Shown here: positions 1-38,431 of the stretch, one piece after another
Layout: each line of letters begins with the position of its first letter
Numbering within the stretch: the first letter of the stretch is position 1
From: Cyanobium sp. PLM2.Bin73
Lineage (GTDB): Bacteria > Cyanobacteriota > Cyanobacteriia > PCC-6307 > Cyanobiaceae
Length of the DNA stretch: 38,431 nucleotides
Assembly (NCBI GenBank): GCA_007694915.1
Contig: REEV01000112.1
Coordinates: 1-38,431 of the forward strand
Direction of reading: 5' to 3'
Program-made: the position numbers and the translations under genes
Notes under the pieces: model-generated
Told to the model about the DNA's origin: nothing
What the model saw: the letters and a program-made list of their open reading frames with translations, nothing else
Databases searched by the model: none

Positions 1-184
1 TGCCGTCGATGTCGACGGGGGGAGCGGCGATGAACGCCACGATGAAGCAGATGGTGGCCGCCAGCAGGCAGGGGATCATCAGCACACCAAACCAGCCCAC
101 ATAAATGCGGTTGTTGGTGGAGGTGATCCACTGACAGAAGCTTTCCCAGCTTCCGGAGCGGCCGCTGCGTACAGCAGTGGTCAT
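1..184 (-). CDS. psbA: Photosystem II D1 protein, N-terminal part (cut by window edge)
   Basis: The complement of 182-184 is ATG, and 61 codons follow to the window edge. The translation contains [20 protein letters not shown] and ends AAPPVDIDG, the highly conserved D1 N-terminus through the first transmembrane helix. D1 is the reaction-centre subunit of photosystem II in the thylakoid membrane and turns over rapidly under light. A GAGGA ribosome-binding site (complement of 192-196) lies 7 nt before the start. Residue 130, which separates the low-light and high-light D1 isoforms, lies outside the window, so the isoform cannot be told. The gene is co-directional with the DUF697 gene upstream, but 332 bp separate them, so it probably has its own promoter. 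Confidence 0.97.
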
Positions 185-265
185 GGACAGGTCCTCAGAA
201 ATGGATGATCAGCCACACGCGAGTCCACCTCAGGGGTCGGACTCAGGAGTGGGCAGAGCAGAGCA

Positions 266-312
266 GTAGGGATGAATCCGTAGGGATGGAGTAGGGATGG
301 AGTAGGGATGGA
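266..312 (-). repeat. Four phased copies of an 11-bp repeat upstream of psbA
   Basis: On the plus strand the unit is gtagggatgga, at 280-290, 291-301 and 302-312 as exact copies. A fourth copy, gtagggatgaa, is at 266-276. On the psbA strand the unit reads TCCATCCCTAC. Start-to-start spacings are 14, 11 and 11 bp, so the three exact copies fall on nearly the same face of the DNA helix. The array lies 82-128 bp upstream of the psbA start codon. It could be a regulator-binding array or part of a leader RNA; nothing in the sequence decides between these. Confidence 0.85.
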
Positions 313-370
313 TCAGAACGGGGGGGCACCCAGCGGCCAGTTGCGTTCAACGCCAGGGTGCTCAGTGAGG

Positions 371-400
371 CTGCAGGCGATCCCGAAAGGGATCCTGCAG
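371..400. other. Hairpin with GAAA tetraloop between DUF697 gene and psbA
   Basis: The plus strand reads ctgcag, gc, gatccc, gaaa, gggatc, ctgcag. This gives a 12-bp stem interrupted by a 2-nt bulge and closed by a GAAA (GNRA-type) loop on the plus-strand RNA, or UUUC on the psbA-strand RNA. No T-run follows on either strand, so it is not a typical terminator. It lies 187-216 bp upstream of the psbA start codon. Confidence 0.7.
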
Positions 401-516
401 TGGAACCTGAACATCGGCGTGACGTTCACCAACACAATGGATGACGTTCAAACGCTACGGAATACGACGCGGTTGAGAAGGAGGCGCAAAAAAACGTTCC
501 AGCGCTTAGCCCTTCT

Positions 517-1989
517 TCATGCCAATTGTTGCGAAGATTGTCGGCCGGCCTGACCCATGCGGGCCTGCTCCCCCAGCCATTGCTGACCCTGGCGCAGGAA
601 GGCCGGCCAGTCGATGCGCTCCCGCTCGGCGGCCCGGGCCACCAGCAGCGGCGCCTCCCGGCGCAGACGCTCGAGATCCGGCTCCGCCACCCCCACCGAG
701 CGGGCCAGGCTGTCGGCCATCGCCCGGCCCACCACCCGGGTGAGATAGGCAGCACTGAGGGCCTGCACGGCGCTGCCCAGCAGCCAGGTGGCCCCATGCC
801 ACTTCACCGCTCCCGCCAAGGCCTGGCTGCTCCACTCCACCACCCCGAGGGTGAGGGAAGCCCGGGCCAGCTCCACCGCCACGGCGCGCAGCTGCTCAGC
901 GCTCCAGGGGCAGTCCCAGAGCCTGGCCATCTCCTTCACCATCAGGCCATTGGCCACCGCCAGCACCAGCAGGTCGAGGCTGGGCAGGGGGGCGGCCACC
1001 ACACCGGCGGCCACCAGCCACTGGGTGCGCTGCTGCAGGGCCTGGAAGTGGCCGCGGCGCAGGCGCTCCAGATCGGCCTGCCAACGGCCGTGGAGACTCT
1101 CCAGGCTGCGGATCTGGCGCTGCCGCCGCAGCCGGGGCGCCTCGCGGGCGCAGATCCGGGCCAGGGGCTGCAGGGCCGTGGGCAGATCGCTCCGCTGCCG
1201 CCAGCAGAGCAGGGGCGGTGGCGACGCCAGGCCGAGCTGGGCCAGCAGGGCGGCGCCGTCGCTGGCCTCTTCAGCCGGCCCAGCGGCCGCCTGGTCAGCG
1301 CCATCGGCCTTCAGCAGCAGCCACAGCGGCTGGCCCTCGGGCAGCGCTTCCAGCCAGCGCAGGTCGGCGGCCAGCAGCGGGGTGGACAGGCAATAGAGCA
1401 GGGCATCGCAGCTGGCGAACGGCTCGGGCCACGCCCAGCACTCGCTGCTGGCCGGCAGCGGCCGGGCCCAGTGCAGGGTGAGTGGTTCGGGACCCCGCAG
1501 GGCCGTGGCCAGCTGCTGGCGCCAGGCCGGGTCCTGTGGGGGGTGGCCCACCACCGCCAGGTGCAGGCCGGGGCGCTGCAGCTGACGGCGCAGGCCAGCG
1601 AGCTCCAGCTGGCGTTGGCTGCGGGCGGGGGTTGGATCCGCTGCGGAGCCCGCGGTGGCAGTGGCGGTGGGCTCCAGGGCCTGGAAGCGGGCCTCCAGGG
1701 CCTCCAATCGCTGGAGCCAACCGCCCACATCGGCGGGAGCTGGGCCCCTGCCCCGCCCGGCCGCGGGCCGCCACAGCCACAGGGCGCCAAGACCGGCAGT
1801 TGCAGCCGCCGCGGAGAGCAGCGGGCCGTGGGCAAGGCGGCCCAACCCGTCCAGCGCCAGACCACCGGCGACGGTGGCGGCGGCCAGGGGCCCGAGCCGC
1901 CGCCAGGCGAACCCGGCCAGGGACGGCAACCCCGAATCCGCCGCGGCCGGAACGGGGGGCAACGATGGCGGTGACGACTGGGAAGTCAA
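517..1989 (-). CDS. DUF697 membrane protein with degenerate GTPase-like domain
   Basis: The protein has 490 residues. Residues 32-73 hold two hydrophobic segments, 88-106 look coiled-coil-like, 140-280 resemble a small GTPase fold, and about 315-465 are the hydrophobic, helical DUF697 region. In the GTPase-like part the P-loop position reads VVGHPPQDPAW (146-156), without the glycine-lysine-serine/threonine signature. LKADG (226-230) recalls an NKxD motif. Nucleotide binding is therefore doubtful. The start is TTG (complement of 1987-1989), with no nearby in-frame ATG, so the true start is uncertain. DUF697 proteins are known as membrane proteins related to YcjF; their function in cyanobacteria is not established. 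A run of seven T follows the stop on this strand. Confidence 0.8.
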   Translation of the reverse strand: MTSQSSPPSLPPVPAAADSGLPSLAGFAWRRLGPLAAATVAGGLALDGLGRLAHGPLLSAAAATAGLGALWLWRPAAGRGRGPAPADVGGWLQRLEALEARFQALEPTATATAGSAADPTPARSQRQLELAGLRRQLQRPGLHLAVVGHPPQDPAWRQQLATALRGPEPLTLHWARPLPASSECWAWPEPFASCDALLYCLSTPLLAADLRWLEALPEGQPLWLLLKADGADQAAAGPAEEASDGAALLAQLGLASPPPLLCWRQRSDLPTALQPLARICAREAPRLRRQRQIRSLESLHGRWQADLERLRRGHFQALQQRTQWLVAAGVVAAPLPSLDLLVLAVANGLMVKEMARLWDCPWSAEQLRAVAVELARASLTLGVVEWSSQALAGAVKWHGATWLLGSAVQALSAAYLTRVVGRAMADSLARSVGVAEPDLERLRREAPLLVARAAERERIDWPAFLRQGQQWLGEQARMGQAGRQSSQQLA

Positions 1990-2229
1990 CGCACTGGCGT
2001 GAACTGAGCTTCTTTAGCTCAGGGAGGAGCGCAGTGCCCGCTACGGCAGCGGCAGCGATCAGTCCGGCCCAGACCGGGCGGAAAGCCATAACCTTTCAAC
2101 GGGCACTGCCGTTGCCCGCCTGTTGCCCGCCTGCCGGCCCTGTCAGCCCCCCCCTGGCCGATCACTGGCCAACCTCTGGCCCACCACTGATTACGTCCCC
2201 GATCCTTCCCACCGCTCTGTCCTGGAGCC
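1990..2229. promoter_or_regulatory. Divergent intergenic region with hairpin and short repeats
   Basis: This 240-bp gap separates the minus-strand DUF697 gene from the plus-strand genes leading to trpS. It holds a perfect 7-bp stem with 5-nt loop at 2004-2022 (ctgagct, loop, agctcag), 15-33 nt before the DUF697 start. It also has a tandem duplication of ttgcccgcctg at 2112-2133, and a 9-bp inverted pair, gcagtgccc (2031-2039) and gggcactgc (2101-2109). I could not identify a consensus promoter for either gene. Confidence 0.5.
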
Positions 2230-2769
2230 ATGGCTGAGCCTGCCCTGAGTGGCCCCACCTCCCAGCTGCTGGCCAGCCTCACTTCGGTGCAGCACCACCG
2301 CCTGCAGGGCTGGTGTGATCAGCTCACTGCGGCCTCCGGCTGGCATGGAGACCTGCCGGTGGTGCTGCTTGAGCGCTGCTGGCTGCGACTGCGGGCGGTG
2401 ACGGTGGCCACCCTGGCCGACGCCGTGCCGGCCGACACGAGTGCCGAGGCCCCCGAACTGATGCGCTGGCGCCAGCTGCGGCAGGAGGGCGTCGATCCCT
2501 GGAGCGCCCAGCTCACCTGCTGGCAGGAGTTCGGAGCCCAGGCCTGCCAGCAGGCCCAGCGCCGGCACTGGCAGCAGCGGGAGCAACACCAATGCGGCTG
2601 GACCTTTGCGGACTACCTGAGCCTGCTGCGCCGCTACCGGCAGGAACTGGAAACCGAGACAACCCGATGTCTGCCCCTGCTGGTGCTGCGTCGGCCGGAT
2701 GGTGAGCAGCGCCACACACTCCACTGGCTGCCCAGCCGGCACCGGACGATGCGGCACACTTGCGCCTGA
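2230..2769 (+). CDS. Unknown protein, first gene of trpS cluster
   Basis: The protein has 179 residues and I do not recognise a family. It has no signal peptide or membrane segment. It is rich in tryptophan, glutamine and leucine, for example GWCDQLTAASGWHGDLP and CGWTFADYLSLLRRYR, and looks mostly helical and soluble. The start is an ATG with GGAG five nt upstream (ctGGAGccATG region, 2224-2232). The next gene begins 16 bp after its stop and trpS follows that, so the three are probably co-transcribed. The codon use is like its neighbours, so the gene is probably native. No function can be assigned. Confidence 0.75.
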   Translation: MAEPALSGPTSQLLASLTSVQHHRLQGWCDQLTAASGWHGDLPVVLLERCWLRLRAVTVATLADAVPADTSAEAPELMRWRQLRQEGVDPWSAQLTCWQEFGAQACQQAQRRHWQQREQHQCGWTFADYLSLLRRYRQELETETTRCLPLLVLRRPDGEQRHTLHWLPSRHRTMRHTCA

Positions 2770-2785
2770 TCAAGCGCCTGCCGCC

Positions 2786-3352
2786 ATGGCCGACGAGTCC
2801 TCCACGCCAGCGCCCCAGGGTGGGCGCAATGCCGGCAACCGCGACGGCGGCGGGTTTCGCATCCGCCTGAGCGACAACGAGATGCGCTCGGCCCGCAGCA
2901 TCCAGGAAGCCTTCCGGCTGCGCTCCACCGTGGCCGTGCTCGGCTTCTCGGTGCGCACCATCGCCCAGCTGCTGGAGGAGGGCAAGCTCGACGAGCTGGT
3001 GGCCCAGGCTCAGGCCCAGGCCGGCCCCCGCCGCGACGGTGGACGTGACGGTGCCCGCGATGGCGGGCGGCGCGAGGGTGGCCGCGGCGAAGGTCGTGAC
3101 GAAAGCCGTGGGGCTCGCCAGGACCGCCAGGCCCCCCGGGTCGATCCCTTTGCACGCCCCGCCCGCCCGGCGACGCCCGCGGCGGAGCCGGCAGCAGCAG
3201 CAGTGGCGGAACCCGAGCCCGCGGCGCAAGCTGAGCCCCAACAGGGGCCCCCAGCCGAGGACCAGGCGGGGACAGCGCCCGAGGCGCCGAACGCCACTGA
3301 AGCCACAGAGACTGAGGCCACGGAGACCGTCGAGACCACCGGCGAGCGCTGA
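2786..3352 (+). CDS. Unknown protein with RG-rich tract and acidic tail
   Basis: The protein has 188 residues from the ATG at 2786; the reading frame is open further upstream, but that overlaps the preceding gene. Residues about 20-75 are folded and well ordered: FRIRLSDNEMRSARSIQEAF, then a helix region containing VLGFSVRTIAQLLEEGKL. A strand followed by two helices would suit a ribbon-helix-helix-like fold, but that is a guess. About 80-120 form an arginine/glycine/aspartate-rich tract (RDGGRDGARDGGRREGGRGE). The rest is an alanine/proline/glutamate-rich acidic tail ending in TEATETVETTGER. RG-rich tracts often bind RNA. The stop lies 5 bp before trpS, so the two are surely co-transcribed. 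I do not recognise the family. Confidence 0.75.
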   Translation: MADESSTPAPQGGRNAGNRDGGGFRIRLSDNEMRSARSIQEAFRLRSTVAVLGFSVRTIAQLLEEGKLDELVAQAQAQAGPRRDGGRDGARDGGRREGGRGEGRDESRGARQDRQAPRVDPFARPARPATPAAEPAAAAVAEPEPAAQAEPQQGPPAEDQAGTAPEAPNATEATETEATETVETTGER

Positions 3353-3357
3353 TCGCC

Positions 3358-4407
3358 ATGACCAGGCCCCGGGTTCTCTCCGGCGTTCAGCCCACCGGCG
3401 CCCTGCATCTGGGCAACTGGCTAGGGGCCATCCGCAACTGGGTGGACCTGCAGCAGGACCACGACACCTTCTTCTGTGTTGTGGATCTGCACGCCATCAC
3501 GGTGCCCCACGATCCGGCGCGGCTGGCGGAGGACACGCTCACCACCGCGGCCCTCTACCTGGCCTGCGGCATCGATCCGGCGCGCTCCACGGTGTTCGTG
3601 CAGAGCCAGGTGCCGGCCCACAGCGAACTGTGCTGGCTGCTGAACTGCGTCACACCGCTCAACTGGCTGGAGCGCATGATCCAGTTCAAGGAGAAGGCCG
3701 TCAAACAGGGCGACCAGGTGTCGGCCGGGCTGCTCGATTACCCGGTGATGATGGCGGCGGACATCCTTCTCTATGACGCCGACCGCGTGCCGGTGGGCGA
3801 AGACCAGAAACAGCACCTGGAACTGGCCCGTGACATCGCCCAGCAGCGCGTCAACGCCCGCTTCGCCCCCAGGGGTGCCGATGGTGAGCCGATACCGGTG
3901 CTGAAGGTGCCCGAACCCATGATCCTGCCGGAAGGCGCCCGGGTGATGAGCCTCAGCGACGGCACCAGCAAGATGAGCAAGAGCGATCCCAACGAGGGCT
4001 CGCGCATCGCCCTGCTCGACCCACCCGAGCTGATCAGCCGCAAGATCAAGCGCGCCCGCACCGATCCCACCATGGGGCTGGAGTTCGGCAACCCGGAGCG
4101 CCCCGAGGCCGACAACCTGCTCGGGCTTTACGCGGTGCTCTCCGGTCGCGGCCGCGCCGCTGTGGCCAGCGAATGCGCGGAGATGGGCTGGGGGCGGTTC
4201 AAGCCGCTGCTGGCCGAGGCCGCCGTGGAGGCCCTGCGCCCGATCCAGCAGCGCTACCACGACCTGCGGGCCGATCCCAACGGCCTGGAGGCGGTGCTGG
4301 CGGAGGGCCGGGAGCGGGCGGCGGCGGTGGCGGACGCCACCCTGCAGCGGGTGCGCGATGCCCTCGGTTTCCTTCCCGTCAAGCCCGTGTCAGCAAAAAC
4401 GCGCTGA
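3358..4407 (+). CDS. trpS: Tryptophanyl-tRNA synthetase
   Basis: This class I aminoacyl-tRNA synthetase charges tRNA-Trp with tryptophan in the cytoplasm. The 349 residues match the usual bacterial length. The N-terminus has the HIGH-like signature LHLGN (16-20) after SGVQPTG, and the second ATP-binding loop is KMSKS (205-209). DADRVPVGEDQKQHLEL, typical of bacterial TrpRS, lies between them. The ATG at 3358 sits 5 bp after the preceding stop. A short stem (ggcga at 3341-3345 with tcgcc at 3353-3357) abuts the start codon. No T-rich terminator follows. Confidence 0.97.
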   Translation: MTRPRVLSGVQPTGALHLGNWLGAIRNWVDLQQDHDTFFCVVDLHAITVPHDPARLAEDTLTTAALYLACGIDPARSTVFVQSQVPAHSELCWLLNCVTPLNWLERMIQFKEKAVKQGDQVSAGLLDYPVMMAADILLYDADRVPVGEDQKQHLELARDIAQQRVNARFAPRGADGEPIPVLKVPEPMILPEGARVMSLSDGTSKMSKSDPNEGSRIALLDPPELISRKIKRARTDPTMGLEFGNPERPEADNLLGLYAVLSGRGRAAVASECAEMGWGRFKPLLAEAAVEALRPIQQRYHDLRADPNGLEAVLAEGRERAAAVADATLQRVRDALGFLPVKPVSAKTR

Positions 4408-4646
4408 ATAAACACCCGATCAATGATCAGCGGGGCTGATGGCTGAGGCGACCGGCCGGCTCGCACCCACAGGCCAACAGCCGTCGCAATTGCGACACAG
4501 AACGCTACGTCGCCGTTGATACACCTCGGAGGGGTTCTGTCAACCCCCCATTTACCCCTCTGGCCCCCGTCCACCGCGAACCAGCAGCGTCATGCAGCCC
4601 GACCTGAGCGCTTCTGACCCGCCCCCGCCTGTTCGCCTCCACGGTT
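4408..4646. promoter_or_regulatory. Intergenic region after trpS with palindrome and hairpin
   Basis: This 239-bp gap lies between trpS and the muramidase gene. It holds a perfect 14-bp palindrome, gtcgcaattgcgac, at 4483-4496. It also has a hairpin at 4531-4547 (ggggtt, loop ctgtc, aacccc). The palindrome is a plausible dimeric regulator site, and the hairpin lies within a likely muramidase leader. No T-run makes either a terminator. No convincing -10/-35 pair was found, and no further gene is supported here. Confidence 0.5.
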
Positions 4647-5246
4647 GTGGCCATCGCCATGGCCACCGTGCTGCCGATCCCTCGCCCCGCCACCGCCGTC
4701 TCGAGCCCCAGGCCGCTGCCGGTCCTCCCCGAGCCCCCGCAGCCGGTGGCCGTGCGGCCAGCAGATCCAGCCCCCTACACGCTCACCCCGGAGCGCCTGG
4801 CCCTGCTGGACACCCTGCGCTACGCCGAGGGCACCTGGAAGGACGGCAGTCCTGACGGCTATCGGGTGCTCTACGGCGGCGGCCTGTTCGAGGGCCTGGA
4901 GCGCCATCCCGAGATCACCGTGCAGCGGCGCTACACCAGTGCGGCCGCCGGTGCCTACCAGTTCCTCCCGGACACCTGGGATGCCGTGGCCCGGCAGCTG
5001 GGGCTCAGCAGTTTCGAGCCCCACAACCAGGACCAGGCAGCCCTGCACCTGATCGAGCGCCGCGGCGCCCTGCGTCTGTTCGACCAGGCGGGCCTCAGCG
5101 CCGATGTGCTCGCCCGGCTGGCGCCGGAATGGGCCTCCCTGCCGGCCCATCACGGCGGCAGCTACTACGGCCAGCCGGTGAAGAGCCGGCAGGAGCTGGT
5201 GGCCTTCTACCGCTCCGCCCTGGCCCGGCACGCAGACGCCGGCTGA
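4647..5246 (+). CDS. Lambda-lysozyme-like muramidase (GH104-type)
   Basis: The protein has 199 residues from GTG at 4647. Residues 46-195 align in order with phage lambda endolysin R (a lytic transglycosylase that cleaves peptidoglycan). The catalytic glutamate is E61 in RYAEGT, followed by YRVLYGGGLFEG, AGAYQFLPDTWDAVARQLGL, QDQAALHLIERRGAL and a late WASLP. Nothing around it is phage-like, so it is probably a domesticated or cellular enzyme. Start choice matters. From GTG 4647 or ATG 4659 only part of a signal peptide is present. In the same frame a CTG at 4614 adds LTRPRLFASTV before VAIAMATVLP, completing a basic plus hydrophobic export signal ending near PATA. An in-frame stop at 4605 limits anything further. 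Confidence 0.85.
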   Translation: MAIAMATVLPIPRPATAVSSPRPLPVLPEPPQPVAVRPADPAPYTLTPERLALLDTLRYAEGTWKDGSPDGYRVLYGGGLFEGLERHPEITVQRRYTSAAAGAYQFLPDTWDAVARQLGLSSFEPHNQDQAALHLIERRGALRLFDQAGLSADVLARLAPEWASLPAHHGGSYYGQPVKSRQELVAFYRSALARHADAG

Positions 5247-5259
5247 TCCCGCTCAGGGC

Positions 5260-5703
5260 TCAGGGCTCGCGATACACCACCCGGCCGCGGCTGTCGTTGC
5301 CCACATCCAGCAGGTGTCCCTCCAGCAGGTGCTGGATCTCATCCCGCACCGCGTCGCTGTCCACGCCGCTGTCCCGCTCCAGGGCCAGCAGGGCGTCGTT
5401 GAGGGTGAAGCCGGCATCGCCACTGCGGCGTGCCAGTTCCAGCAGCTGGCGCTCCAGCGACAGGGACGTGCCCCGCAGCAGGGGCAGGGCGTTGGCCTGC
5501 TCCACCATCTCCGGCATCAGCCAGAGGTCCACCAGCTGCCCGAGGCCGCAGAGGCCGAAGGTGAGCAGGTAGAGGGTGCCGCTGTAGGGCTTGCGGTTGT
5601 AGAAGCGCTGCAACCCGCATACCCCTGCCAGGCCCAGGGCCCAGAGCAGGTAGGACACCCCGAGGCTGCGCCGCTCGTCCCGGCGGGAGAGGGAATGCGC
5701 CAT
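5260..5703 (-). CDS. TM2-domain membrane protein
   Basis: The protein has 147 residues. About 15-65 form a TM2 domain: a first helix, the polar turn GLQRFYNRKPYSG, and a second helix LYLLTFGLCGLGQLVDLW. The aromatic/basic loop between the two helices is the family signature. The C-terminal part, about 80-147, is soluble and resembles a small winged-helix-like module (LNDALLALERDSGVDSDAVRDEIQHLLEGHLLD). It lies 4 bp after the DUF2605 gene on the same strand, so the two are co-transcribed. TM2 proteins have no general known role. Only 13 bp separate it from the convergent muramidase gene. Confidence 0.85.
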   Translation of the reverse strand: MAHSLSRRDERRSLGVSYLLWALGLAGVCGLQRFYNRKPYSGTLYLLTFGLCGLGQLVDLWLMPEMVEQANALPLLRGTSLSLERQLLELARRSGDAGFTLNDALLALERDSGVDSDAVRDEIQHLLEGHLLDVGNDSRGRVVYREP

Positions 5704-5707
5704 GGCC

Positions 5708-6079
5708 TCAGAGCCCCGGGAAGGCCGGAGGTTCCGGCCAGCTGAGCTGGGGCAGGGCCACCCCGCTGCGCCGCAGGCAGGCCGACAGCGACCACACGCG
5801 CATCACCAGCTGATGCCAGGGTGCCAGGGTGTCCATGGCCAGGGCCACCGGGGCCGGGGTGGCCTGGCGCAGGCTGGTGGCGGCCACCAGCTCGCGCCGG
5901 GCCTGCTCCAGCTCGCCGCGCAGGGCCACGCGCTCCTCGGGAGCCATCACGCTGTCCGGGCAGAGGTCGAGCAGCAGCTCGCCGCGCTCGAACCAGAAGC
6001 GGAAGTCGCTGAGCAGGGAGCCCAGCAGGTGCTCCAGCAGCTCGGCGGCAGGCTCCTGGGCAGAGGAATCGGCACTCAT
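5708..6079 (-). CDS. DUF2605 family protein
   Basis: The protein has 123 residues. The pattern LLEHLLGSLLSDFRFWFERG, then a long helical stretch, then LAPWHQLVMRVWSL matches my recollection of the cyanobacterial DUF2605 family. There is no signal peptide or membrane segment. The ATG is the complement of 6077-6079. It starts divergently from thrS, with 56 bp between the two start codons, and is followed 4 bp later by the TM2 gene. The pairing with TM2 suggests a shared role at the membrane, but the function is unknown. Confidence 0.75.
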   Translation of the reverse strand: MSADSSAQEPAAELLEHLLGSLLSDFRFWFERGELLLDLCPDSVMAPEERVALRGELEQARRELVAATSLRQATPAPVALAMDTLAPWHQLVMRVWSLSACLRRSGVALPQLSWPEPPAFPGL

Positions 6080-6102
6080 AGCAGGAGCCTAGAAGCGCTG
6101 CG

Positions 6103-6108
6103 TAGGAT
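6103..6108 (+). promoter_or_regulatory. Putative -10 element of thrS
   Basis: TAGGAT lies 27 nt before the preferred ATG of thrS (6136) in the short gap from the divergent DUF2605 gene. There is no good -35. The placement resembles that of ndhD, glgB, hemE and petJ in this window. The call rests on that shared pattern. Confidence 0.4.
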
Positions 6109-6135
6109 CGGCCTTTGCCCCAGCGCCGCTTGCCC

Positions 6136-7974
6136 ATGCCCGCTTCCGCGTCCGCCTCCAGCACTGCCCCGGCGGCCGGGAGCACCATTCACCTGCCCAG
6201 AACCAGCGAGAGCGAGCAGCTGCTGCGCATCCGCCATTCGATGAGCCATGTGATGGCAATGGCGGTGCAGAAACTCTTCCCCAGGGCCCAGGTGACGATC
6301 GGTCCCTCGACCGAAAGCGGCTTCTATTACGACTTCGACAGTCCTGAGCCCTTCACCGAGGCCGATCTCAAGGCCATCAGGAAGGAGATGATCAGGATCA
6401 TCAACAGGAGACTGCCGCTCGAGCGCATCGAGGTGAGCCGCGCCGAGGCCGAGGCCCGCATCAAAGCCCAGAACGAGCCCTACAAACTGGAGATCCTGGC
6501 GGGCATCACCGAGCCCATCACCCTCTACACCCTCGGCGAGGAGTGGTGGGACCTGTGCGCCGGACCCCATGTTGCCCACACCGGCGAGCTCAATCCCCAG
6601 GCCTTCGCGCTGGAGAGCGTGGCCGGCGCCTACTGGCGCGGCGATGAGAAGAAGGCCCAGCTGCAGCGCATCTACGGCACCGCCTGGGAAACCGCCGAGC
6701 AGCTGGCCGAATACCAGCGCCGCAAGCAGGAGGCCCTGCGCCGCGACCACCGGCGCCTGGGCGTCGACCTGGATCTGTTCTCGATCGAGGATGAGGCCGG
6801 GGCCGGCCTGGTGTTCTGGCATCCCCGCGGCGCCCGCATGCGCCTGCTGATCGAGGACTTCTGGCGCCAGGCCCACTTCGCCGCCGGCTACGAGCTGCTC
6901 TACACCCCCCACGTGGCCGACATCAGCCTGTGGCAGACCTCAGGCCACCTCGACTTCTACAGCGAGAGCATGTTCGGTCCGATGCAGGTGGACGAGCGGC
7001 AGTTCCAGCTCAAGCCGATGAACTGCCCCTTCCACGTGCTCACCTACGCCAGCCGGCTGCGCTCCTACCGGGAACTGCCGATCCGCTGGGCGGAGCTGGG
7101 CACGGTGTACCGCTACGAGCGGCCGGGGGTCATGCACGGGCTGATGCGCGTGCGCGGCTTCACCCAGGACGACGCCCACGTGTTCTGCCTGCCCGACCAG
7201 ATCACCGCCGAAATCCTGCGCATCCTCGACCTCACCGAGGAGATCCTCTCGGCCTTCGACTTCCGCAGCTACGAGATCAACCTCTCCACCCGGCCCGAGA
7301 AGTCGATCGGCGATGACGCCGTGTGGGAGCTGGCGACCGCCGGCCTGGTGGAGGCCCTGGAGCGCAAGGGCTGGGCGTACAGCATCGACGCGGGTGGCGG
7401 CGCCTTCTACGGCCCCAAGATCGACCTCAAGATCGAGGATGCCATCGGCCGGATGTGGCAGTGCTCCACCATCCAGCTCGACTTCAACCTCCCCGAGCGC
7501 TTCCAGCTGGAGTACGTGGCCGCCGACGGCTCGCGCCAGCGCCCGATCATGATCCACCGCGCCATCTTCGGCTCGCTGGAGCGGTTCTTCGGGATCATGA
7601 CCGAGAACTACGCCGGCGATTTCCCCTTCTGGCTGGCCCCGGAGCAGGTGAGGCTGCTGCCGGTCACCGACGAGGTGCGACCCTTCGCCGAGCAGGTGCT
7701 CGGCCAGCTCGGCGCCGCCGGCATCCGCGCCAGCGTCGACCACTCCGGCGACCGCCTGGGCAAGCTGATCCGCACCGGCGAACAGATGAAGATTCCGGTG
7801 CTGGCCGTGATCGGCGCCCGCGAAGCCGAAACCGCCGCCGTGAGCCTGCGCAGCCGCCGCGATGGTGACCTCGGCACCAGGCCCGTGGCCTCCCTCCTGG
7901 AGGCGGCGCAACGGGCCAACCGCGACCGCGCCGCCGCCCTGGAGCTGGCCGGCCCGGTTGAGGTTGGGGTATGA
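6136..7974 (+). CDS. thrS: Threonyl-tRNA synthetase without TGS domain
   Basis: This class II synthetase charges tRNA-Thr. From the ATG at 6136 it has 612 residues; a TTG at 6115 would add seven. The N-terminal TGS domain of E. coli ThrRS is absent. The editing domain begins almost at once: its metal/editing residues are visible as H34 and H38 (HSMSH) and C141 and H145 (CAGPH). The zinc ligands of the active site are C297 (MNCPFH), H348 (DDAHVF) and H474 (MIHRAIFG). A C-terminal anticodon-binding domain follows. Loss of TGS is common in cyanobacterial ThrRS. The stop overlaps the glk start by 4 nt (ATGA). Confidence 0.96.
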   Translation: MPASASASSTAPAAGSTIHLPRTSESEQLLRIRHSMSHVMAMAVQKLFPRAQVTIGPSTESGFYYDFDSPEPFTEADLKAIRKEMIRIINRRLPLERIEVSRAEAEARIKAQNEPYKLEILAGITEPITLYTLGEEWWDLCAGPHVAHTGELNPQAFALESVAGAYWRGDEKKAQLQRIYGTAWETAEQLAEYQRRKQEALRRDHRRLGVDLDLFSIEDEAGAGLVFWHPRGARMRLLIEDFWRQAHFAAGYELLYTPHVADISLWQTSGHLDFYSESMFGPMQVDERQFQLKPMNCPFHVLTYASRLRSYRELPIRWAELGTVYRYERPGVMHGLMRVRGFTQDDAHVFCLPDQITAEILRILDLTEEILSAFDFRSYEINLSTRPEKSIGDDAVWELATAGLVEALERKGWAYSIDAGGGAFYGPKIDLKIEDAIGRMWQCSTIQLDFNLPERFQLEYVAADGSRQRPIMIHRAIFGSLERFFGIMTENYAGDFPFWLAPEQVRLLPVTDEVRPFAEQVLGQLGAAGIRASVDHSGDRLGKLIRTGEQMKIPVLAVIGAREAETAAVSLRSRRDGDLGTRPVASLLEAAQRANRDRAAALELAGPVEVGV

Positions 7975-8981
7975 GCATCGTGCTGGCCGGTGACATCGGC
8001 GGAACCAAGACCCTGCTGGCCCTCTACCGGGCCAGCGGCGACCTGCTCGAACCGCTCTGCTCCCGCCGCTACAACTCCGAGGAGTGGCCCGATCTGGCCC
8101 CGATGGTGGTGGCCTTCCTGGCGGAGGCCCGCGACACGGCCGCCCCCGATGACCGGCCGGCGGCGGCCTGTTTTGCCGTGGCCGGCCCGGTGCAGCAGGG
8201 GGCGGCCCGGCTCACCAACCTGCCCTGGCAGCTGGAGGAGCGGCAGCTGAGCAAGGCCATCGGCATCGCGCCGGTGGAGCTGGTGAACGACTTCGCCGTG
8301 CTGGTGTATGGCCTGCACCACTTCGGCAGTGCCCAGCAGGCCTCGATCCGCCAGGGCAGCGCCTGCAACGGCGAGCCGGTGCTGATCCTCGGCGCCGGTA
8401 CCGGACTGGGGGTGGCCTTCGGGGTGCCGGGACCGGCGGGACTGACGGCGGTGGCCAGCGAGGCCGCCCATGCTGAATTCGCGCCGCGCAACCCGGCCGA
8501 GTGGCAGCTCAAGCAGTGGCTGGCCCAGGAGCTGGGCATCCAGCGGGTGTCGGTGGAGCGGGTGGTGAGCGGCACCGGCCTCGGCCACGTGGCCCGTTGG
8601 CTGCTGAGTGAACGCCACCCCGACGGCGAGCACCCCCTGCACCAGTGCAACGGCGACCTGCCGGCAGCCGTGGCCAACGCGGCGGCCCTCGGCGACCCCC
8701 TGGCCCGCGATGCCCTCGACCTCTGGCTGGAGGCCTATGGCAGCGTCACCGGCGATCTGGCCCTGACCGGGCTCTGCCGGGGCGGCATCTGGCTGGCCGG
8801 CGGCACGGCCGGCAAGCTGCTGATGGAGCTGCGCAGCCCCCTGTTCCGCCGCGCCTTCCTCGACAAGGGCCGCCTGGGGGTGGTGCTCGAGCCACTGCCG
8901 ATCACAGCGGTGATCGACTCGGCCTGCGGCGAATTCAGCGCCGCCTGCCGGGCACGCATGCTGCTGGATGCGGCGGGCTGA
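7971..8981 (+). CDS. glk: Glucokinase (Glk family)
   Basis: The enzyme phosphorylates glucose with ATP to glucose 6-phosphate, feeding glycolysis and the oxidative pentose phosphate pathway. It has 336 residues. The phosphate-binding motif GDIGGTK is at 8-14, the catalytic base is D107 in LVNDFAV, and GAGTGLGVAF and a C-terminal GGIWLAGGTAGK match the ATP-binding fold of the non-ROK glucokinase family. The start overlaps the thrS stop by 4 nt, so translation is coupled. A second, unrelated glucokinase-like gene (ROK type) lies at 17908-18849. Confidence 0.93.
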   Translation: MSIVLAGDIGGTKTLLALYRASGDLLEPLCSRRYNSEEWPDLAPMVVAFLAEARDTAAPDDRPAAACFAVAGPVQQGAARLTNLPWQLEERQLSKAIGIAPVELVNDFAVLVYGLHHFGSAQQASIRQGSACNGEPVLILGAGTGLGVAFGVPGPAGLTAVASEAAHAEFAPRNPAEWQLKQWLAQELGIQRVSVERVVSGTGLGHVARWLLSERHPDGEHPLHQCNGDLPAAVANAAALGDPLARDALDLWLEAYGSVTGDLALTGLCRGGIWLAGGTAGKLLMELRSPLFRRAFLDKGRLGVVLEPLPITAVIDSACGEFSAACRARMLLDAAG

Positions 8982-8983
8982 GA

Positions 8984-9006
8984 CACTGGCCCCAGCAGAG
9001 CCAGTG
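8984..9006 (+). other. Hairpin just before thrB start codon
   Basis: A perfect 7-bp stem, cactggc (8984-8990) with gccagtg (9000-9006), has a 9-nt loop and ends 2 nt before the thrB ATG. It starts right after the glk stop. It occupies the position where a ribosome-binding site would be expected, and no Shine-Dalgarno sequence is seen. Confidence 0.55.
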
Positions 9007-9008
9007 CC

Positions 9009-9959
9009 ATGGTGCGCCCGCGGATCGGCCAAGGGGTCGTTGTTCACGTTCCGGCCACCACCGCCAATGTGGGTCCGGGCTTCGACTGCCTGGGGGCGGC
9101 GCTGGCCCTCGACAACGTGTTCGAGATGCGCTGCCTGGAATGGGACAGCCAGCGCTTCGACCTGATCATCGAGAGCCAGGAGGGCTCCCACCTGCGCGGC
9201 GGTCCGGACAACCTCGTGTACCGCTCAGCCCAGCGGGTGTGGAAGGAGGCCGGCGAGGAGCCGGTGGGGCTGGAGGCCCGGGTGCGTCTGGCGGTGCCGC
9301 CGGCCCGGGGCCTGGGCAGCAGCGCCACCGCGATCGTGGCGGGACTGATGGGGGCCAATGCCCTGGTGGGCGAGCCCCTGAGCAAGGAGAAACTGCTGGA
9401 GCTGGCGATCGACATCGAAGGCCATCCCGACAACGTCGTGCCCTCCCTGGTGGGGGGCCTGTGCATGACCGCCCGGGCAGCCTCCCACCGCTGGCGGGTG
9501 GTGCGCTGCGAATGGTCGCCGGAGGTGGTGGCGGTGGTGGCGATTCCGGCCATCCGGCTCACCACCAGCGAGGCCCGGCGCGCCATGCCCAAGGCCATCC
9601 CGGTGGCCGACGCGGTGGTGAACCTCGGGGCCCTCACCCTGCTGCTGCAGGGCCTGCGCACCGGCAACGGCGACCTGATCACCGACGGCATGCACGACCG
9701 GCTGCACGAGCCCTACCGCTGGGGGCTGATCCCCGGTGGCCAGAAGGTGCGCGAGGCGGCCCTGCAGGCGGGAGCCTGGGGTTGCGTGATCAGCGGCGCC
9801 GGACCCAGCCTGCTGGCCCTCTGCCGTGCCGACGTGGCCGACGCCGTGCGCCGCGAGATGCTGGTGGCCTGGCACCGGGCCGGCGTGGAGGCCCGCGGCG
9901 AGGTGCTGAACGTGCAGCAGCACGGCAGCCAGTGGCTGCCGTTGCCCGACCGCGACTGA
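9009..9959 (+). CDS. thrB: Homoserine kinase
   Basis: This GHMP-family kinase phosphorylates L-homoserine to O-phosphohomoserine in threonine synthesis. It has 316 residues. VPATTANVGPGFDCLG near residue 15 is the usual ThrB N-terminus, PARGLGSSA (98-106) is the GHMP ATP-binding loop, and GHPDNVVPSLVGG and SGAGPSLLAL are the further family motifs. It follows glk by 27 bp with no visible promoter, so it is probably transcribed with thrS and glk. A hairpin directly precedes its ATG. Confidence 0.95.
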   Translation: MVRPRIGQGVVVHVPATTANVGPGFDCLGAALALDNVFEMRCLEWDSQRFDLIIESQEGSHLRGGPDNLVYRSAQRVWKEAGEEPVGLEARVRLAVPPARGLGSSATAIVAGLMGANALVGEPLSKEKLLELAIDIEGHPDNVVPSLVGGLCMTARAASHRWRVVRCEWSPEVVAVVAIPAIRLTTSEARRAMPKAIPVADAVVNLGALTLLLQGLRTGNGDLITDGMHDRLHEPYRWGLIPGGQKVREAALQAGAWGCVISGAGPSLLALCRADVADAVRREMLVAWHRAGVEARGEVLNVQQHGSQWLPLPDRD

Positions 9960-9970
9960 AGGACCGCGAC

Positions 9971-9986
9971 TGAGTACATCTACTCA
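9971..9986. other. Small inverted repeat after thrB
   Basis: TGAGTA, CATC, TACTCA is a perfect 6-bp inverted repeat 12 nt after the thrB stop. It lacks a T-run, so it is a poor terminator. It could be a regulator site ahead of ndhD. It does not match the cyanobacterial LexA consensus in its right half. Confidence 0.35.
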
Positions 9987-10005
9987 CCGCCTTTGGAGCG
10001 GCTGA

Positions 10006-10011
10006 TAGGGT
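10006..10011 (+). promoter_or_regulatory. Putative -10 element of ndhD
   Basis: TAGGGT lies 25 nt before the ndhD ATG. No clear -35 is seen. Its placement matches the hexamers in front of thrS, glgB and hemE. Confidence 0.35.
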
Positions 10012-10014
10012 CGA

Positions 10015-10032
10015 TGCCGATTTCTATCGGCA
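10015..10032 (+). other. Hairpin just before ndhD start codon
   Basis: tgccgat (10015-10021) pairs with atcggca (10026-10032) around the loop ttct. The stem ends 4 nt before the ATG at 10037 and runs into the only purine-rich stretch (agggg) next to the start. It could restrict ribosome access. Confidence 0.55.
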
Positions 10033-10036
10033 GGGG

Positions 10037-11596
10037 ATGGACGCCAGCCTGGCTCTCGCACCGGCCTTTCCCTGGCTCAGCCTGATCGTGCTGCTGCCGG
10101 CGGCGGTGGCGCTGGTCATGCCCCTGCTTCCTGGCGACGGCAGCGACCCGCGACTGCCCCGCAGCCTGGCCCTGGGGGTGCTGGCGATCGACCTGGTGCT
10201 GATGCTGGTGTGCTTCAGCGGCCAGTTCGACGGCTCCCTCAGCGATCTGCAGCTGGTGGAGCGGGTGAGCTGGGTGCCGGTGCTGGGGCTGGAGTGGTCG
10301 CTGGCGGCCGACGGCCTCTCGGCCCCGCTGGTGGTGCTCTCCGGCCTGGTGACCTTCCTCTCGGTGGCGGCCAGCTGGAAGGTGAACCGCAAGACCCGGC
10401 TCTACTTCGCCCTGATGCTGGTGCAGGCCTCGGCCCAGGGCCTGGTGTTTCTCTCCCAGGACTTCCTGCTGTTCTTCCTGGCCTGGGAGCTGGAGCTGGT
10501 GCCGGTGTACCTGCTGATCGCCATCTGGGGCGGCAAGCAGCGCCAGTACGCCGCCACCAAGTTCATCCTCTACACCGCCACCGCCTCCCTGCTGATCCTG
10601 GTGAGCGGCCTGGCCCTGGCCTTCAACGGTCCCTTCACCTTCAACCTCGCCGAGCTGGCCGGGCGCAGCGCCGGCGGCAGCTTCGGGCTGCTGTGTTACC
10701 TGGGCTTCCTGGTGGGCTTCGGCGTCAAGCTGCCGATATTCCCCCTGCACACCTGGCTGCCCGATGCCCACGGCGAAGCCAACGCGCCGGTGTCGATGCT
10801 GCTGGCCGGCGTGCTGCTGAAGATGGGCGGCTACGCCCTGATGCGCTTCAACGTGCAGATGCTGCCTGAGGCCCACCTGGTGCTGGCGCCGGCCCTGATC
10901 GTGCTGGGCATCGTCAACATCATCTACGGCGCCCTCAACGCCTTTGCCCAGGACAACGTCAAGCGGCGCATCGCCTGCAGCTCCGTGAGCCACATGGGCT
11001 TCGTGCTGGTGGGCATCGGCGCCATCGACGCCCTCGGCATGAGCGGCGCGATGCTGCAAATGATCAGCCACGGGCTGATCGCGGCGGCCATGTTCTTCAT
11101 CACCGGGGTGTTCTACGAGCGCACCGAAACGCTCTCGATCCCCAACATGGGGGGTCTGGCCAAGGCCCTGCCGATCACCTTCGCCTTCTTCCTGGCCAGC
11201 TGCCTGGCGTCGCTGGCCCTGCCCGGCATGAGCGGGTTCGTGAGCGAGATCACCGTGTTCCTGGGGGTCACCGCCAACGAGGGCTTCACCATCGGCTTCC
11301 GGGTGATCACCATCGTGCTGGCCGCCATCGGCCTGGTGCTCACGCCGGTGTATCTGCTCAGCCTCTGCCGCCGGGTGTTCTTCGGTCCCCGCATACCGGC
11401 CCTGGCCGTGGTGGGCGACATGACCCCCAGGGAGCTGGTGATCGGTCTCACCCTGCTGGTGCCCACCCTGGTGATCGGCTTCTGGCCGCGGGTGGCGATC
11501 GACTTCTACGAGGCCAGCACCAACGCCCTCTCCACCCAGCTCAGCGCCGGCGTGTCGATGGCCATGGCCCTGGGACGGTTCACCGCCCTAGGCTGA
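10037..11596 (+). CDS. ndhD: NDH-1 subunit NdhD (NAD(P)H-quinone oxidoreductase chain 4)
   Basis: This antiporter-like proton-pumping subunit belongs to the thylakoid NDH-1 complex, which takes electrons to plastoquinone in respiration and cyclic flow. It has 519 residues and about 14 hydrophobic segments. The key charged residues are present: E151 in [11 protein letters not shown] and K231 in [19 protein letters not shown], matching the E. coli NuoM glutamate and lysine used in proton transfer. [13 protein letters not shown] and [16 protein letters not shown] are further family signatures. The sequence looks like the respiratory NdhD1/D2 type rather than the CO2-uptake D3/D4 type, but I cannot prove that here. 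It probably has its own promoter. Confidence 0.95.
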
Positions 11597-11649
11597 ACCG
11601 CGCGGGCACGGCCGGATGGTCTGAAATGGCGGCAGTGATCTCACCGCCA
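11589..11649 (+). promoter_or_regulatory. Putative -10 element and start-codon hairpin of the M3 oligopeptidase gene
   Basis: TAGGCT at 11589-11594 overlaps the end of ndhD and lies 54 nt before the next ATG. A 6-bp stem, tggcgg (11627-11632) with ccgcca (11644-11649), runs into the first base of that ATG. Both are weak alone. The hairpin resembles those before thrB and ndhD. Confidence 0.3.
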
Positions 11650-13784
11650 TGCTCAGCACTCCAGGCAGCGCCAGGGCCAGCAGCGATCAGGCGGCGCAAC
11701 GCCCGCCCCTGCTGAGCGGCGAGGGTCTGCCGCCGTTTGAGGCCATCACCCCCGAGCAGGTGGACGGGGCCATCCCGGCCCTGCTGGCCGAGCTCAACGA
11801 GGAGCTGAACGCCCTCGAGCAGCAGCTGCAGCAGCACCTCGACGCCGCCCAGGAAGCCGGGGGTGGGCCGGCCATCGGCTGGAGCGATCTGATGGATCCC
11901 CTCCACCACCTGGAGGAGCGGCTGCGCTGGAGCTGGGGAGTGGTGAGCCACCTGCACGGCGTCTGCAACACCCCCGAGCTGCGCCAGGCCTACCAGAACC
12001 AGCAGGGCGCCGTGGTGGCCTTCGGCAGCCGCGCCGGCCAGAGCCAACCGATCTACCGCGCCCTGCAGCAGCTGGCGGCCCAGGATCTCGATGGCACCCA
12101 GCGGCGGATCGTGGAGGCCGAGCTGCGCCACATGCGCCTGCGGGGCGTGGGCCTGGAGGGGCCGGAGCAGGAAGGCTTCAATGCCGCCACCGCCGAGCTG
12201 GCCAAGCTGGCCAGCGACTTCGGCAACCACGTGCTCGATGCCACCAACGACTGGAGCCTCACGCTCACCGGCGAGGAGGAACTCGATGGCCTGCCCGACA
12301 GCCTGCGCGACCTGCTGGCCCAGGCGGCCCGCGATGCCGACGAGCAGGGCTGGCGGCTGGGGCTGGACATGCCGCGGGTGCTGCCGTTCCTGAAGTACAG
12401 CCGCCGCCGGGACCTGCGCGAAACCGTCTACCGCGCCCAGGTGGGCCGTGCCTCCAACGGCGAGGGCAACAACTGGCCGCTGATCGAGCGCATCCTCACG
12501 CTGCGGCTGGAGCAGGCCCGGAGGCTCGACTACGCCAACTGGGCCGAGGTGAGCCTGGCCAGCAAGATGGCCGGCTCGGTGGCCGAGGTGGAGCAGTTGC
12601 TGGAGGACCTGCGGGCGGCGGCCTACCCGGCGGCCGAGCGGGAACTTGAGGAGTTGCGCGCCTGTGCCCGCCGCCACGGCGCCCCGGAAGCCGACGACCT
12701 CAAGCCCTGGGATGTGAGCCACTGGGCCGAGGTGCTGCGCCAGGAGAGCTTCGAGCTCAATTCCGAGGCCCTGCGGCCCTGGTTCCCCCTGGAGCAGGTG
12801 CTGCAGGGGCTGTTCGGCCTCTGCCAGCGGCTGTTTGACATCCGCATCGTGGCCACCGAAGCCGGCGAGGCCCCCACCTGGCACCCGGATGTGCGCTACT
12901 TCCGCGTGCTCGACGGGGCCAGTGGCGATCCGCTGGCGGCGTTCTATCTCGATCCCTACAGCCGGCCCGGCAGCAAGCGCGGCGGCGCCTGGATGGATGA
13001 GTGCCTGGGCCGCAGCAACACCCGCAGCGGCGAGCCGGTGCTGCCGGTGGCCTACCTGATCTGCAACCAGAGCCCGCCGCTGGGCGACACCCCCAGCCTG
13101 ATGACCTTCGAGGAGGTGGAAACCCTCTTCCACGAGTTCGGCCACGGCCTGCAGCACATGCTCACCACCGTGGAGCGCCCCCAGGCCGCCGGCATCAGCA
13201 ACGTGGAGTGGGACGCGGTGGAGCTGCCCAGCCAGTTCATGGAGAACTGGTGCTACGACCGCACCACGCTGATGGGCATGGCCCGCCACTGGCAGACGGG
13301 GGAGCCACTGCCGGAGGCGGAGTATCAGAAGCTGCTGGCCGCCCGCACCTTCATGGGCGGCAGCGCCACCCTGCGCCAGGTGCACTTCGCCCTCACCGAC
13401 CTGCGCCTGCACAGCCAGTGGACTCCAGACTGCGGCCAGAGTCCGGAGCAGCTGCGCCGGGAGCTGGCCCGCACCACCACGGTGCTGGAGCCGATCCCCG
13501 AGGACGCCTTCCTGTGCGCCTTCAGCCACATCTTCGCCGGCGGCTACTCGGCCGGCTACTACTCCTACAAGTGGGCCGAAGTGCTCAGCGCCGACGCCTT
13601 CAGCGCCTTCGAGGAGGTGGGCCTCGACGATGAGGACCAGGTGGTGGCCACGGGCCGCCGCTTTCGCGACACCGTGCTCAGCCTGGGCGGCAGCCGCTCG
13701 CCGGCGGAGGTGTTCGAGGCCTTCCGCGGCCGCTCACCGAGCCCCGAGGCCCTGATCCGCCACTCCGGTCTGGCGGACACCTGA
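11649..13784 (+). CDS. prlC: M3-family oligopeptidase (oligopeptidase A type)
   Basis: This zinc metallopeptidase of the M3 family is expected to degrade short peptides in the cytoplasm, including cleaved signal and transit peptides. It has 711 residues, close to E. coli oligopeptidase A. The zinc site is HEFGH at 495-499, and the third ligand lies in WDAVELPSQFMENWC about 25 residues later. FAGGYSAGYYSYKWAEVLSAD near the C-terminus is also typical. There is no signal peptide. It follows ndhD by 52 bp and converges on the lipase gene with only 15 bp between stops. Confidence 0.93.
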   Translation: MLSTPGSARASSDQAAQRPPLLSGEGLPPFEAITPEQVDGAIPALLAELNEELNALEQQLQQHLDAAQEAGGGPAIGWSDLMDPLHHLEERLRWSWGVVSHLHGVCNTPELRQAYQNQQGAVVAFGSRAGQSQPIYRALQQLAAQDLDGTQRRIVEAELRHMRLRGVGLEGPEQEGFNAATAELAKLASDFGNHVLDATNDWSLTLTGEEELDGLPDSLRDLLAQAARDADEQGWRLGLDMPRVLPFLKYSRRRDLRETVYRAQVGRASNGEGNNWPLIERILTLRLEQARRLDYANWAEVSLASKMAGSVAEVEQLLEDLRAAAYPAAERELEELRACARRHGAPEADDLKPWDVSHWAEVLRQESFELNSEALRPWFPLEQVLQGLFGLCQRLFDIRIVATEAGEAPTWHPDVRYFRVLDGASGDPLAAFYLDPYSRPGSKRGGAWMDECLGRSNTRSGEPVLPVAYLICNQSPPLGDTPSLMTFEEVETLFHEFGHGLQHMLTTVERPQAAGISNVEWDAVELPSQFMENWCYDRTTLMGMARHWQTGEPLPEAEYQKLLAARTFMGGSATLRQVHFALTDLRLHSQWTPDCGQSPEQLRRELARTTTVLEPIPEDAFLCAFSHIFAGGYSAGYYSYKWAEVLSADAFSAFEEVGLDDEDQVVATGRRFRDTVLSLGGSRSPAEVFEAFRGRSPSPEALIRHSGLADT

Positions 13785-13799
13785 GGGGCACGGGGCGAC

Positions 13800-14516
13800 T
13801 CAGGGCCGCAGCAGCTCCGCCACGATCGGTCTGAGACCGGCGGGGCTGGTGATCAGCTGCTGGTGGTGCCACACCGGCAGCTGATGGGACGGGCCCCGGG
13901 GCAGCACACCGGTCCAGCTGGGCACCACCATCTGATCGCTCAGACACCAGAAGCTGGTGCAGTCCACTCCCTCGAGACCGTCGGGATCGTCGTTGAGCCG
14001 CTGCAGCAGGGGGCTGCCGGGCCGCAGGTCGGCCACGGTGGACAACCAGCGGCGTGGCCAGGGCAGCGCCAGCAGGCTGCCCTGCTGCGGACTGCCCACG
14101 CTGATGAAGCGGCGGGTGCGCTCCCGCCCCCCGAGGAGCTGGATCCAGGTGCGGGCGATCACCCCGCCGAGGGAGAAGCCGAGCACGTCCACCTCCTGGT
14201 GGGGCCCGAAGCTGGCGTCCACCTCCTCCCCGAGTTCCCTGGCCAGTTCCAGCACCGGGCGTTCCCCCAATCCATGGGGCAGGTGGGGCACCAGCACCGG
14301 TTCACGGCGGCCCTCGAGCTGCTTTTCCAGGCGCCGGAACAGGCCCGGGGTGTCCCACAGGCCGTGCACCAGCACCAGCGGGGGCGAGGCGGACGCGGGC
14401 GGGGCTTCGGGCAGCAACCTGTCGGGCTGCGGGGTGTCGGGCTTAGGGGTGTCGGGCTGGGGGGTATCGGCTGCTGACGGTGAATCGGACATGACGGCGT
14501 GGGGGGACGGAACCAT
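13800..14516 (-). CDS. Alpha/beta hydrolase, lipase-like
   Basis: The protein has 238 residues from the ATG at 14514-14516; a second ATG eight codons later (14490-14492) is equally possible. Residues 17-32 are an imperfect DTPQP/DTPKP repeat, probably a flexible tail. The fold starts with LVLVHGLWDTP (48-57, oxyanion region). The nucleophile is S115 in GFSLGG, and a late histidine lies in VWHHQQLITSP. This is the pattern of triacylglycerol-lipase-like esterases that act as small soluble enzymes. No signal peptide is seen. The substrate is unknown. Its start codon lies only 22 bp from the divergent kinase gene. Confidence 0.85.
   Translation of the reverse strand: MVPSPHAVMSDSPSAADTPQPDTPKPDTPQPDRLLPEAPPASASPPLVLVHGLWDTPGLFRRLEKQLEGRREPVLVPHLPHGLGERPVLELARELGEEVDASFGPHQEVDVLGFSLGGVIARTWIQLLGGRERTRRFISVGSPQQGSLLALPWPRRWLSTVADLRPGSPLLQRLNDDPDGLEGVDCTSFWCLSDQMVVPSWTGVLPRGPSHQLPVWHHQQLITSPAGLRPIVAELLRP
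14421..14465 (-). repeat. Three tandem 15-bp repeats inside the lipase gene
   Basis: Units at 14421-14435, 14436-14450 and 14451-14465 read gtcgggctgcggggt, gtcgggcttaggggt and gtcgggctggggggt on the plus strand. They encode the five-residue DTPQP/DTPKP repeat of the hydrolase N-terminus. Such repeats readily change copy number. Confidence 0.8.
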
Positions 14517-14538
14517 CCGCTCAGGTCAGGATGGCGCC

Positions 14539-15711
14539 ATGAGCGTCCCCGTCGATCCCACGGCCCCCACCGCCGCCACGGCCCCCGCCCCCGCCACGGC
14601 CCCCGCCCCCCCCACGGCCACCGGACCGTTGCAGGCCATCGCCGAGGCCTTTGCCATCGCCGCCCCGGTGCGGCGGCTCGCCCCCCTGGGCAACGGCAAC
14701 GTCAACGACACCTACCGGGTGGAGGCCGCCGACGGGCAGCGCTATGTGCTGCAGCGGCTGAACACCGCGGTGTTCCCCCGGCCCCAGCTGGTGATCGACA
14801 ACATCGCCCGCCTCGGGGCCCACGTCGACGACCGGCCCCTGCCCCTGGAGCGCAGCGGGCGGACCTGGGAGCTGCCACGGCTGATTCCCACCCGGGCCGG
14901 GGGCCGCCTGTGGCTGGAGCACCAGGGCCAGGCCTGGCGTCTGATCACCCACATCGACGACGCCGTGGCCCACGACACGGTGCAGGACGCCGGCCACGCC
15001 CGCGAGGTGGGGCGGGCCCTGGGGCGCTTCCACCTGCTGATCCACGACCTGCCCTGCGAGCAACTGGCCGACACCCTCGAGGGCTTCCACGTGACCCCCC
15101 GCTACCTGGCGACCTACCGCCAGCTGCTGGCCCACGGAGGTCTTCCCGCCGGCTGTGAGGCCAGCCGCTGGTGCGCGGCGTTCGTGGAGCAGCGCCAGGG
15201 GCTGGCACCGGTGCTGGAGCGGGCCCGTGAGCGGGGGCAGCTGCGGCTGCGACCGATCCACGGCGACCCCAAGGTGAACAACGTGCTGCTCGATCGCCGC
15301 AGCGGTGAGGCGGTGGCGCTGGTGGACCTGGACACCGTGAAACCGGGCCTGGTGCACTACGACATCGGCGACTGCCTGCGCTCGGGCTGCAACCCGGTGG
15401 GCGAGGAGCCGGCCGATCCCGCCGGGGTGCGCTTCGACCTGGAGCTCTGCCGGCCGATGCTGGGGGGCTATCTGGAGCTGGCCCGCCCCATTCTCAGCCA
15501 GGCCGATCTGGAGCTGATCCCCGCGGCGGTGCGGCTGATCGCCTTTGAGCTGGGCCTGCGCTTCTTCAGCGACCACCTGGCCGGCAACCGCTACTTCAAG
15601 TGCCGCCACCCCGGCCACAACCTGGAGCGGGCGGTGGTGCAGTTCCGGCTCACCGAGAGCATCGAGGCCCAGGAACAGGAGATCCGCGCGCTGGTGCAGG
15701 AGCTGGGCTGA
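14539..15711 (+). CDS. APH-family small-molecule kinase (NahK-like)
   Basis: The protein has 390 residues from the ATG at 14539, which sits in the 10-bp palindrome atggcgccat (14531-14540). Residues 9-33 are alanine/proline/threonine low complexity, encoded by two 18-bp repeats (14575-14592 and 14593-14610). The rest is an aminoglycoside-phosphotransferase/choline-kinase fold. LGNGNVNDTYRV is the glycine-rich loop, HGDPKVNN (241-248) is the catalytic loop with D243, and VDLDTVKPG (262-270) holds the metal-binding D263. Overall it recalls N-acetylhexosamine 1-kinase, so a sugar substrate is more likely than an antibiotic. Its stop overlaps the next start by 1 nt. Confidence 0.85.
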   Translation: MSVPVDPTAPTAATAPAPATAPAPPTATGPLQAIAEAFAIAAPVRRLAPLGNGNVNDTYRVEAADGQRYVLQRLNTAVFPRPQLVIDNIARLGAHVDDRPLPLERSGRTWELPRLIPTRAGGRLWLEHQGQAWRLITHIDDAVAHDTVQDAGHAREVGRALGRFHLLIHDLPCEQLADTLEGFHVTPRYLATYRQLLAHGGLPAGCEASRWCAAFVEQRQGLAPVLERARERGQLRLRPIHGDPKVNNVLLDRRSGEAVALVDLDTVKPGLVHYDIGDCLRSGCNPVGEEPADPAGVRFDLELCRPMLGGYLELARPILSQADLELIPAAVRLIAFELGLRFFSDHLAGNRYFKCRHPGHNLERAVVQFRLTESIEAQEQEIRALVQELG

Positions 15712-16250
15712 TGCTGGCGGCCGAGCTGCGCAACCATGGGCGGCCGGATCCGGCGCTGCGCCTCCAGGCCCGGGCCGAGCGCCACGGCGACACGCTGCGG
15801 CTCATCTACACCCTGAGCGGCCCCCTGGAGACGCTGCGCATCCCCCCGCCGGCGCCCGCTCCCCAGCGGCGTGACGGGCTCTGGCAGCACACCTGCCTGG
15901 AGGCCTTCCTGGGCCTGGCGGGGCAGGAGGGCTACTGGGAGCTGAATCTGGCGCCGTCGGGCCACTGGAACCTCTACCGGCTGGAGGGCTACCGCTGCAA
16001 CCTGCGCCCCGAGCCCGCCCTGCAGGCGCTGCCCATCGCGGTGGCCCTCACCCCAGCCAACCTGGAGCTGCGGGCGGACCTGCCCCTGCCGGCGGCCCTG
16101 GCCCAGGCCCTGGAGCGGGAGCTGGAGATCGAGCTGGGCCTCAGCGCCGTGCTCGAGCAGCGAGATGGCCCGCTCAGCTACTGGGCCCTGGCCCATCCCC
16201 CCGGGCAGCCCGACTTCCACTGGCGCGGCGGATGGCGACGCTGCCCGTGA
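15711..16250 (+). CDS. DOMON-like domain protein
   Basis: The protein has 179 residues. The pattern LWQHTCLEAFLG, GYWELNLAPSGHWNLYRLEGYR, then [17 protein letters not shown] matches the bacterial DOMON-like proteins as I recall them. DOMON folds are beta-sandwiches that bind haem or sugars; no haem-ligand pair is obvious, and no signal peptide is present. The ATG at 15711 shares one base with the kinase stop (TGATG), so the two are translationally coupled and probably work together. Its last 77 bp overlap the 3' end of folB on the other strand. Confidence 0.8.
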   Translation: MLAAELRNHGRPDPALRLQARAERHGDTLRLIYTLSGPLETLRIPPPAPAPQRRDGLWQHTCLEAFLGLAGQEGYWELNLAPSGHWNLYRLEGYRCNLRPEPALQALPIAVALTPANLELRADLPLPAALAQALERELEIELGLSAVLEQRDGPLSYWALAHPPGQPDFHWRGGWRRCP

Positions 16251-16575
16251 ACCCCGGCACCGGGGCCGCGCACTTGCGCAGTTCCAGCTGCACCGGCACA
16301 GGCCCATGGCGCTCGGCGATCAGCTCGAGGATGCACTGGCCATAGCGTTCGATGGTGTGGCAACGGATCTGCCGGGCCTGGCGCTGCAGGGCCTGGATGA
16401 GGGCGCCGTAGTCGAGGGTGTCGGCCAGCTGGTCACTGCGGCCGGCGGCGGCCGGATCCACCCCCAGCTCGAGGTCGAGCTCAAACCACTGGCCCCACTC
16501 GCGCTCGAACGGAAGCACGCCCACGTGAGCCCAGAGCCGCAGCCCCCGCACCACGATCCCCTCGCCGGGCGTCAC
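16174..16575 (-). CDS. folB: Dihydroneopterin aldolase
   Basis: This enzyme cleaves 7,8-dihydroneopterin to hydroxymethyldihydropterin and glycolaldehyde in folate synthesis. It has 133 residues. The pattern [45 protein letters not shown] and [16 protein letters not shown] is complete, with the conserved lysine in RKCAAP. The family usually ends near VAIRR; about 18 extra residues ([16 protein letters not shown]) run antisense into the DOMON gene. The start is GTG (complement of 16573-16575) and overlaps the proA stop by 4 nt, so folB depends on proA translation. Confidence 0.9.
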
Positions 16576-17900
16576 AGGGGGAGGGCGCGGTGGCTGAAGC
16601 GGCGCGCGCCGCTGGCGTAGTCGGCGGCGATGTGGCCCTCGCCGCGGAGCCGGTAGCGGTAGGTCACCAGGCCCTCCAGACCCACCGGGCCGCGGGGGGG
16701 CAGGGTCTGGGTGCTGATGCCCACCTCGGCGCCGAAGCCGTAGCGGAAGCCGTCGGCGAAGCGGGTGCTGCAGTTGAGGTACACCCCGGCACTGTTCACC
16801 GCCGCCAGGAAGTGGTCGGCCGCCTGCGGGTCGGTGGTGCAGATGGCGTCGGTGTGGCGGGAGCCGTAGGTGGCGATGTGATCGAGGGCCTCCTCCAGGC
16901 CGGCCACCACCTTCACCGCCAGGATCAGGTCGGAGTACTCCGTGCGCCAGTCGTCCTCCTCGGCGGCCGCGCTCACCCCCAGGGCGCGGGCGGGGCCGTC
17001 CCCGCGCAACTCCACCCCGACGGCACTGAAGGCCGCCACCGCCCTGGGCAGGAACAGCGGGGCGCTGGCCTCGTGCACCAGCAGGGTTTCGATGGCGTTG
17101 CAGGCGGCGGGGTACTGGGTTTTGGCGTCGATCGCCACCGCCAGGGCCTGATCGACATCCACCTGCCGGTCGACGTAGAGGTGGCAGATGCCATCGGCGT
17201 GCCCGAGCACCGGAATGCGGGTGTTGTCCTGGATGAAGCGCACCAGGGCATTGGAGCCGCGGGGAATGATCAGGTCCACCAGACCGTCGAGCCGCAGCAG
17301 GGCCAGGCTCTCCTGGCGGCTGGTGAGCAGCTCCAGAGCACTGGGTTCCACGGCGCTGCCGGCCAGGCCCGTGCGCAGGGCCGCCAGGATCGCAACGCAG
17401 CTGCGGCTGGCTTCCTTGCCGCCCTTGAGCAGGGCACCGTTGCCGGAGCGGATCGCCAGCGAGGCGATCTGCATCACCGCATCGGGCCGCGCCTCGAAGA
17501 TCACCCCCAGCACGCCGAGGGGCACGGTGATGCGCTCCAGCACCAGCCCCTGATCGAGTTCGGTGTGCAGCTGACGCCGCCCCAGGGGATCGCTCAGGGC
17601 GGCCACCTGGCGCACGCCGGCGATGGCGGCATCGAGCTTGGCGCCATCGAGCTTCAGCCGCGCCACCAGGGCCGGCGCCAGGCCATCGGCGGCGGCGGCC
17701 TCCAGGTCGGCACGGTTGGCCGCCAGGATCCCCTCCCGGGAGCGCTCCAAGCCGTCGGCCATGGCCTCCACAGCCGCGCGGCGCTGATCGTCCCCCAGCT
17801 GGCCGAGGGCTGTGGCGCTGCGGCGCACGGCCAGGGCCCGCTGCAGCAGCTCGGGGCTGGGATCCGGCACCACCGGGAGAGCCTGCACGGATCTGCTCAT
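16572..17900 (-). CDS. proA: Gamma-glutamyl phosphate reductase
   Basis: This NADPH-dependent enzyme reduces gamma-glutamyl phosphate to glutamate semialdehyde, the second step of proline synthesis. It has 442 residues from the ATG at 17898-17900 (MSRSVQ); the frame is open 27 codons further upstream, but that would run into the ROK gene. The family landmarks are [48 protein letters not shown], the active-site cysteine in [14 protein letters not shown], and [15 protein letters not shown] near the end. It begins 7 bp after the ROK kinase stop and overlaps folB by 4 nt. Confidence 0.96.
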
Positions 17901-17907
17901 CGGCCCA

Positions 17908-18849
17908 TCATCCCAACGCGGCGGCCCCCTGGGGGGCCAGGCGATCGAGGGCCAGCCGCGCTGCCCCCAGGCGACCGGCACCGTTGCCGAGGGCGCAGCG
18001 CTCGATCCGCAGCCCCTCGCGGCTCACCGCCAGCACCCGTTCATGCACCTGCCGCCACACCGCCGGCAGGAAGTGCTTCGAGGCGGCGCTGAGGCCACCG
18101 CCGATCAGCACCAGCTGCGGCGTGAACAGATAGAGCAGGGAACTCAGCCCCACCCCGAGCCGCTCGCCATAGACCCGCCACACCGCCAGGGCCTCGGCAT
18201 CGCCGGCCTCGGCGCGGCGGCAGAGCTCCCGGGGCTCCAACGGGCTGAGGCGGGCCAGTCCCGCCAGGCTGCAATAGCTCTCCAGCGAGCCCCGGTTGCC
18301 GCTGTTGCAGGGGGGACCATCGGGCTGGACGCCGATCAGACCGGGCTCGCCGGCGGCCCCGCTGCGGCCGGTGAACAGCCGGCCCTCCAGCAGCACGGCG
18401 CCCCCCACGCCGGTGCCCAGGGTGAGCAGCAGCGCGTCCTCAACGCCCCGGGCCGCGCCGTGCCAGAGCTCGCCAATGGCGGCGCAGTTGGCGTCGTTGG
18501 CACAGGTGACACGCCGCTCCAGCAGGGGTTCGAGCCAGTCGGCGAGGGGCACATCACGCCATCCCGGCAGGTTGATGGCGATGCGGGCGGTGCGGCCATG
18601 GCGGTCGCTGGGGCCGGGATGGCCCACCCCCACCAGGGGCGCCAGGCGATCGGGATCGAGCTGCTGCACCGCCTCGGCGATGGCGTTGGTCACCGCGCCG
18701 GGCATGGCGGGCCGGGGGGTGGCCACCTCCAGCTCCGCCAGCAGCGTGCCGGCGGCATCGAAGCGGCCCAGCTTGATGGCCGTGCCGCCCACGTCCACCC
18801 CGATCAGCTGATCCGCCACCTGCCCATCCGACACGCCGCCTGCTGCCAT
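17908..18849 (-). CDS. ROK-family sugar kinase that lacks the zinc site
   Basis: The protein has 313 residues. [14 protein letters not shown] (17-30) is the phosphate-binding motif, D119 in [12 protein letters not shown] is the catalytic base, and [17 protein letters not shown] follows. It is probably a glucokinase, though other hexoses are possible. ROK proteins usually bind structural zinc through the histidine of ExGH and three cysteines of CxCGxxGCxE. Here these read EPGL (168-171) and [10 protein letters not shown] (181-190), so only one of four ligands remains. I believe some cyanobacterial ROK proteins share this. It starts 1 bp after the TamB-like stop and lies 7 bp before proA. Confidence 0.88.
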
Positions 18850-18850
18850 C

Positions 18851-21800
18851 TCAGAAGCGGAAGAACACCTGCAACTGGGTCTGCCAGGCGCCTTCGGTGT
18901 CCACCGATCCCTGCAGATTCACCAGGTCGGACGCCCGCCAGGTGACGTTGAACTGGGGCGGCACATCGGTGCGGTTGGGGGCGGCCAGCACCGAGAAGTT
19001 GAACTGCTCGCTCACGTCCACCCCCACCTCAGCGGCCAGCACGAGCACGGGCGGCACCTGACGGGAGCGCTGCTGCGAGCGGCTGCTCACCGTCTGGCTC
19101 ACGAAGGTGGGGTAGAGCGCGAAGCTGACGCGCTCATCGAACACCTCCCCCAGGGTGCCGAGCACGGGCGAGAGCAGGGTCTGGCCGAGCACCGTGGCAA
19201 GGGCCGCGCCGGCGGCCGAGCCCTCGAGGCCGGCCAGGGAGTTGCCGCCGATCAGGGCCAGCAGCCGATCCTCAGGCAGTGCCGGGGTGCTGCGCAGGCT
19301 GAGGTTCTCGGTGATGCGATCGGCCGGTCCACTCACCGACAGGAACACCTGAACAAGGTTGAGCTGGCTGAAGGAGGTGAACCCGTTCTGCTGCTGAGCC
19401 AGCGACGGGGCGTAGGTGGAGGTGGCGGCAGTGCCACTCACCACACCACCGGCGGTGAGGGTGTCCGACACGCGACTGCGCAGGGTGATGTCCAGAAACG
19501 GCACCAGCCCCAGCGACGGGGTGAACACGGCCACGTTCGGGGCGTTGCGGTCGAGGAAGAAATTGGTGGTGAACAGGTTCAGGCGTCCCCGCTCCAGCTT
19601 CACCACACCCCGGGCCTCGATGTCGGGGCCGACCGGACCGTCGAGACGCAGCGTGCCACTGGTTCTGAAATCAGCCAGCTGGGGCACCACCACGTTGAAA
19701 TCCTGCCCCAGGCTGATGCGCAGACCGTCGAGGGCGAGGAAGCCCACCGCCGGCACCAGGGCACGCAGATCCTCCCCGTTGCGGGCCTCCAGTTCCGGCC
19801 CCAGCAGCACCAGGGGCTGCTCGAAGTCCCAGTTCTGCTCGGCCAGCTCCTCCACCGCGGCCACGCTCTGCTCGCCGTTCTCCTCGCTGGCCAGGCGGCC
19901 GGGCTGCACGTTCAGCGAACCCTTGGCCAGCACCAGCTCACCACCGAGCTGCAGGGCGGTGAGGCTCCCCCCCACGGTCAGCTCGCCATCGACATCGGTG
20001 TTCAGCCGCGGCGAGCGGTAGGGCAAGCCCTCGATGGCGAGGCTCAGCCGGGCCGGCTCACCCCCGGCCCCGAGCTGGGGACTGAACAGGCCGAGGCTGC
20101 CGCTGCCGCTCAGCCGGCCATCGCCGCCCACCCGGGCCGTGAACTCCTGGAGCAGCAACTGCTCAAAGTCGAACAGCAGCGTCGCCTGCAGGTCCTCCAC
20201 CTCCTGGTCGAGCAGCGCCAGCTTGCCGTTCTGGATACGCAGGAAACCATTGGCGATCGGGCGGTCCAGGCTGCCCCGCACCAGCAGCTGCAGGTCGGCG
20301 CTGCCCTCCTCCCACACCAGCGTGGGCTGGGCCAGGCGGCTGAGAAAGATCAGCCCGTCGTCGCGGCTGGTCACCCGCAGTTCGATTCCCTCCTCGGTGG
20401 GATCGAGCGGCACCACGCCAGCCAGATCGATGCCGCTGTCGGCACCGGCGGCCCGCAGGGCCAGGTCGAGGGCCATGGCGTTGCCCTCCAGCTGCACGCT
20501 GCCGCGCCGCAGGGCGATCTCGGTGTCACCCAGGGCGGCGTCCTCGAGGGTGAGCTCCAGCGCGAGTGCCGGCTCCGCGCCGAGGGTGTAAGTGCCCTGG
20601 GACGACACCCGACCCCGCAGTTCGTCGGGCACCGGGGTGAACAGGGCCACCAGGGAGAGGGGCACGCCGGAGAAACCGAAGGTGCCCGAACCCATCTGCA
20701 CGGGGCCGTTCAGCTCCAGCCGCAGGGGCTCGCCACTGCGGGCCTGATCACGGTCCTGGCCCGGGAACCAGACATATCCCTCCGCTGAGCCCTCGATGCG
20801 CGTGTCGGCCAGGCGCGGGCCGCTGAGCTCCAGATCGAGATCAAAGCGGGCTGCCACCCCCTCCAGCCGCTGGGCCGGGGTGAGGCGCTCGCGCTGGTCC
20901 GCCAGGGCCTGGCGCAGGCGCTCGTGGGCCCGGTTGAGCGCCACCAGCAGATCGTCGACGGTGCCGCCCATCGTGTCGATCATCAAGGTGCCCAGATCGG
21001 CAGCGCTGCCCGGATCGATGCCGGGCTCGCCGCGCCAGCGCGGCCAGGCCTCCAGCAGGCGCCGCACCAGGCCGTCATCGAGGTCCTGGCCCCTCAAGCG
21101 GGCCACGTAGGCCCCCCGCCAGCGGCCACTCCACTCCAGCTCCACCTCTCCGCCCCCCTCGGTCGTGATCTCTCCGCTGGCCTGGTACTGGCGGTCGCGG
21201 TAGCTGCCGTCGAGCACCACCCGGCGGGCCGGCACGCCCAGCAGGGCGGGCTGATCGAGTTCAACACGGCCCTGGAAGGCCAGGGGCTGCAGCTCCAGCA
21301 CCCCGGCCCCGCTGAGGCCGCCCCGCAGGGGGCGCCACTGTCCCCCGGGGCCCAGGGCCAACTGCAGTCCCACCAGGGGAAAGTCGCTGGCCGTCCAGCG
21401 GTAGGCACGGGGGCTGCCCTCCAGGTCGAGGCGGCCGTCGTTGCGCTCCAGGCTCAGGGCCACCGGCACCCAGGCGCGATCGAGCCGCGCCTCCAGCCGT
21501 CCCGGCGGGGCCTCACCGCGGCTGGCCATGCGCAGCCGGCCGCCGCCGGCGGGATCGCCCAGCCAGTTGCCCTCCCAGGTTTCGGACACCAGCAGGGGCC
21601 CGGCGCCGGGCTGCTCCAGGCGCAGCAGGAATTCCGGGGTGAGCCCGCTGAGGGGGCCGCGGATGGAGCCATCGGCGTCGGCCACGCCCTGGAGGTCGGC
21701 ACCGAGCAGGGGGCCCAGGCGGGTGAGGGGATAGCGTTGGAGCTGCAGGCGCAGATCGAGGAGCCCCGCGCGCAGGCCCTCACCGCCGGCCAGGGTGAGG

Positions 21801-23140
21801 GGCAGGCTGCCCCGGCCACTGAGGTGTTCACTGGCGAAGCGATCCAGAAGCAGCTGTTGATCCCTCCAGCGCAGCTGGGCTTCCCAGGGACCGAGCAGGG
21901 CGTTGCTGGCCTGGCTCACCCGGGTGCTGAGCAGGGGCTCGCTCCAGCTGCCCGCCAGCTGCAGGCTGCCGCGCAGCTGGGAGCCCACCAGGGCCGGGTC
22001 CACACCCTCCGGCAGGGGCAGATCGGCTGGGTCCAGCTGCCAGTCGCCCGTCAGAACGGGGTTGGGCGTGAGTACCCCACGGGCCCACAGCCAGGACCGG
22101 CCCGAGGAGAGCTGAAGCTGCTCGAGCAGCAGCCCAGAGGGCTCCCAGAGGGCCCGCAGCCCCACCTGGCCACTGCGCTCCGCCCAGCGCCAGCTGCTGG
22201 AGGCGAGGGTGAGTTCACGGCCCTGGCAGCGCAGCAGGGGACGCTCGAGGCTGAGGGCCGGCTGGCCGGGCTGGGCCCGCCAGCTCAGCTGGCGCACCTG
22301 AAGATCGCCCTGGCAGTCGGGCTCCCGATCGCCCCAGGCCAGTTGCAGCTGGCCATCCACACGGCCCTCCAGCTCGCCGCCCAGCCCCAGCAGGTCGGCG
22401 GGCCACTGCAGGTCGAAGTCACGGCTGCTGAGCTGGGCCTGCCACTGGTCGCTGCGCCAGTTGCCGCCGCCCCGCACCTGCAGGGCGCCGGCGGCGGCCG
22501 TTCCGGGCCCCAGGGGGCGCAGCCGCAGCAGGGCCGAGGCCCGGGAGCGGTGGGGTTCGACCACCACCGTGCCCTGCAGGGCCAGCTGGGCCTCCCTGCC
22601 GTCCCGCTCCAGCGCCACCAGCGCCGGTTGCGGCAGGCGCACGCGGGCCACCAGCCGCTCCTGGTCCTCTGTGGGGTCGAGATCGGGGAGGCGCCAATAG
22701 CTGCCCTCGGCGTTGGGGCGCAGGTTGGCCTCCACCCCCTGCAGGTTCACCTCCAGCACCGGCAGCCGGCGGCGCAGGCTGGCGAGCGGATCGAGGCTCA
22801 GGGCGATCCCCGCCATCGCCACATCTGAGGGATGGCTGGGCAGCGGCTGCACCTGACTGGGGCCAAGGCGCAGGCCCAGCCAGCTGAGGCCCTGGTAGGG
22901 ACCCAGGCTCACCGGCTGACCCAGGGCCTCTCCGAGCTCGCGCTCCAGGCCGGGCTGCAGGCGGCCGTAGGTGCGGGCCGCGAGACGGTCCAGCGACAGC
23001 ATCAGCCCTGTGGCCGCCGTCCCGGCCAGCGCCACCAGGATCAGGGGGAGGCGCCATCGGGCCCCGGGCCGGGAGCCAGGGGAGGGGCTTTCGGACTCCG
23101 GCGACGATGATGGCGGGCCCTGGGGTGGCAACTCCGCCAT
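18851..23140 (-). CDS. tamB: TamB-like inner-envelope protein (DUF490 domain)
   Basis: The protein has 1429 residues from the ATG at 23138-23140 (MAELPP). A proline/serine-rich cytoplasmic start is followed by one transmembrane anchor at about 29-50 and then a very long stretch of beta-rich repeats typical of AsmA/TamB proteins, which form a hydrophobic groove between membranes. The last roughly 400 residues are the TamB/DUF490 domain, with the segment NFFLDRNAPNVAVFTPSLGL and an aromatic C-terminus, VFFRF. TamB helps outer-membrane assembly and lipid movement in bacteria; the plant homologue TIC236 acts in chloroplast protein import. The ROK gene follows after 1 bp. Confidence 0.92.
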   Translation of the reverse strand: MAELPPQGPPSSSPESESPSPGSRPGARWRLPLILVALAGTAATGLMLSLDRLAARTYGRLQPGLERELGEALGQPVSLGPYQGLSWLGLRLGPSQVQPLPSHPSDVAMAGIALSLDPLASLRRRLPVLEVNLQGVEANLRPNAEGSYWRLPDLDPTEDQERLVARVRLPQPALVALERDGREAQLALQGTVVVEPHRSRASALLRLRPLGPGTAAAGALQVRGGGNWRSDQWQAQLSSRDFDLQWPADLLGLGGELEGRVDGQLQLAWGDREPDCQGDLQVRQLSWRAQPGQPALSLERPLLRCQGRELTLASSSWRWAERSGQVGLRALWEPSGLLLEQLQLSSGRSWLWARGVLTPNPVLTGDWQLDPADLPLPEGVDPALVGSQLRGSLQLAGSWSEPLLSTRVSQASNALLGPWEAQLRWRDQQLLLDRFASEHLSGRGSLPLTLAGGEGLRAGLLDLRLQLQRYPLTRLGPLLGADLQGVADADGSIRGPLSGLTPEFLLRLEQPGAGPLLVSETWEGNWLGDPAGGGRLRMASRGEAPPGRLEARLDRAWVPVALSLERNDGRLDLEGSPRAYRWTASDFPLVGLQLALGPGGQWRPLRGGLSGAGVLELQPLAFQGRVELDQPALLGVPARRVVLDGSYRDRQYQASGEITTEGGGEVELEWSGRWRGAYVARLRGQDLDDGLVRRLLEAWPRWRGEPGIDPGSAADLGTLMIDTMGGTVDDLLVALNRAHERLRQALADQRERLTPAQRLEGVAARFDLDLELSGPRLADTRIEGSAEGYVWFPGQDRDQARSGEPLRLELNGPVQMGSGTFGFSGVPLSLVALFTPVPDELRGRVSSQGTYTLGAEPALALELTLEDAALGDTEIALRRGSVQLEGNAMALDLALRAAGADSGIDLAGVVPLDPTEEGIELRVTSRDDGLIFLSRLAQPTLVWEEGSADLQLLVRGSLDRPIANGFLRIQNGKLALLDQEVEDLQATLLFDFEQLLLQEFTARVGGDGRLSGSGSLGLFSPQLGAGGEPARLSLAIEGLPYRSPRLNTDVDGELTVGGSLTALQLGGELVLAKGSLNVQPGRLASEENGEQSVAAVEELAEQNWDFEQPLVLLGPELEARNGEDLRALVPAVGFLALDGLRISLGQDFNVVVPQLADFRTSGTLRLDGPVGPDIEARGVVKLERGRLNLFTTNFFLDRNAPNVAVFTPSLGLVPFLDITLRSRVSDTLTAGGVVSGTAATSTYAPSLAQQQNGFTSFSQLNLVQVFLSVSGPADRITENLSLRSTPALPEDRLLALIGGNSLAGLEGSAAGAALATVLGQTLLSPVLGTLGEVFDERVSFALYPTFVSQTVSSRSQQRSRQVPPVLVLAAEVGVDVSEQFNFSVLAAPNRTDVPPQFNVTWRASDLVNLQGSVDTEGAWQTQLQVFFRF

Positions 23141-23232
23141 GAACCTGGAGCCACCGGAATCGCCAGAGCCGCAATATAAGGGCGTTGCCAAGGGCCCTTT
23201 CCGGCCCCGCAAACCACCCTGGAGCGGCACTG
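23141..23232. promoter_or_regulatory. Divergent promoter region of tamB-like gene and ycf51
   Basis: This 92-bp gap holds one AT-rich core, caatataag (23172-23180). Read on the minus strand it gives TATATT (complement of 23173-23178), 32 nt before the tamB-like ATG. Read on the plus strand it gives TATAAG (23175-23180), 52 nt before the ycf51 ATG. Both resemble bacterial -10 elements, so a shared back-to-back promoter core is likely. No clear -35 is visible for either. Confidence 0.5.
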
Positions 23233-23718
23233 ATGAGCCCCGATCCGATCTCACTGCTGGCCGGGCAATGGCTGGGGGCCGCCAGCGGCCTGCTGGGTGT
23301 GCTCACCATCGCCGGCTTCGCCCTGCGCTGGGGCATCCGCTTCCGGCTGGTGGGTATCACCAGCTTCACGGTGCTGCTCTGCCTGTCCTGCCTGGCTTTC
23401 TCGGTGAGCTACCGGCCCCGGGTGGTGGTGGAGGGCGCCGTGGGTGTGCCGGTGGTGTTCGACAACGGCGGCGACCTGGTGGTGGCGGCCGCTCCGGCCG
23501 ACCTGGATCCCGCCACCGCCAGGGCCAGTGCCGAACAGGTGGCCCGCAACCTCAGCGGCGGTGGCCGCACCATCCCCGAGGGCCTGGTGCGGGTGCGGCT
23601 GCGGGGGGTGGACCGGGTGGCACCGGGTCTCAGCCGGCCGCTCGTGCTGGCCGAGGCCACCCGCAACTTCGACGATGGCACGGTGAGCGTGGACGGCCGC
23701 CCCGCAGCAACACCGTGA
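23233..23718 (+). CDS. ycf51: Ycf51 family membrane protein
   Basis: The protein has 161 residues from the ATG at 23233; a TTG 48 bp upstream is less likely. Two transmembrane helices are at about 9-27 and 37-56, with GFALRWGIRFRLVGITSFTVLLCLSCL, the Ycf51 hallmark, across the turn. The rest is a soluble domain, FDNGGDLVVAAAPADL and later PLVLAEATRNFDDGTVSV. Ycf51 is conserved in cyanobacteria and some algal plastids and has no established function. Its stop overlaps the next gene's GTG start by 4 nt. Confidence 0.75.
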   Translation: MSPDPISLLAGQWLGAASGLLGVLTIAGFALRWGIRFRLVGITSFTVLLCLSCLAFSVSYRPRVVVEGAVGVPVVFDNGGDLVVAAAPADLDPATARASAEQVARNLSGGGRTIPEGLVRVRLRGVDRVAPGLSRPLVLAEATRNFDDGTVSVDGRPAATP

Positions 23719-24107
23719 GTGGTCCGGCCTGGCAGCTCCCGGCCCATGCCGCCGCCGAGGCCCGGCTGCTCGAGCGCCATGGCATCACCAGCTGGCAGCG
23801 CCTGGCGGCGCTCGACGACATCCAGCTGCGCCGGCTGGCGGGACAGGGTGGCAGCAGTGAACCCACCCTGCGGCGGCTGCGGGGCCAGGCGCGGCTGGTG
23901 GCGGCGGTGGGCCTCGAGCCCGCCCAGGCCGCCCTGCTGCTCCATGCCGGCATCGCCGATGCCCGCGGCCTGGCCCGGGCCGACCCCCAGCAGCTTTGGG
24001 TGCAGACCGGGCGCCTGCAGCGGCGCCTCACCGGCCAGGCGGTGGCGCCCCCGGACCTGGCCACCGTGCAGGACTGGATCAATCGCGCTCGCCGGGACGC
24101 AAACTGA
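23715..24107 (+). CDS. DUF4332 protein (helix-hairpin-helix type)
   Basis: The protein has 130 residues from a GTG that overlaps the ycf51 stop (GTGA). LLERHGITSWQRLAALDDIQLRRLAG and AALLLHAGIADARGLARADPQQLW are two copies of a short helix-hairpin-helix-like unit, the DUF4332 pattern. Such units bind nucleic acids without sequence preference in other proteins, but the role of DUF4332 is unknown. No signal or membrane segment is seen. It is translationally coupled to ycf51. Confidence 0.75.
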   Translation: MSGPAWQLPAHAAAEARLLERHGITSWQRLAALDDIQLRRLAGQGGSSEPTLRRLRGQARLVAAVGLEPAQAALLLHAGIADARGLARADPQQLWVQTGRLQRRLTGQAVAPPDLATVQDWINRARRDAN

Positions 24108-24167
24108 CCCCAGGCCATCTCCAGTCCTGAGCGGGCGCCCTGGAATGGAGGCAGACGCGGACAGGAC

Positions 24168-24545
24168 GTGGCCGACCTTCTCCCCCATCTGCGCCGCTCC
24201 CTGCGCCAGCACCGCTCGCCGGGGCGCCTCAGGCCGCAGACCCGACCGACAGCCCTGTTGATCGGTGGCGTGCTCGCCTCCCTGGCCGTGCTCACGGCGG
24301 CCTTCAGCACAGCGGGGGTGATCGCCCCGGCGCAGGCCCAGTCGAGCCTTCTGGAGTCGGTGCGGCGCGATCCCGCCCGGGCCAAGGCCCTCTGCAACCA
24401 GCTGCGGGAGATGAACACGCAGGGGATCTCGTACACCAGCAAGCAGGCCACCCGCACGATCGCCGCCCAGGAGGGGCTGAGCGTGATGGACGCCGAGGTT
24501 CTCACCACCTACGTGGTGGGCATGCACTGCCCCGACGTGCGCTGA
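24168..24545 (+). CDS. Small secreted protein of unknown family
   Basis: The protein has 125 residues from a GTG at 24168. A basic start with many arginines is followed by a hydrophobic stretch (LLIGGVLASLAVLTAAF) and an export cleavage site near APAQAQ (about 53-58). The mature part, about 65 residues, includes KALCNQLREMNTQGISY and ends YVVGMHCPDVR, with two cysteines that could form a disulphide. I do not recognise the family. The long basic region before the hydrophobic core suggests the true start may be later. The gene begins 60 bp after the DUF4332 stop and ends 10 bp before the CocE-type gene. Confidence 0.65.
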   Translation: MADLLPHLRRSLRQHRSPGRLRPQTRPTALLIGGVLASLAVLTAAFSTAGVIAPAQAQSSLLESVRRDPARAKALCNQLREMNTQGISYTSKQATRTIAAQEGLSVMDAEVLTTYVVGMHCPDVR

Positions 24546-24555
24546 GCGGCCTGCG

Positions 24556-26175
24556 GTGCACTGGCGGGATGCCCGGCTGACCTGCCGCGATGGCGTGGAG
24601 CTGGTGAGCCGGATCTGGCAGCCCCCCGGCCCCGGCCCCTGGCCGATGCTGCTGATGCGCCAGCCCTACGGCCGGGCGATCGCCTCCACCCCCGTGCTCC
24701 CCCACCCGCACTGGTGGGCCCGCCAGGGTTTTCTGGTGGTGGTGCAGGACGTGCGCGGCCAGGGCGGCTCGCAAGGGAACTTCGGCGGTTTTGCCCAGGA
24801 GGCCGCCGATACGGCCGACAGCCTGCGCTGGGTGCGGCGGCTGCCCGGCAGCAACGGCCGGGTGGGGATGGTGGGCTTCTCCTATCAGGGCCTCACCCAG
24901 CTGCTCAGCGATGCCGAGGACGGCGACGGCCTGCCTGACTGCCTGGCGCCGGCGATGACGGGCCTCGACGAACGGCTGCACTGGGCCAGCAGTGGCGGCG
25001 CCCACTGGTGGGCCCTGGGGCTGGGCTGGGGGCTGCAGCTGGCGGCCCTGCAGTGCCGGCGGCGAGGGGACCAGCAGGGCTGGTGGCGGATCCGCCGCAG
25101 CCTCGAGTCGGGCACTTTTCTCCATGAGGGGCCCGAGCTGCTGGAGCAGCTCGACCCGACGGGGATGGCCCTGCGCTGGCTGGGCCAGGACCCCGGCCGG
25201 GCCGAGGGCTGGATCCGGCACGAGCCGCCGCCCGCCCTCTGGCAGCGGCCGATGCTGCTGATCGGGGGCTGGGACGACCCGCACCTGGAGGGGGTGCTGG
25301 AGCTCTGGCAACGGGCGCGTCAGGCCGGCGGCAGCCCCCTGTTGCGCATCGGCGCCTGGACCCATCTGAACTGGCACGGCGGCATCGACGCCCAGCTGCT
25401 GCGGTTCTTTCAGCAGCAGCTGCAGCCCGGGAGCAGCGGGGCCGCCGCCGAGGCGCCGGTGCTGGTGCAGGACCCCAGGGACGGCCAGTGGTGGCCTCTG
25501 GCCCACCCAGCCGCGGCGGCCGGGCGCCGCTGGCGACTGAGCGGGCAGGCCCTGGTGCCGGCGCAGGACGGCGCCGAGCCGGCCCCTGGCCCTCAGCCGG
25601 CGCCCGCAGACAACACCCACTGGCTGGTGCACGACCCGTGGCGGCCGGTGCCTGGGCGGGGCGGCCACCTGGGCCTCGATGCCGGGCCCTGTGAGCGCAG
25701 CGATCTGGATCAGCGCCGCGACGTGGCCTGCTTCACCAGTACCCCCCTGGAGCACCCGGTGCGCCTGCTGGCCCGGCCGCGGCTGCGGCTGCGGGTGGCC
25801 GCCGATCAGCCCGGTTTCGATCTCTGTGCCGCCCTGGCGCGGGTGGACCCCCAGGGAACGGCGCTGCAGCTCTGCACCGGCGTGAGCCGCCAGCTCGGGG
25901 ACGGCTGCCTGCAACCCGACTGCCGGGAGGTGGTGCTGCAGCCCCTGCTGCTGCACCTGCAGCCGGGGGAGCGGCTGCGGCTGTCGCTGGCGGCGGCGGC
26001 CTGGCCCCAGGTGGCCGTGAACCCCGGCAGCGGCGAGCCGCCCTGGGGCGGCAGCGGCCCCGACCACCGCGTGGTGACCCTCGAACTCCACGGCAGCGGG
26101 GCGGAGCTCCGCCTCGATCCCCTGGAGGCCCTGGATGGTGGGGCAGAGTGGGGCCTTCCACGCCCGGTCCCGTGA
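24556..26175 (+). CDS. CocE/NonD-type X-Pro dipeptidyl-peptidase-like hydrolase
   Basis: This alpha/beta hydrolase has 539 residues from a GTG. The N-terminal catalytic domain has the oxyanion and nucleophile segments DVRGQGGSQGNF and VGFSYQG, with S109. The acid is D240 in GGWDDPHLEG, and the base is H270 in WTHLNWHG. The C-terminal half is the jelly-roll lid of S15-type enzymes. Family members cleave X-proline dipeptides, esters such as cocaine, or acyl bonds; the substrate here is unknown. No signal peptide is seen. The stop shares a base with the next ATG (TGATG). Confidence 0.88.
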   Translation: MHWRDARLTCRDGVELVSRIWQPPGPGPWPMLLMRQPYGRAIASTPVLPHPHWWARQGFLVVVQDVRGQGGSQGNFGGFAQEAADTADSLRWVRRLPGSNGRVGMVGFSYQGLTQLLSDAEDGDGLPDCLAPAMTGLDERLHWASSGGAHWWALGLGWGLQLAALQCRRRGDQQGWWRIRRSLESGTFLHEGPELLEQLDPTGMALRWLGQDPGRAEGWIRHEPPPALWQRPMLLIGGWDDPHLEGVLELWQRARQAGGSPLLRIGAWTHLNWHGGIDAQLLRFFQQQLQPGSSGAAAEAPVLVQDPRDGQWWPLAHPAAAAGRRWRLSGQALVPAQDGAEPAPGPQPAPADNTHWLVHDPWRPVPGRGGHLGLDAGPCERSDLDQRRDVACFTSTPLEHPVRLLARPRLRLRVAADQPGFDLCAALARVDPQGTALQLCTGVSRQLGDGCLQPDCREVVLQPLLLHLQPGERLRLSLAAAAWPQVAVNPGSGEPPWGGSGPDHRVVTLELHGSGAELRLDPLEALDGGAEWGLPRPVP

Positions 26176-26969
26176 TGCCCCTCGCCCCGACGCCACGCTC
26201 CGCTGCCGTGGTTGCCGGCTTGGCCCTGGGTCTCGCCCTGGCCGGCGCACCCGGTGCGGCCCTGGCCCAGGGGGCGCCGGCAGCCGCCGCAGAGAACGGC
26301 ACTGCCGGGCCCCGCGCGAGCCTGAGCGTGGCCGAGGCCCGCACGGCCGCCAACCGCATCCTGGAGGCGGTGCAGACCCGCGACCCCAACCGGCGCTTCG
26401 CCCAGTTCTCCCCGGAGCTGAAGGCGATCAGCAGCCCGGAGCTGGTGGCCCAGCGCATCGCCGCTGAACCCCGGCTGCTGGGCTGGACGCTGCTCAGCGT
26501 GCGCGGTGGTCTGCGCTCCACCAAGGTTGAGGCCAGCCTGCAGACCGCCGAGGGCACCCGGGACCTGTTCATGGTGCTCAATGACCGGGGCGAGCTGGAG
26601 GGCTACCACTTCGACCTCACCGACGCCGACACCGCCAAGGTGGCCAGGGATTTCGTGGAGGCGCTGAGTGCCGGTCAGTTCGTGGCCGCCCGCAGCTTCC
26701 TCACCCTGCAGTTGCAGGAGGAGTTCAGCGCCGCGTCCCTGCAGAACCAGTGGCAGCAGCTGCAGCGTCGCACCGGCGACTTCGTGGCGGTGCGCCGGGT
26801 GTTGGAGGTGGACCGCAGCGATGCAGCCTTCCTGGCCATGGTATACACGGAGTTCGCGGAGGTCACCGATTCGCTGTTCGTGATCCTCAACATCAACAAC
26901 GAAATCGTGGGGGTGAACTTCCCCACCGACTCGGTGCGCCCCCGCCAGTTTTCGCGCCAGCCACGCTGA
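26175..26969 (+). CDS. Secreted protein with two DUF3887-like domains
   Basis: The protein has 264 residues from the ATG at 26175; an in-frame GTG at 26148 would start inside the previous gene. A signal peptide runs to about ALA|QG (31-32). Two halves of about 98 residues follow. Residues 51-148 end LFMVLNDRGELEGYHFDL, and residues 155-250 end LFVILNINNEIVGVNF. The second matches the DUF3887 pattern; the first has the same length and ending, so this looks like a tandem duplication. DUF3887 is thought to be a small alpha/beta fold and has no firm function. It is coupled to the CocE gene by a 1-nt overlap. Confidence 0.8.
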   Translation: MPLAPTPRSAAVVAGLALGLALAGAPGAALAQGAPAAAAENGTAGPRASLSVAEARTAANRILEAVQTRDPNRRFAQFSPELKAISSPELVAQRIAAEPRLLGWTLLSVRGGLRSTKVEASLQTAEGTRDLFMVLNDRGELEGYHFDLTDADTAKVARDFVEALSAGQFVAARSFLTLQLQEEFSAASLQNQWQQLQRRTGDFVAVRRVLEVDRSDAAFLAMVYTEFAEVTDSLFVILNINNEIVGVNFPTDSVRPRQFSRQPR

Positions 26970-27013
26970 GGCCCGCCAGCCTCGGCGACGAGGGCAGCCG
27001 AGGCGCACCGCCC

Positions 27014-27019
27014 TAAGCT
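27014..27019 (+). promoter_or_regulatory. Putative -10 element of glgB
   Basis: TAAGCT lies 27 nt before the glgB ATG in a 77-bp gap. No clear -35 is seen. Its position agrees with the hexamers before thrS, ndhD, hemE and petJ. Confidence 0.35.
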
Positions 27020-27046
27020 CGGCCCGCCGCCAGACCCGCAACCGCC

Positions 27047-29329
27047 ATGCCCGTCCCCACTCTCGACTGGATGGTGGACGACGTCCTGCGCCTGGCCGAC
27101 TGCCGCCACGACCATCCCTTCGCGGTGCTCGGCCCCCAACCCCTCGACGACGGCGGCTGGGTGGTGCGGGTGTGGATGCCGGACGCCGAGCGTGTGGAGC
27201 TGCTGCTGGGCTCCGAGAGCCACCCCACCAGCACCCCCCACCACCCCTGGATCTTCGAGGCCCCCCTGCCCCACAACCCCGGCAACGCCTACCGGGTGCG
27301 GGTGCTGCGGGGCGGCATCAACCATGAGGCCCACGACCCCTGGGCCTTCCGCGAAGACTGGATGGGTGAGCTCGATCGCCACCTGTTCGCCGAGGGCAAC
27401 CACCACCACGTGTGGCGTCGGCTGGGTGCCCACCTCACCGAGCAGGGCGGCGTCGCCGGGGTGATGTTCTGCCTCTGGGCCCCCAACGCCCGCAGCGTGG
27501 CCATGCTCGGCCCCTTCAACGGCTGGGACGGGCGCCACCACCCGATGCAGAGCCGCCTGGGCGGGCTGTGGGAGCTGTTCATCCCCGGTCTGGAGGCCGG
27601 GGCGATCTACAAGTATGAGATCCGCACCCAGGCGGGCCACTGCTACCAGAAGGCCGATCCCTACGGCTTCCGCCACGAGGTGCGGCCGGCCAACGCCTCG
27701 ATCGTCCACCCCCTCGGCGGCTACGCATGGAGCGATCAGGCTTGGATGGCCGAGCGTGACAGCCGCGATCCCCTGCAGCAGCCGATCTCGGTGTATGAGA
27801 TGCACCTGGGCAGCTGGATGCACACCAGCTCGGATGATCCCTACATCGAGCCCGACGGCACCGCCCGCCCGCCGGTGCCCGCCGCCGACCTCAAGCCCGG
27901 CGCCCGCCTGCTCACCTATCCGGAGCTGGCCGACCGGGTGATCCCCTACGTGAAGGCCCGCGGCTTCACCCACATCGAGCTGATGCCGATCTCCGAGCAT
28001 CCCTTCGATGGCTCCTGGGGTTACCAGGTCACGGGCTGGTACGCCCCCACCAGCCGCTACGGCAGCCCCGAGGAGTTCCGTGCCTTTGTCGACCGCTGCC
28101 ATGCCGAGGGCATCGGCGTGATCCTCGACTGGGTGCCGGGCCACTTCCCCAAGGACGCCCACGGCCTGGCCTTCTTCGATGGCGCCCACCTCTACGAACA
28201 TGCCGACCCACGCATCGGTGAACACAAGGAATGGGGCACGCTGATCTTCAACTACAGCCGCAATGAGGTGCGTAACTTCCTGGTAGCGAACCTCATCTAC
28301 TGGTTTGAGGAATTCCACATCGACGGCATCCGCGTCGATGCGGTGGCCTCCATGCTCTACCGCGACTACCTGCGCCCCGACGGCGAATGGCTGCCGAATG
28401 AACACGGCGGCCGTGAAAACACCGAGGCCGTGCGCTTCCTGCAGCAGGCCAACCACGTGCTGTTCCAGCACTTCCCAGGCGCCCTTTCGATCGCTGAGGA
28501 ATCCACCACCTGGCCGATGGTCACCAAGCCCACCACCACCGGCGGGCTGGGCTTCAACCTGAAGTGGAACATGGGCTGGATGCACGACATGCTCGATTAC
28601 TTCGAGCTCGACCCGTGGTTCCGCCAGTTTCATCAGAACAACGTCACGTTCTCGATCTGGTATGCCTACACCGAGAACTTCATGCTCGCCCTCAGCCACG
28701 ATGAAGTGGTGCACGGCAAGAGCAACCTGCTGCACAAGATGCCTGGCGACGACTGGCAGAAGTGCGCCAATGTGCGCGCCCTGCTGGCCTATATGTGGAC
28801 CCACCCCGGCAAGAAGACGATCTTCATGGGCATGGAGTTCGGCCAACGCGCCGAATGGAACGTCTGGGGCGATCTGCAGTGGGATCTGCTCGAACACGCG
28901 CCCCATCGAGGCATCCAGCACCTGGTGGACGACCTCAACGCCTTCTACAAGTTGGAGCAGGCGCTGTGGGGCGATGACTTCAGCGAGTTCGGCTTCCAGT
29001 GGATCGACTGCAATGACAACCGCCACTCGGTGATCAGCTTCATGCGCCGTGATAGCACCAGCGGCCGCTGGTTGGTGGTGGTGGCCAACTTCACCCCCCA
29101 GAGCCACTCCCACTACCGGGTGGGCGTGCCGATGGAGGGCTTCTACGCCGAGGTGTTCAACACCGACGCCGAGCGCTACGGCGGCAGCAACCTCGGCAAC
29201 CTGGGCGGCAAGGTCACCGACACCTGGGCCATCCACGGCTACGAGCACTCCCTCGATCTCTGCCTGCCACCGCTGTCGGTGCTGGTGCTGCGCCGCGACG
29301 AGGAGGCTGGGCGAGAGGCCGTCCGCTAG
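27047..29329 (+). CDS. glgB: 1,4-alpha-glucan branching enzyme
   Basis: This GH13 enzyme adds alpha-1,6 branches to glycogen. It has 760 residues. An N-terminal carbohydrate-binding module 48 pair (about 20-230) precedes the catalytic barrel. The catalytic residues are D431 (nucleophile, [12 protein letters not shown]), E484 (acid/base, SIAEEST) and D552 (LSHDEV). Their spacing matches E. coli D405, E458 and D526, each shifted by 26. The C-terminal beta domain includes VVVANFTP and ends near the stop. The stop codon overlaps the likely hemE promoter. Confidence 0.97.
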
Positions 29330-29332
29330 GTT
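29327..29332 (+). promoter_or_regulatory. Putative -10 element of hemE
   Basis: TAGGTT begins with the TAG stop of glgB and lies 25 nt before the hemE ATG. No -35 is evident. The call rests on its shared spacing with other start regions here. Confidence 0.35.
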
Positions 29333-29357
29333 CCGAATCCCACTCCACACCTGCGCA

Positions 29358-30416
29358 ATGGCCGAAACCGCTCCCCTGCTGCTGCGCGCCGCCCGAGGCG
29401 AGCAGGTGGAGCGTCCGCCGGTGTGGATGATGCGCCAGGCCGGGCGCTACATGAAGGTGTACCGCGACCTGCGCGACAAACACCCCGGCTTCCGCGAGCG
29501 CTCGGAGAACCCCGACCTCTCCTACGAGATCTCCATGCAGCCGTTCCGGGCCTTCCAGCCCGACGGCGTGATCCTGTTCTCCGACATCCTCACGCCGCTG
29601 CCGGGCCTGGGGATCGACTTCGACATCATCGAGAGCAAGGGGCCGGTCATCGAGCCGGCCATCCGCTCCCAGGCCCAGGTGGACGCCCTGCAGCCCCTCG
29701 ATCCGGCCGCGGCGCTGCCGTTCGTGGGCGAGGTGCTGGGCCGGCTGCGGGCCGAGGTGGGCAACGCCGCCGCGGTGCTCGGTTTTGTGGGTGCCCCCTG
29801 GACCCTGGCCGCTTACGCGGTGGAGGGCAAGAGCTCCAAGACCTATTCGGTGATCAAGGCGATGGCCTTCCGGGAGCCGGCGCTGCTGCACCAGCTGCTG
29901 GGCCACCTGGCCGATTCGATCGCCACCTATGTGCGCTACCAGATCGATTCCGGCGCCCAGGTGGTGCAGCTGTTCGATTCCTGGGCGGGCCAGCTCAGCC
30001 CGATCGACTACGACACCTTCGCCGCCCCGTATCAGAAGCGGGTGATCGACCAGGTGAAGGCCACCCACCCCGATACGCCGCTGATCCTCTACATCTCCGG
30101 CAGCGCCGGGGTGCTGGAGCGCATGGCCAGCACCGGCGTCGACTTCATCTCCCTGGACTGGACCGTGGACATGGCCGACGGCTGCGCCCGCCTGCCCGCG
30201 CACGTGGGCGTGCAGGGCAACGTGGATCCGGGCCTGCTGTTCGGCACCCCTGAAGGCATCCGCGAGCGCATCCTCGACACTGTGCGCAAGGCCCGCGGCC
30301 GCCGCCACATCCTCAACCTGGGCCACGGCATCCTGCCGGGCACACCGGAGGACAACGCCCGCGTGTTCTTCGAAACCGGCAAGGCCGTGAACGAGCTGCT
30401 GGGAGCGACTGCTTGA
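29358..30416 (+). CDS. hemE: Uroporphyrinogen decarboxylase
   Basis: This enzyme removes four carboxyl groups from uroporphyrinogen III to make coproporphyrinogen III, for haem, chlorophyll and bilin. It has 352 residues from the ATG at 29358. [13 protein letters not shown] near residue 25 supplies the substrate-binding arginines. [13 protein letters not shown] holds the catalytic aspartate, and [29 protein letters not shown] and [16 protein letters not shown] complete the family signature. Its stop overlaps the SDR gene's TTG start by 4 nt. Confidence 0.97.
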
Positions 30417-31477
30417 GCCCAGCCTCGGCCGCAAGCCGCCTAGCCCGGCCCAGGACCGAGCGCATCCTGATCACCGGAGCCAGCGGCTGCGTGGGCCAGC
30501 ACATCGCCCGCCTGCTGCTGGCCGAAACCGACGCCGAGCTGTTGCTGCTGCTGCGCGATCCGGCCAGGCTCACCGCCGTACCCGCCGATCACCCGCGCAT
30601 CACCCTGCTGGTGGGGGATCTGCGCCAGCTCGATGGCCACGCCGGCGCCATCGCCTCCGCCACACGCATCGTCCACACGGCCACCGCCTGGGGTGATCCC
30701 GAGCGGGCCATGGCCGTGAACGTGGTGGCGGTGAAGCAGCTGCTGGCCTTCACCAGCCCCGAGTGGCTGGAGCAGGTGATCTATTTCTCTACCGCCTCGG
30801 TGCTGAACCGGGATCTGCGCCTGCTGAGCGAGGCGTTCAGCGAGGGCACCGAATACATCCAGACCAAGGCCCTCTGCCTGCAGCAGCTGGAGGAGCATCC
30901 GCTGGCGGATCGGATCGTGGCGATCTTCCCCACCCTGGTGTTCGGCGGCCGGGTGGATGGGGGTGGCCCCTACCCCAGCAGCTACCTCACGGCCGGCCTG
31001 GAGCAGGCCTGCCGCTGGCTGTGGCTGGCCAAGTGGCTGCGGGTGGACGCCAGCTTCCACTTCATCCATGCCGCCGACATCGCCCGGGTGTGCCTGCACC
31101 TGCTCAGACAGCCCCAGGGCCCCAACCCCGAAGCCGGCCAGGGGCGGGTGCGGCGGCTGGTGCTGGCCCAGCCGGCGGTGAGCGTGAACGCCACGGTGCG
31201 GCGCCTGGGGCGCTGGCGGGGCTGCTGGCTGCCGCCCGTGGGGCTGGAGATCCGCCCCGCTCTAGTGGAGGCCCTGATCCGCCTGCTGCGGCTGGAGGTC
31301 ACCCCCTGGGACCGCGTCTCGATCCGCCAGCGCCACTTTGTGCACGAGCCGATCAGCCCGCCGGAGCGCTTCGGCCTGGTGAGCCATGCGGCCAGCCTGG
31401 AGGCGGTGTTCGAGGATGCCGGTCTGAGCCGCCGCCGTGGCTTACGGGAGCGGGTGTGGCAATTGTTTCGAAGCTGA
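30413..31477 (+). CDS. NAD-dependent epimerase/dehydratase-like SDR protein
   Basis: The protein has 354 residues from a TTG that overlaps the hemE stop (TTGA). The Rossmann glycine motif is TGASGCVG (21-28), and the catalytic pair is Y148 and K152 in EYIQTK. The middle, FPTLVFGG and [17 protein letters not shown], is typical of extended SDR proteins. The C-terminal part is divergent and arginine-rich. Substrate unknown. I recall a similar gene next to hemE in marine picocyanobacteria, so the pairing is probably old. Confidence 0.8.
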
Positions 31478-31509
31478 GCATCAGGAAGCACCAGCCCCCG
31501 GCCAGCATC

Positions 31510-31515
31510 TACGGT
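31510..31515 (+). promoter_or_regulatory. Putative -10 element of petJ
   Basis: TACGGT lies 33 nt before the petJ ATG in the 71-bp gap after the SDR gene. No -35 or copper-responsive site is evident. Confidence 0.35.
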
Positions 31516-31548
31516 CGTGGCGAAGATTTCGTTCCCTCGCGCCCTTCC

Positions 31549-31890
31549 ATGCGCCGACTCCTTTCCCTGATCGCTCTGTGCCTGGCGTTCGTGCTGGGCG
31601 CCGCTCCCAGCTACGCCGCCGACGTGGCCCACGGCGGCCAGCTCTTCTCGGCCAACTGCGCCGCCTGCCACATGGGCGGTGGCAACGTGGTGAACGCCGA
31701 GCGCACCCTCAAGCAGGACGCCCTGCAGGCCTACCTGGCCGACTACTCCAGCGACCACGAAGCCGCAATCGCCTACCAGGTGACCAACGGCAAGAACGCC
31801 ATGCCCGCCTTCGGCGGCAAGCTCAGCGACGGAGACATCGCCGACGTGGCGGCCTACGTCGAGGACATGGCCTCCAAGGGCTGGGCCTGA
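31549..31890 (+). CDS. petJ: Cytochrome c6
   Basis: This soluble lumenal electron carrier moves electrons from cytochrome b6f to photosystem I or to the oxidase. It has 113 residues. The signal peptide runs to about SYA|AD (23-24), giving a mature protein of about 90 residues, the usual size. Haem is bound covalently at C37 and C40 with H41 as ligand (CAACH), and M85 in NAMPAFGG is the other axial ligand. A strong terminator follows, so this is the end of the transcription unit. In several picocyanobacteria I recall plastocyanin (petE) at this place next to hemE. Confidence 0.95.
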
Positions 31891-31961
31891 TCGTCGCGAC
31901 GGCCAGCCCGCCAGCTCTCCGGCGAACCCCAGCCGTCCATGCGGCGGTCGTTTCGCTCTCA

Positions 31962-31985
31962 CCCCGGCTGCGGCCGGGGTTTTTT
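31962..31985 (+). terminator. Rho-independent terminator after petJ
   Basis: ccccggc (31962-31968), loop tgcg, gccgggg (31973-31979) is a perfect 7-bp GC stem followed at once by six T (31980-31985). It is the clearest terminator in the window and ends the glgB-to-petJ region. It begins 72 bp after the petJ stop. Confidence 0.92.
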
Positions 31986-32012
31986 ATGGCCCCAGCCCGG
32001 CTGAGGGCCCGC

Positions 32013-32222
32013 TCAACTGAGGGCCCGGCGGGCGTCCAGCACCGCCAGGTAGAGCTCCTCGGGCACCTCGCGGATGTCGTATTCGCTCGGCAGCACCCCA
32101 TGCACATGGCGGTGCACCGCCATCCAGCAGTTGCGCTCCGGATCGGCGCCGGTGCCATCGAACTCCCGTGAGGCCTGGGCCAGCTCCTGCACGAGCTCCA
32201 ACGACGGCGGGCCTTGATCCAT
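32013..32222 (-). CDS. Small unknown protein, 69 residues
   Basis: The ATG is the complement of 32220-32222 ([14 protein letters not shown]); the frame is open 25 codons further upstream, with less plausible sequence. The protein is hydrophilic and compact, with tryptophan and histidines in [20 protein letters not shown] and a helical end, [16 protein letters not shown] think similar short proteins occur in cyanobacteria, but I cannot name a family. It stands alone between the petJ terminator and the divergent clpB region. Its order and lack of low complexity favour a real gene. Confidence 0.6.
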
Positions 32223-32432
32223 GGGGTGCACGCTCCAGGCGCAGGGGGTGGGGGCGCCATCATGGCCAGCCAGGGAGATCGCTGGGCCGGTTCTCACCCC
32301 CAGCCTGGGCGGTGCTCCCGCCAGCGGGGTGGAGCGCCGTACACAACGGTTCGGCCTGCCGGGGTGTCAGGACCGGGGGAGATCCATAGGTTGAGATCAC
32401 CCATGCAGCCCGTGCCCGCCGGAGGTTTTCCC
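32223..32432 (+). promoter_or_regulatory. clpB upstream region with strong ribosome-binding site
   Basis: TAGGTT at 32387-32392 is a possible -10, giving a leader of about 34 nt. GGAGG at 32421-32425 is the strongest Shine-Dalgarno in the window, 7 nt before the ATG at 32433, and it argues against the alternative ATG at 32403. There is no CIRCE element (the heat-shock operator with paired TTAGCACTC/GAGTGCTAA), so HrcA control is not supported. Confidence 0.5.
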
Positions 32433-35081
<2,649 letters not shown>

Positions 35082-35441
35082 CTGGAAGCTGATCGGAGCA
35101 ACAAGTCATCCCCTTGCGGTAGGGGACACCTCAGTGGTCGATTTTTTCGCTACCCTCCAACTCAAAGTCGCCCGCGAAGTAATCCTAGATGTCGATCTGG
35201 ATGACAAAGGCAAGGAGCTGATCAGCCCACAACAGCCACAGAGGAGTCTGGCCTTCTGGATAGATGATCTTAACACGCAGAAGCAGTATCATTGCACGGC
35301 AAGGGATTACCGGACATGGTCGACAAGGAATAGCGCATCCTCGCTGCTCGCACACTCGGCTCTGTTCGCCTCTCTGATTGGCTTCTAGGTAATTGGGAAA
35401 AACCAAGAACCGCTCCACCCTTGTTCGTTTCAGTATTCAGT
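35082..35441 (+). other. AT-richer segment between clpB and SGNH gene
   Basis: This 360-bp stretch is about 50% GC by eye, against 70-75% nearby. It has unusual codons such as ATA, CTA and AGG in any reading frame. One open frame, GTG 35134 to 35388, is listed separately. A weak stem (cccct 35110-35114 with agggg 35121-35125) is followed by a T-run at 35142-35147, too far away for a good terminator. A 7-bp direct repeat, tcagtat, at 35430-35443 straddles the next gene's start codon. I see no transposase, attachment site or tRNA. Confidence 0.5.
35134..35388 (+). CDS. Doubtful 84-residue frame in the AT-richer segment
   Basis: A GTG start gives MVDFFATLQLKVAREVILDV, then WIDDLNTQKQYHCTARDYRTW, then a leucine/serine-rich end. 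The middle looks protein-like rather than random. The frame is open back into clpB, there is no ribosome-binding site and no family is recognised. It may be a remnant of an acquired gene, a small real gene, or chance. Confidence 0.25.
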   Translation: MVDFFATLQLKVAREVILDVDLDDKGKELISPQQPQRSLAFWIDDLNTQKQYHCTARDYRTWSTRNSASSLLAHSALFASLIGF

Positions 35442-36194
35442 ATGAAGGCATTATCGTCACTTCAAGTCCTGCTGGGATTGGCGGTTCTAGGGGGATCAGT
35501 CGCGCTCAATGTGGTGCTGGCCCGGGCAGCATTCCGCTACTACGGGCTTCTCAACGACACACGGCTCGATCCCTTTGGTCTGCAGAAGGGGTCCGCGCCA
35601 CCCAGCGATCGAGACACAAGGCCACGCGTGGTGGTGATCGGCGATTCCAGAGCAGGGGCATGGAAGCCGCCATTGAGCCGTGAATCCACCCAGTTCATCA
35701 ACCGCGGCATGAGCGGTCACACCACCGCTCAGGCCCTTGGCCGGTTCCAGCAGCACGTGGCAGATCTGGAGCCCGATCTGGTGTTGATCCAGGCAGGAAT
35801 CAATGATCTCAAAGCCATTCCCCTGTTTCCAGACAGGAAAACTGAGATCATCGAGCAGTGCAAGGCCAACATCCAGGAGCTCGTCTCCCGTTCAGAAAAA
35901 ACCGGTGCCAAGATAGTGGTGACCACCATCATTCCAGCGGGCAGCAGAATACCGCTGGCCAGGATTCCCTTCTGGCCCCGGGAGGTGGACGAAGCGGTGG
36001 AGGCCTGCAGCACAGGAATCCGTACGTTGGCTTCTGATCGCGTGGTGGTGTTTGACACAGCCCCCATCATCGTGAGTGAACCCAACGGGCGGGTGAAGCC
36101 CCAGTACCAGCGCGACTTCCTGCATCTGAACGCCGAGGGCTATGCGGTGCTGAACCGACAACTCACGCCTGTGTTAACCACCTTGCTCCAGTAG
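35442..36194 (+). CDS. Membrane-anchored or secreted SGNH (GDSL) hydrolase
   Basis: The protein has 250 residues from the ATG at 35442. A hydrophobic N-terminus, LQVLLGLAVLGGSVALNVVL (7-26), is an anchor or signal. All SGNH blocks are present: S69 in VVIGDSRAG, glycine in RGMSGHTT (88-95), N121 in QAGINDL, and D225 and H228 in DFLHLNAEGY. Such enzymes remove ester or acetyl groups from lipids, sugars or peptidoglycan; the substrate is unknown. GC is about 58% by eye, clearly below the neighbours. The DUF1800 reading frame starts 1 nt after its stop. Confidence 0.85.
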   Translation: MKALSSLQVLLGLAVLGGSVALNVVLARAAFRYYGLLNDTRLDPFGLQKGSAPPSDRDTRPRVVVIGDSRAGAWKPPLSRESTQFINRGMSGHTTAQALGRFQQHVADLEPDLVLIQAGINDLKAIPLFPDRKTEIIEQCKANIQELVSRSEKTGAKIVVTTIIPAGSRIPLARIPFWPREVDEAVEACSTGIRTLASDRVVVFDTAPIIVSEPNGRVKPQYQRDFLHLNAEGYAVLNRQLTPVLTTLLQ

Positions 36195-36195
36195 G

Positions 36196-37332
36196 TTGAA
36201 CCCGGCCATCCGATTCGCGGCCATGGGATCCACTGCCGCACCCTGCAGCACCCTGCCGCGCGAGGAACGCGGGCCCTGTAAGCGCAACCAGGCAGACACC
36301 CTTCAGCGCGACTGGCTCAGCCAGCTGGCCTGGGGCGCGGATCAGCAGCGCATCTGGCAGGTGCAGCTGTGGCTGGGGGTGTTCCCTGTGAACTGGCGTC
36401 AGCTGGCCGATCCACTGCTGCTGGAGGGCCAGATCGCCGCCATCAGCCGCCACCTCAACGGCAGCTTCAGCGAGCTGCTGGGGGCCATGGTGCTGGATCC
36501 AGCCCTGCAAATTTCCCTCAACGGACCGGCTAACCACCGCCGCAACCCCAACGAGAACCTTGCCCGCGAGCTGCTCGAGCTCTTCTCCCTCGGTGAGGGC
36601 CACTTCAGCGAGGCCGATGTGCGCGAGGCGGCCCGCGCCCTCAGCGGCTACCGCCTCGAGCGCCCCCAGCCCGATGGCGCCCCCCAGCTGGTGCTCGATC
36701 CCCGTCGCCACGACTTCGGCCCCAAAACGATCCTGGGCCGCAGCCACACCTTCGACGCCGAGAGCCTGGCAGCCTGGCTGGCCGAACAACCGACCACCGC
36801 CCGCCACATCAGTGCCCGGATCTGGCGCCAGCAAGTGGGCACTGCGGCCTCTCCCCAGCGCCTCGAGGCCCTCGCCAACGGCTGGCGGCAGCGGCAGCTC
36901 TCGATCCCCTGGCTGATGGAGGCCATCGCGGCGGCCCCGGAGGCGATCGAGAGCCGCCAGCGAGGGCTGCGGCTGGCCGATCCCCTCGAGATGGTGGCCC
37001 GCAGCCTGCGCCTGCTCGGCAGCCGCCACGCCGATGTCCTGGCCATCAGCCTGCGCGGCCTGCGCGAGATGGGCCAATCGCCCTTCGAGCCGCCGTCGGT
37101 GAAGGGCTGGCCGGTGAATGAGCAGTGGCTCAACCTGCGCTGGCTCCAGGCCCGCCGCCGCACCCTGGCGGCCCTGCTGGCCGATGAGGAGGTGTGGGCA
37201 TCAAGGCTGCTGCCCCCCGAGCTGCCCGCCTGGCTCACGCCGATCGCGCCCCTCGGGCTGGAGCTGCCGGCCGAGCCCAGCCGCGAGGCCCTTGCCCTGC
37301 TGTTCGCCGATCCCGTGTGGCAACTGGCCTGA
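36196..37332 (+). CDS. DUF1800 protein, N-terminally short
   Basis: The frame gives 378 residues from a TTG at 36196 or 369 from the ATG at 36223. NPNENLARELLELFSLGEGHFSEADV is the DUF1800 signature, and the central and C-terminal parts are normal (REMGQSPFEPPSVKGWPVNEQWLN). Most family members have about 90 further residues at the start, with a motif near LLxRAxFG, and usually a signal peptide; neither is here. The missing part lies exactly where the AT-richer segment and SGNH gene sit. DUF1800 has no known function. It lies 16 bp upstream of the DUF1501 gene. Confidence 0.8.
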   Translation: MNPAIRFAAMGSTAAPCSTLPREERGPCKRNQADTLQRDWLSQLAWGADQQRIWQVQLWLGVFPVNWRQLADPLLLEGQIAAISRHLNGSFSELLGAMVLDPALQISLNGPANHRRNPNENLARELLELFSLGEGHFSEADVREAARALSGYRLERPQPDGAPQLVLDPRRHDFGPKTILGRSHTFDAESLAAWLAEQPTTARHISARIWRQQVGTAASPQRLEALANGWRQRQLSIPWLMEAIAAAPEAIESRQRGLRLADPLEMVARSLRLLGSRHADVLAISLRGLREMGQSPFEPPSVKGWPVNEQWLNLRWLQARRRTLAALLADEEVWASRLLPPELPAWLTPIAPLGLELPAEPSREALALLFADPVWQLA

Positions 37333-37348
37333 CCCGCGTGCACCGCCG

Positions 37349-38431
37349 ATGAAACGCCGCACCCTGCTCTCCCTGCTCGCCGCCAGCACGGCCGGCGCCG
37401 CCCTGGCCAGCGGCTGGCACGGTGGCATCGGCAGCCACAGCGCCCGGGCGGCCGGCCGCCACGTGCTGGTGCTGCTGGAGTTGCGCGGCGGCAACGACGG
37501 CCTCAACACCGTGGCCCCGGTGCGCGATCCGCTCTACCGCCAGGCGCGACCCACCCTGGCGCTCAGCGATGGCCTGCCCCTCGCCGACGGCCTGGCCCTG
37601 CACCCGGCCCTGGCGCCGCTGCTGCCCCTGTGGCAGAGCGAGCGCCTGGCCTTTGCCCTGGGGGTGGGCTGGCCACGGCCCAACCGCAGCCACTTCAAGG
37701 CGGCCGACCAGTGGAGCACGGCTTCGCCGGATGGGGAAGGCCCCGGTTGGATCGCGGCCGCCTTTGATCAGCGCCTCGCCGCCGGGCCACTGGTGGCCCT
37801 GGGACCGGCCGGCTCGACGGCCCTGGAGGGGGGGGAGGCGCTGGCCCTGCAGCTCGCCCCCGCCCAGCTGCGCGGACGCCTGGCCTCCCCGCTGGAGCCG
37901 GAGCGGGCCGGCGCCAACCCCGTGCTCCGGCAGATGCTGGAGCTTGAACTGGCCGGCCAGCGGGAACTGCAGCGCCTGCGCACCCAGCTGGCACCCCTGC
38001 CGTCGGGGCTGGAGATTCCCGGGGGAGCCCTTGGCCAGCAGGTGGCATTGGCCCTGCGCCTGATTGGCAGCAGCAGCTGCCCGCCGGTGCTGCAGCTCGC
38101 CCAGGGCGGCTACGACACCCACAGCGGCCAGGCCAACCGCCACGGCCAGGTGCTCGCGCAGTTGGCTTCAGCCCTGGCCGCCTTCGTGGCCGGGCTGGAG
38201 CGCCTGCCCAACCGTCCCCAGGTGAGCCTGCTGGCGGTGAGCGAGTTCGGCCGCCGCCTGCGCGAAAACGGCTCCCGCGGCACCGACCATGGCGCCGCCT
38301 CCATCGCCCTGCTGCTGGGCGACCAGGTGCCCGATCGCTTCCTGGGCGCCTACCCCAGCCTCAGCGCTCTGGATGATCGCGGCGATCTGATCGCCGGCCT
38401 CAGCCCACCGGAGCTCTACCGGCAGGTGCTG
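37349..38431 (+). CDS. DUF1501 protein with Tat-like signal (cut by window edge)
   Basis: 361 codons are present and the 3' end lies outside the window. MKRRTLLSLLAASTAGAALA is a short signal with a twin arginine, suggesting Tat export of a folded protein. LLELRGGNDGLNTV, AQGGYDTHSGQ and VSEFGRRLRENGSRGTDHG are the DUF1501 hallmarks, from a sulfatase/alkaline-phosphatase-like fold. DUF1501 and DUF1800 genes are paired in many bacteria and are probably one exported system of unknown role. The codon use is again GC-rich and native-looking. Confidence 0.88.
   Translation, partial: MKRRTLLSLLAASTAGAALASGWHGGIGSHSARAAGRHVLVLLELRGGNDGLNTVAPVRDPLYRQARPTLALSDGLPLADGLALHPALAPLLPLWQSERLAFALGVGWPRPNRSHFKAADQWSTASPDGEGPGWIAAAFDQRLAAGPLVALGPAGSTALEGGEALALQLAPAQLRGRLASPLEPERAGANPVLRQMLELELAGQRELQRLRTQLAPLPSGLEIPGGALGQQVALALRLIGSSSCPPVLQLAQGGYDTHSGQANRHGQVLAQLASALAAFVAGLERLPNRPQVSLLAVSEFGRRLRENGSRGTDHGAASIALLLGDQVPDRFLGAYPSLSALDDRGDLIAGLSPPELYRQVL

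Follow-up and report, generated by a model that had tools for sequence, protein, structure and literature searches.

A transposase relic and a probably foreign SGNH hydrolase gene in a proposed variable interval behind clpB of a Cyanobium genome

Results

Genes and features behind clpB

The window analysed here, 38,431 nucleotides long, is the entire contig C137 (REEV01000112.1) of Cyanobium sp. PLM2.Bin73, whose genome comprises 2.72 Mb in 137 contigs and is 99.99% complete and 0.79% contaminated. Its size, a GC near 70% and the genes present fit a Cyanobium-like picocyanobacterium. Between clpB and a DUF1800 gene lies a segment, positions 35082-36194, formed by a spacer and an intact gene for an SGNH/GDSL hydrolase (Table 1). 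The stop codon of the latter is followed after 28 bp by the DUF1800 gene and this, after 16 bp, by a DUF1501 gene; the contig ends 2.2 kb past the SGNH gene. The C-terminal part of clpB was matched in 72 of 72 genomes, and the gene is 97% identical to clpB of G012, the nearest genome by this measure. Within 35000-36300, no promoter-like site was found (0.3 expected), including upstream of the SGNH gene, and two terminator-like sites were detected, both on the minus strand (0.8 expected). A tRNA search of the window found none.

In composition the DUF1800 and DUF1501 genes resemble the host, and they share 80-84% identity with those of G046, similarity to which starts at 36231, within the DUF1800 gene. 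The pair is patchily distributed, a DUF1800 gene being present in four of 12 congeners, in differing neighbourhoods. In G046, a tandem of two nearly identical 305-aa genes on the minus strand directly precedes DUF1800 (L092, 3236-5224). The idea that an insertion had shortened the DUF1800 gene was rejected, the frame in the window having 384 codons as compared with 371-400 in seven other matching family members.

Table 1. Features at the clpB-DUF1800 segment, in window coordinates
Feature	Position	Strand	Basis or remark
clpB, left flank	32403..35081	+	Host-like, GC 0.676; start as picked by the gene caller
Decayed 3' end of putative IS3-type transposase gene (orfB)	35123..35357	+	Two aligned pieces, 35123-35266 and 35320-35357
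SGNH/GDSL hydrolase gene, 250 aa	35442..36194	+	Pfam, orthologues, predicted fold, composition
Predicted N-terminal hydrophobic helix, residues 2-40	35445..35561	+	Predicted model; top hydrophobic 19-residue stretch from residue 9
Block I Gly-Asp-Ser, catalytic Ser69	35640..35648	+	Invariant in 18/18 aligned rows
Block II Gly89, oxyanion hole	35706..35708	+	Invariant in 18/18 aligned rows
Block III Asn121, oxyanion hole	35802..35804	+	Invariant in 18/18 aligned rows
Block V Asp225-x-x-His228	36114..36125	+	His228 in 18/18 rows, Asp225 in at least 90%
DUF1800 gene, right flank	36223..37332	+	PF08811, E 2.5e-69 (longer start used); GC 0.714
DUF1501 gene, cut by contig end	37349..38431	+	PF07394, E 2.9e-21; GC 0.750

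The segment departs from the window in composition

GC drops at the clpB stop, to 0.519 over the spacer (35082-35441) and 0.592 in the SGNH gene, whose GC3 is 0.71. Against the 31 other called window genes that reach 100 codons (mean GC 0.718, GC3 0.901, codon fit 0.668), the SGNH gene has z scores of -4.7 for GC, -6.0 for GC3 and -5.0 for codon fit. When the contig was scanned in 360-base windows, 0.2% were as low in GC as the spacer, the five with the lowest values beginning at 35106-35141; 1.5% of the 753-base windows were as low as the SGNH gene, and every one of these starts within 34901-35441. The compositional change, in GC as well as in codon use, is genuine. As to the levels given in the original prediction, the drop at the clpB stop, the low SGNH gene and the high DUF1800 side were all recovered, but the clpB flank (0.676) is slightly lower than the 70-75% proposed.

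The spacer holds the remains of a transposase gene, probably of IS3 type

The spacer is collinear with the 3' end of an orfB from a congener (L100), the two aligned pieces being 70% and 79% identical, respectively. At E 0.01, spacer DNA matched 13 of 119 genomes, its own included. In seven of the 13 the matches are short, 19 to 35 bases, and may be due to chance; G001, G002, G006, G062 and G065 match at 68-76% identity along stretches of 71-149 bases, and three of these genomes have two or more such places. Alignments of the spacer to five orfB places scored 47-60, as compared with 26-33 for the highest of 200 shuffles in each case. At the matched places, the encoded product is the C-terminal end of an integrase-core transposase (Pfam rve_3 and rve_2 for L103 and L104), and a frame with HTH_Tnp_1 lies upstream in L100, an arrangement that we take to be that of an IS3-type element. 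In the reverse search, a piece of the G065 transposase found a single place in the genome under study, 35179-35298 (E 8.7e-7). The resemblance to the 3' part of orfB holds for both DNA and protein, and is that of a remnant, not of a complete member of the IS3 group. On this sequence evidence, the spacer is a decayed transposase relic, and the earlier statement that no recombinase was found is wrong. No Pfam family matched the reading of the relic itself, which may be why it was overlooked.

The relic and the G006 and G062 copies (L100, 1501-1647; L102, 258-402) share a stretch of about eight codons that is missing from the L103 and L104 transposases, and which in both the G006 and the G062 copy contains two in-frame stops. 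Possibly, the relic derives from the G006/G062 sub-lineage of the transposase.

Distribution and phylogeny of the SGNH gene

A search of 400 family genomes at E 1e-8 found the SGNH gene in its own genome only. At E 1e-5 it matched 30 of 119 genomes, its own included, but none of the 12 congeners, two of which (G003 and G008) are less than 80% complete; the only other family member at this threshold was G059, with a distant match of 28%. An alignment search at E 1e-25 found matches in 31 of the 388 genomes of the class, again counting its own. A scan of genome contigs with the single sequence returned no relatives, whereas the alignment-based scan did. Among 80 listed loci, the strong matches come from Trichocoleus, Chamaesiphon, Okeania, Pseudanabaena, Phormidium, Leptolyngbyaceae, Hyella, Xenococcaceae and one bin labelled Chloroflexales. 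Orthologues are 33-49% identical to the window protein, and no relative exceeds 49%. Distant SGNH matches were found in 12 plasmid and six phage records, none covering 80% of the query. Moreover, the same gene was looked for at the same place in close relatives and was not found there. The absence of the gene from the other 399 family genomes (E 1e-8) and from all 12 congeners (E 1e-5) supports the proposal that it is foreign to its family, and we infer that it was transferred, not repeatedly lost elsewhere.

In a tree of 44 rows, from which eight duplicates had been dropped, the orthologues group together, apart from four outgroup rows of our own choosing, with 100/100 support. The window row sits on a long branch (0.94) and is unplaced; its nearest row by path is the Chloroflexales-labelled bin (L148). 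In that bin, the orthologue of this otherwise cyanobacterial family (2944-3678) adjoins a gene that we read as GroEL-like; it could represent either a transfer between phyla or a misplaced contig.

Joint travel of the SGNH and DUF1800 genes was considered and rejected: DUF1800 and DUF1501 matches are absent from all 47 SGNH loci, as are SGNH matches from all 20 DUF1800 loci (16 places), the flanks being short in both sets.

The place after clpB in relatives

The clpB-DUF1800 junction was compared with 15 clpB stretches of relatives, covering from 1.5 to about 11 kb after clpB, and no SGNH, DUF1800 or DUF1501 match was found in any of them; the content of L085, L086, L087 and parts of L084 and L088 was assessed by similarity search alone, and L095, where the gene caller had labelled another gene clpB, was left out of the gene-order comparison. 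A CHAD gene follows clpB after 32, 62 and 65 bp in G004, G005 and G001, respectively, the CHAD profile having been checked in G004. In the genome under study, the CHAD-aldolase block, which in those three congeners comes right after clpB, is on another contig, C116. There (L112, 122-364), a DUF6165-like gene with one internal TAG is followed by decayed sequence and then by the CHAD-aldolase block; the reading at the start of the contig had no Pfam match. G012 carries, on one contig, a transposase piece (PF13808), DUF6165, two minus-strand genes, CHAD and aldolase, and other genes follow its clpB, among them one with a weak Glyco_transf_9 match under the cut-off. The order in G007 is DUF1800, DUF1501, a gene that we read as transporter-like, and DUF6165. 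In G011, DUF6165 lies upstream of DUF1800, which fits a simple picture less well.

These gene orders suggest that the clpB-CHAD interval is variable. C137 and C116 may represent its two edges in the genome under study. A plain inversion joining clpB to DUF1800 is possible but unneeded, because DUF6165 lies beside CHAD in G012 and DUF1800, DUF1501, a further gene and DUF6165 follow one another in G007; neither history is proven. In the open-licence literature, we found no paper joining clpB, Cyanobium and a genomic island.

The predicted SGNH protein

The SGNH frame is intact from the ATG at 35442, with no internal stop listed. Its product, searched from a longer TTG start at 35421, matched Pfam Lipase_GDSL_2 (PF13472) with E 2.3e-17 and 64.5 bits, against a cut-off of 32.9; the sole NCBIfam match was far below its cut-off (18.7 vs 270 bits). 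All of the catalytic blocks (Ser in I, Gly in II, Asn in III and AspxxHis in V, as defined in an excerpt of PMC9487903) are present. The predicted model (mean pLDDT 85.5, pTM 0.78, with low pLDDT at residues 38-46) has the alpha/beta SGNH fold, so that profile, blocks and modelled fold agree in placing the protein among the SGNH hydrolases. The nearest solved folds are designed scaffolds on a GDSL-like protein, Bacteroides acylhydrolases, sialate O-acetylesterases and PAF acetylhydrolases, and families absent from the lists of matches were not counted as excluded. The description of the hydrolase as intact and membrane-directed agrees with the open reading frame and with the N-terminal helix, as far as sequence and model go.

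Most of the orthologues examined have neighbours without a hint of an envelope function, such as a gene that we read as aminotransferase-like at the Pseudanabaena loci. The Hyella orthologue (L157), however, comes after an MBOAT gene and a DUF1574 gene and before an outer-membrane efflux gene; an efflux gene also lies at L159 and at L161, the latter having in addition two DUF1574 matches slightly under the cut-off. Modification of an envelope polymer, as originally suggested, is made plausible by the neighbours of O-acylation or export type next to the Hyella and two Xenococcaceae orthologues; the lack of an MBOAT match in the genome under study speaks against it. The MBOAT profile matched none of eight genomes (its own and seven relatives), as compared with three of 14 control genomes. 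The best reading of sequence and model is a membrane-anchored periplasmic ester hydrolase that would act on an acylated envelope glycan or lipid; the substrate is our guess. Among the titles listed from the open-licence literature, none was on this cyanobacterial SGNH family, no substrate was found for the family, and no paper linked SGNH hydrolases, cyanobacteria, acetyl and exopolysaccharide.

Discussion

With a probability of about 0.58, the locus is a variable interval behind clpB that holds an IS3 relic and an SGNH gene from outside the family, encoding a predicted periplasmic esterase. The segment would be the left part of this interval, with worn IS3-type remains followed by the intact gene. 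Composition, distribution, the remains of the insertion sequence, the differing neighbourhoods, the motif set and the predicted fold were computed directly; topology and ester cleavage are inferred, and the donor and date of transfer are guesses. The gene may have entered the lineage from outside the family; another cyanobacterium is the likeliest donor, and the event is probably not very recent. The N-terminal helix of its product would most likely anchor the protein in the inner membrane and leave the catalytic domain in the periplasm, where a catalytic set of Ser69, His228 and Asp225 could cleave an ester, Ser69, Gly89 and Asn121 forming the oxyanion hole. The acyl group released would be short, probably acetyl, and come from an envelope glycan or lipid. 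Several observations count against this explanation: the window row is unplaced in the tree, no MBOAT partner was found in the genome, most orthologues examined have neighbours without a hint of an envelope function, the right part of the interval lies on other contigs, and the SGNH gene has no promoter-like site upstream.

The original prediction had the acquisition as recent, which is unproven but not disproven. GC3 is 0.17-0.59 in cyanobacterial orthologues, 0.71 in the window gene and 0.90 in host genes, a gradient compatible with an older transfer followed by partial amelioration. However, since the nearest row in the tree is the Chloroflexales bin, with a GC3 of 0.74, a cyanobacterial donor and slow amelioration are unproven. 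Nor does the decay of the relic say anything firm on the date of the gene, because the insertion sequence may differ from it in age; together with the 49% ceiling on identity, it is insufficient alone to date the transfer. A recent transfer from a donor already at a GC of about 0.6, Chloroflexota-like for example, would make the composition the donor's own, with no amelioration. The orthologue in the bin (GC 0.614) has 47% identity to the window protein, no nearer than several cyanobacterial rows, which reach 49%; it is a single bin, bins may contain foreign contigs, and the remaining good-coverage members of the family are cyanobacterial. We consider such a recent transfer unlikely. Still less is to be said for an ancestral gene retained here and lost elsewhere, its odd composition reflecting weak selection on codon use. 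The patchy yet wide occurrence in the class and the lack of a clear partner for the window row are compatible with it, but 399 other family genomes without the gene would demand many losses and GC3 lies six standard deviations under host genes, so that we regard retention as very unlikely. It would be extraordinary if an assembly artefact or contamination had placed foreign sequence between clpB and DUF1800. The fragmented assembly and the nearby contig end leave room for this, but the type of insertion sequence adjoining clpB is also found in congeners, the downstream genes are host-like and close to those of G046, and contamination of the genome is low.

With regard to function, the protein could instead be an acyltransferase that loads an acyl group onto an envelope polymer, as SGNH proteins of MBOAT-SGNH pairs do according to the abstract of PMC12148441. 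The position of the Hyella orthologue behind MBOAT and DUF1574 genes agrees with this; however, the search that was positive in control genomes found no MBOAT in the genome under study or its seven relatives, and for this reason we prefer a stand-alone esterase to half of an acyltransferase pair, the transferase being decidedly unlikely. A bolder proposal, equally doubtful, is that these picocyanobacteria exchange genes at the clpB-CHAD interval, a site not described before, and that the acquired SGNH gene was wired into an SGNH-DUF1800-DUF1501 transcription unit whose exported products act on one envelope polymer.

The preferred reading, an interval with a relic and an esterase gene from outside the family, would mean that a high-GC picocyanobacterium gained one gene, for a probably surface-directed esterase, at a site where its relatives differ from one another. 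Contrary to the earlier view, the remains of a mobile element lie nearby, and the cyanobacterial SGNH family to which the gene belongs would be easy to assay; in other respects, this is routine genome flux. The acquisition is an ordinary event of a known kind, and one-strain gains are reported to be common in picocyanobacteria in the excerpted text of PMC7522525. Like the strain-specific gained genes in the genomic islands described in that excerpt, the SGNH gene is a one-genome gain in an interval varying among relatives; unlike them, it has an IS3-type relic at the left edge, and the interval is split between contigs.

The cyanobacterial SGNH proteins of Pseudanabaena, Trichocoleus, Okeania, Chamaesiphon and others are full-length orthologues that share the N-terminal helix and an LDPLGL-like linker, but differ in identity (33-49%), in neighbours and in host GC, mostly 0.33-0.54. 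The Bacteroides acylhydrolases 4ppy, 4iyj and 4hf7 and the sialate O-acetylesterases 6njc and 7pzg are alike in all catalytic blocks and in fold (Z 21.3-22.9 against the model, 190-197 residues aligned, rmsd 2.4-2.8). They are, however, only 18-26% identical to the window protein, which adds a hydrophobic helix ahead of the domain. With the MBOAT-SGNH O-acyltransferases (PatB, AlgJ/AlgX; PMC12148441 and PMC9487903), the protein shares SGNH-type catalytic residues and, at one orthologue locus, that of Hyella, an MBOAT neighbour; its own genome, in contrast, has no MBOAT match. Unlike AlgX and PatB1, as described in the excerpt of PMC9487903, it keeps the canonical Gly and Asn of the oxyanion hole.
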